From NCBI GenBank assembly GCA_021295815.1, contig JAGWBQ010000013.1:1-64000 (forward strand): a stretch of 64,000 nucleotides of DNA, in the 5' to 3' direction. Numbering within the stretch: the stretch's first letter is position 1; every line of letters starts with the position of its first letter. The position numbers and the translations under genes were made by a program. The stretch is from Gemmatimonadota bacterium. GTDB lineage: Bacteria > Gemmatimonadota > Gemmatimonadetes > Longimicrobiales > Gaopeijiaceae. The notes beneath the pieces were generated by a model, which had not been told where the DNA came from, ran no database searches, and saw only the letters and a program-made list of their open reading frames with translations. Shown here piece after piece: positions 1 through 64,000 of the stretch.

Positions 1-78
1 GATCCGGAGCTGCGCTTCGCGATCCGAGAGGGCGGACGCACCGTCGGTGCGGGCGTCGTCACCGAGATCCTCGAGTAG
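1..78 (+). CDS. tuf: Elongation factor Tu, C-terminal end (partial)
   Basis: The first 25 codons read in frame to a TAG at 76-78 and end [15 protein letters not shown], the standard carboxy terminus of EF-Tu domain 3. The rest of the gene lies to the left of the window. EF-Tu delivers aminoacyl-tRNA to the ribosome. Its position just before rpsJ matches the usual str-to-S10 operon junction (rpsL-rpsG-fusA-tuf-rpsJ), so the upstream genes are probably those. Confidence 0.93.
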
Positions 79-91
79 GGCCGGGGTTACC

Positions 92-406
92 ATGGCGACT
101 GGCAGCAGAATCAGAATCAGGCTCAAGGCCTTCGATCACTGGCTGGTGGATCAGACCACCTCCGACATCGTGCGCACCGCTCAGATGACCGGCGCCAGGG
201 TTCGTGGACCGATCCCGCTGCCTACTCGCCGGCAACGTTGGACCGTGTTGCGTTCTCCGCACATCGACAAGAAGAGCCGCGAGCAGTTCGAGCTCCTCAC
301 TCACAAGCGGCTAATAGACATCGTCGACAGCGGGCAGCGAACGATCGACGCTCTCACCAAGCTCGACATTCCTGCCGGAGTCGACGTGAATATCAAGGTT
401 GACTAG
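92..406 (+). CDS. rpsJ: 30S ribosomal protein S10
   Basis: This 104-residue protein starts [16 protein letters not shown] and carries the S10 loop signature RGPIPLPT, so it is S10 of the 30S head, also the NusB partner in antitermination. The frame stays open upstream to 47, but those codons overlap tuf and match nothing; the ATG at 92 follows a GGGG purine stretch and gives the family length. It is the first gene of the S10 block, 13 bases after tuf. Confidence 0.97.
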
Positions 407-415
407 GGGGTGCCC

Positions 416-1036
416 ATGCCGGGATTGATCGGACGCAAGGTAGGCATGACCAGGCTCTTCAACGACCAGGGGCACCAGGTGCCCGTGACGGTCATCGAGG
501 CCGGACCCTGTCCGGTGGTATCGGTGCGCACCGGCGACGAGGACGGCTACAGCGCGATTCAGCTCGGATTCGGCGCGAAGCGGGAGAAAAGGAGCAGCAG
601 AGCCGAGCTCGGTCACGCCGCCGCCGCCGGTCTCGACGCCGCGCCGGTCCTGTTGCGCGAATTCCGCACCGGAGACGACGGAGGCTACGAGGTCGGGCAG
701 GAGCTCACCGTCGGGCTCTTCACCGAAGGCGACAGGGTGAAGGTAACGGGCCGCTCCAAGGGGCGCGGCTTCCAGGGAGTCGTCAAGCGCCACGGCTTCG
801 CCGGCAGGCCTGCGTCTCACGGACATCCCATGTCGAGGAATCCCGGTTCGCTGGGACCTGGCACCGACCCCTCCCGGGTCATCAAGGGTCGCAAGCTCCC
901 CGGGCGAATGGGTGGAACCAGGACCACCGTCAGCAATCTCCAGGTGGTTCGCATAGACGGCGAACGCAACCTCATCTTCATTAAGGGTGGAGTGCCGGGC
1001 GCTCGCGGCGGCCACCTTCTGATCACCAAGTACTAG
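416..1036 (+). CDS. rplC: 50S ribosomal protein L3
   Basis: L3 is recognised from MPGLIGRKVGMTRLF at the amino terminus and the FQGVVKRHGF / GSLGPGTDPSRV / KLPGRMGG region of the central extension that reaches the peptidyl-transferase centre. The ATG at 416 is preferred to the GTG at 410 because AGGGGG lies at proper spacing before it. It sits 9 bases after rpsJ, and rplD follows after one base. Confidence 0.97.
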   Translation: MPGLIGRKVGMTRLFNDQGHQVPVTVIEAGPCPVVSVRTGDEDGYSAIQLGFGAKREKRSSRAELGHAAAAGLDAAPVLLREFRTGDDGGYEVGQELTVGLFTEGDRVKVTGRSKGRGFQGVVKRHGFAGRPASHGHPMSRNPGSLGPGTDPSRVIKGRKLPGRMGGTRTTVSNLQVVRIDGERNLIFIKGGVPGARGGHLLITKY

Positions 1037-1037
1037 C

Positions 1038-1718
1038 ATGTTCAGCGCACCCTACTTCAAAGCCGACGGCACCCGCGACGGGTCCCGGGAACTCCCGATC
1101 GAGCTCTTCGACGGCGCCTGCAACGAGTTCGCCGTGCACGCTGCGGTGAAGACGCATCTGAACAACCTGCGCCGAGGCACCGGATCCGCTAAGAACAGGA
1201 GCGCGGTGGCGGGCGGCTCCCGCAAGCCCTGGAGGCAGAAGGGCACCGGACGTGCCCGACAAGGAACGACGAGAGCCGCGCAGTGGCGCGGCGGCGGCGT
1301 CGCCTTTCCGCCGATTCCGCACTCGTGGAGGCAGCGCCTCCCGAAGAGAATACGGAGCCTGGCGCGTCGTTCGGCCCTTAACGACAGGGCAGAGCACGGC
1401 CGAGTGTTCGTGGGCGAGCTGCCTTCTCTCGAGGCGCCCCGCACCCGCGCGCTCGTCTCTTATCTGGGCATGATCGAAACTTGGGGCAAGGTCCTCGTCC
1501 TGACCGACTCGGTCAACCGGAGCGTCTACCTCTCCTGCCGCAACCTGCCGGGCGTGCTCGTGCGTCCCTTCGGCCACGAATCGGTCTACGATCTCGTCTG
1601 GGCGGGCACGGTTTTCATCGAGGCTGACGCGTTGGATCTCTCCACCGCGGCGGCCGATTCCAAGACGTCCGACTCCGAAACGTCCGACCCTCCAGTCGCC
1701 GAGGTGAACGATGCGTGA
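1038..1718 (+). CDS. rplD: 50S ribosomal protein L4
   Basis: L4 is identified by the long basic loop (KNRSAVAGGSRKPWRQKGTG, then ARQGTTRAAQWRGGG) that lines the exit tunnel. At 226 residues it is slightly longer than usual, because a low-complexity Ser/Asp/Ala tail of about 20 residues (around DSKTSDSETSDP) follows the conserved core. The last 8 bases overlap rplW. In enterobacteria L4 autoregulates this operon; no such leader was identified here. Confidence 0.97.
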   Translation: MFSAPYFKADGTRDGSRELPIELFDGACNEFAVHAAVKTHLNNLRRGTGSAKNRSAVAGGSRKPWRQKGTGRARQGTTRAAQWRGGGVAFPPIPHSWRQRLPKRIRSLARRSALNDRAEHGRVFVGELPSLEAPRTRALVSYLGMIETWGKVLVLTDSVNRSVYLSCRNLPGVLVRPFGHESVYDLVWAGTVFIEADALDLSTAAADSKTSDSETSDPPVAEVNDA

Positions 1719-2022
1719 TCCGCACGACCTGATCCTGCGGCCCGTCGTCACCGAAAAGACGGCGGCGCAGATGGAGGAAGGGCCGGTCTACACCTTCATC
1801 GTCGCCGGTGACGCCAACAAGTTGGAGATCGGCAAGGCCGTCACGGCGATCTTCGACGTGCAGGTCGCCCACGTGCGCACCATGCGCTATCCCGGCAAGC
1901 CGCGGCGCTCGATCATGGCGAGGCTCGCGCGCAACTATGCGAGGGGACGGAGAGCGGCCTTCAAGAAAGCCGTGGTCCGGTTGGCGGACGGCGAAAGCAT
2001 CGAGCTTTACGAGGCGGGTTGA
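1711..2022 (+). CDS. rplW: 50S ribosomal protein L23
   Basis: L23 has 103 residues, beginning MRDPHDLILRPVVTEK (the family's RPxxTEK motif), with the central KLEIGKAVTAIFDV helix. It lies at the tunnel exit and is the docking site for trigger factor and SRP. The start overlaps the end of rplD by 8 bases, so translation is probably coupled. Confidence 0.96.
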   Translation: MRDPHDLILRPVVTEKTAAQMEEGPVYTFIVAGDANKLEIGKAVTAIFDVQVAHVRTMRYPGKPRRSIMARLARNYARGRRAAFKKAVVRLADGESIELYEAG

Positions 2023-2025
2023 GAC

Positions 2026-2865
2026 ATGGCGATCAAGAAATTCAGACCGGTTACCGCAGGGCAGCGCACCCGCTCCGTGCTCTCCCGCGCCACCCACACC
2101 CGCAAGGGGCCCGAGCGTTCGCTGACCGAGCCGCTCAAGTCCAAGGGCGGGCGCAACCATCACGGACGCATCACCACACGCCGTCGGGGCGGCGGCCACA
2201 AGCGCCGTTACCGAATCATCGACTTCCGTCGCGACAAGATCGGCGTCTCGGGCGTGGTCGCACACATCGAGTACGACCCGAACCGCTCGGCCAACATCGC
2301 CCTGATCCACTACGAAGACGGCGAGAAGCGCTACATCATTCATCCGACGGGTCTCGACGTGGGCGACCGTATCGTTTCCGGCGAGGACGCGGATGTGAAG
2401 GTGGGCTGCGCAATGCCCTTGGGGCTGATCCCGCTGGGTACTGCGGTTCACAACGTCGAGCTCAAACCCGGGAAGGGCGGTCAAATGGTGCGATCGGCGG
2501 GGAGTTCGGCCCAGGTGATGGCCAAGGAGGGCGATTACGTGACCCTCCGTCTGCCTTCGACCGAGATGAGGCGGGTTCACCGGCGCTGCGTGGCCACCAT
2601 CGGCACGATAGGCAACTCCGATCACGAACTGACAGTGGTGGGCAAGGCGGGCGCGAACCGCTGGCGGGGACGCAGACCGAAGGTCAGGGGTGTCGCCATG
2701 AATCCTGTCGATCACCCGCTGGGCGGAGGCGAAGGCAAGGCTTCGGGCGGGCGTCCTCCGGTGACCCCGTGGGGCAAGCCGGAAGGGAAGAAGACGCGGA
2801 AGGCGAAGAAGCCGTCCAGCAAGTATATCGTGCGCGGTCGCAGGCGCGGCCGGGCGACGAAGTAG
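2026..2865 (+). CDS. rplB: 50S ribosomal protein L2
   Basis: L2, 279 residues, has the conserved start [14 protein letters not shown], the [22 protein letters not shown]-binding segment, and the C-terminal domain with [15 protein letters not shown]. The His in that last motif corresponds to the residue long implicated in peptidyl transfer. It is full length and 3 bases after rplW. Confidence 0.98.
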
Positions 2866-2882
2866 GCATGGAGAGTTGATAT

Positions 2883-3164
2883 ATGGCTCGTAGCATAAAG
2901 AAGGGACCGTTTGTCGACGAGAAGCTTCTCAGGCGCGTCCGCAGAATGAACTCCCGCAACGAGCGTCGAGTCATCCAGACATTCTCGCGCGCCTCGATGA
3001 TCACGCCCGAGTTCGTGGGCCACACGCTCGCGGTCCACAACGGGAAGAGCTTCATCCCCTGCTTCATCACCGAGAACATGGTCGGCCACAAGCTGGGCGA
3101 GTTCTCTCCCACCAGAACCTTCAGGGGTCACGGCGGCAAGCTCGCCGACCGCAGGGCGAGGTAG
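2883..3164 (+). CDS. rpsS: 30S ribosomal protein S19
   Basis: S19 has 93 residues: [19 protein letters not shown] at the amino terminus and [16 protein letters not shown] near the carboxy end, both family signatures. It binds the 30S head with S13. It sits 17 bases after rplB and 4 bases before rplV. Confidence 0.97.
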
Positions 3165-3168
3165 CGCG

Positions 3169-3525
3169 ATGGTAGCCAGAGCAGTGGCCCGCGACGTCGG
3201 GATGAGCGCCCGCAAGGTGAGACTCGTGGTCGATCAGATTCGAGGTCGGTCCGTGGGCGGCGCCTACGCGCTCCTCTCCTTTTCCAAAAAGGCCGCGGCC
3301 GTTCCCGTCAAGAAGACGTTGCAGTCGGCGGTGGCCAACGCTAGAGAGCGATCCATCGAAGACCAAGATCCGTTGGACGTAGACGACCTGTTCGTGCAGG
3401 AAGCGTTCGTGGACGAGGGTCGGACGCTCCGCCGCTGGCGGGCGAGAGCCCAAGGCCGCGCCGCGCCGATTCGCAAGCGTTCCAGTCACATCACCGTCGT
3501 CGTCGGCACGAGGGAGGTCGAATAA
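3169..3525 (+). CDS. rplV: 50S ribosomal protein L22
   Basis: L22, 118 residues, is recognised from the [18 protein letters not shown] helix and the C-terminal beta-hairpin with [16 protein letters not shown] in variant form ([14 protein letters not shown]). The hairpin lines the exit tunnel. Its stop codon overlaps the rpsC start by one base (TAATG). Confidence 0.97.
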
Positions 3526-4184
3526 TGGGCCAGAAGACCCACCCTACCGGCTTCAGACTCGGAATCGTAGGCGAGTGGCAGTCGCGCTGGTACGCCGAGA
3601 AGGACTTCCCCAAGATGCTCCGCGAAGACGAGACCATCCGCGGATACCTTCGGCGCCGGCTCGCGCACGCTGCGCTCTCCAAGGTCGAGATCGAGCGCAA
3701 ACCCTCCCGGATCGCCATCTCGCTCCACACCGCCCGCCCCGGAGTCGTCATTGGTAAGCGCGGATCCGAGGTGGACAAGCTCCGAGACGAGCTCGCCCTC
3801 CTTACCGACTCTTCGATCTCGGTCAACGTGGAAGAGATCAAGCAGCCCGAGATCGACGCCTACCTGGTGGCGGAGAACGTCGCTCATCAGCTGAGCCAGC
3901 GCATCGCCTACCGCCGCGCGATGAAGCGCGCCGTGCAGTCGGCGGTGCGCGCGGGCGCCGGCGGCATCCGCATCCAGTGCTCCGGCCGACTCGGCGGGGC
4001 TGAGATCGCCCGGCGCGAGGGCTACAACGAAGGACGGGTGCCTCTGCACACCCTGCGGGCCGACATCGATTACGCCAGGGTGCCGGCTTTCACCACCTAC
4101 GGAGTCGTCGGCGTCAAGTGCTGGGTGTTTCGGGGCGAGGTGGTCGAAGAGCGCAGAGGCCGTACCTACTCCACCGGAAACTGA
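3525..4184 (+). CDS. rpsC: 30S ribosomal protein S3
   Basis: S3, 219 residues, starts [14 protein letters not shown] and contains the KH-domain GxxG-like loop in [16 protein letters not shown]. The C-terminal domain holds [20 protein letters not shown]. It forms part of the mRNA entry channel. Translation is probably coupled to rplV through the one-base overlap. Confidence 0.98.
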
Positions 4185-4196
4185 GGGAGGCTGACC

Positions 4197-4613
4197 ATGC
4201 TGGCACCGAAGCGAGTCAAACGGCGCAAGACCCACAAGGGACGCATGCGCGGCAAGGCCTACCGGGGCAACCGGGTATCCTTCGGAGAGTACGGGCTCAT
4301 GGCCCTCGAGCCGACCTGGATCAGCAATCGGCAGATCGAGGCCGCCCGTGTCGCCATGACGCGCCATATCAAGCGAGGTGGGAAGGTCTGGATCCGCATC
4401 TTCCCCGACAAGCCCATCACCCAGAAACCGGCTGAGACCCGCATGGGCAAGGGCAAGGGCAACCCCGAAAAGTGGGTCGCCGTCGTCAAGCCCGGCAGGG
4501 TCATGTTCGAACTGGAAGGCGTACCCGAGCCTCTCGCGCGACGCGCCATGGAGCTCGCCGCCGCCAAACTTCCCATCCAATGCCGTTTCGTCGTGCGCGA
4601 ACGGCAACTGTAG
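4197..4613 (+). CDS. rplP: 50S ribosomal protein L16
   Basis: L16 has 138 residues, beginning [19 protein letters not shown], with [25 protein letters not shown] and the [16 protein letters not shown] loop that contacts A-site tRNA. A GGGAGG ribosome-binding sequence precedes the ATG. It is complete and ordinary. Confidence 0.97.
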
Positions 4614-4632
4614 CACCCGGAGCGACCTCCTT

Positions 4633-4845
4633 ATGACCCCCGAAGAGATCAGAGACTGGCCCGATTCCGAGATCGAGGTTCGGATTCGCGAGCTTACCGA
4701 AGAGCGTTTCAAGCTTCGCTTCCAGGAAGCGATGATGGAGCTCGACGATCCCAGCCTCCCCAGGAAGGTCAGGCGCGATCTGGCCAGGCTGCACACGGTC
4801 AGGCGCGAGCGTCAGCTGGCCGCGGCCGAGAGCGCGGGCTCGTGA
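4633..4845 (+). CDS. rpmC: 50S ribosomal protein L29
   Basis: This 70-residue protein ([20 protein letters not shown]...) has the two-helix L29 pattern and the LRFQEAM / [17 protein letters not shown] motifs. A longer frame from 4378 runs inside rplP and is rejected: the ATG at 4633 follows a weak ribosome-binding sequence (GAGCGACCTCC) and gives the family length. The stop overlaps the rpsQ start as GTGA. Confidence 0.95.
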
Positions 4846-5120
4846 GCGAGCAGGGTGGCGTGCAGGCCGCGCGCAACCGTCGCAAGGTCCGCGTGGGCGT
4901 GGTTACCAGCGACCGCTCGGACAAGACGGTGACGGTCGTGGTCGAGAGGCGGTTCGCGCATCCGCTCTACGGCAAGGGAGTCGGACGCACCAAGAAGTAC
5001 CACGCGCACGACGAAAACAACGAATATCGCACCGGGGACACCGTTCGTATCGTGGAAACCCGGCCCGTCTCGCGCACCAAGCGCTGGCGGGTCGCGGAGC
5101 TCATCGAACGCCCGGCGTAG
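4842..5120 (+). CDS. rpsQ: 30S ribosomal protein S17
   Basis: S17, 92 residues, carries [29 protein letters not shown] and the C-terminal [17 protein letters not shown] of the OB fold. The start is GTG at 4842 in a GTGA overlap with rpmC. The first ten residues or so, before the conserved RKVRVG, are unconserved. Confidence 0.96.
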
Positions 5121-5154
5121 ATACCCACCCACGGGAACCTGAGGAAAACGACCC

Positions 5155-5523
5155 ATGATCCAGCAGGAATCGCTCTTCCGGATTGCGGACAACACCGGGG
5201 CCAAGTCGGCCCTGTGCATCCGCGTGCTGGGCGGCTCGGGTCGCCGCTATGCCGGGGTAGGTGATGAGGTCGTGGCCACCGTCAAGGACGCCATTCCCAA
5301 CGCCGCCATCAGGAAGGGAGAGGTGATCAGAGCGGTGATCGTCCGCACGGCCAAGGAGACCCGACGCCGCGATGGCAGCTATATCCGCTTCGACGACAAC
5401 GCGGCGGTCGTCATCGGCCAAGGAGGCGAGCCCCGCGGCACCCGCATCTTCGGCCCCGTCGGCAGAGAGCTCAGGGAGAAGAAGTACATGAAGATCGTTT
5501 CGCTCGCGCCGGAGGTGCTGTGA
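5155..5523 (+). CDS. rplN: 50S ribosomal protein L14
   Basis: L14, 122 residues, starts [17 protein letters not shown] and has the [20 protein letters not shown] region and the [22 protein letters not shown] tail. It contacts the small subunit at bridge B8. A 34-base gap precedes it, one of the larger spacings in this block. The stop overlaps the rplX start. Confidence 0.98.
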
Positions 5524-5855
5524 TGAAGAGGAACAAGCTTCGCATCGTCAAGGGCGACCGGGTGAGGATCATCCGGGGCAACGACCGCGACCGCGAAGGC
5601 GTGGTGCTCGATGTCGATCCCGGGAGGTCCCGTGTGCGTGTCGAGGGAGTGAACGTGCGCAAGCGTCACACCGCTCCCAGCCAGCGAGACCCGGACGGCG
5701 GCATCATCAGCATCGAACTCCCCGTCCACATCTCGAACGTGATGTTGATCGATTCGGCGGGAGACGCCTCCCGCACCCGGTTGCGCATCTCCGAAGACGG
5801 CACCAAGCAGCGCATTTCGGTAAGAAACGGTCAGCCCATCCCCAGACCGCGCTAG
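5523..5855 (+). CDS. rplX: 50S ribosomal protein L24
   Basis: L24, 110 residues, has the KOW motif in [23 protein letters not shown] and the later [24 protein letters not shown] at 5523 (TGATG overlap with rplN) is chosen over GTG at 5520, because GGAGG at 5511-5515 is well spaced for it. L24 is an assembly initiator of the large subunit. Confidence 0.96.
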
Positions 5856-5865
5856 GGAGGCAGGA

Positions 5866-6438
5866 ATGATCCCCAGACTCAAAGAGCACTACCACACGCG
5901 GGTACGATCCCAGCTCCAAAAGGAGTTCGGGTTCGCCAACCCCCACCAGATCCCCAAGGTCTCGAAGGTGGTCATCAACGTCGGCGTGGGCGAAGGCTCG
6001 AAGGATGCGAAGCTCATCGAGAGCGTGACCAGGGAGCTCGGCGCCATCGCGGGTCAGAAGGCGGTCGTCAACCGAGCCCGGCGCTCCATCGCCAACTTCC
6101 AGTTGCGCGAAGGGATGCCGGTCGGCGCGTCGGTGACGCTGCGCTCGGACCGCATGTGGTTTTTTCTCGATCGGCTTGTCAACACCGCGATCCCCCGCGT
6201 GCGGGATTTCCGCGGACTTAAGCCGCGCTCGTTCGACGGACGCGGCAACTATTCGATGGGCGTGCGCGAGCAGATCATCTTCCCGGAAATCAACTACGAC
6301 GATGTCCGCAAGATCCACGGCATGGACATCACCATCGTCACCACCACGAACCGCGACGACGAAGCGCTGGCTCTGCTCCGCGCGCTCGGATTCCCCTTTC
6401 GGGGTTCCGTGCCGGTCACCATCGCCGCTTCGGCTTAG
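5866..6438 (+). CDS. rplE: 50S ribosomal protein L5
   Basis: L5, 190 residues, is identified by [17 protein letters not shown], the [16 protein letters not shown] strand and the [32 protein letters not shown] block. It binds 5S rRNA and P-site tRNA. A GGGAGGCAGGA ribosome-binding sequence precedes the ATG. Length is close to that of typical bacterial L5. Confidence 0.98.
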
Positions 6439-6447
6439 AGACACCAC

Positions 6448-6633
6448 ATGGCAAGAAAAGGACTCATCTCCAAGGCCGAAAAAGGCCCCAAGTTCGAGGT
6501 CAGGCGGAGGAACCGTTGTCAGCGTTGCGGACGCCCCCGCGCGTACCTGCGCAAGTTCGGACTCTGCCGAATCTGCTTCAGGGACCTGGCATTGGAGGGA
6601 CTCATTCCCGGCGTGCGCAAGTCGAGCTGGTAA
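6448..6633 (+). CDS. rpsN: 30S ribosomal protein S14, zinc-binding type (type Z)
   Basis: This 61-residue protein is the short, zinc-ribbon form of S14. The cysteines fall in CQRCGRPR and [12 protein letters not shown], giving two CxxC pairs, and the protein ends IPGVRKSSW as in other type Z proteins. The long cysteine-free form found in many proteobacteria is not used at this locus. Confidence 0.97.
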
Positions 6634-6649
6634 GGAGAGCGTGTAACTC

Positions 6650-7042
6650 ATGATGACCGATCCTATCGCCGACATGCTCACCCGCATCCGCAACGCGGGG
6701 CAGGCAAAGCATCGGTGGGCCGACATTCCGGTTTCGAAGACGAAGGTCGAGGTGGCGAAGATCCTCAAGGAAAGCCACTTCGTGCACTCCTACAAGGTGC
6801 TGAACGACGGGCGCTTCGGGGTGCTGCGCGTTTACCTGAAGTACCACGACGGAGGACACGTCATTCGCCACCTGGAGCGCGTGTCCCGCCCGGGACGCCG
6901 CCACTATGTGAAGAAGGACGAGATCCCCCGGGTCCGCTACGGACTCGGCATGGCGATCCTGTCCACCTCCGCCGGACTGCTCCCCGACCGCGAGGCCCGC
7001 AAGGCAGGCGTGGGCGGCGAGCTGATGGCCCTCGTGTGGTAA
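6650..7042 (+). CDS. rpsH: 30S ribosomal protein S8
   Basis: S8, 130 residues, starts MMTDPIADMLTRIRNA and ends in the family's GLGMAILSTSAGLLPDREARKAGVGGELMALVW. It binds helix 21 of 16S rRNA. Two consecutive ATGs (6650, 6653) could both be used; an AAGGAGAG ribosome-binding sequence lies just upstream, at 6631-6638. Confidence 0.97.
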   Translation: MMTDPIADMLTRIRNAGQAKHRWADIPVSKTKVEVAKILKESHFVHSYKVLNDGRFGVLRVYLKYHDGGHVIRHLERVSRPGRRHYVKKDEIPRVRYGLGMAILSTSAGLLPDREARKAGVGGELMALVW

Positions 7043-7053
7043 GGGAGCGAACC

Positions 7054-7596
7054 ATGTCTCGAATTGGAAAGCAGCCGGTAGAACTCCCGGAGGGTGTGAC
7101 GGTGCGGGTGGAGGGTAGGACGTGCTCGATCAAAGGTCCCAAGGGATCCCTTTCGCTCGAAGTTCACCCGGAAATAGTCGTCGAGCCGGAGGAAAATCGC
7201 ATCCTGGTCAGGAGATCGACCGACCAGAAGCGGCTGCGGGCTCTGCACGGCCTCACTCGCGCTCTGCTCCAGAACTCGGTCACCGGTGTCTCCACCGGAT
7301 TCGCCAAGACTCTCAACATCGTTGGAGTAGGCTACCGGGCCAAGGTCGAAGGAGGAGCGCTGAAGATGAATCTCGGTTTCAGCCATCCGATCGACTACCG
7401 ACCGCCGGACGGAGTGGAGGTCGCCTGTCCCAACACCACCACGGTCGTGGTTTCAGGGATGGACAGGCAAAAGGTCGGACAGGCCGCGGCCGATATTCGA
7501 TCTTTCCGGCCGCCCGAACCTTACAAGGGCAAGGGCATCCGTTATCAAGATGAACAAGTGCGCCGAAAGGCGGGCAAGACCGCCGCTCGCGCTTAG
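7054..7596 (+). CDS. rplF: 50S ribosomal protein L6
   Basis: L6, 180 residues, starts MSRIGKQPVELPEGV and ends with the signature RSFRPPEPYKGKGIRYQDE. The frame is open far upstream (to 6715), but that stretch is inside rpsH; ATG at 7054 after AAGGGAGCG gives the family start. L6 lies near the factor-binding site. Confidence 0.97.
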   Translation: MSRIGKQPVELPEGVTVRVEGRTCSIKGPKGSLSLEVHPEIVVEPEENRILVRRSTDQKRLRALHGLTRALLQNSVTGVSTGFAKTLNIVGVGYRAKVEGGALKMNLGFSHPIDYRPPDGVEVACPNTTTVVVSGMDRQKVGQAAADIRSFRPPEPYKGKGIRYQDEQVRRKAGKTAARA

Positions 7597-7604
7597 GGGG
7601 AGCG

Positions 7605-7991
7605 ATGATCAGACAGAGCCAGCTCAAGAAGAACCGGGCGCTGCGTCGCCGCCGGCGTCACATCCGCAGTCGCAACCGGCTGCGGGGTACGGCGACCCGA
7701 CCGCGATTCGTGGTGTTCCGGTCCCTAAAGAACATCGAGGGCCAGATCGTGGACGACGACCTCGGTCGGACTCTCATCGGACTCTCCACGCTCGCGCCGG
7801 AGCTGCGCGACTTCAAGACCGAGGGCGCGAATCCCCTGGTTAGTCATGCGTTCGAGGCAGGTCGCCGGCTCGGCGAGCGGGCGTGCGAGCTCGGAATCGC
7901 CGAGGTCGTCTTTGACCGCGGAGGCTACCGCTATCACGGAAGGGTTCGGGCGTTCGCCGACGGAGCTCGCAAGGGAGGCCTGGTCTTCTGA
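7605..7991 (+). CDS. rplR: 50S ribosomal protein L18
   Basis: L18, 128 residues, is a 5S rRNA binder. It has the basic amino terminus ([20 protein letters not shown]), [22 protein letters not shown], and the tail [28 protein letters not shown]. Its TGA overlaps the rpsE ATG by one base. Confidence 0.97.
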
Positions 7992-8515
7992 TGGCGAGAG
8001 ACAAGAGACGCAAGGACCGACGCCGCGAGTCCGACCTCACGGAAAACGTGATATTCATCAATCGCGTGGCCAAGGTCGTGAAGGGCGGGCGGCGCTTCTC
8101 CTTCTCGGCCCTCGTATCCGTGGGCGACGGCAAGGGGAAGGTCGGCATCGCCCACGAAAAAGCCAACGAAGTCGCCGAGGCCATTCGCAAGGCCTTCGAG
8201 AGGGCCCGTACCGACATGGTGGAGGTGCCCGTTCGCAACGGCACCCTTCCGCACGAGATCATCGGCCGCGCGGACGCGGGCCGGGTTCTGCTCCGCCCTG
8301 CGTCGCCCGGAACCGGGGTGATCGCCGGCGGGCCGGTGCGCGCCGTGCTCGAAGCCGCCGGCGTCAAGGACGTTCTCACGAAGAGCCTGGGCACCAATAA
8401 TCCCATAAACGTCGTTCGCGCCACGATGGACGGTCTGACCAATCTGGTGACCCCGGAGCAAGCCGCCCGCGAACGCGACATCACACTGCAACAGCTTGGG
8501 GTGTACCGTGACTGA
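7991..8515 (+). CDS. rpsE: 30S ribosomal protein S5
   Basis: S5, 174 residues, has the double-stranded-RNA-binding-like domain ([29 protein letters not shown]) and the C-terminal half with [32 protein letters not shown] in slightly varied form. It acts in decoding fidelity and helicase activity at the mRNA entry. It is overlapped by rplR at its start and by rpmD over 8 bases at its end. Confidence 0.98.
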
Positions 8516-8744
8516 ATCTCAAGGCGGATTCATCCGCATCACCCAGGTCAGGAGCGGCATCGGTCGCCAGGCCAAGCATCGCCGCACCCTGCGCGCCCTG
8601 GGCATACGCCGCCATCAACAGAGCGTGGTCCAGCGCGACACCGCCGCTATCCGCGGCATGGTCAGGCAGATCTCGTTCATGGTCAGCGTCGTCCCCGTTC
8701 CCGAGGGAGAGGTGGACGGCGAGGCCGGGATTCAGGACAGATAG
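8508..8744 (+). CDS. rpmD: 50S ribosomal protein L30
   Basis: L30 begins at GTG 8508 ([20 protein letters not shown]...) and has 78 residues. The core [27 protein letters not shown] and the [13 protein letters not shown] segment fit the family. A GGGGTG purine stretch 5 bases upstream supports this start over the GTG-like codon at 8496. It is somewhat longer than the usual 60 residues because of an acidic C-terminal tail. Confidence 0.94.
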
Positions 8745-9215
8745 ATGATCGAACTTCACGACCTGCGGCCGGCCGGAGGTCCTCGACGGCCGCGAAAACG
8801 CGTCGGCAGAGGCCCGGGCAGCGGTCTGGGCAAGACTTCGGGCCGCGGACAGAAGGGGCAGAAATCCCGCTCGGGTCCGGGCATTCGCCCCGGTTTCGAG
8901 GGCGGGCAGATGCCGCTCTCGAGGCGTATACCGAAGCGCGGATTCAAGAACAGGGGACGGGTCGAGTATCAGGTGGTCAACCTGCGCGATCTGGGGCGTG
9001 TCGAAGGCGAAGCGACCCCGGAGAGCATGAAGGCGGCCGGACTCATTTCGACTCTGCGCAGGCCGGTAAAGGTGCTCGGGACAGGTGAAGTGAGCGGGGC
9101 CGTCCAGGTGACGGCGCACCGCTTCAGCGCCTCCGCGCGCTCCAAGATCGAAGCTGCGGGCGGAACGACGCTCGTGCTCGCCGCCGACGGGAACGCGGAA
9201 GCCCGGGGAGGCTAG
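8745..9215 (+). CDS. rplO: 50S ribosomal protein L15
   Basis: L15, 156 residues, is identified by [20 protein letters not shown], the Gly/Arg-rich [20 protein letters not shown] stretch and the [18 protein letters not shown] motif. The ATG directly follows the rpmD stop with no gap. secY follows three bases after its end, the normal spc arrangement. Confidence 0.97.
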
Positions 9216-9218
9216 TCC

Positions 9219-10535
9219 ATGGCCGACAATCCGCTGCAAAACCTGATTCGGGCGCCGGAGCTGAGGAACAAGATCCTCTTCACGCTCTTCATACTGCTCG
9301 TCTATCGGCTGGGCTCGCACATAACGGTTCCGGGGCTGGATCTCGTCGCCCTGCGCGCCACTTTCGCCTCGCTGGAAGGCACCCTCTTCGGCATCTACGA
9401 CATGTTCGTGGGTGGAGGGCTTTCCCGGGCGACTGTTCTGGCGCTGGGCATCATGCCCTATATCTCGGCGAGCATCATGTTCCAACTGCTCTCGACCGTC
9501 TTCCCCACCATTCAGAAGCTGCAGAAGGAGGGGGAACAGGGGCGCAAGAAGCTGACGCAGTGGACCCGCTACACCACGATCGGTCTGGCGGCGGCGCAAG
9601 CCTACGGGTACGCTCAGTACCTGATGGCCCAGGGTGTCGTGCCCGACCCCGGCATGGGTTTCGTCTTCGTCACCATGTTCACCCTCACGGGCGGCGCCAT
9701 CTTCGTCATGTGGCTGGGTGAGCAGATCACGGAACACGGCATCGGCAACGGCATGTCGCTCCTGATCTTCTTCTCGATCATCCAGAGCTTCCCGACCGCG
9801 GTGGCGCGCACGGTCGAAGCCTGGAGCACCGACCAGATCGGGCTACCCAAGCTCGCGCTGCTCGTGGCGGTCGTGGTCGGAGTGACGGCGGGGGTGGTGG
9901 CCATGACCATGGCTTCACGTCGCATCCCGGTGCAGATACCGCGCAAGGTGCTCAGTCGGGGGAGAGTGCGTGAAGGTCAGAAGAGCTTCATCCCGCTGCG
10001 CATCAACTCGGCGGGGGTCATGCCGATCATCTTCGCGCAGTCCTTCATCGTAGTTCCGGGAACGCTGGGCACCTTCTTCCCCAACGTGCCGGGTCTGGAC
10101 GTTCTCGCCGAGTTCTTCCAGCCCAACACCGTGCTCTACTACCTGACCTACGGCGCGCTCATCATCTTCTTCACCTACTTCTACACGGCGATCATCTTCA
10201 ATCCGGTCGACCTCTCGGAAAATCTGAAGAAGCAGGGCGGCTTCATCCCGGGGGTGAAACCGGGAGCGCGAACCGCCGAGTACATCGATCGCGTACTGAC
10301 CAGAGTCACACTGCCGGGTTCGATCTATCTGGCTCTTATCGCGCTCGTGCCATTCTGGATCCTCGACATCTTCACGATAAACACCTTCTTCTTTGGCGGC
10401 ACCTCCCTGCTGATCGTGGTCGGCGTCGGTCTCGACACCGTGCAGCAGGCGCAGCAATTGCTTCTGCTCCGACGCTACGACGGCTTCATGAAGCAGGGAC
10501 GCGTCAAGATGCGAGGGCGTCAGCGCTACATGTGA
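9219..10535 (+). CDS. secY: Protein translocase subunit SecY
   Basis: SecY, 438 residues, is the channel-forming subunit of the Sec translocon in the inner membrane. Ten hydrophobic segments can be traced. Signatures are VPGLDL near the first periplasmic loop, GGGLSRATVLALGIMPYISASIM (plug and TM2), TEHGIGNGMSLLIF, and the cytosolic loop RRIPVQIPRKVL. The carboxy end QQLLLLRRYDGFMKQGR is typical. Its stop overlaps the adk start. Confidence 0.98.
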   Translation: MADNPLQNLIRAPELRNKILFTLFILLVYRLGSHITVPGLDLVALRATFASLEGTLFGIYDMFVGGGLSRATVLALGIMPYISASIMFQLLSTVFPTIQKLQKEGEQGRKKLTQWTRYTTIGLAAAQAYGYAQYLMAQGVVPDPGMGFVFVTMFTLTGGAIFVMWLGEQITEHGIGNGMSLLIFFSIIQSFPTAVARTVEAWSTDQIGLPKLALLVAVVVGVTAGVVAMTMASRRIPVQIPRKVLSRGRVREGQKSFIPLRINSAGVMPIIFAQSFIVVPGTLGTFFPNVPGLDVLAEFFQPNTVLYYLTYGALIIFFTYFYTAIIFNPVDLSENLKKQGGFIPGVKPGARTAEYIDRVLTRVTLPGSIYLALIALVPFWILDIFTINTFFFGGTSLLIVVGVGLDTVQQAQQLLLLRRYDGFMKQGRVKMRGRQRYM

Positions 10536-11221
10536 TGGCGCAAGCTATCGTTCTCCTCGGGCCACCCGGGGTAGGGAAGGGCACCCAGGCAGCCCGGCTG
10601 AAGGAGACCGTGGCGGGCGAGCATCTCTCCACAGGCGACCTCCTTCGCGAGGCCGTGCGCTCCGGTTCCGATCTGGGCAGGCAGGCGGCCGGCTACATGC
10701 AGGCCGGCGAACTGGTGCCCGACGAGGTGATCATCGGGCTCATGCAGGCCTATCTGGAGGCCGGCGATCCCGGACGCGGCGTGATCTTCGACGGTTTTCC
10801 GCGTACCGTGGAGCAGGCGGACGGGCTGGAGGATGCGCTTAGCTCGGCGGCGCGCGAGCTCGATCTCGTGATCCTGCTCGATGCCGACGGCGACCTCATC
10901 GCCGAGCGGCTGGCCGGCCGGAGGAGCTGCCCGGGTTGTGGGACGGTTTTCCACGTGACGGCCAACCCGCCGGCGCGGGAGGGGGTATGTGACGACTGCG
11001 GCTCGGTGCTGGTGCGGCGGCCCGACGACGAGCCCGGGACCGTCCGCAATCGACTCGCGGTGTACTCTCGCCAGACCGAGCCGCTTATCCGCTACTACGA
11101 ACGCCATCCGGCGGGCGTGGTCCGCATCGACGCCTCCAAAGGGGTGGACGAGGTGACCGACGCCCTCCGTTCGCTGGTCGAGACGGCCGGCGTCCGAGTG
11201 GGTGCGGAGGTCGCGCGGTGA
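10535..11221 (+). CDS. adk: Adenylate kinase
   Basis: Adk interconverts ATP + AMP and 2 ADP. The P-loop is LLGPPGVGKGTQA near the amino terminus; the AMP-binding FDGFPRT and the LID region follow. The LID carries CPGCGTVF...CDDCGSVL, a four-cysteine zinc site as in Gram-positive-type enzymes. It has 228 residues from ATG 10535 (TGATG overlap with secY); GTG at 10532 is the alternative. Placement between secY and map is standard. Confidence 0.97.
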   Translation: MAQAIVLLGPPGVGKGTQAARLKETVAGEHLSTGDLLREAVRSGSDLGRQAAGYMQAGELVPDEVIIGLMQAYLEAGDPGRGVIFDGFPRTVEQADGLEDALSSAARELDLVILLDADGDLIAERLAGRRSCPGCGTVFHVTANPPAREGVCDDCGSVLVRRPDDEPGTVRNRLAVYSRQTEPLIRYYERHPAGVVRIDASKGVDEVTDALRSLVETAGVRVGAEVAR

Positions 11222-12066
11222 CCGGCCGCTCCCGGGATCGCCGCCACGGGATCGCCATCCGCGACCGTCGCCAGATCGAAGCGATCGCCGAGGCCGGATC
11301 CATAATCGGTTCGCTCATCCCACGGCTGAAGGAGATGGTCGGACCGGGGGTCAGTACGCTCGATATCGATCGCTTCTGCGAAGATTTCATCACCTCCTTC
11401 GACGGCGCCGTCCCGGCCTTCAGGGGGCTGTACGGCTTCCCGGGGAGCGTCTGCACTTCGGTGAACGAAGAGATCGTACACGGAATCCCCAGCTCGCGGC
11501 GGATCCTTCGCGAGGGCGACATAGTTTCGGTCGATGTGGGAGTGAAGCTCGAGGGCTGGTGCGCCGATTCCGCCTGGACCTTCACGGTGGGCGAGGTCGC
11601 CGCGCCGGTGCGCCGGCTGCTTGCCACCACCAGGGACGCCCTCGATGCCGCCATTCGCGGCGCACGGGCCGGAAACCACGTCGGCGACATCGGTGCGGCG
11701 GTGATGAGGACGGTGCGGGGCACTTCCTTCAAGATCGCCGAAAACCTCGTGGGTCACGGCATCGGCCGGGAGGTCCACGAAGATCCTCAGGTTCCGAACA
11801 CGGGCCGACCCGGTCACGGTCCCCGTCTGCGTTCGGGCATGGTCGTCGCGATCGAGCCCATGATCGCTCAGACCACCTCCAGGATCCGCACCCTTGACGA
11901 CGACTGGACCGTCGTGTCGGCGGACGGCGGCATCTCCGCCCACTACGAACACACGGTGGCCGTGACGCCCAGCGGCCCCAGAATCCTCACACGTCTTGAG
12001 GAACCCATGGAAGAGAGTTATCTTTCACAGCTATGCAACGAACGCCCAGCGGGGGTGGCGACATGA
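11218..12066 (+). CDS. map: Methionine aminopeptidase, type I
   Basis: MetAP removes the initiator methionine. The metal ligands are visible: two Asp in [19 protein letters not shown], His in [18 protein letters not shown], Glu in MVVAIEPM and the last Glu in [11 protein letters not shown]. It has 282 residues from GTG 11218 (GTGA overlap with adk). A C-terminal tail of about 25 residues after GPRILT is not part of the usual family, and its end overlaps rpmJ as ATGA. Confidence 0.96.
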
Positions 12067-12179
12067 AGGTCAGAAGCAGCGTTAAACCCATCTGCGAACA
12101 CTGCAGAGTAATTCGCCGGAAGGGGATCGTGCGGGTGATCTGCTCTCGCGATCCGAAACACAAGCAGAGGCAGGGCTGA
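12063..12179 (+). CDS. rpmJ: 50S ribosomal protein L36, zinc-binding form
   Basis: This 38-residue protein ([19 protein letters not shown]...) is L36. The zinc ligands C11, C14, C27 and H33 are all present, so it is the zinc-containing form. It starts inside the map stop (ATGA), ends with KHKQRQG, and precedes rpsM by 6 bases. infA, which often lies between map and rpmJ, is absent here. Confidence 0.95.
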
Positions 12180-12185
12180 GGCCAC

Positions 12186-12563
12186 ATGGCACGAATCGCT
12201 GGAGTCGACCTCCCGAGATCCAAGCGCGTCGAGGTCGCGATCACCTACATCTACGGCATCGGTTCAACAAGGGCTCGCAAGATCGTCAGCGCGTGCGGGA
12301 TCGAACGGGGCAGGCGCACCCACGATCTCGGCGACGAGGAGGTCGCTTGTCTCAGGCGTGAGATCGAGCGCTTCAAGGTCGAGGGACCTCTGCGCACCGA
12401 GGTCTCCATGAACGTTAAGCGACTGATGGACATCGGGTGCTACCGCGGCCTCCGTCACCGCCGGGGCCTGCCCGTTCGAGGCCAGCGCACGCACACGAAC
12501 GCCAGGTCCCACAAGGGCAGGAAGAGGGCGATCGCGGGCAAGAAGAAGGCCCCACGCAAGTAG
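12186..12563 (+). CDS. rpsM: 30S ribosomal protein S13
   Basis: S13, 125 residues, starts [26 protein letters not shown] and has the C-terminal [21 protein letters not shown] segment that contacts P-site tRNA. It heads the alpha-operon part of the cluster. A 115-base gap separates it from rpsK, with nothing recognised in it. Confidence 0.97.
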
Positions 12564-12678
12564 CCGCCAGACATAGTCACGAAGCAGATCACGCGCAGCA
12601 ACCGAGTAACGATACCCGCCCTGCGGACGGCGGACAGCCAGTACGGGCCCGAGCCCGGCGCCTCATCGAGGAAGCAGA

Positions 12679-13068
12679 GTGCCGAAACCAAAATCGAAGC
12701 AGAAGCGCACAAAGAAGGTCGTCGAGGCCTCGTGCGTAGCGCACATACGCGCCACGTTCAACAACACCATCATCACCATCACCGACCAGACGGGGAACAC
12801 GGTCGTGTGGGCGTCCGCCGGCCGGGCGGGATTCAAGGGGTCGAAGAAATCCACGCCCTTCGCGGCGACCGTCGCGGCTGAACAAGTGGGCAAGGAGGCG
12901 GTGCAAATGGGCGTCAAGCGGGTCAAGGTGCTCGTGCGCGGCCCCGGCTCCGGTCGCGAGTCCGCCATCCAGGCTCTTGCGAGCGCGGGTCTGACGGTCA
13001 CCTCGATTCACGATGTGACGCCGCTGCCGCACAACGGTTGCCGTCCTCCCAAGATGAGGCGCGTCTAA
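12679..13068 (+). CDS. rpsK: 30S ribosomal protein S11
   Basis: S11, 129 residues, is recognised from [21 protein letters not shown], the [15 protein letters not shown] segment and the end [18 protein letters not shown]. Translation starts at GTG 12679; no ATG fits. It forms part of the platform near the E site. Confidence 0.97.
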
Positions 13069-13071
13069 CCG

Positions 13072-13707
13072 ATGAGCAGGTATACCGGACCAGTATGCCG
13101 GCTATGTCGGCGCGAGGGTCAGAAGCTCTTCCTCAAGGGCCAGAAGTGCTACACCGAGGCGTGCCCGGTCGAGCGTCGCGGGTACCCGCCCGGGCAGCAC
13201 GGCGCTGGTCAGGTGCGTCGGCGCAAGCAGTCCGACTACGCGCTCCAGCTTCGAGAGAAGCAGAAGGTCAAGCGGACCTACGGACTCAACGAGAAGCAGT
13301 TCCGCAACCTCTTCGACAAGGCCTCGCATCTCTCCGGGCGGACCGGCGACAACCTTATCGTCGCGCTTGAGACCCGGCTCGACAACATCGTTTTCCGCCT
13401 CGGACTGACAGTGTCCCGCAATCAGGCCAGACAGCTCGTTCGCCATCGTCACGTCCAGGTCAACGGCCGAGTGGTGGACATCCCCAGCTTCCAAGTGAGC
13501 GCCGGCGACGAGATCGCCATGCGCGACAAGTCGCGCAAGCTCGTGACCGTCGAAATGGCCTTGGCGGCCAGAACCAGACCTCAGCTTCCCGAGTGGTTGG
13601 CTCTCGACGAAAATGCCCTCAAAGGCAGGTTGGTGCGCACTCCGACGCGCCAGGACATCCCCCTCTCCGCGCAGGAGCAGCTCATCGTCGAGCTGTACTC
13701 GAAGTAG
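13072..13707 (+). CDS. rpsD: 30S ribosomal protein S4, zinc-binding form
   Basis: S4, 211 residues, has the N-terminal four-cysteine knot (C9, C12, C26, C31 in GPVCRLCRREG...KCYTEACPVE), so it is the zinc (C+) form. The S4 RNA-binding domain follows (LETRLDNIVFRLGLTVSRNQARQLVRHRHVQVNGR). It is a primary 16S rRNA binder and lies before rpoA as in most alpha operons. Confidence 0.97.
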   Translation: MSRYTGPVCRLCRREGQKLFLKGQKCYTEACPVERRGYPPGQHGAGQVRRRKQSDYALQLREKQKVKRTYGLNEKQFRNLFDKASHLSGRTGDNLIVALETRLDNIVFRLGLTVSRNQARQLVRHRHVQVNGRVVDIPSFQVSAGDEIAMRDKSRKLVTVEMALAARTRPQLPEWLALDENALKGRLVRTPTRQDIPLSAQEQLIVELYSK

Positions 13708-13719
13708 GAGGCGAACTTC

Positions 13720-14817
13720 TTGAGCAAGGACATCGACCTTACCGATCTGGTACTCCCGGAGCGGCTGGAACCCGAGGTCCAGCTCGGCGAGACCGAGCTG
13801 GATCGACGCAGCGGTACCTTCGTCATCGACCCGATGGAACGCGGTTTCGGCCATACCATGGGCAACGCGGTCCGACGTGTGCTGCTTTCGTCGCTCAGGG
13901 GAGCGGCCGTCTGGGCGTTCCGCGCCACCGGGGTAATGCATGAGCACCAGTCCATCGATGGCGTACGCGAAGACGTTCATCAGATCATCCAGAGTCTCAA
14001 GTCGCTCGGTGTGGCGCTGAGCCCCGATCTCGAAGACGCCAGACTCGTGCTCCAGGCCGACCGGCCCGGACCGATCACCGCCGGCCAGATCTCGCCGAAG
14101 GCGGGCGTAACCGTCCTCGACCCCGATCACTACATCTGCGAGTACAGGGGCAAGGAGTTGATCGAGATCGATCTGTACGTGAACAAGGGAAGAGGATTCG
14201 TGCTCGCCGACCAGCACCAGAAGCCCGACGGCATGCCGGTCGACCTGGTCTGCATCGACTCGATCTACAACCCCGTCAAGAAGGCCAACTTCAAGGTGGA
14301 GGAGACCCGGGTCGGGCAGCGCACCGACTTCGATCGACTCACCGTGGACGTGGAGACCGACGGCTCGATGACCCCGACCGACGCCCTCGCGTACGCCGCC
14401 GATCTGCTGCGCTGCCACCTGGAGTACATGCTGTACTTCAAGAGCGGTCGCATGCCGAAGTACTCGCCGGCGGTGGCGACACCGGTGACCGAGGTCATGC
14501 GGGAGCGGCTCATGTCCGAGCTAGACGACTTCCCCCAGATTCCGGTACGCGCGCGCAACAGCTTGCGAGTGGCTGGAATCACCAGGATGCGGGATCTCGT
14601 CGCCATGAGCGAGAAGCGGGTCCTTGAGGTCGACAAGCTGGGCAAGAAGCTGCTCTCGGAGATGAACGACGCCCTGAACCAGCTCGGCTTCACCTTCGAC
14701 ATGCATTTCGAGGAGAGGGTGGACGGTCGCCTTTACCTGCTGAGCTCCTCCCCCGACCAAGGTCGCAACGATTCGGGCCGGGCGCCGGCGCGCAGCCCAG
14801 CCGGCAGGAGCCGCTGA
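13720..14817 (+). CDS. rpoA: RNA polymerase alpha subunit
   Basis: RpoA has 365 residues. The N-terminal dimerisation domain includes GFGHTMGNAVRRVLLSSLRGAAVWAFR. The C-terminal domain (from about residue 265) has the helix-hairpin-helix NSLRVAGITRMRDLVAMSEKRVLEVDKLGKKLLSEM that binds UP elements and activators. Translation starts at TTG 13720, about 9 bases after TAGGAGG at 13705-13711. A basic Ser/Arg tail of about 20 residues extends the usual end. Confidence 0.97.
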   Translation: MSKDIDLTDLVLPERLEPEVQLGETELDRRSGTFVIDPMERGFGHTMGNAVRRVLLSSLRGAAVWAFRATGVMHEHQSIDGVREDVHQIIQSLKSLGVALSPDLEDARLVLQADRPGPITAGQISPKAGVTVLDPDHYICEYRGKELIEIDLYVNKGRGFVLADQHQKPDGMPVDLVCIDSIYNPVKKANFKVEETRVGQRTDFDRLTVDVETDGSMTPTDALAYAADLLRCHLEYMLYFKSGRMPKYSPAVATPVTEVMRERLMSELDDFPQIPVRARNSLRVAGITRMRDLVAMSEKRVLEVDKLGKKLLSEMNDALNQLGFTFDMHFEERVDGRLYLLSSSPDQGRNDSGRAPARSPAGRSR

Positions 14818-14820
14818 GCC

Positions 14821-15171
14821 GTGCGCCACCGCAAGAAGGGGAGACAGCTCTCCAGAACCGCGAGCCACCGGAAGGCCACCCTGCGCAACCTCGCGACGGC
14901 TCTCTTTCGGCACGGTCGCATCCGCACGACCACGGCGAAAGCCAAAGAGCTGCGCGGGTATGCCGAGAGACTGATCACGCTCGCCCGTCGCGGAGACCTG
15001 CACTCGCGCCGTCTCGTCGCCCGCAAGATTCAGGATCGGGATGTCGCGGGGCGGCTCTTCGACGAGATCGCGCCGCGCTACCTGGAGCGCCCCGGAGGCT
15101 ATACACGCATCATCAAGCTCGGTCACCGAAAAGGCGATGCCGCCGAGATGTCGATCATCGAGCTCGTGTAG
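14821..15171 (+). CDS. rplQ: 50S ribosomal protein L17
   Basis: L17, 116 residues, begins at GTG with [29 protein letters not shown] and ends [22 protein letters not shown] in variant form. It is the last classical gene of the alpha operon, three bases after rpoA. Confidence 0.97.
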
Positions 15172-15314
15172 CGGTCCGTGGACACGGCGGCGGCTTGCGA
15201 ATCGGCGTGCGCAACGGGCCACCGAGCGTTACCTTATCCGCCTTGGCGCGCGGCGGGCCCTGCGCCGCCTGCGCCTCACTTCAGCACACGAACGACAGCC
15301 GAGGGAAGCAAGTG

Positions 15315-15911
15315 ATGAGCGACAACAGGCGTGGAGCCGTGAATCTGTCCACCATCCTCATGGTCATCGCGATTCTGGTCGTGGGTGGCTTCTTCTACTG
15401 GCTCTGGGACCAGGCTCAGATCGAGGCCGCACGCCAGGCCGAAGTTGCGGCCGCCGCCAGGGAAGCCGAAGAGGATGAGCCCGACATCTCCGAAGCGGTC
15501 ATCGTGGATGTCGTCGCCCTGGGTCGGGACATGGAGGGCTTCGCGGGTCAGCTCGTGCAAATCGAGGGTGTCACCCACGGTGGGAACTTCGCCCGGCAGG
15601 GCTTCTATGCCGGCACCCAGACGCCGTTCCTGATCTCGGCGCCCGCCTTGGTCGCCGACACCGTTAACCCGGTCGCTGAACGCGGGGCGCTGACCCTCGT
15701 TGGCACCGTCGCCGAAGGAGGTACGGCGGTCTTCGAGTCCTGGCTCGCGGCCGGCACGATCAACGAGAGCGACATGATGATGGCCGACTTCGTCAACTAC
15801 TACCTCGACCTGTTCGCCATCGTGGAAGCGGACGGGACCGTGGTGGAGATCGCCACGGCCGAGGAAGGCGATGACGAGGACGAAGAAAACGACTCCGGTT
15901 CGAGGAACTGA
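15315..15911 (+). CDS. Unknown single-pass membrane protein
   Basis: The function is not recognised. The 198-residue protein has one hydrophobic segment at about residues 12-30 ([20 protein letters not shown]), then an Ala/Glu-rich linker, then a soluble domain of about 120 residues starting near [25 protein letters not shown], and an acidic tail (DDEDEEN). The soluble part alternates short strands and glycines and could be an OB-like beta-barrel; that is a guess. The start at ATG 15315 follows GAGGGA; the open frame upstream to 15195 looks non-coding. It sits between rplQ and rpmB and may be cotranscribed with them. Confidence 0.8.
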
Positions 15912-15919
15912 CGCGACTC

Positions 15920-16117
15920 ATGGCAAGGGTATGTGAAGTTTGCGGGAAGAGACCGCAGACAGGCAACAACGTCAGCCACGCGCACAACAAGACCAGACGG
16001 CGTTGGCTTCCGAATCTCCAAACTTTCCGCTACGAGGACTCCGCAGGGACGAGACGTCGGGCGCGGGTTTGCACGCAATGCATCCGCTCGGGGCGAATCA
16101 CTCGCAAACCCTCCTGA
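15920..16117 (+). CDS. rpmB: 50S ribosomal protein L28, CxxC form
   Basis: L28, 65 residues, starts [34 protein letters not shown]. It has two CxxC pairs (C5/C8 and CTQC near the end), so it probably binds zinc, unlike the cysteine-free form. It ends the rightward block. The 174 bases that follow, up to the convergent rel gene, contain only a weak 5-bp hairpin (GGCTC-TTGG-GAGCC at 16149-16162) without a T run. Confidence 0.95.
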
Positions 16118-16291
16118 TTCGAACCTGCAAGCTCGCACCTCCCTTCCTGGCTCTTGGGAGCCGCTTGAAGCCGTACCATTCCCTATACTGACCTAGGCAC
16201 GTCAGTTCACGAACACGGTGAGGTTCGGCAAAGGAACGATCCACTCGACCACCTGGGGAACTCTCCCGGCCGCGGGGGACGGCGTGAGGTT

Positions 16292-18535
16292 CTACGCCCA
16301 ACCCAAATCGTCGTTCTCGAAGTGTTCTCGCCGCTGGACCTCGAAGACGCCGTTCACCCGTCGGATGGCCCTTCTAACCTTGGCCAGATGGGAAAGATCA
16401 CGCACCTCGACGACGAACTCGCCGTGCATTCCGTCTTCCTTCGCACGCATGTCCGCGTGCTTGATATCGGTGCCGGTCTTGGTGATCGCCTTGGCCACGT
16501 CCGATAGCAGGCCCCTCCGGTCGCCGCCCCGCATGTAGAGTCTGACCAGGAAGCGGTCCTGCTGTTCGGCGGACCACTCGATCTCGATGCGGCGATCCTC
16601 GTCACCGGCGAGCACGAGCACGTTGGGGCAGTCGGTTCGGTGGATGGAGACGCCGCGTCCGCGCGTGATATAGCCGAGAACGTCGTCGCCGGGCACCGGC
16701 TGACAGCAGCGGGAGTACCGCACCAGCATGTTTTCCATCCCCTGGATGCTCACCCCCTTGCTCGAGACTCGCAGCTTGGATGCCAGGCGCTCCAACGGAT
16801 TGCGTCTTGGCTGGTCGACCTTGGCCAGATCGCGGTCGGGATAGAGCTGACGCATCACCGCCGTGGGGCCGACATCGCCTCTGCCCAGCGCCGCCAGCAC
16901 CATTTCGAAGGACTCCTGGTCGAGCTCACTTGCCACCTCGGCCCGCTTCTTCTTGTCCTTGGTGAGGAGGAGGCGGGCCTTCCGCATCTCCCTTTCGAGC
17001 AGGTCTCGGCCCAGCCTCACCGCTGAATCGTGCTCTTCGCGTTTGATCCAATGGCGGATGCGTCCCCGTGCGCGGGCGCTCCTCACGACCCTCAGCCACC
17101 CTCGGCTGGGACGCTGGCGCGGATCGGTTCGGATCTCGACCGTATCGCCGTTCTTGAGCACGTGGGAAATCTGGACGATGCGGCCGTTCACCTTGGCGCC
17201 CGCGCAATGATGCCCCACGTCGGTGTGGACCGAGTAGGCGAAGTCTATGGGGGTGGCGCCGAGCGGGAGAGCCTTGACGTTGCCCTTGGGAGTGAAGACG
17301 AAGATCTCGTTGGCGAAGAGCTCCATGTGCATGAGATCGATGAACTCTTCGGGCTCGGACGCGTCCTTTTGCCAATCCATGATCTGCCTGAACCAGGTAA
17401 GAGCGTCGTCGGCTTCCCTGTTCTTCTTCTTCTGGCTGTTGTTCTGCTCCTTGTAGCGCCAGTGGGCCGCGATCCCGAACTCGGCCGTCCGATGCATCTG
17501 CCTGGTCCGAATCTGGATCTCGTAGCGCTTGCCTCCAGGCCCGAACACCGTGGTATGGAGCGACTGGTACTTGTTCGATTTGGGTGTCGCGATATAGTCG
17601 TGGAAACGCTCCGAGATGGGTGTCCACAGGGAGTGGACGATTCCGAGAGCCCCATAGCAATCCGCAACCGTCTCGGTCAGCACCCTCATGGCCATGACGT
17701 CGTAGATCTCTTCGAATGGCAGCTTGCGCGCCGTCATCTTGCGATGAATCGACCAGAGATGCTTCGGTCTGCCGCTCACAGTCGCCCGAACTCCGGCATC
17801 TTCCAAGGCTTCCGAGAGCGGAAGGCGCAGTCTGTCGATCTCTCGTTCCCGGTCCTGTCGTCGCTGACGGACCTGTCTGGTCAGCGACTCGTACGCATCC
17901 CGTTCCAGGAATTTGAAAGCGAGGTCCTCCAGCTCCCAGCGAACCGCCCCCATTCCGAGGCGGTGTGCCATGGGAGCGTAGACTTCGCGGGTCTCAAGGG
18001 CGATCCGTCGCCTCTTGATGCCGGTCAGGTGCTCGAGGGTCCGCATGTTGTGGAGGCGGTCGCCGAGCTTTACCAGAATGACACGGACGTCTTCGGTGAT
18101 CGAGAGCAGCATCTTGCGGTAGTTGCGCGCCTGCTGCTCGGTCGCCGATTCGAAGGGTACCTGTCCGATCTTGGTCACCCCGTTCACGATGGTCGCGACC
18201 GCCTCACCGAAGCGCTCGCTCACATCGTCGAGGCTCAGCTCGGTGTCTTCGACCACGTCGTGGAGCAACGCGGCGACGATCGTGTCGGTGTCGAGGTAGA
18301 TGGCGGCCATGATTCTGGCCACTTCCGCGACGTGGGTCACGTAGCTCTCGCCCGAAGCCCGCTTCTGCCCGGCGTGCGCGCTCTTGGCCACTTCGTAGGC
18401 TCGAGCGATCCGGCCGACGTCGAGCCTGTCGACATTCGTCCGAATCACCTCGGCGAGGTTGCGAGGCAGGGTGCCGACCGGATCGTCGGGAGCTCCCTCG
18501 CGCTCGTCAGCAACCGGTTTCGTCACAGTCGCCAT
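16292..18535 (-). CDS. rel: Bifunctional (p)ppGpp synthetase/hydrolase (Rel/SpoT family)
   Basis: This 747-residue RSH protein makes and degrades (p)ppGpp. The N-terminal HD hydrolase domain has intact H68 and HDVVED at residues 92-97. The synthetase domain follows (GRPKHLWSIHRKM about 256; NKYQSLHTTV about 321-330), then a TGS domain (about 410-470) with FAYSVHTDVGHHCAGAKVNG, a cysteine-containing helical region, and a C-terminal ACT domain. The synthetase loop reads RFHD (310-313), whereas bifunctional enzymes usually have RFKD and RelA-type monofunctional ones have an acidic version. It lies 30 bases downstream of secA, probably in the same transcript. Confidence 0.95.
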   Translation of the reverse strand: MATVTKPVADEREGAPDDPVGTLPRNLAEVIRTNVDRLDVGRIARAYEVAKSAHAGQKRASGESYVTHVAEVARIMAAIYLDTDTIVAALLHDVVEDTELSLDDVSERFGEAVATIVNGVTKIGQVPFESATEQQARNYRKMLLSITEDVRVILVKLGDRLHNMRTLEHLTGIKRRRIALETREVYAPMAHRLGMGAVRWELEDLAFKFLERDAYESLTRQVRQRRQDREREIDRLRLPLSEALEDAGVRATVSGRPKHLWSIHRKMTARKLPFEEIYDVMAMRVLTETVADCYGALGIVHSLWTPISERFHDYIATPKSNKYQSLHTTVFGPGGKRYEIQIRTRQMHRTAEFGIAAHWRYKEQNNSQKKKNREADDALTWFRQIMDWQKDASEPEEFIDLMHMELFANEIFVFTPKGNVKALPLGATPIDFAYSVHTDVGHHCAGAKVNGRIVQISHVLKNGDTVEIRTDPRQRPSRGWLRVVRSARARGRIRHWIKREEHDSAVRLGRDLLEREMRKARLLLTKDKKKRAEVASELDQESFEMVLAALGRGDVGPTAVMRQLYPDRDLAKVDQPRRNPLERLASKLRVSSKGVSIQGMENMLVRYSRCCQPVPGDDVLGYITRGRGVSIHRTDCPNVLVLAGDEDRRIEIEWSAEQQDRFLVRLYMRGGDRRGLLSDVAKAITKTGTDIKHADMRAKEDGMHGEFVVEVRDLSHLAKVRRAIRRVNGVFEVQRREHFENDDLGWA

Positions 18536-18565
18536 CTGCGGTTCTGAACCGGCGCTACCGGCCGG

Positions 18566-21500
18566 TCACCTCCCGCAGCACTTCTTGTACTTCTTTCCAC
18601 TCCCGCATTCGCATGGGGAGTTGCGACCGGGCCGGCGCTCCGCGACCACCGGACGTCGCGCCGTTCCTGCCCGGTTCGTCGACAGCGTCGCAGGATCGGG
18701 GCCCGCCTCGCTGGCCGTGAGTCCGGGAATGGCGGCCAGGCCCCGGCCCGGGGTGCCGACGGCTCCCAACCCGGCGCCCGGTCCGCCGACGTTGCCCGCC
18801 CCCGCCGCAGCGGCCACGCCGGCCCTGGGGACCGCAGCGGCCCGTCGGGGTTGGCCGGGTCTGCCGGCGGCGGTCCTCCTGCCGCCGGAGGACGTGACTC
18901 TCCTTCCGACCCCGGTTCCCTGGGTCACCGTCCGTCCGCTCGCGGCGCCCGCCCGCCCGGCCTGGGTCGGTGCGGGCGCGAGCTGCGCCCGGAAGAAGAC
19001 GCTCGCCACCGATTTGCGCAGGTCCGCCATCAGGTCGACGAAGGTCGAGTAGGCTTCCTTCTTGTACTCGACGAGAGGATCCTTCTGACCCCAACCTCGA
19101 AATCCGATAGATGACCGGAGGTGATCGAGGTCGTAGAGGTGCTCCTTCCATTTCTCGTCGATCACCGAAAGCATGATGAAGCTCGCCACCTTCTCCCGGT
19201 GCTCGCCCAACGACTCCAGCTTGCGGTCGAAGGCCTCGTGAAGGTGACCTACCACGGCCTCCTCCAATTCGTCGCGGCCGAGCTCCGGAAACTCGTCGTC
19301 CCTGCTCGCGGGGAGCATGGGAACGAGGGTCATGTAGTCGAGAACGAGCTTCTGGCGCAGGCCGAACAGCTCCCAGTCCTCGGCACCGGCGGACGCGGGC
19401 GCGTACTCTTCGATCGTCGTCCTCGTGGAGTGCTCTATCATGTCGAGCATCTCGCCCTTGAGGTCCTCGCCACCTTCCAAGGCGAAGAGGCGGAGATCGT
19501 AAATGACCTCGCGCTGCTGATTCATGACGTCGTCGTAATCGAGCAGTCGCTTGCGAGCCTCGAAGTTGTTGACCTCGACCTTCTTCTGCGCCCGTTCGAT
19601 CGCCTTGGTGACCAGACCGGCGGTAATGACCTCTCCCTCCTGGACGCCGAAACGGTCCATCACTCCCGCGACGCGATCTGAGGCGAAGAGACGCATGAGG
19701 TTGTCTTCCAGGGAGAGATAGAACTGCGACGCTCCCGGATCTCCCTGGCGTCCTGCTCGACCCCGAAGCTGCCGGTCGATGCGGCGCGAGTCGTGGCGTT
19801 CGGACCCGACGATGTGCAGGCCGCCGAATTCGACCACGTCGTCGTCGTTGTGGGCGTTGATCTTCGAAGCCTTCACCGGATCGATCGGGAGGGCGTCCTC
19901 GAGCGAGACGCCCCGCTCCTTCAGCCACCCCAGGGTGCGTGCCTCGCGCACGCCCTCGCCCAGTTTGATGTCGGTTCCGCGTCCGGCCATGTTGGTGGCG
20001 ATGGTGACGGCCCCAGGAAGCCCGGCGTTGGCCACGATCTCGGACTCGCTCTTGTGGTGCTTGGCGTTGAGCACCTGATGACGGATGCCGCGCCGCTTGA
20101 GCATGCGCGAGAAGGTCTCCGAGATATCGACGTTCGTCGTTCCGATGAGGACCGGCAGCTCCATGCGGTTGAGCCGCTCGATCTCGTCCATGATCGCGTT
20201 GTACTTCTCCCGCTTGGTGCGGAAGATGAGGTCGTCGCAGTCGTCGCGGACTATGGGGCGGTTGGTAGGGATAACGAAGACGTCGAGACCGTAGATCTCG
20301 TGGAACTCGTTTTCCTCGGTCTCGGCGGTCCCGGTCATTCCGGCCAGCTTGCCGTACATCCGGAAGTAGTTCTGGATAGTGATCGTGGCGAGAGTCTGGG
20401 TCTCCCCGCGGATCTCGACGCCCTCCTTGGCCTCAACCGCCTGGTGCAGCCCGTCCGACCATCGCCTTCCCGGCATCTGTCTGCCGGTGAACTCGTCGAC
20501 GATCACGACCTCGCCGTTCTCGCCGATGATGTACTTCTCGTCGCGGTGGTAGAGGGTGTGGGCCTTGAGCAGTTGATGGATGACGTGGATGCGTTCGCTC
20601 TTGGCTGCGTACTCGGCCTCGACCTCGGTCAGCCGCTCGCGCTTCTCCTCGACCGAAAGTCCGTGGTCGCGCTCCATCTCGCCGAGTTCGGCCGAGAGGT
20701 CGGGAGCGGTGAAGGCGTCCGGATCGTCGGGCGAGAGCTCGTCCAGACCACGATCCGAGAGGTGGACCGAATGCCCTTTCTCGTCCATGGCGAAGTAGAG
20801 GAGCTCGTCGATCTCGTGGAGTCGCTTGTCGCGAATGAAATCCGACTCGACCTTGGAGACCATGACCTGAACGGAGGGATCCTCCGCGAACATCTTCATG
20901 AGCTTGCGGTGGCGCGGCGTGCCGCGCTTGACGGCGAGCAGCTTTTCGCCGGCCTCGCGTTCCTCCCCGCTCTCGAGCTGCGCCTGGGCTTCGGCCACCA
21001 TCTGATTCGCGACCCGGAGCTGCTTGCGGTACAGCGAAGCGACGATCGGGTTGTACTGCTTGAAGGGAGTCGAGGTGTCGCGGCCCACCGGTCCCGAGAT
21101 GATCAGTGGCGTGCGCGCCTCGTCGATCAGGATCGAGTCCACCTCGTCGATAATCGCGTAGGCATGCTCGCCCTGCACTCTCTGCTCGAGAGCGTGCACC
21201 ATGTTGTCGCGCAGATAGTCGAACCCGAATTCGTTGTTGGTGCCGTAGGTGATGTCCGCCCGGTAGGCCGCGCGACGTTCCGGAGAGCCCGGTCGGTGCA
21301 GGTCGATGACGTCGACCGACACGCCCAGGAAACCGAATACGGCACCCATCCATTCGGCGTCGCGCTGAGCGAGATACGAGTTCACGGTGACCAGGTGCAC
21401 GCCCCGGCCGGTTAGGGCGTTCAGGTAGAGCGGCATGGTGGCGACCAAGGTCTTGCCTTCTCCGGTGGCCATCTCCGCCACTTTGCCCCGGTGGAGGGCG

Positions 21501-21943
21501 ATGGCGCCCACGAGCTGAACGTCGTAGGGAATCATGTCCCACACGAGCTTCTGGCCGGTGACGACGAACTCCCTACCCATGAGGCGTCGGCAGGCATCCT
21601 TCACCACGGCGAAGGCCTCGGGAAGGATCTCCTCGAGAACCCGCTCGATCGCCTTGTTCAGTTCCGACTCCAGATCGGAGATGCTCATGGAGAGCGACTC
21701 CCGTTCCGATCCGTCCTTGGAGACTCGCTTGCGCTCGCGCAGTTCGGCGATCTCGGTGCGCAGGTCTTCGACCCGGGAGCTTATGACCTCCCGGAAATAG
21801 TCGGTCCTGCTCTTCAGCTCGTCGTCCGAAAGCCCTGTCAGCTCATCGGCCAGCTCGTTTATCCGCCCGACGAGAGGCTCGAGCTTCTTGGCTTCCCGCT
21901 TATGTCTGGAGCCCAGAAGGGCTTTGGCTGCTGCTCTGATCAT
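18566..21943 (-). CDS. secA: Preprotein translocase ATPase SecA
   Basis: SecA is the ATPase motor of the Sec pathway, here about 1125 residues. Visible landmarks are the Walker A motif EMATGEGKTLVATM, the DEAD-type TYGTNNEFGFDYLRDNM and IIDEVDSILIDEARTPLIISG segments, the second nucleotide-binding fold with TNMAGRGTDIKLG, and the C-terminal zinc motif CECGSGKKYKKCC for SecB/lipid contact. A Gly/Ala/Pro/Arg-rich linker of about 110 residues precedes the zinc motif and is longer than usual. ATG 21943 (MIRAAAKALLGSRHKREAKK) is chosen; the frame opens further to 22141 through a tandem repeat, and that extension looks non-coding. Confidence 0.96.
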   Translation of the reverse strand: MIRAAAKALLGSRHKREAKKLEPLVGRINELADELTGLSDDELKSRTDYFREVISSRVEDLRTEIAELRERKRVSKDGSERESLSMSISDLESELNKAIERVLEEILPEAFAVVKDACRRLMGREFVVTGQKLVWDMIPYDVQLVGAIALHRGKVAEMATGEGKTLVATMPLYLNALTGRGVHLVTVNSYLAQRDAEWMGAVFGFLGVSVDVIDLHRPGSPERRAAYRADITYGTNNEFGFDYLRDNMVHALEQRVQGEHAYAIIDEVDSILIDEARTPLIISGPVGRDTSTPFKQYNPIVASLYRKQLRVANQMVAEAQAQLESGEEREAGEKLLAVKRGTPRHRKLMKMFAEDPSVQVMVSKVESDFIRDKRLHEIDELLYFAMDEKGHSVHLSDRGLDELSPDDPDAFTAPDLSAELGEMERDHGLSVEEKRERLTEVEAEYAAKSERIHVIHQLLKAHTLYHRDEKYIIGENGEVVIVDEFTGRQMPGRRWSDGLHQAVEAKEGVEIRGETQTLATITIQNYFRMYGKLAGMTGTAETEENEFHEIYGLDVFVIPTNRPIVRDDCDDLIFRTKREKYNAIMDEIERLNRMELPVLIGTTNVDISETFSRMLKRRGIRHQVLNAKHHKSESEIVANAGLPGAVTIATNMAGRGTDIKLGEGVREARTLGWLKERGVSLEDALPIDPVKASKINAHNDDDVVEFGGLHIVGSERHDSRRIDRQLRGRAGRQGDPGASQFYLSLEDNLMRLFASDRVAGVMDRFGVQEGEVITAGLVTKAIERAQKKVEVNNFEARKRLLDYDDVMNQQREVIYDLRLFALEGGEDLKGEMLDMIEHSTRTTIEEYAPASAGAEDWELFGLRQKLVLDYMTLVPMLPASRDDEFPELGRDELEEAVVGHLHEAFDRKLESLGEHREKVASFIMLSVIDEKWKEHLYDLDHLRSSIGFRGWGQKDPLVEYKKEAYSTFVDLMADLRKSVASVFFRAQLAPAPTQAGRAGAASGRTVTQGTGVGRRVTSSGGRRTAAGRPGQPRRAAAVPRAGVAAAAGAGNVGGPGAGLGAVGTPGRGLAAIPGLTASEAGPDPATLSTNRAGTARRPVVAERRPGRNSPCECGSGKKYKKCCGR

Positions 21944-22076
21944 GGAACCGGCATACCCCCGGGCGGGATGGGCGGTCCGGCTCGGGGCTCGTCGGGGCGG
22001 TCGTGCAGGCGAACCGTGCCGGCCATCGGACCTCCCAACGGACCCTCCGGTGAACCCCGAAGGGAACCTTGACCGC

Positions 22077-22153
22077 CAGCCGAAGACCTGTTTCCTTTCC
22101 GTGACGGAACGGAGGCAGCCGAAGACCTGTTTCCTCTCCATAAGGGACGGAGG
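22077..22153. repeat. Two-copy tandem repeat upstream of secA
   Basis: A 39-base unit (22077-22115) is followed directly by a 38-base copy (22116-22153), and the first bases of a third copy follow (CAGCCGA at 22154). The shared core is CAGCCGAAGACCTGTTTCCT, then a variable stretch, then GGGACGGAGG or GGAACGGAGG. It lies about 135-210 bases upstream of the secA start. It could be a duplicated regulator-binding site or a slippage product. Confidence 0.8.
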
Positions 22154-22411
22154 CAGCCGATGACCACCAGCGAGATGACCGGGACGGGTGCCGAGCTGGG
22201 CGAGCGCTCACTGACATCGAAAACGCCGATCTGGTGCCGGACCACGACGTCCTCTTCGCCGGTCTGCCGTTCCAGCCGTTCAGCGTCGTCGGTGGGCGGA
22301 AGGGCATGGCCGACCCTGGAAGCCGTTCTGGAAGACGATCCGCCACTCGAAGCGTTCTGTGTCTGCGTCTGACCTGCCCCGTCCGAAGGGCATGTGCCCG
22401 ACACCAGGGGA

Positions 22412-22458
22412 GTCGGCGGGCCGTTCATGCAACTGTTTCCGGCAAACTCCCCGCCGAC
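22412..22458. promoter_or_regulatory. Inverted repeat in the uvrB leader
   Basis: GTCGGCGGG at 22412-22420 is matched by its exact complement CCCGCCGAC at 22450-22458, with a 29-base loop. The element ends about 50 bases before the proposed uvrB start. It could form a leader hairpin. There is no T run after it, so it does not look like a terminator. Confidence 0.4.
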
Positions 22459-22510
22459 CGCCAGAACGCTTCCAGACCAATGGATACCGCTAGGACACCC
22501 CTCACAAGCG

Positions 22511-24517
22511 TTGACTGACTTCCGGCTGGTATCCGACTTTGAACCGGCGGGCGACCAGCCCGAGGCCATCCGGGCTCTCGGGGACGGACTTGTTCGCGGC
22601 GCCCGCGACCAGGTTCTCCTCGGCGCGACCGGCACCGGCAAGACCTTTACCATCGCCAACGTGATCGCGCAGTACGGGCGCCCCACGCTCGTGATGTCGC
22701 ACAACAAGACTCTCGCGGCTCAGCTCTACGGCGAACTCAAGGCCCTCTTCCCGCACAACGCCGTCGAGTACTTCATCTCCTACTACGACTACTACCAGCC
22801 CGAGGCCTACCTCCCCTCCACAGACACCTACATAGAGAAGGACGCTTCGATAAACGAGGACATCGAGCGCCTCCGTCTGCGTGCCACATCGTCTCTGGTG
22901 GAGCGGGAGGACGTGATCGTGGTAGCGTCGGTCTCGTGCATCTACGGACTCGGCAACCCGGTCGACTACCGCAAGCTGATGCTCCATCTCTCGACCGGGC
23001 AACGGAAGCGGAGGCGCGACATCCTCCAGGGACTCGTCGACATCCAGTATCGGCGCAACGACTACCTGTTCGAACGAGGCAATTTCAGGGTGCGTGGCGA
23101 CACCGTCGAGATCTTCCCTTCCTACGAGGAGCAGGGGGTACGCGTCGAGCTTTGGGGCGACGAAGTGGACCGCATCACTCGTTTCGATCCGCTTACCGGC
23201 GATACCGTCGCGGAACTCGAGCGCACCGCCATCTACCCGGCCAGCCACTACGTGACGGAGCGCAGCACGCTCGAAGAGATGGCGCCTCCGATCCGCAGGG
23301 AGCTTGAGGACCAGCTCGAACACTTCCGCAGCCACAACCTCCTGCTCGAGGCCCAGCGACTCGAGCAGCGCACGAATTTCGACCTCGAGATGATGCTCGA
23401 GATCGGTACCTGCCCGGGGATCGAGAACTATTCGCTCTACACCAGCCGTCGCCGGCCGGGGGAACGGCCGGCCTGTCTGATCGACTACTTTCCGGCGGAT
23501 CACCTTACCGTGGTCGACGAGTCCCACGTCAGCCTGCCCCAGATACACGGAATGTATCGCGGCGACCGTTCGCGCAAGCGCACCCTTGTTGAACACGGCT
23601 TTCGACTTCCCTCGGCTCTCGACAACCGCCCGCTTAAATTCGAGGAATGGGAGGCGCTCGTGCCTAAGGTAATCTACGTTTCGGCCACGCCCGGCGACTG
23701 GGAGCTGGCAAGGGCCGGGGGGGCGGTCGAGCAGATCATCCGTCCTACGGGACTCGTGGATCCGGAGGTCGAAGTGAGGCCGGTGCAGGGACAGGTGGAC
23801 GACCTGCTTGCCGAGATCCGCGAGCGGGAACGAAGATCGGAGCGGGTCCTGGTCACCACCCTGACCAAGCGGATGGCGGAAGATCTTTCCGAGTATCTGC
23901 AATCGGTCGGAGTGAAGGTGCGCTACATGCACTCGGAGGTGAAGACCATCGAGCGCACCGGGATTCTGCGCAAATTGCGGCTGGGCCACATCGACGTGCT
24001 CGTCGGCATCAATCTGCTGCGGGAAGGGCTCGATCTTCCCGAGGTCTCGCTGGTTGCCATACTCGACGCCGACAAGGAAGGATTCCTGCGCGACGCCCGC
24101 TCGCTCATCCAGACCATCGGCAGAGCGGCCCGCAACGCCGATTCCAGGGCGATACTCTACGCGGATACCGTCACCGAATCGATGAAGCGGTGTATCACGG
24201 AAACCAATCGCCGGCGACGCATCCAGCGCGCCCACAATCTGGAACACGGCATCGTCCCGGTGACCGTACGCAAGTCGATGGAGGAGATCGAGTTTTCGAC
24301 GCGCGTCGCGGATGCCGCAACCGCTCCTATGGCGTTAGCGGACTCGGAGGAGGGCTGGGACGGAGCCGACATCGGAGAGCTGATAGCGACCATGAAGCAG
24401 GAGATGGCCGACGCCGCCGGCGAACTCGATTTCGAGCGTGCGGCCAGGATTCGTGACCGCATCCTCGAGATCGAGGCCTCGGACGCGAGGAAAGCCAATG
24501 CGCAAGCGGTCCGATGA
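22511..24517 (+). CDS. uvrB: Excinuclease ABC subunit B
   Basis: UvrB is the damage-verification helicase of nucleotide excision repair. Features in order: [12 protein letters not shown], Walker [13 protein letters not shown], the beta-hairpin [22 protein letters not shown], the helicase motifs [42 protein letters not shown] and QTIGRAARN, and the C-terminal UVR domain ([26 protein letters not shown]) that binds UvrC. TTG 22511 gives the family start ([12 protein letters not shown], 668 residues), but no clear ribosome-binding site precedes it; ATG 22427 would add 28 residues. The end overlaps the next gene as ATGA. Confidence 0.95.
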
Positions 24518-25842
24518 AGGTCTCGGTGATCGGGAGCGGATATGTGGGACTGGTGGTGGGCGCTTGCCTTTCGGATTCGGGCCACTCCGTCATCTGCGCC
24601 GACGTGGACGCCGCAAAGGTCAGACGACTGAACCAGGGCGAGATTCCCATCTGGGAGCCCGGGCTGGAGGCGATCGTGCGCACCAATCTCGCCGCCGGCA
24701 GATTGAGCTTCACCACCGACGTACCCGACGCGGTGCGCCGTTCCCGAGTGATATTCATAGCCGTGTCGACGCCCCCCGGAGGGGGGGGAGAGGCCGATCT
24801 GGGCAACGTCCTCGACGTGGCGCGGGTCATCGGCGCTTCGATGGACGGCGAGAGGATCGTTGTCACCAAGAGCACGGTTCCGGTGGGAACGTCCGAACTT
24901 GTGCGCACCGAGATCGAGGGCCGCTCCGAGTGGCCGGTGCACATCTGCTCGAATCCGGAGTTCCTCAAGGAGGGCACGGCCGTCAACGACTTCGTACGTC
25001 CCGACCGGGTCGTGATCGGAGCCGATTCCGAGGTCGCGGTCGAGGCTCTGCGCAGGCTTTACCAGCCCTTCATACGCACCGGCGCCCCCATTTTGGTCAT
25101 GAGCGTCGCCTCGGCCGAGATCGCGAAGTACGCCGCCAACGCCATGCTCGCCACCCGCATCTCGTTCATGAACTCCGTCGCCACTCTCTGCGATGCGGTG
25201 GGTGCGGATGTCGCGGAGGTACGGGCGGCCGTGGGAACCGACAGGCGTATCGGCCCGTCCTTCCTTTTCCCGGGGGTCGGCTACGGCGGGTCGTGCTTCC
25301 CGAAGGACGTCGAGGCGCTCTCCCGCACCTTGGAGGAGAAGGGCATAGACGACTCCATCCTGCGCGGAGTCACCCAGGTGAACGAGCGCCAGAAGAGGCT
25401 TCCGCTCAGGCGGCTCCGCGCCCGCTACGGAGAATTGGAGGGCAGACGGATCGCCGTGTGGGGACTCTCCTTCAAGCCCGAGACCGACGACATGCGCGAG
25501 GCTCCCAGCCTGGTCACCCTCAGGGGGCTGGTCGAAGCGGGAGCCCGGACAAGCGCCCACGACCCCGTCGCGATGAACGAGGCCCGACGCATCTTCGGCG
25601 AGAGGCCCGAGCTTTCCTTCATGGAGGACCAGTATCAGGTTCTGGATGATGCCGAGGCCCTGCTGATCCACACGGAGTGGCTGCCGTATCGCAGCCCGGA
25701 CTTCAGACGCATGAAGGAGCTCATGGCCAAGCCTTTCGTGATCGACGGTCGCAACCTTTACGACCCTGGGTCGATGGCGAAGAGGGGCTTCGACTACTCC
25801 TGCGTCGGCAGGCTGCGGGTCGCTCCCGAGGTCCGGCACTGA
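24514..25842 (+). CDS. ugd: UDP-glucose 6-dehydrogenase
   Basis: This 442-residue enzyme oxidises UDP-glucose to UDP-glucuronate with two NAD+. The N-terminal Rossmann fold starts [24 protein letters not shown]. The central domain has [11 protein letters not shown] and [16 protein letters not shown]. The catalytic Cys lies in [16 protein letters not shown], and the C-terminal UDP-binding domain has [19 protein letters not shown] run of C6-GGA-G8 at 24772-24788 encodes TPPGGGGE. It is followed after one base by a UDP-glucuronate decarboxylase-like gene, so together they could supply UDP-xylose. Confidence 0.94.
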
Positions 25843-25843
25843 T

Positions 25844-26848
25844 ATGCGAGTTCTGGTAACCGGCGCCGCAGGCTTTCTGGGCTCGCATCTGGCTGAGCGA
25901 TTTCTTGTTGACGGTCACTCCGTGATCGGGCTCGACTCGATCGTCACCGGAGCGGTCGAGAACGTGAGTCTTCTGGAAGGCTATCCCGGCTTCACGTTCG
26001 TCTCCGGAGACGTGCGCTCGGAGGTCGAGGTCGACGGCCAGCTCGACGGCGTCCTGCACTTCGCTTCGCGCGCTTCCCCTCGTGACTATCTCGACGCCCC
26101 GGTCGAGACGCTGGAGACGGGAAGCGTCGGCACCGGAAATGCGCTTGCGCTCGCCGACCGCAAGGGCGCCCGCTTCCTCCTGGCTTCCACCTCCGAGGTC
26201 TACGGAGATCCGACGGTCCATCCGCAGCCCGAAGGCTACTGGGGCTCTGTGAATCCGATCGGTGTGCGAGGCTGCTACGACGAGGCCAAGCGCTTCGCCG
26301 AGGCGCTCACCATGGCCTGGCGGCGCAGCGAGGGGCTCGACACCCGCATCGCCCGCATCTTCAACATGTACGGTCCCCGCCTGCGTCCTCACGACGGGCG
26401 CGTGGTATCGAACTTCATCTTCCAAGCGCTCTCGGGCCAGCCGCTCACCATTTTCGGCGACGGCTCCCAGACGCGTTCGCTCTGCTACGTGAGCGACGGC
26501 GTCGAGGGCATCTACCGGCTCTTCCGTTCCGATTACGCGGGACCGGTGAACATCGGAAACCCGGCGGAGATGACGGTGCGCGAGATCGCGACCGCCGTGG
26601 CCGAGCTGGTGGGCTCGACGGCCGGGGTCACCGCCCTGCCGCTCCCCGACGACGACCCCAAGGTGCGCTGCCCCGACATTTCGCTCGCCAGAAGGGTCCT
26701 CGGATGGGAGCCGAAGGTCGATCTCCGGAAGGGGCTGGGCAGAACCATCTCCCACTTCCGCGCGCAGATCGCCGCCGGCTACGAGGGCGGGGCTCGCACG
26801 GGAGCATCCACGGGAGGGCTCGCCGGGTGGGAACCGGAACGACGATGA
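25844..26848 (+). CDS. UDP-glucuronate decarboxylase-like SDR (UDP-xylose synthase)
   Basis: This 334-residue extended short-chain dehydrogenase begins [19 protein letters not shown] (NAD-binding GxxGxxG). It has [38 protein letters not shown], the catalytic Tyr and Lys in [13 protein letters not shown], and [18 protein letters not shown]. These match UDP-xylose synthase more closely than GalE. The preceding Ugd would make its substrate, UDP-glucuronate. The end overlaps the cupin gene as ATGA, so the three genes look like one unit. Related dTDP-glucose dehydratases cannot be fully excluded. Confidence 0.85.
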
Positions 26849-27219
26849 AGTCCGGGACGGGAGTGCGCAGGGTGGACAAGCCCTGGGGTTACGAGCTGAT
26901 CTGGGCCGAAACTTCCGACTACGTGGGCAAGCATCTGCACGTACGAGCCGGGCAGGCGCTCTCTCTGCAGTATCACGAGACGAAGGACGAAACCATTTTC
27001 GTACACTCGGGCGTCGTGACCGTGACCTTCGGCGAGTCGATGGAAGACCTCCGGACCAGAACCATGCGACCAGGTGAGGCCATCCGATTGCCTCCGGGGA
27101 CGATCCACCGGATGGTCGCCGAGACCGACGTCGATCTCTTCGAAGCCTCCACACCCCAGCTCGACGACCTCGTGCGGCTTGACGACAGCTACGGACGCAC
27201 GGGAACGAGCGAGCCGTGA
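26845..27219 (+). CDS. Single-domain cupin, mannose-6-phosphate isomerase type II-like
   Basis: The 124-residue protein is one cupin domain, resembling the C-terminal isomerase part of bifunctional ManC/GMP enzymes. Metal-binding residues are visible in [18 protein letters not shown] and [11 protein letters not shown], and [11 protein letters not shown] at the start is typical of this group. Whether it isomerises a sugar phosphate is unproven; it could act on a nucleotide sugar made by its neighbours. ATG 26845 overlaps the previous stop; the frame upstream is open but lies within that gene. Confidence 0.82.
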
Positions 27220-28226
27220 TGACGCTCGGCGGGCTGTCCCGGACGCTTCCCCCGTCGAGCGTCGCGCCGCGCCGTTCTCGGCGCTCGTGCGGGATCGTCC
27301 ACGGCTTGCTGGCGGGCCTCCTGGCGTTCGCGGCTTGTGTCCCGCCGGACGCGGAGATCGACTCGACCGTGCGCGGGGATCTCGCGTTCGCAAAGGGCGA
27401 TTTCGAGGAAGCTCTGGCCGAGTACCGTCTTGCCCTTACCCAGGCGGGCGGGTCCGACATCGACCTCATGCTCCGACTCGCCCACACCTACGCCGCCTCC
27501 GGGAGGGCGGACCAGGCGGCGCGCGAGTACGAGCGACTCGTCGAATTGCGGCCCTCCCTAAGCGATCAGGCCGTCGCGGATCTCATGCGAATCGCCACCG
27601 AAGCCATGGAGAGCGCCGACACCTACGCCATGGCGCGAGCGGTCGACGCCGCGTTGAAGATCCGTCCCGGGTTGGGGATCGGCCCGCCGCCTCTCGACCT
27701 GGCCCGCCACTACTATGCCAGCGGCGAGTACGGGATGGCGCTCCCGTTCTACCACATGGCGATCGCGGGCTCGACCGACTCGGTTCCCGAGATCGTCTTC
27801 GAGGTGGGCAGGGCGCACGAGGAGATCGGCGATTGCCGCAACGCTCTTGCCTACTTCGAGCAATTCAGAGAGATGGTGGGAAGCAGGGAACGCGACGAGG
27901 TCGACTGGTTCATCGGCAACTGCGCCTTCGCACGGGCGCAGGAGATAGCTGCGGAGGAAGGCTCCGACAGCGATCTGGAGGAGGCGCTCAGGTTGCTCGA
28001 CAGGGTCACCGAGGTCGGGGAGCCGCGCAACCGGCTGGCGGAGGTGTGGTTCGAAAAGGGAAATCTGCTCTCGGAGCTCAGGCGGTGCGACGCGGCCATG
28101 GCGGCGTTCGCGATGGTGATGGAACTGGACCCCGGCGGCTCATTGGGTTCGCGAGCGCGGGCCGCATACGACCGGGTCCGCTTCGGTGGCGCCGGGATCG
28201 CCGATCTGATCGGCAGGTGCCACTGA
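27219..28226 (+). CDS. TPR-repeat lipoprotein of unknown role
   Basis: This 335-residue protein has a signal sequence ending in a lipobox-like FAAC (C40), preceded by an unusually long, Arg-rich N-region. Helical repeats follow: FAKGDFEEALAEYRLALTQAGG, LAHTYAASGRADQAAREYERLV, HYYASGEYGMALPFYHMAI, GRAHEEIGDCRNALAYFEQF, and a C-terminal KGNLLSELRRCDAAMAAFAMVMELDPGG. It is probably a periplasmic scaffold. ATG 27219 overlaps the cupin stop (GTGATG). The N-region coding DNA resembles part of the dispersed repeat family found nearby (27266-27320). Confidence 0.83.
   Translation: MTLGGLSRTLPPSSVAPRRSRRSCGIVHGLLAGLLAFAACVPPDAEIDSTVRGDLAFAKGDFEEALAEYRLALTQAGGSDIDLMLRLAHTYAASGRADQAAREYERLVELRPSLSDQAVADLMRIATEAMESADTYAMARAVDAALKIRPGLGIGPPPLDLARHYYASGEYGMALPFYHMAIAGSTDSVPEIVFEVGRAHEEIGDCRNALAYFEQFREMVGSRERDEVDWFIGNCAFARAQEIAAEEGSDSDLEEALRLLDRVTEVGEPRNRLAEVWFEKGNLLSELRRCDAAMAAFAMVMELDPGGSLGSRARAAYDRVRFGGAGIADLIGRCH
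27266..27320. repeat. Dispersed repeat, partial copy D
   Basis: The segment around CGCCGTTCTCGGCGCTCGTG followed by CGGG and a CACGGCTTGCTGG stretch resembles the right end of copy B (29360-29402). It lies inside the signal-peptide region of the TPR lipoprotein gene. The match is shorter and weaker than those among copies A, B and C. Confidence 0.4.
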
Positions 28227-28268
28227 GGCCCGAGTCCCGGAACAGGCCTCCCCGCAGTCCATGACGGC

Positions 28269-28367
28269 CCGTGGACCAAGCCTCCTACGGCAGCGCGACG
28301 CTGCATCCGCGCTGGGCGGCGCGTTCGGTGCTCGTGCAGGTTCGGTCACGGGCGGCCGAGCTGCCGG
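28269..28367. repeat. Dispersed intergenic repeat, copy A
   Basis: CCGTGGACCAAGCCTCCTAC then GGCAGCGCGACGCTGCAT begin this copy, followed by GCGTTCGGTGCTCGTGCAGG and a CACGGGCGGCCGAG end. It matches copy B with about five differences in the first 40 bases and resembles B's right end, so A looks like B with an internal deletion. It fills the gap between the TPR lipoprotein and bamD. Confidence 0.75.
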
Positions 28368-28446
28368 ACACGCACCGATCCCGATGATTCGCGCCTGTCG
28401 AGCACGGGCTTTCGGGGGTGTGCGAGTTCGGACCTGGAGAACGGGA

Positions 28447-29229
28447 ATGAGTGTATCACGAAGTCCCATGTCCATTTCCCGCAGACCTCCCGCCCTCCTT
28501 TCGGGCCTCGTCCTGATCGCGGCGTGTTCAAGCGCCCCGGATCCCTACATCGGACTCCCCGTGGAGGACCTCTTCGCCACCGCCGAGGCCGAGTACGCTG
28601 CCGGGGAGTTCGACAACGCGATCCGTGCGCTCGATCGTCTCGTCCTCACCTACGGCGACTGGGACCAACTGCCCCGGGCCAGACTGCTGCTCGCGGACGC
28701 CCACTTCGGAGCCCGCGAGTTCCTGACCGCGAGGGCCGAATACGTCCGCTTCCTCGACCGCCACTCCGGGCACCCCGACGCCGCCAAAGCCGCTCTCGGG
28801 GTCTGCCGTTCGTTGAGTTCGCTCTCGCCCGAGGTACCCAGGGACCAGAGCTACACGCAGGACGCGATCCTGACCTGCCGCAACTCGGTGCTCGACTACC
28901 CCGGCACGCCGGAGGCGGCCGAAGCGGCGCAGCTCGCCAACAACATGCGGCTGCGACTGGCCGAAAAGGAGTACGCCACCGCCGACTTCTACTTCCGACG
29001 CGGGCTCTGGGACTCGGCGATCCTCTACTACGAGTCGACGCTGCGACTCTTCTCCGACACGGACTTCGCCCCCCTTGCCCTCGCGGGCATCTACCGTTCC
29101 AATATTGAGATCGGGTACGAGGAGGAAGCGGAAGAGGCGCTGGCCCGCCTGCTGCGGGACTATCCGGAGTCCGAGTCCGCGAAGGAGCTCCGGGGGAACG
29201 GCGGACGCATTCGGTCGGACGTGCCCTGA
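28447..29229 (+). CDS. bamD: BamD-like outer-membrane assembly lipoprotein
   Basis: This 260-residue lipoprotein has a signal peptide ending LVLIAAC (C27) and then TPR-type helical repeats: LFATAEAEYAAGEFDNAIRALDRLV, DAHFGAREFLTARAEYVRFLDRHSGHPDA, and YYESTLRLFSDTDFAPLALAGI. The order and spacing fit BamD, the lipoprotein that works with BamA in outer-membrane protein insertion. ATG 28447 is chosen because TGGAGA lies 8 bases before it; ATG 28468 is the alternative, and the open frame back to 28261 runs through repeat A. Confidence 0.85.
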   Translation: MSVSRSPMSISRRPPALLSGLVLIAACSSAPDPYIGLPVEDLFATAEAEYAAGEFDNAIRALDRLVLTYGDWDQLPRARLLLADAHFGAREFLTARAEYVRFLDRHSGHPDAAKAALGVCRSLSSLSPEVPRDQSYTQDAILTCRNSVLDYPGTPEAAEAAQLANNMRLRLAEKEYATADFYFRRGLWDSAILYYESTLRLFSDTDFAPLALAGIYRSNIEIGYEEEAEEALARLLRDYPESESAKELRGNGGRIRSDVP

Positions 29230-29233
29230 CAGT

Positions 29234-29402
29234 CCGTGGCCAAGCCTCCCAGGGCAGCGCGCCGCTGCATTCGCTCCGGACGCTGCGCTCGGTGTTGCTC
29301 CTCGGGCGAATAGCGGTGCTATCCGTCCCTCATCGCGCCTTGCCCGCGCGGCGCTTCGCCGCTCTCGGCGCTCGTGCGAGTTTCGTCGCGGGCTGCTGAG
29401 GC
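29234..29402. repeat. Dispersed intergenic repeat, copy B (longest)
   Basis: CCGTGGCCAAGCCTCCCAGG and GGCAGCGCGCCGCTGCATTC open this copy. It contains a perfect hairpin GCGGCG-CTT-CGCCGC (29348-29362) and ends CTCTCGGCGCTCGTGCGAGT, then CGTCGCGGGCTGCTGAGG. It fills almost the whole gap between bamD and the nadD-tsaE fusion. GC-rich palindromic intergenic repeats of this kind resemble REP-type sequences, but no known family was recognised. Confidence 0.75.
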
Positions 29403-29422
29403 TTCCCGGCGGTCTAAGCGAA

Positions 29423-30481
29423 GTGAGCAGAGTCGGTGTCTTCGGCGGCACCTTCGATCCTCCGCACCTTGGTCACCTGGCCGCCGCCCGCGCCTGCGTC
29501 CGCTCATTGGAACTCGACAAGGTCATCTGGATCCCGAACGGGACGCCGCCGCACAAGTCGGTGGAGGTGGTGAGCCCGGCCGAGGTTCGGCTGGAGATGA
29601 CCAGGGCAGCAGTTGCCGGCGAAGAGCGCTTCACCGTGAGCGATGTCGAGATGGTCCGAGCCGGACCTTCGTACACGGTCGACACTCTCCGGCAGTTGCG
29701 CGCAAGCATGTCCGTCGAAGAGATGTTCCTGATTCTGGGCTACGATCAGCTCGACGCCCTCCACACGTGGCGGGGAGCGGAGGAGATCGCGGTTCTCGCC
29801 GACATCGCCGCCGTGCCGAGGAACTCGCGCCTCACGCGGCTGAGATCGGCCACCGGCCCGGGTTCGCGGTTCGGCGAACTCCACGTGCGGTCCGTGCACG
29901 TACCGTTCCAACCCATCGATCTGTCTTCGCGATCGGTCCGGGCGGCACGTGCGGCCTCGGGGGATCTTGGCGGTGTGGTACCGGGCGTAGCCGGGATAAT
30001 CGAGCGGCTGGGCCTCTATCGATCGTGCTTGCCTTCCGACCCGTTGGGTCAGGACGAGCTGGAGGCCTGGGGACGAGAACTCGGGTACCTTGTCGAGCCG
30101 CCTCACTTCATCGCTCTCCAGGGTCGGATCGGCGCCGGGAAGAGCGTGCTCGCCCGGGCGCTGGGCACAGGGCTGGGAGTGAGCGCCAAGATGCCGTCCC
30201 CGACCTTCAGTATCGTGCACCGCTACCCGACCGCGGAGGGCGCCGAGCTCGTCCACCTGGATCTCTACCGGGTCGAGTCGCCCGACGATCTGTGGGAGCT
30301 GGGATGGGAGGAGCTGGGGCGCGACCACGAGATCGTTCTTCTGGAGTGGCCCGAAGGAGCCGCCGGCCTGATGCCTGCGGACCACTGGAGCATCGAGCTC
30401 ATCTCGGTCGGCGACGCGGAAGGAGCCCGGAGGGTGACGGTCGAGCGGACCGGAAGCCCGCCGGAGCTCGCCGGTCTCTAG
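29423..30481 (+). CDS. NadD-TsaE fusion: nicotinate-nucleotide adenylyltransferase + tRNA t6A ATPase
   Basis: One uninterrupted 352-residue frame encodes two enzymes. Residues 1-200 are NadD (NaMN + ATP to NaAD): GGTFDPPHLGHL carries the HxGH motif (H15, H18), and DLSSRSVRAARAASGDLGGVVP plus IIERLGLY is its usual end. Residues about 206-352 are TsaE: Walker A GRIGAGKS (234-241), SPTFSIVHRY, HLDLYRVES and LLEWPE. TsaE is the ATPase that works with TsaB and TsaD in threonylcarbamoyl-adenosine synthesis; tsaB follows directly. Start is GTG 29423. There is no stop or frame change at the junction (about 30023-30040); an undetected sequencing error removing a stop is the alternative. Confidence 0.88.
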   Translation: MSRVGVFGGTFDPPHLGHLAAARACVRSLELDKVIWIPNGTPPHKSVEVVSPAEVRLEMTRAAVAGEERFTVSDVEMVRAGPSYTVDTLRQLRASMSVEEMFLILGYDQLDALHTWRGAEEIAVLADIAAVPRNSRLTRLRSATGPGSRFGELHVRSVHVPFQPIDLSSRSVRAARAASGDLGGVVPGVAGIIERLGLYRSCLPSDPLGQDELEAWGRELGYLVEPPHFIALQGRIGAGKSVLARALGTGLGVSAKMPSPTFSIVHRYPTAEGAELVHLDLYRVESPDDLWELGWEELGRDHEIVLLEWPEGAAGLMPADHWSIELISVGDAEGARRVTVERTGSPPELAGL

Positions 30482-30484
30482 AAG

Positions 30485-30520
30485 CCGTGGACAAAACCTC
30501 CTGCGGCGGTGCGACGCTGC
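30485..30520. repeat. Dispersed repeat, short copy C overlapping the tsaB start
   Basis: CCGTGGACAAAACCTCCTGC then GGCGGTGCGACGCTGC matches the left end of copies A and B. It begins 4 bases after the nadD-tsaE stop, and its GTG (30487) is the only reasonable start codon for tsaB. The repeat therefore supplies the first dozen or so codons of that gene. Confidence 0.65.
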
Positions 30521-31227
30521 CCGGCAGTCGAGCGATCCTCTTCGACATCTCAGGCCCGGTCGGGGCCGTCGGTGTCGCGCTCGACGGCAGGATGGCGGGC
30601 CGCGCGGAGCTGGAAGCGAGGAGCCATGGCTCGCGCCTCCTGCCGACGATGGCCCGCGTGCTCGCGGAGGCCGGAATCGAAATGCCGGAGGTCACCGACA
30701 TAGTGGTGGGCGAAGGGCCGGGGTCCTTCACGGGGCTGCGGGTTGCCGCCGCGACCGCCAAGGGGTTGGCGCGAGCGCTGGATGCCCGACTCTGGCCCGT
30801 TTCAAGCCTGGCCGCGGCGGCGCTCGGCTGCACCGGCGCCCGGGCCGCCCGCTACGTCCTCTTCGACGCCAGGAAGGACCGGGTCTTCGGAGGATGCTTC
30901 TCGGAAATCGAGCGACGTTGGCTGATTCCGCCCCACGCCGGTACCGTGAGAGAAGCGCTACGGAGGCCCCCACCTCGGGAGGCCCGCTTCTGCGGCGACG
31001 GGGCCCTCAGGCACGCCGACCTTGTCGCCGAGGCCGGCTTCGAGGTGCTCCCGCCGCCGGCGGGAGTTCCCTCGGTCGACGGTCTTCTGCGCTTCCTCGA
31101 GCTCGACGGGGGCGGGACGACCGGGACCTCCCCCCACGCCCCGCTCGAGCCCGTGCCGCCGGCTTCCTGGGAGCCGCGCTATCTGCGCCCGTGGCGAGCG
31201 CAGCGCCCCAGGACACCGGACTCGTGA
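30487..31227 (+). CDS. tsaB: tRNA t6A synthesis protein TsaB
   Basis: TsaB (246 residues) is the partner of TsaD in making threonylcarbamoyl-adenosine at A37 of ANN-decoding tRNAs. Its ASKHA fold begins ILFDISGPVGAVGVAL, and the signature GEGPGSFTGLRVAAATAKGLA is intact, as is the later YVLFDARKDRVFGG. The first 14 or so residues (VDKTSCGGATLPGS) come from repeat copy C and are not conserved. TsaE is encoded immediately upstream in the fusion; tsaD is not in the window. Confidence 0.92.
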   Translation: MDKTSCGGATLPGSRAILFDISGPVGAVGVALDGRMAGRAELEARSHGSRLLPTMARVLAEAGIEMPEVTDIVVGEGPGSFTGLRVAAATAKGLARALDARLWPVSSLAAAALGCTGARAARYVLFDARKDRVFGGCFSEIERRWLIPPHAGTVREALRRPPPREARFCGDGALRHADLVAEAGFEVLPPPAGVPSVDGLLRFLELDGGGTTGTSPHAPLEPVPPASWEPRYLRPWRAQRPRTPDS

Positions 31228-31361
31228 AGGTCCGTCGCGCGCTGCGGTTCGGAGCGGGCGGTTCCTCTCTTGTCGGAGTGTCCCGTTTCACCATCCCCAA
31301 ATCGGGGAGCGTTCGCGACCTTGGGTGTTTCACCCGGACTGGAACATCCACACGAGCGAAC

Positions 31362-32057
31362 ATGAACCGCGAACAGCCGAGAGACAGACTTGCAGAGCTG
31401 GGACCGCGCGCCCTGGGCCTTTCCGAACTAATCGCCATCCTAATCGGCAGCGGCTCCGGCGGCTCATCGGCCATCGACATCGGCAGAAATCTGAGCAAGA
31501 CCGTCTCGGGTTCCGCTCGCAGACTCGCCGCGCTCGACCTCGCCGACCTGAAGAGACTGCCCGGCCTCGGGGAAGCGAATTCGTCCAGAATCCTCGCCGC
31601 GACCGAGCTCGGCAGACGAGCGGTTTCGGAACCAGGCGCCGCCGCCGAGTACATCCGCAGCGGCGCCGACGTCTACCGACGCTTCGGCGTCCGCCTGGGG
31701 GACTCCCTGCAAGAGGAGTTCCACGCCCTGCTCCTCAACGCCCGCAACCGTGCTCTCAGCGACCACCTCATCACCCGAGGCACGCTCGACGCCTCGCTCG
31801 TCCATCCGCGCGAGGTCTTCAGGCCCGCGATCGTCGCGGGCGCCGCGGCCGTCATCCTCGTGCACAACCATCCCTCCGGCGATCCGCAGCCTTCCGACGA
31901 AGACAGGCTCGTGACCGAACGTCTGGTCGAGGCGGGTCGCCTGATCGGCATTCCCGTCATGGATCACATCGTCATCGGTTGCGCCGCCTGGCGGTCGGTG
32001 ATGATCGAACCGGCCCACTTCGTCGCCGAGGGATCCGACGAGGGGTATCGAAGATGA
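31362..32057 (+). CDS. radC: RadC family protein (JAMM domain)
   Basis: This 231-residue RadC/YicR-type protein has the N-terminal region PRDRLAELGPRALGLSELIAILIGSG with a helix-hairpin-helix (LKRLPGLGEANSSRILAA). The JAMM metal-binding domain follows, with the signature VHNHPSGDPQPSDED. Despite the name, the family's cellular role is unsettled. ATG 31362 is chosen for fit to family length; GTG 31224 is an alternative. Its stop overlaps the epimerase start as ATGA. Confidence 0.92.
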   Translation: MNREQPRDRLAELGPRALGLSELIAILIGSGSGGSSAIDIGRNLSKTVSGSARRLAALDLADLKRLPGLGEANSSRILAATELGRRAVSEPGAAAEYIRSGADVYRRFGVRLGDSLQEEFHALLLNARNRALSDHLITRGTLDASLVHPREVFRPAIVAGAAAVILVHNHPSGDPQPSDEDRLVTERLVEAGRLIGIPVMDHIVIGCAAWRSVMIEPAHFVAEGSDEGYRR

Positions 32058-33070
32058 AGGCCGGTTCCGGGGCGGAAGACACGACGAGGCCCGCCCCGGG
32101 TCGCGTGCTCGTCACCGGGGGCGCGGGATTCATAGGCAGCCATCTGGCGGACGCCTATCTGGCCGAAGGCTGGGAGGTCTGGGTCGCCGACGATCTCAGC
32201 TCCGGCCGCGCGGAAAACGTGCCCTCCGAGGCTCGACTGGTAGAGATCGACGTGGGCGATCGCGAAGCCGTAGCCGAGCTGATGAGGGAGGGGCGCTTCC
32301 GAGTCGTAAGCCACCACGCCGCGCAAGCGGACATCCGTGTCTCGGTTCTCGATCCCGCCTCCGACGCCCGGACCAACGTGCTCGGGGTCATCAACGTCGG
32401 CGAGCAGGCCGCCGCCACCGGGGTCGAGCGCCTTATCTTCGCGAGCTCGGGCGGCGCGATCTACGGAGAAGCGTCTCGGCCCGCTTTAGAGAACGACCCA
32501 AGGAATCCCAAGGCTCCGTACGGCATAGCCAAGCTGGCCGGTGAGCTCTACCTGGAACACTTCGCGCGCACCGCCGCTCTCGAGGTGATCTCGCTCCGCT
32601 ACGCCAACGTCTACGGCGAGCGTCAGGACCCCCGCGGCGAGGCAGGTGTAATCGCAATCTTCTGCGGGTGCCTGGCCCAGGGACGGAGTCTGACGATCAT
32701 CGGAGACGGCTGTCAAGAACGGGATTTCGTCCACGTTAGCGATGTCGTGGAGGCCAATCTCCTTCTCTCACGAGGCGCGCTGCCGCTTGAACGCGGAACG
32801 CCGCCACGGTTACGGAATCCTCGGTCTCATGCGCCCGAACCCACGTCGCGGGCCTATAACGTGGGCACTGGAGCTGCCACGAGCGTGAACGGGCTGGCCG
32901 ACGCCATCGAACGGGTCGCCGGCAAACGGGTGACCCGCGTCTACGCGCCCGAACGCCCGGGCGAACTGCGCCGGAGCGTTCTCGACGCCGGGCGACTCAG
33001 GGAGTTGGGCTGGAGCCCCGGAACCAGGCTCGAAGACGGGCTCGCCAGGACCTGGGACTCGCTGAGATGA
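32054..33070 (+). CDS. NAD-dependent epimerase (UDP-glucose 4-epimerase-like)
   Basis: A 338-residue extended SDR. After about 17 unconserved residues it has VLVTGGAGFIGSHLADAYL, HHAAQADIRVSVLDPASDARTN, FASSGGAIYGEA, the catalytic Tyr/Lys in APYGIAKLAGELYLEH, and RYANVYGERQDP. These match bacterial GalE-type epimerases of the short form. The exact sugar substrate cannot be told. It overlaps radC upstream and tolQ downstream (both ATGA), so it may be cotranscribed with the Tol-Pal genes. Confidence 0.88.
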   Translation: MKAGSGAEDTTRPAPGRVLVTGGAGFIGSHLADAYLAEGWEVWVADDLSSGRAENVPSEARLVEIDVGDREAVAELMREGRFRVVSHHAAQADIRVSVLDPASDARTNVLGVINVGEQAAATGVERLIFASSGGAIYGEASRPALENDPRNPKAPYGIAKLAGELYLEHFARTAALEVISLRYANVYGERQDPRGEAGVIAIFCGCLAQGRSLTIIGDGCQERDFVHVSDVVEANLLLSRGALPLERGTPPRLRNPRSHAPEPTSRAYNVGTGAATSVNGLADAIERVAGKRVTRVYAPERPGELRRSVLDAGRLRELGWSPGTRLEDGLARTWDSLR

Positions 33071-33777
33071 CGACACCGCTCCTCCTCCAGACCCGCGCTC
33101 CGACCAACGTCATCGGGATGATCACGTCGGGCACTCTGCCGACGAGGATCGTTCTGGGCGTTCTGGCCGTCGCCTCGCTCTGCTCGCTCTACCTCATAAT
33201 CAGCCGGTGGCGCAGGTTCGCCAAGGTGCGCCACCAGGCCGACGCCTTCATCGAGAGGATCGAAAAGGCAACGAATCTCGACGAGGCCTATCGGATGATA
33301 CGCGCGATTCGGAGTTCTCCCTACGCGCGGGTGTTCAAACAGGGCATGGAGTTCCTCAAGGATCTTCACGTTGCCGACGGATTCGGGAACGGTCGCGGCG
33401 GCATCTCTCTCGTCCAACTGGAGGCGTTGCGGCTCATCCTGGAAAAGGCAGAAGGCGAAGAGCTTGACGAACTCGGTAACGGGCTGCACTGGCTCGCGAT
33501 AGTGGGATCGGTCTCGCCGCTTCTCGGCCTCATGGGTACGGTGATCGGCATCACGAACGTCTTTCTCGGGATCGCGGGAGCCGGCGGCAGCAACATCATG
33601 GCGGTCGCACCCGGGGTCGGCGAGGCCCTGATAACCACCGTGGCTGGGCTGGCCGTGGCCATTCCCGCCGTCATCGCCTACAACTACTTCGCCGCGCAGC
33701 TGGCGCTCGTGCGGGCAGAGCTCGAAGGGTTCTCGAGCGAGTTCGTGGGAACGCTGGCCCGCGAAGAGAACGTCTGA
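33067..33777 (+). CDS. tolQ: TolQ/ExbB-type proton channel protein
   Basis: This 236-residue inner-membrane protein has three hydrophobic segments. The first is at about 20-40 (RIVLGVLAVASLCSLYLII); the last two (GLHWLAIVGSVSPLLGLMGTVIGITNVFL and VGEALITTVAGLAVAIPAVIAYNYF) contain the conserved TolQ/ExbB/MotA proton-path motifs. With TolR it uses the proton gradient to drive TolA. Followed by tolR, a TolA-like gene, tolB, pal and cpoB, it is TolQ by context. Confidence 0.93.
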   Translation: MTTPLLLQTRAPTNVIGMITSGTLPTRIVLGVLAVASLCSLYLIISRWRRFAKVRHQADAFIERIEKATNLDEAYRMIRAIRSSPYARVFKQGMEFLKDLHVADGFGNGRGGISLVQLEALRLILEKAEGEELDELGNGLHWLAIVGSVSPLLGLMGTVIGITNVFLGIAGAGGSNIMAVAPGVGEALITTVAGLAVAIPAVIAYNYFAAQLALVRAELEGFSSEFVGTLAREENV

Positions 33778-33790
33778 GGGGGACTGCCAG

Positions 33791-34204
33791 GTGCCGAGGC
33801 GGGTTCGCGAACAACCGATCTCGGTCAGGGCCGAGATCAACGTCACCAGTCTGGTCGACGTCGCCTTCACGCTGCTCATCATCTTCATCATAACCGCGCC
33901 GATCCTTCAGGGCGGAATCGAGGTCTCGGTGCCGCGCGCGGAGGTGCGGCCGCTCACGGCGGGCGAGGACCCCCTCTATATCACGATAGCCGCCGACGGC
34001 ACGGTCTATCTGGAGGAAACGGCGGTCGATCTCGACGAGCTCGGCTCCGGCCTCGCGCAGATAGTCGAGGTCTCGGGCGTGGAGCGCGTCTACATCCGCG
34101 GCGATTCGCTCGCGGACTTCGGCCCCGTGGTGCGCGTCATGGCGGCGGTGGCCAACAGCGGCATCTCCTGGTCGGTGGTCGCCGAACCTCATAGCGAAAA
34201 CTGA
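33791..34204 (+). CDS. tolR: TolR/ExbD-type protein
   Basis: A 137-residue protein with one N-terminal membrane helix that carries the family's key Asp: EINVTSLVDVAFTLLIIFIITAPILQGG. The periplasmic domain follows and contains PLYITIAADGTVYLEE and VYIRGDSLADFGPVVRVMAAVANSG. It pairs with TolQ. Start is GTG 33791, after a GAGGGGGA purine stretch. Confidence 0.93.
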   Translation: MPRRVREQPISVRAEINVTSLVDVAFTLLIIFIITAPILQGGIEVSVPRAEVRPLTAGEDPLYITIAADGTVYLEETAVDLDELGSGLAQIVEVSGVERVYIRGDSLADFGPVVRVMAAVANSGISWSVVAEPHSEN

Positions 34205-34207
34205 AGC

Positions 34208-35053
34208 ATGAGCGAGGCGAAGAGGATCGACCGCTTCAGCCTGGCCTTCTCGGCCGGTGTTCATCTCGTCGTCCTGGTCGCGGCCTGGCTCTCCGCCAAG
34301 ACGACCCGTCCGCAGGTCGAGTTCGTGATTCCCGATGTCGAACTGGTCTCGCCCGCGCCTATGGAGCTGGCCGAGGTCGAACAGGATGCCGCGGAAGAGA
34401 TCGTCACGGAGACCCCTGCCGCCGAGCCGGCGGAAGCCCTGGAACCCGAACCGGAGCCGGTGGTGGAACCTGAGCCGGAGCCGGTGGTGGAACCTGAACC
34501 GGAACCGATGGTGGAGGACGAGCCCGAACCGGACGAGCCCGATCCCGTGGATGAAGCCGAAGCGCCGGAACCGGAGGTGCCGGAACGCGAACCGGAGCTG
34601 ACGGCGGACGTGTCGGAGCCCGTCGAGGTGGCCGACGAGACGACGGAAGCGACCACCACGGAAGAAGCTGATGCCGAAGAAACCGGCGAGGACATCAACG
34701 CGCGTCTGGAAGGAGTGCGTCGCGAATATCCCGAGTACTACGAGAACATCATCCGGCAGATCAACCGCTGCTTCCGTCGTCCGGCGGAGGGGCGGTGGGA
34801 GACCACGGTGGCGTTCGCGATTCTCAAGGACGGATCGGTCACCGACGCCAGGTTCCTCGCGAGATCCGGGAACACCGACTTCGACTTCCAGGCGCTGCGC
34901 GCCGTGGTCGATTGCGCCGGTAAGGGCAGGTTCGGCCCCCTCCCGGAAGGACTTCCCTACGAGCGGCTGCCGGTGGCCTTCGACTTCCGGCCCTCGGGGG
35001 ATGCCCGGACCCAGGGCCCGACCGCCGATCCCATCCTGTCCGTGTTTCCATAG
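34208..35053 (+). CDS. TolA/TonB-like energy transducer
   Basis: This 281-residue protein has an N-terminal signal-anchor (about 15-30), a long Glu/Pro linker with repeated EPEPEPVV units (about 77-105) and further acidic stretches, and a C-terminal TonB/TolA-type domain (YYENIIRQINRCFRRPAEGRWETTVAFAILKDGSVTDARFLARSGN). Its place between tolR and tolB makes it the TolA of this organism. The linker is much more acidic and Pro-rich than the helical Ala/Lys linker of enterobacterial TolA, so it is probably extended, like TonB. Confidence 0.87.
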   Translation: MSEAKRIDRFSLAFSAGVHLVVLVAAWLSAKTTRPQVEFVIPDVELVSPAPMELAEVEQDAAEEIVTETPAAEPAEALEPEPEPVVEPEPEPVVEPEPEPMVEDEPEPDEPDPVDEAEAPEPEVPEREPELTADVSEPVEVADETTEATTTEEADAEETGEDINARLEGVRREYPEYYENIIRQINRCFRRPAEGRWETTVAFAILKDGSVTDARFLARSGNTDFDFQALRAVVDCAGKGRFGPLPEGLPYERLPVAFDFRPSGDARTQGPTADPILSVFP

Positions 35054-35084
35054 CGGACCGCGCCCCGACTACAGGAGTGAACCG

Positions 35085-36455
35085 ATGACAGCCGCCTCCC
35101 GAAATGTCGCCCTTGCCGCCGCAGCCGCCTGGTGCGCTCTCGCTCCGTCCCCCGCGAGCGCTCAGGATCAGCAGATTCCCGGCGTCCGCCTAGGACTGGT
35201 GTACGAGAACGAGCCTAGGCCGGCTCTCGGCATCCAGCCCTTCACGGGCACGTTCGGCGGAGTTGCGGTCGCGTGGGAGATCGAGGAGATAATCGCCAAC
35301 GATCTGGTGAACTCCGACCGTTTCGAGGTGCTGGATTCACTTCCGGCGGCATTGGTGGGAGGCACCGTCGACTTCGCGCTCTGGGACCGGATCGGCGCAT
35401 CCTGGCTGGTGACCGGCACCGTGGAGGGGGCGGGCGACGGATTCGTCCTCGCGGTGGCCCTTCACGACGTCCTCTACGGCGTGACCGAGCAGACCGGGCG
35501 GTTCCGTGTGCCGGACACCGAGTCGGACGGCTTTCGCATGGCGGTCCATCGGGCCGCCGACGAGATCGTGCGTTGGGCGACTGGCTCGCCTGGGATGGCC
35601 GCCAGCTGCATCGCGTTCACCATGACCGACAATCGGTACCACAAGGACATCTACGTGATCGATTCCGACGGACACGGACTCACGCAGCTCACCGCTCATC
35701 GGAGCATCGTCCTTTCTCCGACGTGGTCGCCGGATTTGAGCCGATTGGCGTACACCTCCTACCGGACCGGCCTGCCCCGCCTCTACCTCATGGATCTCGA
35801 GAGCCGGGCCGAACGCATGCTCGAACCCGTAGTGGGAGAGGGCGACTACATCACTCCCTCCTTCCATCCCAACGGGCGCGAGCTCGTGTTCGCAGTGACC
35901 GGGAGCGCGCGCAGCGGCATCTTCGGGTACGATATCGAGCGCGACTGCTGCCTGGCCGGCCTCACCGGCGGAGCGCATTACGACCTCTCCCCCACCTTTT
36001 CCTCCGACGGGTCGCAACTGGCGTTCAACACCAATCGCTTCGGCGATGCCGTTCCTCAGATCATGGTGATGCCCGGCGGAGGCGGTGGCGCCCAGACGCT
36101 GTCGCCCTACGAGTACGGCAATGCCGGCCACTACGCGGCACCCGACTGGTCGCCGCTCGACGACCTCGTCACCTTCCATGGTCGGGTACGGACCGGCAGA
36201 TACCAGATTCTCGTGGCGGATCTCGCCAACGGGGGACGCAGGCTCCGGCAGCTCACCTCCGAGGGCAACAACGAGGACCCGAGCTGGGCACCCGACGGGA
36301 GGCACATAGTCTTTGTCGGAGAGAGGTCCTGGGGTTACGGCCTTTTCGTCGTGGACGTCGCGTCAGGGCGTCTGCGTCTGCTGGTCGGCGGCAGGCAGGT
36401 GGGGCTGCCGGCGTGGTCCGGCTCCCTTCCACCCGGTAAGGTGACGTGTCGTTAG
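35085..36455 (+). CDS. tolB: Tol-Pal system beta-propeller protein TolB
   Basis: TolB, 456 residues, is periplasmic: the signal peptide ends near ASAQ. The N-terminal domain (about 35-165) includes WEIEEIIANDLVNSDRFEVLD. The beta-propeller blades follow with the repeats LSPTWSPDLSRLAYTSYR, ITPSFHPNGRELVFAVTG, LSPTFSSDGSQLAFNTNR, YAAPDWSPLDDLVTFHGR and EDPSWAPDGRHIVFVGER. ATG 35085 follows AGGAG. It binds Pal and is part of the cell-constriction machine. Confidence 0.95.
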   Translation: MTAASRNVALAAAAAWCALAPSPASAQDQQIPGVRLGLVYENEPRPALGIQPFTGTFGGVAVAWEIEEIIANDLVNSDRFEVLDSLPAALVGGTVDFALWDRIGASWLVTGTVEGAGDGFVLAVALHDVLYGVTEQTGRFRVPDTESDGFRMAVHRAADEIVRWATGSPGMAASCIAFTMTDNRYHKDIYVIDSDGHGLTQLTAHRSIVLSPTWSPDLSRLAYTSYRTGLPRLYLMDLESRAERMLEPVVGEGDYITPSFHPNGRELVFAVTGSARSGIFGYDIERDCCLAGLTGGAHYDLSPTFSSDGSQLAFNTNRFGDAVPQIMVMPGGGGGAQTLSPYEYGNAGHYAAPDWSPLDDLVTFHGRVRTGRYQILVADLANGGRRLRQLTSEGNNEDPSWAPDGRHIVFVGERSWGYGLFVVDVASGRLRLLVGGRQVGLPAWSGSLPPGKVTCR

Positions 36456-36507
36456 GAACCTGGCCGCGGGGGACCGCGCGACAACCCGTGGAGGCGGACG
36501 ATTCGAC

Positions 36508-36540
36508 TTGACACTCATGCCCTCCGTCTGCACATTGACA
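36508..36540 (+). promoter_or_regulatory. Two TTGACA boxes in a 27-base tandem arrangement
   Basis: TTGACAC occurs at 36508 and again at 36535, and the bases after each are partly alike, giving an imperfect 27-base direct repeat. The pair lies in the 211-base gap between tolB and pal, 127-159 bases before the pal ATG. The hexamers equal the sigma-70 -35 consensus, but no convincing -10 element lies 16-18 bases downstream of either. Confidence 0.35.
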
Positions 36541-36666
36541 CCTGTGGGCCGTAGGCAGTTTCCCCAGCAAAGGCTCCCCAAGACCGGCCTACCGACCGTC
36601 CCCAGCCCGATGCGCCCGCGCGGCGCGGGATCGGGTCCGAATCCACCATGCATTCGAGTGAACCAG

Positions 36667-37269
36667 ATGACCTTCCGCTCCCTCACCCTGGCCGCCTTCG
36701 CCGTAACCGTCGTCCTGGCCGCCTGTGGTGGAAACCAAGTCGAGACCGTTCCCGCACCCGTAGGCCCCGACCCTGATTCGGCCGCCCGAGCCGAGGCGCT
36801 CGCCCGAGCCCGCGCGGATTCCATCGCCCGGGCGCAGGCCGAAGCCGATGCACGCCGCGCCGATGAAGCGGCGCGCGACAGGGCGATCGAGTCGGCGCTC
36901 TCCACCCTCGAGATGCAGGTTTACTTCGACTACGACGCTTCGGAGATACGTGCCGACCAACGAGCCCTCATGCGTGAGAAGGCCGAGATCCTCGATGCGA
37001 GCCCTCAGGTTCAGATTCGTCTGGAGGGCCACGCCGACGAGCGTGGCTCCACCGAGTACAACATCGCGCTGGGCAATCGTCGCGCAGTGGCGATCAGGGA
37101 CTTCCTGACCGGATTCGGGCTGGCCGAGGCGCGCTTCTCTCTCGTTTCGTTCGGCGAGGAACAGCCGGCAGACCGAGGATCCGGCGAGGCGGCCTGGGCC
37201 CGTAACCGGCGGGTCGAGTTCCGTATAACCGCGGGTGCGAACTCCATCAATCCGCCGAATCGGCAATAG
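36667..37269 (+). CDS. pal: Peptidoglycan-associated lipoprotein Pal
   Basis: Pal, 200 residues, is an outer-membrane lipoprotein that binds peptidoglycan. The signal ends at VLAAC (C20). An Ala/Arg-rich helical linker (ARAEALARARADSIARAQAEADARRADEAARD) precedes the OmpA-like domain with VYFDYDASEIR, LEGHADERGSTEYNIALGNRRA and the final RNRRVEF. ATG 36667 is used; the frame stays open to 36508 but lacks coding character there. The linker is longer than in E. coli Pal. Confidence 0.95.
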   Translation: MTFRSLTLAAFAVTVVLAACGGNQVETVPAPVGPDPDSAARAEALARARADSIARAQAEADARRADEAARDRAIESALSTLEMQVYFDYDASEIRADQRALMREKAEILDASPQVQIRLEGHADERGSTEYNIALGNRRAVAIRDFLTGFGLAEARFSLVSFGEEQPADRGSGEAAWARNRRVEFRITAGANSINPPNRQ

Positions 37270-37282
37270 GACTTAGACGCAT

Positions 37283-37306
37283 CTCCACGCCACGGCCGGC
37301 GTGGAG
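37283..37306 (+). terminator. Strong hairpin after pal
   Basis: CTCCACGCC (37283-37291) and its exact complement GGCGTGGAG (37298-37306) form a 9-bp stem with a 6-base loop, 13 bases after the pal stop. No T run follows, so it could be an RNA-processing or attenuating structure rather than a true terminator. Confidence 0.45.
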
Positions 37307-37412
37307 AGCACCGCCGGGGCGACCCGCAGCGCCGGGACGGTGTACGAAGCGACAGCGGCCGGCCAACACGGTGGACCGGTCGCCGGGTGCAGGTGAGCAC
37401 GAGGAGAGCAAG

Positions 37413-38237
37413 GTGGCGGAGTCAACGGTGAAACGGGCGGCGATTGGCAGGCTGGCGGCAGGCATGCTCGTCTTGGCCGCAGGAGCATGCGCAAGTAGCG
37501 GCGACCTGGAGGAAATGCATCTAGACATGCGCAGGATCGCGGTCCGCCAGGATTCCGTCCTCGCCGAGCAGAATCGACTCATCCGGGAGATCCTGCGCGA
37601 AACCGGCAGCACGCAGGGAAGGCTGAACGACCAGTCGAATGAGATCTTCGACCTGCGCGGCGGGCTCTTTGGCGAACTGCGCGAGATCAGAGACGCCTTC
37701 GTCCGGCTCGAGAGCGTGGTCGGCGAGAACCAGAGAGGCATCGCCGCCTTGCGAGCCACGTTCGACGACGCTCTCGCGCAACTCGCCGTTCGAGGAGCCC
37801 GGGAGGCGGAGACCACGGTAGCGGACGGCGCGACGCTCCAGCGCGAAGAGGGCAGCCCGGATCCGTCCGAGCTCTTCGAGACCGGCTTGAGCTTCATGCA
37901 GGACGGCTCGCTCGGTACGGCCCGCATGGCCCTGGAGGAGTTACTGACGACCTTTCCCAATCACGATCTCGCCCCCGAAGCCGCGTTCCATCTCGCGCAG
38001 ATTTCCCATCTGGAAGGCGACCCGGACACGGCTCTCGCCGGCTTCCGCGAACTTCGCTCCCGCTTTCCCACCGCCGCGCGCGCCCCCCACGCCCTCTACC
38101 AGATGGCCCTGATCCAGCTCGAGACCGGCAACCGCGTCGAAGGGATCGCCAACTTGGAGCTGATCGTGAACACCTATGCGGGGACCGACATAGCCGAAGT
38201 CGCCGCCGACAAGCTCGCCGAAGTCGGCGGCGGATAG
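37413..38237 (+). CDS. cpoB: CpoB/YbgF-type Tol-Pal coordinator
   Basis: A 274-residue exported protein, here with a lipobox-like AAGAC (C26), which E. coli CpoB lacks. It has an N-terminal coiled-coil region (about 35-125, heptads such as VRQDSVLAEQNRLIREILRE) and C-terminal TPR repeats (LFETGLSFMQDGSLGTARMALEELLTTFPNHDLAPEAAFHLAQI). This layout and the pal-adjacent position fit CpoB, which couples Tol-Pal to septal peptidoglycan synthesis. GTG 37413 follows GAGGAGAG, which decides the start. Confidence 0.9.
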   Translation: MAESTVKRAAIGRLAAGMLVLAAGACASSGDLEEMHLDMRRIAVRQDSVLAEQNRLIREILRETGSTQGRLNDQSNEIFDLRGGLFGELREIRDAFVRLESVVGENQRGIAALRATFDDALAQLAVRGAREAETTVADGATLQREEGSPDPSELFETGLSFMQDGSLGTARMALEELLTTFPNHDLAPEAAFHLAQISHLEGDPDTALAGFRELRSRFPTAARAPHALYQMALIQLETGNRVEGIANLELIVNTYAGTDIAEVAADKLAEVGGG

Positions 38238-38251
38238 TCGCCGGAGGCGGG

Positions 38252-38791
38252 ATGCGCTGTCCAAGCTGCAATGGCACCGGCCGCAACCGTGTGGTCGACA
38301 GCCGGGAGAGCCGGGAGGGCAGGGCCGTGAGGCGTCGTCGGGAGTGCGCCGACTGCGAAACTCGCTTCACCACCTACGAGTACGTCGCCGAACGCACGCC
38401 TCAGGTCTCCAAGAGGTCGGGATCCGCCGAGGACTTCAGCCGCGACAAGCTAATCAAGGGCATGCGGGCCGCGTGCGCCAAACGACCGGTCTCGCCCGTC
38501 CAGCTCGAGAGCATCGCCGACGCCGTGGAGGACCGGGTTTCCGGCACCATGGGAAACGAGATTTCGAGCGGCGAGATCGGCGAGCTCGTCATGGACCGGC
38601 TGCGGGCTCTCGATCACGTGGCCTACGTGCGCTTCGCCTCCGTTTACAGGAACTTTCAGGACGCCGAAGAGTTTGAAAGGATCGCAGAGGAGATGATCCG
38701 GGTTCGTCGGCGCGAGGCCATGACCCGCAACCAATCGGAATTAACGCTGACCCCGCTCGGGTCCGTGGATCCATCCCCGGACGAAGGCTGA
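38252..38791 (+). CDS. nrdR: Transcriptional repressor NrdR
   Basis: NrdR, 179 residues, represses ribonucleotide reductase genes through dATP/ATP sensing. The N-terminal zinc ribbon (MRCPSCNGTGRNRVVDSRESREG...RRECADCETRFTTYE) is followed by an ATP-cone domain (about 50-140: KRSGSAEDFSRDKLIKGMRAACAKRPVS). About 20 extra residues follow the conserved ERIAEEM end. It begins 14 bases after cpoB; a role in envelope control is not implied. Confidence 0.95.
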   Translation: MRCPSCNGTGRNRVVDSRESREGRAVRRRRECADCETRFTTYEYVAERTPQVSKRSGSAEDFSRDKLIKGMRAACAKRPVSPVQLESIADAVEDRVSGTMGNEISSGEIGELVMDRLRALDHVAYVRFASVYRNFQDAEEFERIAEEMIRVRRREAMTRNQSELTLTPLGSVDPSPDEG

Positions 38792-38837
38792 TTTTGGCCA
38801 ATGGGAGTGCGCGGGGCCGTCACCTGAGGAGTCATTC

Positions 38838-39647
38838 TTGAGTCGGCGTTCGAATCCCCGCGGCGAGATGCCCTTCCTCGACCACCTGGAAGAACTGCGC
38901 TGGGTGGTTCTCTGGTCGCTTCTCGCGATCATGGTGGGCATGGGCATCGGTTTCGCCGTCGTCTATCTCTTCGATGTCCTGGAACTGCTCATCGCGCCTG
39001 TGCGCGAGGTCGCGAACGATCCCGACCTCATGCTCCAGTACCTCTCGCCCGCCGACCCGTTCTTCGTAACCCTGAAGCTCGCGCTCTATCTGGGGCTGGT
39101 GCTGGCGTCGCCCATCGTCGTCTCGCAGGTATGGAGGTTCCTCTCGCCGGCGCTGGAGACCCGCGAACGCCGGGCGATCGTGCCCGCCCTTTACTTCACC
39201 GTCTTGCTTTTCCTGGCCGGGATGAGCCTCGCCTATTTCGTCGCGCTCCCGGTCACGCTCGAGTTCTTCAACTCGTTTCAGGAAGGCTCACTCACGGCCG
39301 ACCTCGAGATCAACCGCACTCTGGGCTTCATCGTCAAGATCCTTATCGCCTTCGGGGTAGTCTTCGAGCTGCCCATCGTCGTACTCGTCCTCTCAATGAT
39401 CGGGATCGTGACCCCGCAGTGGCTTCGTGCCAAGCGCCGTCATGCCATCGTCGCCATCGCGGCGGGGGCCAGCGTCATCACTCCCGGCGACGTCATCTCC
39501 CTGACGATCCTGATGATGGTGCCGCTGGTCCTCCTCTACGAGGTGGGCATTTGGCTCTCGGTCCTGGTCTATCGCAGGAAGAAGCAGGCCGCCGAGGAAC
39601 TCGACGCAGACCTCGATCCTCCCCCCGACTCGGTAGCGGCAGGATAA
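38838..39647 (+). CDS. tatC: Sec-independent protein translocase TatC
   Basis: TatC, 269 residues, is the substrate receptor of the twin-arginine pathway. The N-terminal PFLDHLEELRWVVLWSLLA motif (Glu for signal binding) and six hydrophobic segments are visible, with SPADPFFVTLKLALYLGLVLASPIVVSQVWRFLSPAL and FELPIVVLVLSMIGIVTPQWLRAKRRHAIV. Start is TTG 38838 after GAGGAG. tatA lies 5.6 kb downstream; no tatB was seen. Confidence 0.95.
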   Translation: MSRRSNPRGEMPFLDHLEELRWVVLWSLLAIMVGMGIGFAVVYLFDVLELLIAPVREVANDPDLMLQYLSPADPFFVTLKLALYLGLVLASPIVVSQVWRFLSPALETRERRAIVPALYFTVLLFLAGMSLAYFVALPVTLEFFNSFQEGSLTADLEINRTLGFIVKILIAFGVVFELPIVVLVLSMIGIVTPQWLRAKRRHAIVAIAAGASVITPGDVISLTILMMVPLVLLYEVGIWLSVLVYRRKKQAAEELDADLDPPPDSVAAG

Positions 39648-39652
39648 TCCGA

Positions 39653-42600
39653 ATGGCGCTCCCGCTCAAACTGCGGCGCTCCCGCGCACTCCCGCTCCTT
39701 GCCGTCCTCTCTCTCTCGGCCGCAGTCCCGGAGATCGTCGCCGGGCAGACGGCCGGCGCCGAGGAGCCGGACTCGCTGCGGCTGAGGCTCCTCGAACGAC
39801 TCGAACGACTCGCGAGGCCCACTGGGGCCGACAGCGCTCTCTTCGTGGCGGACTCGATACGGGAAGAGGAGCTGCGAACAGGAAACGCAAACCTCGATCG
39901 GTCGGATTCGGTCGCCGCCGTTCTCCTCGCGCTTCCCGGATTCTCTGTCACGACTTACGAGGCCGAACTTGCCAGTTTCGATGCCATCTCGCGCCGCTTT
40001 CTGCTGGAGAGAGGCGAGGGTTCGAGCGGCGTGCGGCTGACCCGAGGCGACATCAACGTCCAGGCCGACACCACCATCGAGTACGACGAGGGCCAGAGCC
40101 TGGTGAGCGCGCGCGGCAACCCGTCGCTGACCAATTCGCAGGGAGAACCTCTGGAGGCGGACGCCTTGGTCTACCACGTGGGCGACGCCTACGGGTCGGC
40201 TCGGGGCGCCAGCACCGAATACCGAGAAGGCGGCACGACCTGGGCCGTCCAGGGCGACATGCCCTTCGCCACGGCGGACTCGCTCTTCCTCACTGCGGGC
40301 CACTTCACCTCGTGCGAGCTCGACAAACCTCACTATCACTTCGCCATGGGCGACATGAAGATAGTGAACGAGTCCGTGCTGGTCGGGCGAGACGTGCGCC
40401 TCTACTTCGAGGACGTGCCGGTGATGCGGCTCCCGTTCATCGTCCAGAGCTTGGCCGAGGGTCGGCAGTCGGGCATTCTCACGCCCCGCTTCAGCGTCAA
40501 CGACGTGATCCGCGGTTCGAGCGGATACAAGCGTCGCATAAGCAACCTGGGCTTCTACTGGGCCATCAACGATTATCTGGACGCCACCACGGCGGTGGAC
40601 TGGTTCAGCGACAACTTCGTTTCTCTGAGCGGGTCCGCGCAGTACAACCTGGCGAAAAAGTTCCTGAGCGGCAGTCTGACCGCGCGTCGCTACTGGGGGG
40701 TCGACGGCAGCACCAAGCTCGCCTTCGACACCCGACACGACTGGGAGGTCGACGAGCGGACGCAGATCCGCATGGCGGGAAGCTTCGCCTCCGACACCGA
40801 CTTCGTGCGTCAGAACTCCTTCGATCCGACCGAGGTGACCCAGTCGATCGACTCGCAGGGGGGTGTGAGCCGGCGCTTCGACTGGGGTTCGCTCGCCCTA
40901 AGCGCGAATCGTCGCCAATACCTCTCGGACGACCGCACCGAATGGACTCTGCCCACAGCCAACCTTTCGCTCTCCACCATTACGCTCTTTCCTGCTCCCG
41001 CCAACCGGGCCGGTCTCTTCAACAACATGACCTGGTCGGGCTCGGCCTCCTTCTCGCGCGCGACCACGAGCCGTCCGCAGCCGGAGATATTCGACATCCG
41101 CAGCGCTTCCAACGACCGACTCAACGCCGGAATCAGGCACTCGCTCTCGCTTGGGAATCTCTCCATCCGCCAGAACGTGGACCTCAACGAGGAGCTCACG
41201 CTCGACGTTCCCGAGGCCTACCTTCTCCTGGGCGACTCAGCCGACACGAACGAGCTGGTGGTCGGAGTCCCGGCCCGCTCGATCGCCGACGCGACGCTGA
41301 GTTGGACGACCGGGATCGACTTCCAGCAACAGCTCGTCGGCTCGACGACGATAACTCCCTCGGTTAGGTTCTCCGGCAACCTGCAACGTTCAGATACCTC
41401 GACTCTGGCGCAATCCTTCGTGGCCGCGCCGGTGCGCACTTCGTTCGGCGCCAACCTCAAGACCGACATCTACGGTTTCGGACCGGGCTTCGGCGAATTC
41501 GAGATGATCCGCCACAAGTTCTCGCCGTCGTTCGAGTACGAATGGAGTCCGGGAGCTCAACCCTCCCAACTTCAGCGAGACGTGTTCGGAGCCCGCGCGC
41601 TCCAGCCGAAGAACGTCATCTCGCTCACCGTCAACCAGACCTGGGAGGCCAAGCCGCGCGAGGTCGAATCGGATGTCGATGTCGGCCTGGCCGAGGAGGA
41701 TACGACCGGCGCGACCGCCGAGGTGGAAGGTGTGCCGGGGCCGGACGACCCTGCGGCCGGCGACACCGCCGTTTCCGAGGAGCGGATGGAACCGCCCGTG
41801 CAGGAGGCGGAACCGGTATCGGATGCTCTGACCGCAGGGGCCGATAGCGACGGCCCTCGACGCATTCAGCGCACGACCCCGGTCAACCTGCTTTCGCTCC
41901 GCACCAGCGTGGTTCGCTACGATTTCGTGGTGGCGGACTCGCAAGGCGCCTTTCTCGACGGCTTCGAAACCACCCGCCTGAACAATCAGATCTCCTCGGA
42001 CTTCCTGCGCGGGCTCACGGTGTCGGTCGAACACGATCTCTTCGAGGACCTGCCCACCGGGCGCCGTTTCGCGCCTCATCTCTCACAGATGAACTTCGGC
42101 TTCGGCATGGGCTCCGGGTCGTCCCTGTTCCGGTGGCTGACCCGAGCGCTGGGAGGCGGCGACGGCACGAGTGCGGACGACGAACCCGCCACCCTCTCCC
42201 CGTTCGACGACGCGACGACGAACGACGAGTCTTCGATCATCCCACAGACCGCTCCCAGGGGCTTCGCCACCGAGAACCGGGCAGGTGGACAGAACATCGG
42301 CGGTGCTGGCGGCGGCCGAGCCGCAGGTGGCGGATGGCGCGTGCAGCTGTCGTATTCTCTTCAGCGTCCCCGCGCCGGGGGGGAGGACGGTGGCGGTTTC
42401 GGTAGGAACACGGGCCAGATGGTGTCGAGCGACTTCACCATGAAGCCCACCGACATGTGGGACCTGAGCTGGCGGACCTCGTACGACGTTTCGCGGAACG
42501 CCTTCAACGACCACATCATACGTCTCACGCGCGACCTGCACCGCTGGCAGGCGCACTTCGACTTCCTCAAGACCGCAACGGGCAATTGGAGCTTCCGCTT

Positions 42601-42694
42601 CGAGGTCGCCCTGCTCGACAACCGGGATCTCAAGTTCGATTACGAGCAGCGGAACCCCGAAGCCGGAAGCGGGCGAACCCGCAGTTTCCGGTAG
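39653..42694 (+). CDS. lptD: LPS-assembly protein LptD
   Basis: LptD, 1013 residues, inserts LPS into the outer membrane. A signal peptide (to about VAGQ, residue 32) is followed by an OstA/LptA-like N-terminal region (about 110-270, DTTIEYDEGQSLVSARGNPSLTNSQGEPLEADALVYHVGDAYG) and the large barrel domain with MRLPFIVQSLAEGRQSGILTPRF and paired beta-strands. Two acidic or Gly-rich insertions lie in barrel loops (about 665-745 and 830-895). Its partner LptE was not seen. ATG 39653 is 5 bases after the tatC stop. Confidence 0.9.
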   Translation: MALPLKLRRSRALPLLAVLSLSAAVPEIVAGQTAGAEEPDSLRLRLLERLERLARPTGADSALFVADSIREEELRTGNANLDRSDSVAAVLLALPGFSVTTYEAELASFDAISRRFLLERGEGSSGVRLTRGDINVQADTTIEYDEGQSLVSARGNPSLTNSQGEPLEADALVYHVGDAYGSARGASTEYREGGTTWAVQGDMPFATADSLFLTAGHFTSCELDKPHYHFAMGDMKIVNESVLVGRDVRLYFEDVPVMRLPFIVQSLAEGRQSGILTPRFSVNDVIRGSSGYKRRISNLGFYWAINDYLDATTAVDWFSDNFVSLSGSAQYNLAKKFLSGSLTARRYWGVDGSTKLAFDTRHDWEVDERTQIRMAGSFASDTDFVRQNSFDPTEVTQSIDSQGGVSRRFDWGSLALSANRRQYLSDDRTEWTLPTANLSLSTITLFPAPANRAGLFNNMTWSGSASFSRATTSRPQPEIFDIRSASNDRLNAGIRHSLSLGNLSIRQNVDLNEELTLDVPEAYLLLGDSADTNELVVGVPARSIADATLSWTTGIDFQQQLVGSTTITPSVRFSGNLQRSDTSTLAQSFVAAPVRTSFGANLKTDIYGFGPGFGEFEMIRHKFSPSFEYEWSPGAQPSQLQRDVFGARALQPKNVISLTVNQTWEAKPREVESDVDVGLAEEDTTGATAEVEGVPGPDDPAAGDTAVSEERMEPPVQEAEPVSDALTAGADSDGPRRIQRTTPVNLLSLRTSVVRYDFVVADSQGAFLDGFETTRLNNQISSDFLRGLTVSVEHDLFEDLPTGRRFAPHLSQMNFGFGMGSGSSLFRWLTRALGGGDGTSADDEPATLSPFDDATTNDESSIIPQTAPRGFATENRAGGQNIGGAGGGRAAGGGWRVQLSYSLQRPRAGGEDGGGFGRNTGQMVSSDFTMKPTDMWDLSWRTSYDVSRNAFNDHIIRLTRDLHRWQAHFDFLKTATGNWSFRFEVALLDNRDLKFDYEQRNPEAGSGRTRSFR

Positions 42695-42880
42695 GGAGAA
42701 CCCGGCGCGTCCGAAATAAAGGACACGCGACGGTCGCCGACAGTTGTTCTTTCGCCGGGTGGCAGACCATCTCCGGTCCGAGAGTGGCCTCCGGGGTGGC
42801 ACGAGGTTTGCGGAACCGGGCGAACATCGACCCATACTCCGGGAAGCTCCCGGCCATCCCTGCGGAGAGCGAGGAACCAC

Positions 42881-43999
42881 ATGAAGAAACTGTCCATCAC
42901 CCTGCTCCTGACCGGCATGTTGACGATCGTCACCGCGTGCGAGGATCTCCTCTGCTGCCTGGGGGGTCCCCAGCCGCCGGCGAATCTCGGTGCGAGCTAC
43001 TACGCCAGGGCCGTCACCGTGGAGTGGGATTTGCCTGACCATTGGAACGGCGAGTCGTTCCTCGTCTATTCCCGGGGTCCGCGCGACGGCGACTTCATTC
43101 TGATCGCGGAGGTGTCGAACTGCAAGAGCTCGTACTGCCAGTACCTGGACATCAACATCGACGCCAACTCCACCTACGAATACTACGTCTCGACCTTCGA
43201 TGTCGAGACCGGTGAGGAGGCCCCGAGCGAGGTCGTCCTGACGAACGTGCCGGATTTCGGAGCTCCACCCGCACCCACGTTCATCGAGGCGATACCGCTC
43301 GACGATGCGAACTACCTTCGATGGGACGAGTACTCACGCACTGCGGAGGACTGGCATTTCTACCGAGTCTACGTGGAATCGGACGGGGAGCTGATCCTCG
43401 TGGGCGAGACCGACTCCGAGAGCTTCCTCGACAGCCGTGCCGAGAACGGCGGAACGGTGCGCTACTCGGTGGCGGCCGTCGATCACCACGGCCACGAGGG
43501 GGTGCTGAGCGACTGGGCGGAAGCCACTCCCCGCCCGGACTTCCACGGCGAGATCATCTACGACTACCACGAGAGGCGGGAGCTCTCGGGATTCCGTTTC
43601 CAGGAGACGGAGGAAAACGATCCGATCGTGGACGGAGATTCCCGGTTGCGACACTTCCGGCTCGAGGTCGGATCAGAGGCCTGGTTCATGGTCCCGGGGC
43701 CGGGCACCGCCATTTTCCCCACCCCGTTCCGCACCACGGCGCTCCGCTGCGGTCCGGGCTCGGACGCCAACTGCGTCGATGTGCGCAGGGCTCCGACCTC
43801 GGGCTACGTGTCCGACGCGATGCCGTTGGAGACGCAGACGAGCTACGTTCTGAGGGTGACGGGAGACGACGGAGAGCGCCACTACGGCGTGATCCGCCCC
43901 GACATGCTGGGGTTCACCGAGTCGAACGAACCCGTGGTGATCTTCAACTGGGCGTTCCAGACCCAGCCGAACAACGTCGGGCTTATGGTAGCGAGGTGA
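42881..43999 (+). CDS. Lipoprotein with fibronectin type III-like domains, unknown role
   Basis: A 372-residue lipoprotein (lipobox VTAC, C20). Two fibronectin-III-like modules follow: one at about 32-125 (PPANLGASYYARAVTVEWDLPDHWNGESFLVYSRG) and one at about 130-225 (TFIEAIPLDDANYLRWDEY...YSVAAVDHHGHEGVLSDWAEATP). The C-terminal third (from about 225) is unrecognised and contains a Cys pair (LRCGPGSDANCVDV). The gene lies 186 bases after lptD. A surface or periplasmic adhesion or carbohydrate-binding role is possible but not shown. Confidence 0.85.
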   Translation: MKKLSITLLLTGMLTIVTACEDLLCCLGGPQPPANLGASYYARAVTVEWDLPDHWNGESFLVYSRGPRDGDFILIAEVSNCKSSYCQYLDINIDANSTYEYYVSTFDVETGEEAPSEVVLTNVPDFGAPPAPTFIEAIPLDDANYLRWDEYSRTAEDWHFYRVYVESDGELILVGETDSESFLDSRAENGGTVRYSVAAVDHHGHEGVLSDWAEATPRPDFHGEIIYDYHERRELSGFRFQETEENDPIVDGDSRLRHFRLEVGSEAWFMVPGPGTAIFPTPFRTTALRCGPGSDANCVDVRRAPTSGYVSDAMPLETQTSYVLRVTGDDGERHYGVIRPDMLGFTESNEPVVIFNWAFQTQPNNVGLMVAR

Positions 44000-45027
44000 G
44001 TCGCGTGCTCGGGGCCGTCCCCAACTTCTCCGAAGGGCGGGATCCCGCCTTGGTGGCGGCCTTGGTCGACGCGCTGAGCCGGCCCGGGACCGAGCTTCTC
44101 GATCACTCGTCGGACCCGGATCACCACCGCAGCGTCGCCACAGTGGTCGGAGATCCGGCCGCTGTGGAGGACGCCTGCCTCTTCGCAGCCGAACTCGCGC
44201 GCGACTCCATCGATCTGCGCGGGCACTCCGGTGCGCATCCGAGGGTCGGTTCGCTCGACGTGCTTCCGTTTCTACCCCTTCGTGAAATGGAGATGGCGGA
44301 TGCGGTCGAATCGGCGCACAGGGTGGGCCGACGCATAGCCGGGCTCGGCGTGCCGGTCTACTACTACGCCCAGGCTTCCGATCCGCCCGGGCGGGGTCTC
44401 GCCGAGATCCGGCGCGGTGGCTTCGAGGCCCTCGCAGGGGGGTTCTCCTCAGGCCGTGAGCCGGACCTTCAGTCTCCGGCGGGCGGGCCTCGAAGGGCTC
44501 CGCATCCCAGTGCCGGCGTCACCTGCGTCGCTGCCCGCGCACCGCTCCTCGCGTGGAACGTCTACCTGGAGGGACTCGATCTGGCGGCGGCGCGGGAGAT
44601 AGCTTCTCTCATACGGGAGACGGGCGGCGGATTCGCCGGTCTGCGCGCCCTCGGCATCGCTCTTCCGTCCACCGGGCGGATCCAGGTCTCCATGAATCTG
44701 GAAGATGCCGAGAGTCGATCCGCGGCACCGATCTACGACGAGATCGAGAAGTTGGCGACCCGGCGCGGAGGAAGGCCGGTGGAGGTCGAGGTCATCGGTA
44801 TGGCGACCCGGGGCCTTGCACATCTCGCCGATTCTGGCAGATTATACGCTCCCGGTCTAGGTCCAGAACGAGTGCTGGCCGACCGGCTCTTCGAACAGGG
44901 AACAGGAGGGTCCGGACCGAATGAACAAAGCCACTTCCCATCGGGCGTGGAGAGGAGTCCTGACCTTGGTGCTAGGCTTTCTTCTGGGCGGGCTGCTGAC
45001 CTTGCTCTGCGAAAGGCTGCTCGCTGA
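43996..45027 (+). CDS. ftcD: Glutamate formimidoyltransferase
   Basis: FtcD transfers the formimino group from formiminoglutamate to tetrahydrofolate in histidine breakdown. The N-terminal domain starts VLGAVPNFSEGRDP; the catalytic His is H81 in HSGAHPRVGSLDVLPF. It has 343 residues, of which the last 35 lie in DNA shared with the next gene (44921-45027); the family usually ends near ADRLFE, so that tail may be a readthrough extension. GTG 43996 overlaps the upstream stop. No other histidine-degradation gene is nearby. Confidence 0.88.
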   Translation: MSRVLGAVPNFSEGRDPALVAALVDALSRPGTELLDHSSDPDHHRSVATVVGDPAAVEDACLFAAELARDSIDLRGHSGAHPRVGSLDVLPFLPLREMEMADAVESAHRVGRRIAGLGVPVYYYAQASDPPGRGLAEIRRGGFEALAGGFSSGREPDLQSPAGGPRRAPHPSAGVTCVAARAPLLAWNVYLEGLDLAAAREIASLIRETGGGFAGLRALGIALPSTGRIQVSMNLEDAESRSAAPIYDEIEKLATRRGGRPVEVEVIGMATRGLAHLADSGRLYAPGLGPERVLADRLFEQGTGGSGPNEQSHFPSGVERSPDLGARLSSGRAADLALRKAAR

Positions 45028-45193
45028 CAGCGCGGCCCGCGACGCCCTCACCACCTCGGTGGAGATAACCTTCGGTCCGCTCTCCGTCGACCTGCTGGTG
45101 CTTGCTTTCACCCTGTCGTTCACTATATTTGCAAACGCGCTGACCGTGATCGGAGTGATCGTGGTCGCGCTCGTGGTCCGTTCGTGGCTTTGA
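44921..45193 (+). CDS. Small two-helix membrane protein, DUF4321-like
   Basis: A 90-residue protein with two hydrophobic segments (VLTLVLGFLLGGLLTLL and LLVLAFTLSFTIFANALTVIGVIVVALVV) joined by a short loop (LTTSVEITFGPLSVDL). This pattern resembles the DUF4321 family as remembered; no search was possible. It overlaps the 3' end of ftcD by 107 bases and precedes tatA by 33 bases. Its role is unknown. Confidence 0.7.
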   Translation: MNKATSHRAWRGVLTLVLGFLLGGLLTLLCERLLADSAARDALTTSVEITFGPLSVDLLVLAFTLSFTIFANALTVIGVIVVALVVRSWL

Positions 45194-45226
45194 TCTGACC
45201 GACCTTACACCGAAAGGAGCGTAGAC

Positions 45227-45505
45227 ATGATCGGCACCCCCGGAATCGGCGAACTCGTAGTAGTATTTCTCATCGCCCTCCTACTCTTCGGTGCCAAGCG
45301 CCTTCCTGAGATCGGGTCCTCCCTGGGGAAGGGAATCAGGGAGTTCAAAGGCTCGGTGCGGGAGGTCCAGCGCGAACTGACGATTCCCAAGGAGCGCAAG
45401 AGCATCCATCGAACGGCGTCCGATCCGGCCCAGCTCGCTTCGGGTGCCGGTGAGGATGGAAGCGACTCCGGGACACGCAGCCTGACCACTTCGGACGGGA
45501 AGTAG
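45227..45505 (+). CDS. tatA: Sec-independent translocase TatA
   Basis: TatA, 92 residues, forms the Tat pore. It has the N-terminal hydrophobic segment (GIGELVVVFLIALLLFG) and the amphipathic helix AKRLPEIGSSLGKGIREFKGSVREV, with a polar tail. ATG 45227 follows AAAGGAG. It is convergent with the ppiD-like gene, with a 5-base gap. TatC is encoded upstream at 38838. Confidence 0.95.
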   Translation: MIGTPGIGELVVVFLIALLLFGAKRLPEIGSSLGKGIREFKGSVREVQRELTIPKERKSIHRTASDPAQLASGAGEDGSDSGTRSLTTSDGK

Positions 45506-45510
45506 AGGCC

Positions 45511-47358
45511 TTACTCGAAGATGGGCGGCATGGCCGGCTGCTGCTCGGACTGCTCCTCGAGGGCCTGAATCACTTGGGCTCGCCGGTCGACGACATCCGC
45601 AGAGGCTCGCAGGGCGTTTAGCCAGTCGCTCCAGGCGGTCTGCTGCGCCACTGTGTTCTCGATGGAGCGCTGAATCGGCAGTTGATTGAGCCAGGCGGCC
45701 GAATCCGCCGGCACGAAGCTCATCTGCTCGATCAGGTAGACGCTGGCCGGCGTGCTCACGACTTCGCTCAGTTCGCCCGGACGCAGTCCGAAGGCGGTGC
45801 CGGTCGCTTCGTTCCATCTCCCCAGCCCCGGAACGTTGTCGTCGCGGGTGAAGGGTCCCGCCTCGGCCAGTTCGATGCCTGCCTCTTCGGCGACCGATTC
45901 CAGCGCCTCGCCTTGGACGATTCGATCCAGGAGTCCGGCGGCCTCGTCTCTGGCCAGCTCCATCTGCAGCTCGAAGAGCAGGGTCGCCGAGATGGCCGCT
46001 CGGGCTTGCTCCAAGGTCAGGAAGCGTTCCGCCCGCCGCTCGACGAGCTCGAGGGCGTAAAACGCGAGATCGGTCTCGAATACCGGCGAGACGTCTCCGG
46101 GTTCGGCCTCTTCGAACGCCCAGTCGGACCCCTCCCACGCCTGGCCCACACCGGTTATGAAGCGGAAATTCTCTCGCATCGTGACTTCGGAGGCCGTGAG
46201 CCCGGTCTGAAGGGCGGCGTCGCCAAGCGAGACCTCTTCTGCAAGATCCTCCAGCGAGTCGGCCAGCTCGAGCAAGGCGAATTCGCGGTCTTCCGAAAGC
46301 TCGAAGGCAAGAAGGATGTGTCGCGCCGATACGCTGTCGGTTCCCCAGCGGTCGGTCACCTCGATCAGGTGCAGGCCGAAGTCGGAGCGTACCGGCCCCA
46401 CCGTCTGCCCGACGGGTGCGGCGAAGACGGCGCTGTCGAAAGGCGCCACCATGGTACCCTGAGGGAAAGTGCCTAGATCTCCACCTGCGGCCGCGCTTCC
46501 CTCGTCCACCGACCGAGCGCCGGCGATCTCCGCGAAGTCGCCGCCCCCGAGGATCTCCCCGCGCAGGCTGTCGGCCAAGGTTTCTACGGCGGCCGAATCC
46601 GCCGCGGTCAGCGACTTGTCGATAACGACCGCGCGCAGTTCGACCTCGGCAGGAATCATGAAGTCGTCCCGTTTCTCCGCATAGTAGGCTCGGATGGCCT
46701 CCTCGGTGGGCTGCGCCTCCGCCTCGCGGTACCGGCTTCGCGGATCGAGCGCCAGGTAGCGAACGGTCACCTGCTCGTTGGCGTCCCGGTAGCTCCTCCA
46801 CAGCTCGGCGTCGGGGATGAACTTGCCGACTTGGAGCTGACGATAGAGCGTTTCTCTCGGAAGGATGCTCCGGTAGAGCTCCTCGACCTGGAGCAGCTCC
46901 TGGGGCGGCGCCACGCGGAGCCAGTTCCGGTAGAGAGAGATATCGAAATTCCCGTCGGCGTCCTGGAACGCGGGCGCCGCCGCCAACTGCGGGGGCGGCG
47001 CGATCGGAGCCAGCCGGGCGATCTCTTCGTCGGTTACCGTGATACCGCGCCGCTCCAGCTCCTGTTCGATCAGTATCGTGATGACGATCTCTTCCCAGGC
47101 CTGATCCTCGAGCTCGCGATTCTGCTGCGAGTGGATGGGCTCTTCCTGCACCGCCTGCGCCTGCTGGTAGAGCGACTGGTAGGTAAGGATGTACTCGTCG
47201 TAGCTGACTTTGCGACCGTTGACCGACCCGACGTCGCCGAGTCCGCCGGCGGACTGGCCGGTGATGTCGGCTCCCCATTCGAACACCATCAGCGCGACGA
47301 ACGCTATGGCGGCCACGATCATGATCGGTTTGGTGGCGTCACGCATCTGACGCATCAT
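45511..47358 (-). CDS. ppiD: PpiD-like SurA_N/rotamase periplasmic foldase
   Basis: A 615-residue protein anchored by one N-terminal helix (IMIVAAIAFVALMVFEWG). A SurA_N-like chaperone region follows, then a parvulin-type rotamase domain at about 240-340, with a PFDSAVFAAPVGQTVGPVRSDFGLHLIEVTDR stretch, and a second related region near the carboxy end. It resembles PpiD, a periplasmic foldase that works with the Sec translocon. Start is ATG 47358 or 47355 (CATCAT); the frame stays open to 47523, but those residues are low complexity. Confidence 0.88.
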   Translation of the reverse strand: MMRQMRDATKPIMIVAAIAFVALMVFEWGADITGQSAGGLGDVGSVNGRKVSYDEYILTYQSLYQQAQAVQEEPIHSQQNRELEDQAWEEIVITILIEQELERRGITVTDEEIARLAPIAPPPQLAAAPAFQDADGNFDISLYRNWLRVAPPQELLQVEELYRSILPRETLYRQLQVGKFIPDAELWRSYRDANEQVTVRYLALDPRSRYREAEAQPTEEAIRAYYAEKRDDFMIPAEVELRAVVIDKSLTAADSAAVETLADSLRGEILGGGDFAEIAGARSVDEGSAAAGGDLGTFPQGTMVAPFDSAVFAAPVGQTVGPVRSDFGLHLIEVTDRWGTDSVSARHILLAFELSEDREFALLELADSLEDLAEEVSLGDAALQTGLTASEVTMRENFRFITGVGQAWEGSDWAFEEAEPGDVSPVFETDLAFYALELVERRAERFLTLEQARAAISATLLFELQMELARDEAAGLLDRIVQGEALESVAEEAGIELAEAGPFTRDDNVPGLGRWNEATGTAFGLRPGELSEVVSTPASVYLIEQMSFVPADSAAWLNQLPIQRSIENTVAQQTAWSDWLNALRASADVVDRRAQVIQALEEQSEQQPAMPPIFE

Positions 47359-47761
47359 AGGCCTGACTCCGTAAACCGCTCGGGGGCGGAAGCGCCGCGC
47401 TGCGGGCGGCTGGCTGCGATGAGGGTGTTCGACCCCGAAATCGGAACTCGCGGACGAGCGGCGGGGGTACGTGCACAGCCTACAAGAATAACCGCAGAGC
47501 ACCTCCTCGTCCACCTGCCTCAACCCGAGATCCGTCCGCCCTCCCCGGTTTCCGGCATGCGTCTCGCCCGACTCCTGCCTGGCACGAGGTCCCCGATGTC
47601 GTGGGACATCCTCTTCACCTTAGCAGATCTTCGTGGAGGCGCCGCAACCATTCCGAGCGCACGCCGCCGAGTGCTTCCCCGCCCGTTGACCGCAGGCCCG
47701 TCAATTTCTAGTTTAGGGAGAGGCCGCTCTCCTCCGCGGCTCGAATTCCGCAAGAGATCGC
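47359..47761. other. Divergent intergenic region between ppiD and the TPR-AroQ gene
   Basis: About 400 bases without a supportable gene. Promoters for both flanking genes must lie here. A hairpin at 47717-47732 is listed separately. No -35/-10 pair was convincing, though an A/T-rich stretch near 47701-47716 stands out in the GC-rich background. Confidence 0.6.
47717..47732. promoter_or_regulatory. Short perfect inverted repeat upstream of TPR-AroQ
   Basis: GGAGAG-GCCG-CTCTCC forms a perfect 6-bp stem with a 4-base loop, 29 bases before the ATG at 47762 and next to the A/T-rich stretch TTTCTAGTTTAG. Its position would suit an operator or a 5' leader hairpin. Confidence 0.35.
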
Positions 47762-48913
47762 ATGAGCAAATCGGACACGATCGACGACACTCGGAGACTG
47801 AGCGCGCGCCTCGAGGCCCTAATGCAGGTCAGCGGCTCGGCCTTCGTTTCGATCGCCGAACTCCAGAGACGCCTGGGGCGGCTGGAGGAGGCTCGGGCGA
47901 CGCTGGACGAGGGATTGGCTCGAGACCCGGACCGGTGTTCGGGCCACGTGGTCAGGATTCGCGTCCTGAAGGACCTGGGGGAGAGGGAAGGTGCGTTGGC
48001 GGCGGCGGCGGCGGCCCGGGAGCTCGATCCGGACAACAGTGAGGTCGGGCGTCTGCTCGCCGAACAGAGCGTCCCGTCCGTCGGGGCGGAGGAAGCGGAA
48101 GGACCGGACCCGTCACGCGCAACCCGGTCGGCCGAGGGCGACGCGACCGACCGCGACGAGGACTCCCCGTTCTCGATCGAAACCCTCACCCTCGCGGCGC
48201 TCTACCTGCGCCAGGGGTACCGCCAAAAGGCCGAGGAGACCTATCGCAGGATCCTGGCTCGGAACCCCTTGGGCGAGATCGCACAGGAGTGCGTGGCGGC
48301 GCTCGAACATCTGGCCGGCGAAGATGCGTCCACCTCCGCGCAGCCCGTCGCCGGTCCGGCCGCTACGGAGCCCGCGCGCGCCGAGGGTTCCGCTGTGGAC
48401 CGTTCGAGCGAACCGTCCGCCGCGTCCAAGCCGGGCGGTCCTGCCGATGCGCGCACGATACTCGTCGTCAACGGTCCCAACCTGGCCGCGCTCGGAAAGC
48501 GGGAACCTGAGACCTACGGGAGCCTCAGCCTGGACTCCGTGAACGGCGAGATCGCGGAGCTCGGTCGCGAGCTCGGGTTGAATGTGAAGTTCTTCCAGTC
48601 GAACTCGGAAGGGGAGCTGGTCGACGAGATCGAGGAATCCCGGGAGGACGTCGACGGCATCATCATCAACCCCGGTGGGCTGACGCACACGTCGGTGGTG
48701 CTGCGCGACGCCTTGGTCGGCTCCGGTCTCCCCTTCGTCGAGGTGCATATCTCGAATACCGCAGGGCGCGAGCCTTTCCGCCGCAAGTCGCTGGTTTCGG
48801 CCAAGGCTGTCGGCGTCGTATATGGATTCGGCGTGAGGGGCTATCTTTTAGCTCTGCGCGGACTCGACGGAGTGCTGCGCGCCGACGATCCTCCGACGCA
48901 CCGAACCCGCTAA
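47762..48913 (+). CDS. aroQ: TPR domain-3-dehydroquinate dehydratase type II fusion
   Basis: A single 383-residue frame. Residues about 30-185 hold TPR-like helical pairs (ELQRRLGRLEEARATLDEGLARDPDR; ALYLRQGYRQKAEETYRRILARNPLG) with an acidic linker. Residues about 231-375 are type II dehydroquinase: VVNGPNLAALGKREPETYG with R247 and Y252, QSNSEGELVDEI, IINPGGLTHTSV with N303, and EVHISNTAGREPFRRKS with H329. It makes 3-dehydroshikimate in the shikimate pathway. The family is normally about 150 residues; the TPR arm is unusual. Position ahead of efp-accB-accC matches a conserved bacterial order. Confidence 0.88.
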   Translation: MSKSDTIDDTRRLSARLEALMQVSGSAFVSIAELQRRLGRLEEARATLDEGLARDPDRCSGHVVRIRVLKDLGEREGALAAAAAARELDPDNSEVGRLLAEQSVPSVGAEEAEGPDPSRATRSAEGDATDRDEDSPFSIETLTLAALYLRQGYRQKAEETYRRILARNPLGEIAQECVAALEHLAGEDASTSAQPVAGPAATEPARAEGSAVDRSSEPSAASKPGGPADARTILVVNGPNLAALGKREPETYGSLSLDSVNGEIAELGRELGLNVKFFQSNSEGELVDEIEESREDVDGIIINPGGLTHTSVVLRDALVGSGLPFVEVHISNTAGREPFRRKSLVSAKAVGVVYGFGVRGYLLALRGLDGVLRADDPPTHRTR

Positions 48914-48916
48914 CAG

Positions 48917-49483
48917 ATGGCCACCACGGCAGACTTCCGCAACGGCATGGTGCTCGAGATCGACGGCGACCTCTGGTCCATCACCTACTTCCAGCACGTC
49001 AAGCCCGGCAAGGGCGGCGCCTTCGTGCGTACGCGGCTCAAGAACGTTCTTACCGGCGCGGTCGTCGACCGGACATACCGCGCGGGCGAAAAAGTAACCG
49101 ATGTCCGGCTGGAGCGGAGGCCGGTGAACTACATGTACGGCGACGGCCAGCTCCATCACTTCATGGATGCCGAAACCTTCGACATGATCCCCATCGCCGG
49201 GGAGCTCGTTGGCGAGGATCAGCTCAAGTACCTGAAGGAGAACATGGAGTGCGCCGGACTGACCCACGAGGGCGACGTCATCAGCGTCGAGCTACCCAAC
49301 TTCGTGGAGCTCGAAGTGACCCGAACCGATCCCGGTTTCAAGGGCGACACCGCCCAGGGCGCGACCAAGCCCGCCACGCTCGAGACCGGGGCCGTGGTCC
49401 AGGTGCCCCTCTTCGTGAACGAGGGCGACGTGATCAAGATCGACCGTCGCGAAGACAAGTACCTGTCCCGGGTCGGAGGTTAG
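48917..49483 (+). CDS. efp: Elongation factor P
   Basis: EF-P, 188 residues, relieves ribosome stalling at polyproline. It has three OB-like domains: FRNGMVLEIDGDLWSITYFQHVKPGKGGAFVRTRLKN (modification Lys in the KPGKGGA loop), the DRTYRAGEKV segment, and PNFVELEVTRTDPGFKGDTAQGATKPATLETGA. No epmA/epmB or ymfI-type modification gene was noticed nearby, so its modification type is open. ATG 48917 is 3 bases after the AroQ stop. Confidence 0.96.
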   Translation: MATTADFRNGMVLEIDGDLWSITYFQHVKPGKGGAFVRTRLKNVLTGAVVDRTYRAGEKVTDVRLERRPVNYMYGDGQLHHFMDAETFDMIPIAGELVGEDQLKYLKENMECAGLTHEGDVISVELPNFVELEVTRTDPGFKGDTAQGATKPATLETGAVVQVPLFVNEGDVIKIDRREDKYLSRVGG

Positions 49484-49487
49484 CCAA

Positions 49488-49967
49488 ATGAAGGAAAACA
49501 AGTTCGATCTGACGTACTTGGAACAGCTCGTCGTCCTGGTAGAGGCCAGCGGCGTACACGAGCTCGAGCTCGAGGTGGGGGAGACCCGGGTCCGAATCGT
49601 CAAGCCGCCTTTGCCGCAGGTGGTTCAGGCCGCCCCCGCGGCCATCGCGCCGCCACCCGCACCAGCCGGCGCAGTTGAGGAATCGGCGCCGAAGACCGAG
49701 GCCGACCCCGGCTCATCGGGCTCCGAAACCGTCGAGGTTAACGCGCCCATGGTCGGGACCTTCTACCGGGCGCCTTCGCCTAACGCGCCACCCTATACGC
49801 GTCGTGGAGAGCGGGTTTCGGTCGGAGACACTCTCTGTATAATCGAGGCGATGAAACTCATGAACGAACTCGAGGCCGAGGTGGCGGGGACCGTCGTGGA
49901 GATCTGCCTGGAGAACGGCGCACCTGTCGAGTACGGCCAGGCGCTCTTCCGCATCGATCCCGACTGA
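49488..49967 (+). CDS. accB: Biotin carboxyl carrier protein of acetyl-CoA carboxylase
   Basis: BCCP, 159 residues, carries biotin for acetyl-CoA carboxylase. An Ala/Pro-rich linker (about 40-80) separates a small N-terminal region from the biotinyl domain (about 80-158), where the biotinylated Lys is in [16 protein letters not shown]. It precedes accC by 11 bases, the usual order in fatty-acid synthesis operons. Confidence 0.96.
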
Positions 49968-49978
49968 CCGGACCGAAC

Positions 49979-51325
<1,347 letters not shown>

Positions 51326-51329
51326 CCCG

Positions 51330-53828
51330 ATGGCTCGCCGCAGGAAGGAGCGTAGGGGAGCGGGCCGGGCAGCGACATCGCGCCGGTCGAAGGCCCGATC
51401 GTCGAAGGGGGCGCGAACGGCCAAGGATATGAAGCGTCCGAAGAAGGCGAGACGTCCGAAAAAGCAGGTCTCGCGGAGCGGTGACGCCGCAGCCGCGCCC
51501 GCCGGGATGGGGACGAGGGTCGTTCTCGTTCTCGGGCTCTCCGGGATCGCGCTGCTCACAACTTTCAGCCTGATTCCCGTCCCCGAGGGCTCGATTCGCT
51601 TCCCCGACGGCAACCTGATAGGTCCGTTCGGGGCCTGGTTGCGGCGTGCGCTTGCGGGGGCGGCGGGCGTCTGTGCGCCCTTGGTGCCGGTGACCTTCGC
51701 GACCATGACCTGGCTTACCCTATCCCGGGGCAGCGACGGACCGCTTCGCCTGCGGCCGGCCCGCTGGCTGGCGCTCGAACTGGGACTGTTGGCTCTGGCG
51801 CCGACCGCTGCGCACCTGATCCGGGCGGGGTCCGGCGGCCGGCTGGGCGAGTTCGTCGGGGCGCCCCTGGTCGGGACGCTCGGCTGGCTGGGCGGAAGCG
51901 TGATCACGCTCGTCGGGGTCTCGGCCCTCTCGCAGATCGCGCTCGGCTGGAACCCCGTTTCCGCCGGCGTGCCCCGCCTCGCCCGAGCGGTGGCGTGGCT
52001 TGCCGTCCGAAGCTGGCGCACGGCACGGGGTGCGGTCGAAGCGCGGAAGAAGAGGCGGCTTGCCGCAGGACCGGACGAGAGTCGCGGAGGGCGTGACCGG
52101 ATGGACGAGGCCTCGTCCGACGGGATTGTGGACGGTCGGGACGACCGCGGTGGCGAGTCTCCCGCCGGAACGGAGAAGGGAGAGGCCGCCGGAGCCGACG
52201 CTTCTTCCGGCACCGAAGAGATCGAACCCGCCGGCAGCGGGCCGTCCGGAGCAGGCGGCGACCGCCTCCCGGCCCGCCCGGTCACCGCCCCCGATCCGGC
52301 CGATTCGCTCACCCCGAGCATCGACCTGCTTCCCGAACCTCTTTCGCGTCCAGGCGATTCCGAGGAAGTTCTCGACGGCAGGGAGGCGAAGCTCGTCAAC
52401 ACCCTCAAGACCTTCAAGGTCGAGTGCCGGCCGGGCAGGCGCGAGACCGGACCCGCCGTCACCCAGTTCAGGATCATCCCCAACCGGGGCGTGAAGGTGG
52501 CCCGCATAGTCAACCTGGCGCCCGACCTCGCGCTTGCGGTCAAGGCGGAGAGCCTGCGCATCGTCGCGCCGATCCCGGGAGAGGGTGCGGTGGGCATCGA
52601 GGTGCCGAACTCCCGGCGCGCCATCGTAGGCATTCGGGAGATCATCGGGGACGATTCCTTCCGGTACGCGAGGAGCACTCTGCCTATGGCCTTCGGCAAG
52701 GACATCCGAGGACGTCCTTACGTGACCGGACTGGAGCGCATGCCCCACCTCCTCATCGCCGGCCAGACCGGTTCGGGCAAGTCGGTGTGTCTGAACACCA
52801 TCGTCACCTCGCTCGTCTTCCGGCACTCCGCCGACAGCCTGCGCCTGCTGATGATTGACCCCAAGATGGTCGAGCTCTCGATCTACGGCCGTCTCCCTCA
52901 TCTCCGCCATCCGGTGGTCACCGACCCGCGCGACGCGGCTGCGGTGTTGGAGTGGGCGGTCATCGAGATGGAGCGTCGCTATGCGCTGCTGCGGGCGAAC
53001 TCGGTGCGTTCGATCGGCGAATTCAACGCCAGGGTCGAGGAAGGGGCCGAACTGGTGGACGAGGGTCCGGTCGCAGGGACCGCCGGGGAGGATGCCACTT
53101 ACGAGGGAGGTGCGCTGCCCTACATAGTCCTCGTGGTAGACGAACTGGCCGATCTGATGATGACGGTCCAGTCGGACGTGGAGAAGCCGCTCACCCAGCT
53201 CGCCCAGAAGGCCCGGGCCATCGGTATCCACCTCATCGTCGCCACCCAGCGTCCTTCCGTCAATGTCATCACCGGTCTCATAAAGGCGAACTTTCCCACC
53301 CGGCTGGCGTTCCGCGTCGCCTCCAAGACCGACTCGCGCACGATCCTCGACATGAACGGCGCCGAAGCCCTGCTCGGCAACGGCGACATGCTCTTCCTGC
53401 CGCCGGGCGAAGGCGAGCCCGTGCGAATTCAGGGTGCCTTCATCTCCACCTCGGACACCGAACGACTGATGGCGTGGTACGCCGAGATGGCCGCGAGCGG
53501 CGTTGAGGGGTATAGGACGCCTGAACGGGAGAACGACATTCTGGCGGAGGTGCGCGCCAAGGCCGAGGAGGAGGCCGGCCGTTCCGAAACCGAGTCCGCT
53601 GCCGACCGCGACCCGATCTTCGGAGAGGCGGCGATGGTTTGCGTATCCAACGGCAGCGCCTCGACATCGCTTCTTCAGCGGAAGCTCAAGGTGGGATACG
53701 GCCGGGCGGCGCGCGTCATCGACCAGTTGCACGATGCCGGGATCATCGGTCCGGCGGACGGTGCGCGCGGGCGAGAGGTGCTCGTGAGCCTGGACCGACT
53801 CGATGCGATCATAAGGGGAGAAGAGTGA
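51330..53828 (+). CDS. ftsK: DNA translocase FtsK
   Basis: FtsK, 832 residues, moves chromosomal DNA at the septum. A very basic N-terminus (1-50) precedes about four membrane helices (about 55-205), a Ser/Asp/Glu-rich linker (about 235-340), the alpha/beta motor domain with Walker A LIAGQTGSGKSVCLNTI and Walker B-type IVLVVDELADLMM, and a C-terminal gamma winged-helix (about 765-830) that reads KOPS-type sites. It precedes lolA with a GTGA overlap. Confidence 0.95.
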   Translation: MARRRKERRGAGRAATSRRSKARSSKGARTAKDMKRPKKARRPKKQVSRSGDAAAAPAGMGTRVVLVLGLSGIALLTTFSLIPVPEGSIRFPDGNLIGPFGAWLRRALAGAAGVCAPLVPVTFATMTWLTLSRGSDGPLRLRPARWLALELGLLALAPTAAHLIRAGSGGRLGEFVGAPLVGTLGWLGGSVITLVGVSALSQIALGWNPVSAGVPRLARAVAWLAVRSWRTARGAVEARKKRRLAAGPDESRGGRDRMDEASSDGIVDGRDDRGGESPAGTEKGEAAGADASSGTEEIEPAGSGPSGAGGDRLPARPVTAPDPADSLTPSIDLLPEPLSRPGDSEEVLDGREAKLVNTLKTFKVECRPGRRETGPAVTQFRIIPNRGVKVARIVNLAPDLALAVKAESLRIVAPIPGEGAVGIEVPNSRRAIVGIREIIGDDSFRYARSTLPMAFGKDIRGRPYVTGLERMPHLLIAGQTGSGKSVCLNTIVTSLVFRHSADSLRLLMIDPKMVELSIYGRLPHLRHPVVTDPRDAAAVLEWAVIEMERRYALLRANSVRSIGEFNARVEEGAELVDEGPVAGTAGEDATYEGGALPYIVLVVDELADLMMTVQSDVEKPLTQLAQKARAIGIHLIVATQRPSVNVITGLIKANFPTRLAFRVASKTDSRTILDMNGAEALLGNGDMLFLPPGEGEPVRIQGAFISTSDTERLMAWYAEMAASGVEGYRTPERENDILAEVRAKAEEEAGRSETESAADRDPIFGEAAMVCVSNGSASTSLLQRKLKVGYGRAARVIDQLHDAGIIGPADGARGREVLVSLDRLDAIIRGEE

Positions 53829-54559
53829 AGGAGATGCTAACGGAAGGAGCTCGCGCTTCGCCCAGGACGCCCTGGGGTCCCGCAACTGGGGGTGGTCCCG
53901 CAACTCGCTGCGGGCTGGCGTGGGCCGTCGTCGCTTCGGTCATCGCGGTTTCCGGCACGAGCGCGCAAACACCCACCGGGATCGAGGTTCTCGAGCTGGC
54001 GGCTTCTCGTCACGAACGGATCGATGCGCTCTGCGCCGATTTCGAGCAGCGCCTCGACATCGCGCTTCTGGGCGAAGAGCATGCAGGGAAGGGCCGCCTC
54101 TGCCACCGACGCCCGTCCTACTTCGGCATGCGTTTCACCGAACCCGCAGGCGACCTCGTGATCGCCGACGGCACCTGGGTCTGGCTCTACAATCCCAGCA
54201 TGGAGGAGGGGCAGGCCATAAGGTACCCGGCCGCGAGCTCGGGCGGCTCGCACAACATCTTCCACGACTTCCTCGACGATCCCGCGGCACGCTACACCGC
54301 CAGCTACCTCGGTGAAGAGGAGTTCGAAGGAGCGGGAGCGGCCCACCGGGTCAGGGTGAAGCCTCGGGAGACGGCCGGATTCGCGGCGGCCGAGCTCTGG
54401 ATCGACCTCGACGAGCACATCCTCCGCAAGATCAGGGTCGAAGACGAGAACGGAACCGTGAGGGTCGTTACACTGTCCGCCATCGATCTGGCCCCTGCGC
54501 TCGCCCCCGCCTGGTTCGAGTTCGTTCCCCCGCCCGGCACGACGGTCATAACGCGATGA
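53825..54559 (+). CDS. lolA: Outer-membrane lipoprotein carrier protein LolA
   Basis: LolA-like, 244 residues, carries lipoproteins across the periplasm. The signal peptide hydrophobic core is LAWAVVASVIAVSGTSAQ. The mature part has FEQRLDIALLGEEHAGKGRLCHRRPSYFGMRFTEPAGDLVIADGTWVWLYNP, the family's central pattern. GTG 53825 has GGGGAG four bases upstream and is preferred; ATG 53834 has its purine stretch too close. A duplicated GGTCCCGCAACT (53876 and 53893) encodes GPAT twice in the signal N-region. Confidence 0.88.
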   Translation: MKEMLTEGARASPRTPWGPATGGGPATRCGLAWAVVASVIAVSGTSAQTPTGIEVLELAASRHERIDALCADFEQRLDIALLGEEHAGKGRLCHRRPSYFGMRFTEPAGDLVIADGTWVWLYNPSMEEGQAIRYPAASSGGSHNIFHDFLDDPAARYTASYLGEEEFEGAGAAHRVRVKPRETAGFAAAELWIDLDEHILRKIRVEDENGTVRVVTLSAIDLAPALAPAWFEFVPPPGTTVITR

Positions 54560-56124
54560 GCGTCGCCGACCGGACTCTCACCGCGCCCGCAAGCTCGCGC
54601 GAGCTTCCCGTCTTCCCCCTCACAGGGGCGACCGGACACTCGACCACCCCGCTCGCCGTGGCGCGGGCCGGAAGGTCCCTGGGACCGGTGGCGGGCCCGC
54701 GGGTCTCGGTGGTCACTCTGGGGTGCGACAAGAACACCGTCGACTCGGAGCGGATCGCCGGAGCCCTCGTGGCGGCCGGGGCCCGACTGCTCCCGGATCC
54801 GGACGGCGCCGAGGTGGTGGTCGTGAACACCTGCGGCTTCATCGACGCTGCGAAGGAAGAGTCGATCGAGGCCATTCTACAGGCTGCCGAGATGAAGGCC
54901 CGGGGCGATCTGAAGGCGCTGGCGGTGGTCGGTTGTCTCGTGGAACGCTACCGCGCCGAACTCGAACGCGAGCTTCCGGAGGTCGATCTCCTGCTCGGAC
55001 TCAGCCAAGCGGGAAGCCTGATCCCCTCGCTCCGCGATCTGGGACTGCTGGAGGAGCCGACGGTGCCGCTCATGGAGCGACCCTTGCGCGTGGTGATGAG
55101 CGACACGCTTCACACCTCCTTTCTGAAGGTGAGCGAAGGCTGCGACCACACCTGCGCCTTCTGCGCCATTCCCCTCATGCGCGGCCTGCACCGGTCGCAT
55201 CCCCTGGACGAGCTTGTTCACGAAGCGCGCCAACTGGGCGAGGCCGGCGTCCGCGAACTCAACGTCGTCTCTCAGGACACCACATGGTACGGACGGGATC
55301 TCCGGCGCAGGGACCGCGGCGCCCCGCTGCTTCCCGAACTTCTTGCGGCTCTCCTGGCCGAGACCGACGTGGAGTGGTACCGACTCTTCTACATGTATCC
55401 GTCGGGCATCACGCGCTCACTCGCCGAGCTCATGGCCGACGAGTCCCGCATCGTCGACTACCTCGACATGCCCATCCAGCACGGCAGCGACCGCATCCTC
55501 CGGCTCATGCGCCGTCCGGAGCGTCGCCGGACCATCAGGGAGCGGGTGAGCTGGCTAAGGGACGCGGTTCCGGGCATCACGCTGCGCTCGACCGTTATCG
55601 TGGGCTTCCCGGGTGAGACCGACCGCGACTTCCGCGAGCTCTGCGACCTGCTCGAGGAGCTGAAGCTCGACCGGACGGGCATCTTCCCCTACTCCCCCGA
55701 GCAGGGCACACGTGCGCGAGCGATGCCGGATCGTCCGGGAACCGGGATCGTACGGCGGCGCATGGAGGAGCTGAACGAACTCGTGAGCGGGATCGAGGCC
55801 GAAGCTGCGGAAGAGCGGGTGGGCACCGTCGCTCTCGCCCTGGTCGACGGTGTTGAAAGCGATTCGATCACGGCGCGTACCGAATCGCAAGCGGTGGATG
55901 TGGACGGGGTGACGCACGTGCGCCCTGAAGGAAGTCGGCCCCCGGTCGGCCCCGTGAAGGGCGATTCGTCGAAGGGAGCCGCGGTCGGCGTCCGCCCGGG
56001 CGATTTCGTGGAGGTTCTGATCGAAGATGCGTTCGACGGCGACATGACTGCGCAGCTCGTGGCCGCACCGGTGTCGGGACGCCGCGTCTCGGGCCGAAGA
56101 GCGCCGGGCGAGGAGCTGCGATGA
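54556..56124 (+). CDS. rimO: Ribosomal protein S12 methylthiotransferase RimO
   Basis: RimO, 522 residues, adds a methylthio group to Asp88 of S12. The N-terminal UPF0004 domain (VSVVTLGCDKNTVDSE, VVVNTCGFIDAAKEESI, VVGCLVERY) and the radical-SAM CxxxCxxC motif (GCDHTCAFCAIP) are intact, and a TRAM domain ends the protein. About 45 unconserved residues precede the first conserved Cys region. It is coupled to lolA (ATGA) and to the next gene. Confidence 0.94.
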   Translation: MSVADRTLTAPASSRELPVFPLTGATGHSTTPLAVARAGRSLGPVAGPRVSVVTLGCDKNTVDSERIAGALVAAGARLLPDPDGAEVVVVNTCGFIDAAKEESIEAILQAAEMKARGDLKALAVVGCLVERYRAELERELPEVDLLLGLSQAGSLIPSLRDLGLLEEPTVPLMERPLRVVMSDTLHTSFLKVSEGCDHTCAFCAIPLMRGLHRSHPLDELVHEARQLGEAGVRELNVVSQDTTWYGRDLRRRDRGAPLLPELLAALLAETDVEWYRLFYMYPSGITRSLAELMADESRIVDYLDMPIQHGSDRILRLMRRPERRRTIRERVSWLRDAVPGITLRSTVIVGFPGETDRDFRELCDLLEELKLDRTGIFPYSPEQGTRARAMPDRPGTGIVRRRMEELNELVSGIEAEAAEERVGTVALALVDGVESDSITARTESQAVDVDGVTHVRPEGSRPPVGPVKGDSSKGAAVGVRPGDFVEVLIEDAFDGDMTAQLVAAPVSGRRVSGRRAPGEELR

Positions 56125-57185
56125 CCCCGAAAATGCGGACTGCAGAAGGGGCGACTGCGGACTCGTCCCGCGTGCGTGTCGGCGTGATCGGCACCGGTGC
56201 GATCACCCAGGTCGCCCACCTGCCCATTCTCGCCGAGCGCCCCGACGTGGAGCTCATGGCCCTCGCGGACGTGGACCAGCGCAAGGCGGAGATGCTTTCG
56301 CGACGTTTCGAGGTCCCGCTCGTCATGGATTCAGACGAGATCGTCGACTTCGATCTCGACGCCGTCGTCGTGGCGACCCCGAACGCGACGCACGAACCCA
56401 TCGCGATGGCGGCCCTGGAGCGAGGCAAGCACGTCTTCGTCGAGCGTCCCATCGCCATCAGCTCGGAAGGAGCCATGCGCATGCTGCGGACGGCGGAGAA
56501 GGCCGGTCGCTCGCTTACCGTGGGAATGCCCCACCGCTACCGGGCGGAGGCGGTCGCGATCCGGGAACTCGTCGCGGCGGGAGAACTGGGCGAGCTACGC
56601 TCCGTGCGAGGTTCGCGCCTCATGCGGAGCAGCCCGCAGGCGCCCACCTGGCGGCAGAGCCGTGATCTGGCGGGCGGCGGCGCGCTGGTCGACCTGGGGG
56701 TGACCGTGATCGACCTGATCCTATGGCTCTCAGGCTACCCCGAGGTGGCTCGCGTGTCGTGCGTGCTGTCTCGGGAGGGGGGCGACGTGGAGGAAACCGC
56801 TTCGCTGATGTTTGTCGCGAGGGACGGTCCCGCCTTCACCGTGGAGGTCGGGAACAACTTCCGAGGCACGTACGACAGTTGGTTCACCGGTGCCATCGGC
56901 ACCAAGGGTTCGGTGAACTATCCGCCACTCACCGTCTCCAAGGAGGTGGGCGGCCGACCGACCGACGTCACGCCCCGGCTTCCCCGACCCAGCGGCGGCG
57001 AGGACGCTTATACCAACGCCTACCGCCGCCAGATCGACGAGTTCGTCTGGACGGTGAAGAGCTGGGGCGGCGAGGACGCGCCCGAGTACCGCCTCCCGAT
57101 GTGCCAGGTGGAGCTCATGAAGCTGGTCGAGGCCGCCTATCGTTCGGCGGCGGAGGGAAGGGAAGTGGTTCTGGCAGGGTCGTAG
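56121..57185 (+). CDS. Gfo/Idh/MocA-family oxidoreductase with altered catalytic motifs
   Basis: A 354-residue protein with an N-terminal Rossmann fold (VRVGVIGTGAITQVAHLPIL) and a C-terminal alpha/beta domain. In most members the catalytic Lys lies in an EKP motif and a His in a DxGxH motif; here these read VERPIA (EKP to ERP) and LVDLGVTVID (His to Thr). The fold is clear but classical sugar dehydrogenase activity is doubtful. It sits between rimO and lnt, coupled to rimO by ATGA; its substrate is unknown. Confidence 0.85.
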   Translation: MTPKMRTAEGATADSSRVRVGVIGTGAITQVAHLPILAERPDVELMALADVDQRKAEMLSRRFEVPLVMDSDEIVDFDLDAVVVATPNATHEPIAMAALERGKHVFVERPIAISSEGAMRMLRTAEKAGRSLTVGMPHRYRAEAVAIRELVAAGELGELRSVRGSRLMRSSPQAPTWRQSRDLAGGGALVDLGVTVIDLILWLSGYPEVARVSCVLSREGGDVEETASLMFVARDGPAFTVEVGNNFRGTYDSWFTGAIGTKGSVNYPPLTVSKEVGGRPTDVTPRLPRPSGGEDAYTNAYRRQIDEFVWTVKSWGGEDAPEYRLPMCQVELMKLVEAAYRSAAEGREVVLAGS

Positions 57186-57201
57186 GTCGCGGCCCCGATC
57201 C

Positions 57202-58875
57202 GTGAAGGCGCTGCTCTGGCCCCGGCGAGGGGAGAGAATGCTTCCCGCCCTCTCGGCGGTCGTCCTGGCGCTCTCCTATCCACCGCTGCATATGTACGTC
57301 CCGCCCTTCGTGGGTCTCATACCCCTGGCGGTGTGGATCTGCTCGCTTCCGGGAGACGCCGACGGCAGACGAAGAGCGGTGCGCGGATCCATCCTTTTCG
57401 GGGCCATCTACTTCGGACTCGTCTTCTACTGGATCATGGTCGCCCTGATCTGGTTCACCTGGCTGGCGGTGCCGGCCTTTCTAGGCAGCCTGGCGATGCT
57501 GACCGGGCTCGCCGCGCTCGTGGGATGGGGGTTCCACCGAGCGGTTCACCGGGTCGGTGCGCCGATCTGGATCGCCCTGCCCGTGCTCTGGACCGGAGGC
57601 GAGTGGTTCAGAGCCCACTGGCCCGACACGCTCGCCTTTCCCTGGCTCGGACTCGGCACTTCGCTTACCGGAACGCCCGAGCTGGTGGGGATCGCCGAAT
57701 TGGTGGGCGCGCGCGGCGTGACCCTCTGGCTCGCCGCCGTGAACGGACTGGGAGCGGCGGCGATCCTGGCTCACCGAAAAGGAGATCGCTGGGTCGGTCA
57801 GGCCGGGGCCGCTCTCGCACTCTGCGTCCTCCCGATGGCCTGGGGCGTGTGGCGGGCCGATAGCCTGGAGACGAGGCCCGCCGCCCGGGTGGCCGTGATC
57901 CAGCCCAACATACCCGAGGACATCAAGCTCGACGCCTCGGTCGCCCTCGATTCGACCTTCGCCTCGCTCGACCGACTCATGGCGCAGCTCGCGAGCGAGG
58001 TGGGCGGGGGCGATGCACCTGGAGACGGGGCTCCGGGCAGTACGAGCCCAGGCGGCCTCGATCTGGTGGTTCTCCCCGAGGTCGTTCTGCCCGGGGTATT
58101 TCCCGCGCACGAGACCGCCGAGCTGGCCGTGGAGAGACTTCGCGGTTACGCCGCGGCCGCAGGAGCGCCGATAGTCTTCGGCGGGCTGGGTTTCGAGTAC
58201 GACGAGGACGGAGGTTTCACCCCTTTCAATTCGGCCTTTCTGGTGGCGCAGGACGGACTCCGGGACTACCGCTACGACAAGCGCCACCTCGTTCCCGTGG
58301 TCGAGAGGGTACCGTTCCTCCCCGCCGACGCTCTCGGCTCGCTTGAGTACTTCGGCGCCTACGGCGTCGGGAGAGGATGGCCCATGGTGGAGGTCGGGGA
58401 CGCGGCCTACGCTCCCCTCATTTGCTACGAATCCTCTTATCCGGAGGCGGCGCGCGCGTTCAGACAGCGGGGCGCCGACATCCTCCTGAACCTCACCAAC
58501 GACGCCTGGTACGGCAGGGAGGAGCTCTGGGCCCGGACCACGGCTCTCTGGCAGCACCCCGCCCACATGGTGATGCGCGCCATCGAGAACCGGATGGGCG
58601 TGGCGAGGGCGGCGAACACCGGCATATCGCTCTTCGTCGATCCGGTGGGACGGGTGAGCGACCCGATCGAGCTCTTCACCGACGGATACAGGGTGCATGC
58701 GGTCGAGACCACCGACGTGCTCACCGTCTATGCCCGTTTCGGGGATGTGGCCGGGGGCGCGGCGGCAGCCGTCTCGCTCCTGCTTATGGTGGCTTCCTTC
58801 GCCGGGGACCGGTATAGGTACGACACGTCCGACACGACGGCCCTTGCCGCCCCGAAGGAAACATCGAATGTTTGA
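57202..58875 (+). CDS. lnt: Apolipoprotein N-acyltransferase
   Basis: Lnt, 557 residues, adds the third acyl chain to lipoproteins. The N-terminal half has about seven hydrophobic segments (SAVVLALSYPPLHMYVPPFVGLIPLAVWICSL onward). The C-terminal nitrilase-like domain carries the catalytic Glu, Lys and Cys in LVVLPEVVLPG, RYDKRHLVPVVERVPFLP and PLICYESSYPEAAR. Start is GTG 57202. Its last codons (TCGAATGTTTGA) form the left end of the tandem duplication that follows. Confidence 0.95.
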   Translation: MKALLWPRRGERMLPALSAVVLALSYPPLHMYVPPFVGLIPLAVWICSLPGDADGRRRAVRGSILFGAIYFGLVFYWIMVALIWFTWLAVPAFLGSLAMLTGLAALVGWGFHRAVHRVGAPIWIALPVLWTGGEWFRAHWPDTLAFPWLGLGTSLTGTPELVGIAELVGARGVTLWLAAVNGLGAAAILAHRKGDRWVGQAGAALALCVLPMAWGVWRADSLETRPAARVAVIQPNIPEDIKLDASVALDSTFASLDRLMAQLASEVGGGDAPGDGAPGSTSPGGLDLVVLPEVVLPGVFPAHETAELAVERLRGYAAAAGAPIVFGGLGFEYDEDGGFTPFNSAFLVAQDGLRDYRYDKRHLVPVVERVPFLPADALGSLEYFGAYGVGRGWPMVEVGDAAYAPLICYESSYPEAARAFRQRGADILLNLTNDAWYGREELWARTTALWQHPAHMVMRAIENRMGVARAANTGISLFVDPVGRVSDPIELFTDGYRVHAVETTDVLTVYARFGDVAGGAAAAVSLLLMVASFAGDRYRYDTSDTTALAAPKETSNV

Positions 58876-58929
58876 ACCAAGAGGTTGTCGACCTCACGAG
58901 CAGCAACCGTTCGCATGGAGAGCGTTCAC

Positions 58930-59214
58930 ATGGGTTACCTGAAGCGGAAGTTCAGCGGTGTACCGCCTTACCGTATGGCGAGGTGGGTGGCCGTGTTTCT
59001 CGCGATAACTCTCCTTTACAGGGGTGCGTCCGTCGCAGTGTCCCCGCACGGCGACAGCCGTTCGCTTGAGCTTCTGGAGTGGCTGACTCAGGACGCGGCC
59101 AGAATTCTCGTGGCAATAGCGCTGCTGGTTCTGTGGCGCTGGCCGAGGCAGTGGCCGAGTCATGCATCCAACGCCAGGGTATCGGATCTTTCAGGGTCCG
59201 AGCCGGAGGGCTGA
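58930..59214 (+). CDS. Small two-helix membrane protein, copy 1
   Basis: A 94-residue protein (MGYLKRKFSGVPPYR...) with two hydrophobic segments (WVAVFLAITLLYRGASVAV; ILVAIALLVLWRW), joined by SPHGDSRSLELLEWLTQD. The carboxy end VSDLSGSEPEG is shared with its paralog. GGAGAG 8 bases before ATG 58930 decides the start over ATG 58915. It is not recognised as any known family; the shared SRxLxLLEWLxxD motif suggests a selected loop between the helices. Confidence 0.7.
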   Translation: MGYLKRKFSGVPPYRMARWVAVFLAITLLYRGASVAVSPHGDSRSLELLEWLTQDAARILVAIALLVLWRWPRQWPSHASNARVSDLSGSEPEG

Positions 59215-59322
59215 ACAGATGACTGGTCCGATCAACCCAAGCGTCGAATGTTGGAACCAAGAGGTTGTAGCCTATCGTTTCCGACCTCACGAGCAGCAAC
59301 CGTTCGCATGGAGAGCGTTCAC

Positions 59323-59574
59323 ATGGGTTACCGTGCACTGGCGAAGTGGATGATCGCGTTGACTGCGATAGCTGTCGTCATTGGGGGTGCGGGTATCGTG
59401 GTTTACCCGAACGGGGAGAGCCGTGCGCTCCAGCTCTTGGAGTGGTTGGCCAAGGACGTGACCAAGGGTGTCGTGGTGATAATGTTGCTGGTTTTGATGC
59501 CCCGGGTGCGGCTGGCGTCAAAAGCCGAGGTATCGGATCTTTCAGGGTCCGAGCCGGGAGAGCCGAACAGATGA
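59323..59574 (+). CDS. Small two-helix membrane protein, copy 2
   Basis: An 83-residue paralog of the protein at 58930 (MGYRALAKWMIALTAIAVVI...). Both have MGY at the start, two membrane segments, SRALQLLEWLAKD here versus SRSLELLEWLTQD there, and VSDLSGSEP near the end. The upstream ribosome-binding region is identical. The divergence in the helices but not in the loop and tail argues for constrained function, though recent gene conversion of the ends is also possible. Confidence 0.7.
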   Translation: MGYRALAKWMIALTAIAVVIGGAGIVVYPNGESRALQLLEWLAKDVTKGVVVIMLLVLMPRVRLASKAEVSDLSGSEPGEPNR

Positions 59575-59589
59575 TTAGTGGGAGCACCC

Positions 59590-59975
59590 CAGACGTGGTC
59601 CGCTGGCAGGTATTCGTGGTCTAGACGGACGGCAGTCTCGTGGCCGACTTCGGAGGATCGGGAAGAGGTCCCGGCGAATTCGGGTCAGCTCGAGAGGGCC
59701 GTCCAGGCCTCATGGGGAGAGACGGGCGAAACCGGTGTGACCGTCGAACATCGGCGGTTCGCCCAGAGCGGTGCCGGCTCTCTTCTTTCCGTGGTCGGAC
59801 GGGTCGCGTGTACGACGTAATCACGTCCGACGGCAGGTACGTGGGCACCTTTCCGGCCGGCGCTACCGCGATGCCGGCGGCGTTCGGCCCCGACGGTCTA
59901 GCGGCCTTCGTGGAGATCGACGACCTCGACACGCCTACCGTGATCGTGAAGCGCGTGGCGCCGGAGGTCAGGTGA
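59590..59975 (+). pseudogene. Decayed 6-bladed beta-propeller gene
   Basis: The frame reads RWQVFVV, then TAG (59622-59624), then [20 protein letters not shown], a pattern typical of the first blade of 6-bladed beta-propeller proteins. From about 59810 it resembles a C-terminal blade ([18 protein letters not shown], then [14 protein letters not shown]) ending at 59975. The part between looks out of frame and too short, so the gene seems to have lost most blades and gained a stop and frameshifts. Confidence 0.55.
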
Positions 59976-60100
59976 AGCGGTTCGGTCCGATGCTGGCGCC
60001 TACGGTCTCCGCACGTCCAACTCGTCGGACGGATCCGGCCGCCGGCCACCGGCTGCTGGAGGTGGGCTCGGTGAAGAACTCGGCGGTTCGCATCACCGGA

Positions 60101-60733
60101 CTAACCCACCTCCGCCGACGGACACTCGTCGGCGAGCGTGCACTCGGAGCAGCGCGGACGTCTCGCCACACAGACCCGCCGGCCGTGCCAGATGAGGAGA
60201 TGCGCCAGCATGGTCCAGGCCCCCCGGGGGAAGAGGGCCATGAGATCGCGCTCGATCTTGACCGGATCGGTCTCCTCGGTGAACCCCAGCAGCCGGGAGA
60301 GCCGTTTGACGTGCGTGTCCACAACCACGCCTTCATCGATCCCGAAGGCGTTCCCGAGGACCACGTTGGCGGTCTTGCGTCCCACCCCGGGCAACCGGAC
60401 CAGTTCGGCCATGGCCCGGGGCACCGAGCCGGAGTGCTTCTCGACGAGACCGCGAGCGAAACCGACGATGTGCTTCGCCTTGTTCCGATAAAATCCGGTA
60501 GTGCGCACCAGGTCCTCCACCTCGGCGGGATCGGCCTCGGCTAGAGCCTCCGCAGTCGGGAAACGGCTGAAGAGCGCGGGGGTGGCCTCGTTGACGCGCA
60601 CGTCCGTGGTCCGAGCGGATAGGATAGTCGCCACCGCCAACTGAAAGGGGTTCTCGAAGTCGAGCTCGCAATGAGCGTCGGGGTACTCGCGTTCCAGAAG
60701 CGAGTAGACGCGCTCGGCGCGCTCCGCGCTCAC
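60101..60733 (-). CDS. nth: Endonuclease III
   Basis: Nth, 210 residues, is a DNA glycosylase/AP lyase for oxidised pyrimidines. The helix-hairpin-helix with catalytic Lys is LPGVGRKTANVVLG (K120) and the catalytic Asp is in VVDTHVKRLSRLLG (D139). The C-terminal 4Fe-4S ligands follow CVARRPRCSECTLADEC (C-x6-C-x2-C-x5-C). GTG 60733 overlaps the symporter stop (GTGA) and has AGGAGG about 10 bases before it; the upstream GTG 60775 is rejected. Confidence 0.94.
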   Translation of the reverse strand: MSAERAERVYSLLEREYPDAHCELDFENPFQLAVATILSARTTDVRVNEATPALFSRFPTAEALAEADPAEVEDLVRTTGFYRNKAKHIVGFARGLVEKHSGSVPRAMAELVRLPGVGRKTANVVLGNAFGIDEGVVVDTHVKRLSRLLGFTEETDPVKIERDLMALFPRGAWTMLAHLLIWHGRRVCVARRPRCSECTLADECPSAEVG

Positions 60734-62253
60734 TCGGACCCGCCCTCCTGCTGCGCCACCCGATTGGCCATCCACCGGTTCGCAAGCAACAGAACCGCGG
60801 CCACGACGGCGAATTGGATGAGCACCGTTCCGATGTTGAAGCTCGAGAAGAGCGTCAAGGTATTGCTCCAGACGATCTCACCGGTCTCGGGATCGCGGGA
60901 AAGGGCGCTCCACAGCCACCAGCAGGTCAGCACCACGGCTTCGACCGCCACCAGACGCATCGCCCAGTCCCACCAGCGTCCGATGCGCAGATCGGAATGC
61001 TCGTGGTTGATGAAGCGCTCGCGCCACTTGGTCACCCCGTAGCGGAGGACGACGAAGGCGAAGAAGAACCCGCTGATCATCAAGGCCACGCCCCAGACCC
61101 AGTCCTGGTTCTGGAAGAAGGGCAGCCCGGTGGTGATGTCGAGCCCCAGCGGGCGGAAGACCGGGCCGAGATCGACCGCGCTCGGTACGCCGAAGAGAAT
61201 GCCCGCCCCCGCCACCAGGGTCAGTGCCCGCTTTCGGGACAGGCCGAGGTCCTGGAGGATGCGGACCGAGAGCTCCACCATCGCCACCAGGCTCGTCCAC
61301 GCGGCGAAAAGGAGCGCGAGGAAGAAGAGCGCCTGGAAGAAGCGACCCGCCGGCATCTGCGCGAAGAGCTGCGGAACCCAGATGAAGGTGAGCCCTTCGT
61401 TGCCCGCGCCGGTGATCTCCGCCGCCGCGCCGGGCATGATCGAAAAGATCGTGCATAGCACCATGATCCCGGCGAGGAGGGACATCGAGTTGTTGCCGAA
61501 ACCGATGACGAACGCGTTGAGCGAGGTGTCCTCGCGCGAGCGCATGTAAATGGCGTAGGTGAGCACAAGCCCCCAGCCGGCCCCGGTATCCCAGGCGTTC
61601 TGCGTTAGCGCCTCGAGCCAGATGCGGTAGTCGCCGAGCTCCGACCAGTCGGGAGTGAACAGGAACGCCAATCCCTCGCTGGCGCCGGGAAGAGTGACCG
61701 CGCGTATCGCAAGCACGACGACGAGAAGGACGAGCGACGGGATCAGGAACTTGGCAGCCGTCTCGATCCCCTTCACCCCCTTCGCCACGACGAAGACGGC
61801 CATCGATATGGCGGCCAGATGGGTGAGCAGCGCTTCCGGTGTCGAGTGGAAGCCCTCCCAGAACGCCTCGGGCGTCTCGCCCGGGACCTGACCCGCGACC
61901 GTGCCGATGAAGAAGCGCAGCGTCCATCCCATCACCACCGAATAGTAGAAGAGAATGGCGGTGGCGACGAAGGCCACCCAGGCTCCCATCCACGCGAACT
62001 TGGGGCCGATGGTGGCCACGATCGCGCCGATCGCGCCCTTGCGGGTGCTCTTGCCCATCCCGAATTCGAGGATCAGCAGCGGAATCGACCACGCGAGCAG
62101 GAAGACCACCCAGGCCACCAGGAAGCTGCCTCCGCCGTTGCTCGCGGCGATTCGTGGGAAGCGCCATATGTTGCCGGTACCCACGGCCATGCCCAGCATG
62201 GCGAGCAGCATGCCCCAGCGGGAGGTGAAGACTGCCGATCGAGTTGCGCTCAT
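60730..62253 (-). CDS. Sodium-dependent transporter, SNF (neurotransmitter:sodium symporter) family
   Basis: A 507-residue protein with about twelve hydrophobic segments. TM1 has the family's unwound, sodium-binding motif AVGTGNIWRFPRIAASNGGGSFL. Other marks are FGMGKSTRKGAIGA and TQNAWDTGAGWGLVLTYAIYM. Bacterial members move amino acids with Na+; the substrate cannot be told. ATG 62253 follows AGGA; the frame is open to 62421 but overlaps glyS. It is coupled to nth. Confidence 0.92.
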   Translation of the reverse strand: MSATRSAVFTSRWGMLLAMLGMAVGTGNIWRFPRIAASNGGGSFLVAWVVFLLAWSIPLLILEFGMGKSTRKGAIGAIVATIGPKFAWMGAWVAFVATAILFYYSVVMGWTLRFFIGTVAGQVPGETPEAFWEGFHSTPEALLTHLAAISMAVFVVAKGVKGIETAAKFLIPSLVLLVVVLAIRAVTLPGASEGLAFLFTPDWSELGDYRIWLEALTQNAWDTGAGWGLVLTYAIYMRSREDTSLNAFVIGFGNNSMSLLAGIMVLCTIFSIMPGAAAEITGAGNEGLTFIWVPQLFAQMPAGRFFQALFFLALLFAAWTSLVAMVELSVRILQDLGLSRKRALTLVAGAGILFGVPSAVDLGPVFRPLGLDITTGLPFFQNQDWVWGVALMISGFFFAFVVLRYGVTKWRERFINHEHSDLRIGRWWDWAMRLVAVEAVVLTCWWLWSALSRDPETGEIVWSNTLTLFSSFNIGTVLIQFAVVAAVLLLANRWMANRVAQQEGGSE

Positions 62254-62273
62254 TGGTTTTCCTGTCGTTTCGG

Positions 62274-63611
62274 TCAAACGGTCGCCGGATCGCCGGCGAG
62301 TCGGTCTCGTATCCGCTCGACGAGCCGGTCGGCGCCGATCCGCACCTGCTCGAGCGAATCGCGGTCGCGAACCGTCACCGTACCGTCCTCCATGCTCCGA
62401 CCGTCTACGGTGACGCACCATGGCGTGCCGATCTCGTCCTGACGACGGTAGCGCCTTCCTATGGCCCCGGCCTGATCGTAGAACGCCGGAATCGCCGCGT
62501 CGCGAAGCGAGTCGGTGATGGCGTGCGCCATCTCGGGCATGCCCTGTTTCTTGACGAGCGGGAAGACCGCGACCTTCACCGGGGCCAGCTTGGGATCGAA
62601 GCCGAGCACGACCCGTCTGTCTCCGTCGATCTCCTCATCGCGATAGGCGTCGGCGAGGACGACGAGCGCGGTCCGGTCGACGCCCATGGAGGTCTCGATC
62701 ACGTAGGGGATGAAACGCTGGTTGGTACCCGGCTCGATATAGGTGAGTCTCTTGCCGGAGTACTCCTCGTGGCGGGCGAGGTCGAAGTCGGTCCGGTTGT
62801 GGATGCCTTCGAACTCCTTCCAGCCGAACGGGAATTCGTACTCGATGTCGAAGGCCTTCTTGGCGTAGTGCGCGAGCTCCTCCGGGCCGTGCTCGTGAAA
62901 TCGCAACCGCTCGGGAGAGACGCCGAGCGACCGGTGCCACGCCATGCGCTCGTGCATCCAGCGCTCGAAAAACTCCTCGTCGTCCCCCGGCTTCACGAAA
63001 AACTGCATCTCGGCCTGCTCGAACTCGCGGGTACGGAAGATGAAGTTGCCGGGTGTGATCTCGTTGCGGAAGGCCTTGCCGATCTGCGCCACGCCGAAGG
63101 GGACGCGCTGGCGAGCGGTGCCCTGCACGTTGATGAAGTTGACGAAGATGCCCTGCGCGGTCTCGGGACGCAGGAAGGCCCGTGTGCTCGAATCCTCCGC
63201 AGGCCCCATGAAGGTCTTGAACATGAGATTGAACATCCGCGGCTCGGTGAAGGCGTCGCGGGTGCCGCACACCGGGCACCGACCCGACTCGATATCCGGC
63301 AGGTCGGCCCGAAAGCGCCTGTGGCAGGAGCCGCACTCCGTGAGCGGGTCGGTGAAGCCCTCCACATGCCCCGACGCCTCCCAGACCCGGGGATTCATTA
63401 TGATGGCGGAGTCGAGCCCCTCCACGTCGCTCCGGGTGTGGACCATCTCCCTCCACCACAGGTCCTTGATGTTCTTCTTCAGCTCGACTCCCAGGGGACC
63501 GTAGTCCCACACCGAACCGGCGCCGCCGTAGATCTCGGACGACTGGAAGACGAACCCCTTCCTCTTGGCGAGAGAGACCAGGCGGTCCATAAGGTCGGCG
63601 GGGGAGGGCAT
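62274..63611 (-). CDS. glyS: Glycyl-tRNA synthetase, homodimeric (class II) type
   Basis: A 445-residue single-chain GlyRS of the alpha2 type, not the alpha2beta2 form. Class II motifs are visible: ASGHVEGFTDPLTECGSCHRRF with a zinc-like Cys pair, later CPVCGT, then PRMFNLMFKTFMGPAEDSSTRAFLRPETAQGIFVNF (motif 1/2 region), RNEITPGNFIFRTREFEQAEMQFF (motif 2), and motif 3-like ETSMGVDRTALVVL. The anticodon-binding domain follows at about 345-440. It leads the leftward glyS-symporter-nth group. Confidence 0.96.
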   Translation of the reverse strand: MPSPADLMDRLVSLAKRKGFVFQSSEIYGGAGSVWDYGPLGVELKKNIKDLWWREMVHTRSDVEGLDSAIIMNPRVWEASGHVEGFTDPLTECGSCHRRFRADLPDIESGRCPVCGTRDAFTEPRMFNLMFKTFMGPAEDSSTRAFLRPETAQGIFVNFINVQGTARQRVPFGVAQIGKAFRNEITPGNFIFRTREFEQAEMQFFVKPGDDEEFFERWMHERMAWHRSLGVSPERLRFHEHGPEELAHYAKKAFDIEYEFPFGWKEFEGIHNRTDFDLARHEEYSGKRLTYIEPGTNQRFIPYVIETSMGVDRTALVVLADAYRDEEIDGDRRVVLGFDPKLAPVKVAVFPLVKKQGMPEMAHAITDSLRDAAIPAFYDQAGAIGRRYRRQDEIGTPWCVTVDGRSMEDGTVTVRDRDSLEQVRIGADRLVERIRDRLAGDPATV

Positions 63612-64000
63612 TGGCTAGGGAGCGGTCGAAGGGGGGAGGCGGGATTCGGCCGACGGAGTCGACGGTGGGCAGGTCGGCCGGCCGCGGTCCGGCGACGCGG
63701 CGCGAGGCCCCGGTCCTGCGGGACCGGCCCCGCAGGAGGGCGGTCTGTCGGGCGCAAAGTTACTTGCGGGCGGGCTTGGAATCAACGTGACCGCTCGTTG
63801 CCCGTGCGCGGTTCGACCTGGCCGGTCGCGCGATCGCACAGATCCTCCCCTGCAGACGATCCCCTCCGAGCTCAAGACGATCAGCATGTTCCGACCTGCG
63901 ACGCCCCGTCCGTCCGGTCACCCCGACAGCCCTCCCGCACGCGCCTTCTAACCCTTATAATTCCACCTGTGCGCCTCGCTCTGCCCGTCCGTTCCGCTCA
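63612..64000. other. Intergenic region at the right edge
   Basis: 389 bases with no supportable gene. The leftward glyS promoter should lie here but was not identified. Short open frames on the minus strand are Pro/Arg/Ser-rich and look non-coding. A perfect TATAAT lies near the right edge and is listed separately. Confidence 0.6.
63956..63961 (+). promoter_or_regulatory. Perfect -10 hexamer near the right edge
   Basis: TATAAT at 63956-63961 matches the sigma-70 -10 consensus exactly, which is unusual in this GC-rich sequence. The bases 17 upstream (TCCCGC) do not resemble a -35 box. A GTG at 63969 opens a frame (VRLALPVRSA) running off the window, so a short-leader or leaderless gene might begin here. 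Confidence 0.4.

Follow-up and report, generated by a model that had tools for sequence, protein, structure and literature searches.

A tandem pair of genes for probable two-helix membrane proteins, without detected relatives, beside a beta-propeller remnant in a Gemmatimonadota genome

In the long direct repeat (ldr) loci of Escherichia coli, which encode type I toxins, tandem units share a conserved leader and encode small hydrophobic proteins. The two genes described here resemble them in all three respects, but they differ from the ldr loci in their larger two-helix products and in their setting at a beta-propeller locus. The ldr toxins are among the subjects of a review (PMC8309996). Tandem paralogues under concerted evolution, in which gene conversion acts between adjacent copies, likewise show a patchwork of identical and diverged stretches, whereas conversion in the present case would be deduced from two copies in one genome. 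The 6-bladed beta-propeller genes (Pfam PF17170, DUF5128) are related to the locus through a remnant of such a gene and through a promoter-like element common to several of them; the two small genes differ in encoding no propeller and in lacking homologues at the other propeller loci. The likeness to PF24709 (DUF7670) consists of a weak profile match by gene 1 only. On balance, we consider it probable that a lineage-specific, fast-evolving small two-helix membrane gene was duplicated in tandem within a relic propeller operon and that conversion and/or constraint kept the ends of the copies alike.

Structure of the tandem repeat

In the analysed stretch of 64,000 nucleotides (hereafter the window), repeat finding and alignment revealed a unit of about 380 bp that occurs twice in tandem (Table 1). 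The offset between the direct repeats changes along the unit, from 380 nt at its left edge to 393 nt in the leader and 351-352 nt in the tail. As a previous reading of the sequence alone (hereafter the sequence-only reading) had described, the two units share identical ends of 51 bases (51/51) and 29 bases (29/29) around a diverged core, in which 128 of 196 positions (65%) are identical and 42 gap columns are required. The same reading had let the left-hand identity consist of the 51 bases through the first codons; these bases are indeed identical, but the identity extends farther to the left (24/25 between 58864-58888 and 59244-59268), with a 13-nt indel alone parting this stretch from the 51-mer, and 41 of the 51 bases belong to the 5' leader and 10 to the coding region when the likely starts are assumed. 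The G+C content of the region behind lnt is 58-61%, compared with about 67% in the surroundings.

The contrast in identity between the ends and the core exceeds chance. The probability of a run of 51/51 is about 1e-7 to 4e-10, given the divergence of the core, of the third positions or of the 3' flank. When the gap columns were removed, the longest identical runs were 66 and 31, and in 20,000 column shuffles the longest identical run averaged 18 with a maximum of 65. The repeated unit starts just 3' of the promoter-like element, which unit 2 does not have, so that transcription of unit 2 probably enters from unit 1.

Table 1. Features of the locus in the window, and sites of the promoter-leader module elsewhere in the genome
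Feature	Position	Strand	Basis or remark
lnt, apolipoprotein N-acyltransferase	57202..58875	+	Pfam PF00795, PF20154; last codons overlap the promoter-like element
Promoter-like element	58823..58863	+	nhmmer E 6.5e-4, model from C9 and C10 sites only (window excluded)
Repeat unit 1	58864..59243	+	Repeat finding, alignment
Identical 51-nt leader block, copy 1	58889..58939	+	51/51 identity
Gene 1, 94 aa, two predicted helices	58930..59214	+	ORF, hydropathy, frame score, structure model
Identical 29-nt 3' block, copy 1	59178..59206	+	29/29 identity; encodes VSDLSGSEP, can fold as hairpin
Repeat unit 2	59244..59596	+	Repeat finding, alignment
Identical 51-nt leader block, copy 2	59282..59332	+	51/51 identity
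Gene 2, 83 aa, two predicted helices	59323..59574	+	ORF, hydropathy, frame score
Identical 29-nt 3' block, copy 2	59529..59557	+	29/29 identity
6-bladed beta-propeller gene remnant	59571..59975	+	In-frame stop 59622-59624; hmmsearch E 4.1e-22 for 59625-59975
nth, endonuclease III, right neighbour	60101..60775	-	Pfam PF00730
Promoter-leader module, L085	2397-2549, 5644-5805, 7466-7615		
Promoter-leader module, L072	2341-2487	-	
Promoter-leader module, C13 (L137)	111099-111216		

The identity of the ends might reflect pure constraint without any exchange, in which case the leader would be retained as a regulatory or translation-start region and the 3' block as a hairpin and peptide signal, while the helices drift. 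The 3' block, which folds at -14.4 kcal/mol (z -3.6) and encodes an identical nine-residue tail, and the leader, in which the Shine-Dalgarno sequence and the start sit, are consistent with this explanation. In this DNA, a stem as strong as that of the 3' block is met about every 2 kb. However, the leader tolerates the 13-nt indel and shows neither an unusual fold (z about -0.2) nor an Rfam match, and a 51/51 match in largely non-coding DNA goes far beyond what one would expect of a simple translation start. We therefore regard pure constraint as a possible but rather unlikely explanation. Because the leader shows no special fold, gene conversion is favoured for its identity, and since the 3' block combines a hairpin with a peptide motif, constraint may suffice there and is plausible as the cause of the identity of the tail. 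The ongoing exchange at the ends that had been suggested in the sequence-only reading is compatible with the data, but conversion and constraint are inseparable because only two sequences are at hand. Note that in unit 1 only, the 3' block can alternatively form a long imperfect stem with the bases that follow it as far as the border of the unit (window 59171-59244, z -2.85).

Two small genes and the search for their relatives

The likely start codons of the two genes (ATG 58930 and ATG 59323) each lie 7 nt 3' of the sequence GGAGAG. The products are 52% identical, and the SRxLxLLEWLxxD loop (SRSLELLEWLTQD / SRALQLLEWLAKD) and the nine-residue VSDLSGSEP tail recognized in the sequence-only reading are present in both, the tail being identical. 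Hydropathy and a low-confidence structure model (pLDDT 60) predict two helices, the second of which begins in the SRxLxLLEWLxxD stretch, and the charges suggest that both protein ends are inside. The view of the pair as two homologous and undescribed proteins, probably of the membrane, that are conserved at the ends and diverged in the core is supported.

Both frames are probably coding. In each gene the coding frame is the best-scoring of the six, the indels in the coding region are multiples of three, in contrast to those of 13 nt in the leader and 1 nt in the stop region, and the replacements between the two proteins are conservative. Three estimators put the dN/dS of the core at 0.5-0.76, and the differences at the three codon positions number 28, 17 and 17, respectively. 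Because of this ratio and because the first positions differ most, the two frames appear to be weakly constrained rather than hypervariable.

A non-coding or dead duplication, in which the frames would be accidental or both genes would be decaying together with the propeller remnant, fits the lack of homologues, the decay of the propeller and the excess of differences at the first codon positions. The multiples of three among the coding indels, the frame scores and the conserved loop argue against it, and random mutation with the same number of changes kept an open frame and equally conservative changes in 1.6-1.8% of the trials; we consider this explanation improbable. The sequence-only reading had held that a lack of homologues, together with a lack of ribosome-profiling or RNA signal, would mark the repeat as non-coding: homologues were indeed not found, but the in-frame indels, the best of six frames and the conservative replacements favour coding.

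The search for the leader and the protein motifs elsewhere in the genome and in relatives, which had been recommended in that reading, found none beyond the pair. The own genome contains the two copies only, and the 121 genomes of the family and the 394 genomes of the class (which overlap the phylum sample) gave only weak matches, while no match at E <= 0.001 was obtained in the phylum sample of 395 genomes (which overlaps the class sample). The weak matches that were inspected in relatives, family and class sit in, or antisense to, unrelated genes; a 21-base leader match in two relatives, located inside an unrelated gene, and a 20-base match at C11 were both taken as chance. A profile of the two-row alignment matched nothing in the GTDB genome contigs or the viral contigs, a 35-mer of the leader was absent from the former and the 3' block from the latter. 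The pair had no match in the plasmid collection, the PDB sequences, Rfam, NCBIfam, PHROGs or PADLOC, and matches in the phage collection were obtained only at E >= 2. No family library matched either protein above threshold: for PF24709, gene 1 reached 15.5 bits (E 0.023) against a curated cut-off of 29 bits and gene 2 had no match, and control genomes yield similarly weak matches, so that this candidate was rejected. By these comparisons, the pair is an orphan among the collections searched, in which its genus is represented by this species alone and the closest genomes may be missing; it is new as a sequence family and ordinary in kind.

The beta-propeller setting behind lnt

In the approximately 25 relatives with a similar lnt that we compared, the gene order is usually the same oxidoreductase gene (gfo), lnt, rpmE and prfA, the last two having been identified by eye from the translations. 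This lnt-rpmE-prfA order is broken at the present locus, where lnt is followed by the promoter-like element, the two small genes, the propeller remnant and nth; rpmE of this genome is on another contig. The relic propeller setting behind lnt was absent from the sequence-only reading.

The propeller beside the pair is present in decayed rather than intact form. The start of the remnant (ATG 59571) overlaps the stop of gene 2 as ATGA, and the remnant, detected with a model built from the genome's own propellers, is homologous to pieces at C9, C16, C17 and other places, parts of it being 92-97% identical to the C9 remnant. The 6-bladed beta-propeller family is represented by about 50 matches in the 2.47 Mb genome (e.g. 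L085, L087 and L077), and these are often clustered, with fragments and remnants. A different small ORF with several helices overlaps a propeller remnant at C9 in the same manner (ATGA), and at C10 small exported ORFs overlap propeller genes. The C9 ORF was rejected as a homologue of the pair. Small exported or multi-helix ORFs overlapping the start of a propeller gene or remnant were noted at L085 7651-8220 and 3835-4188 and at L072 1564-1887 (minus strand); these ORFs at L085 and L072 have no Pfam family. In our literature search, nothing was found on propellers in such a setting.

The promoter-like element is common to the window and about six other places of the genome, as found in a search of about 398 kb of its DNA (overlaps included). 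The remaining members are found at propeller loci as well, namely at C9, at three sites of C10 and at the end of C13; C25 has a partial match. The best members read TTGACA-N16-TATCTT (by eye). The element of the window is degenerate and was missed by a consensus promoter scan; it matches that of C9 at 30 of 37 positions, compared with 24-26 for shuffled queries. A module of promoter and leader, up to about 145 bases long, recurs before propeller genes (Table 1).

We suggest that a 6-bladed beta-propeller operon headed by a gene for a small two-helix membrane protein came to lie behind lnt and that this gene was duplicated in tandem, probably long ago. One transcript from the first promoter would read both genes; the small protein would form an N-in/C-in hairpin in the inner membrane and would originally have served the exported propeller protein, made alongside it, as a membrane accessory. 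The cores may then have drifted under weak constraint over a long time, while short-tract gene conversion from one adjacent copy to the other and/or constraint would have kept the ends alike; with the propeller gone, the pair may now be a relic or be reused on its own. Against the operon reading, of about 60 propeller genes and fragments only those in the window and at C9 are coupled to a multi-helix ORF; the two proteins concerned are not homologous, and the notion that every propeller is preceded by a small membrane gene was rejected. It is likewise very doubtful that a subset of propeller operons in this lineage forms a new two-part module, with a very fast-evolving small membrane protein placed between the shared promoter and a stop-start-coupled propeller, its core renewed and its ends kept. 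If the duplication of a propeller-operon gene is the right reading, the pair would be an ordinary but instructive orphan membrane gene, duplicated in a propeller locus within a neighbourhood that relatives keep intact. As a wider lead, the shared promoter module with its occasional small exported or membrane ORF may serve as a handle on a propeller family of about 50 members without known function.

Diversifying cassettes and type I toxins

Tandem type I-like small membrane toxins, whose identical leaders would be the target of one antisense RNA, would account for small hydrophobic products, tandem repeats and identical leaders like those of ldr, but products of 83-94 aa with two helices exceed the typical type I toxin size and the setting is a propeller locus; we consider this explanation most improbable. 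Neither an Rfam match nor a sigma-70-like promoter on either strand (consensus scan only) was found, results with which an antisense RNA would still be compatible.

The sequence-only reading had also proposed a cassette that diversifies its core, in which the fixed ends would serve as recombination anchors and the core would be exchanged or mutated by a dedicated mechanism. The sharp contrast between ends and core and the nearly neutral dN/dS of the core point in this direction. However, there are two copies only, no other core was found under the same ends in the genome or in the 121 family genomes, no archive of silent cores was found, the loop and the tail are conserved and the frames are weakly constrained; this proposal was not borne out, and we give it hardly any weight. 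No integron attC site (RYYYAAC ... GTTRRRY) was seen by eye in the leader or at the unit borders, and no reverse transcriptase was present among the neighbouring genes at 51-64 kb in a Pfam scan. A variable region of a diversity-generating retroelement is not supported, since the differences are not concentrated at the adenines of one copy: at the 68 core differences, copy 1 has C at 26 positions and T, G and A at 14 each.
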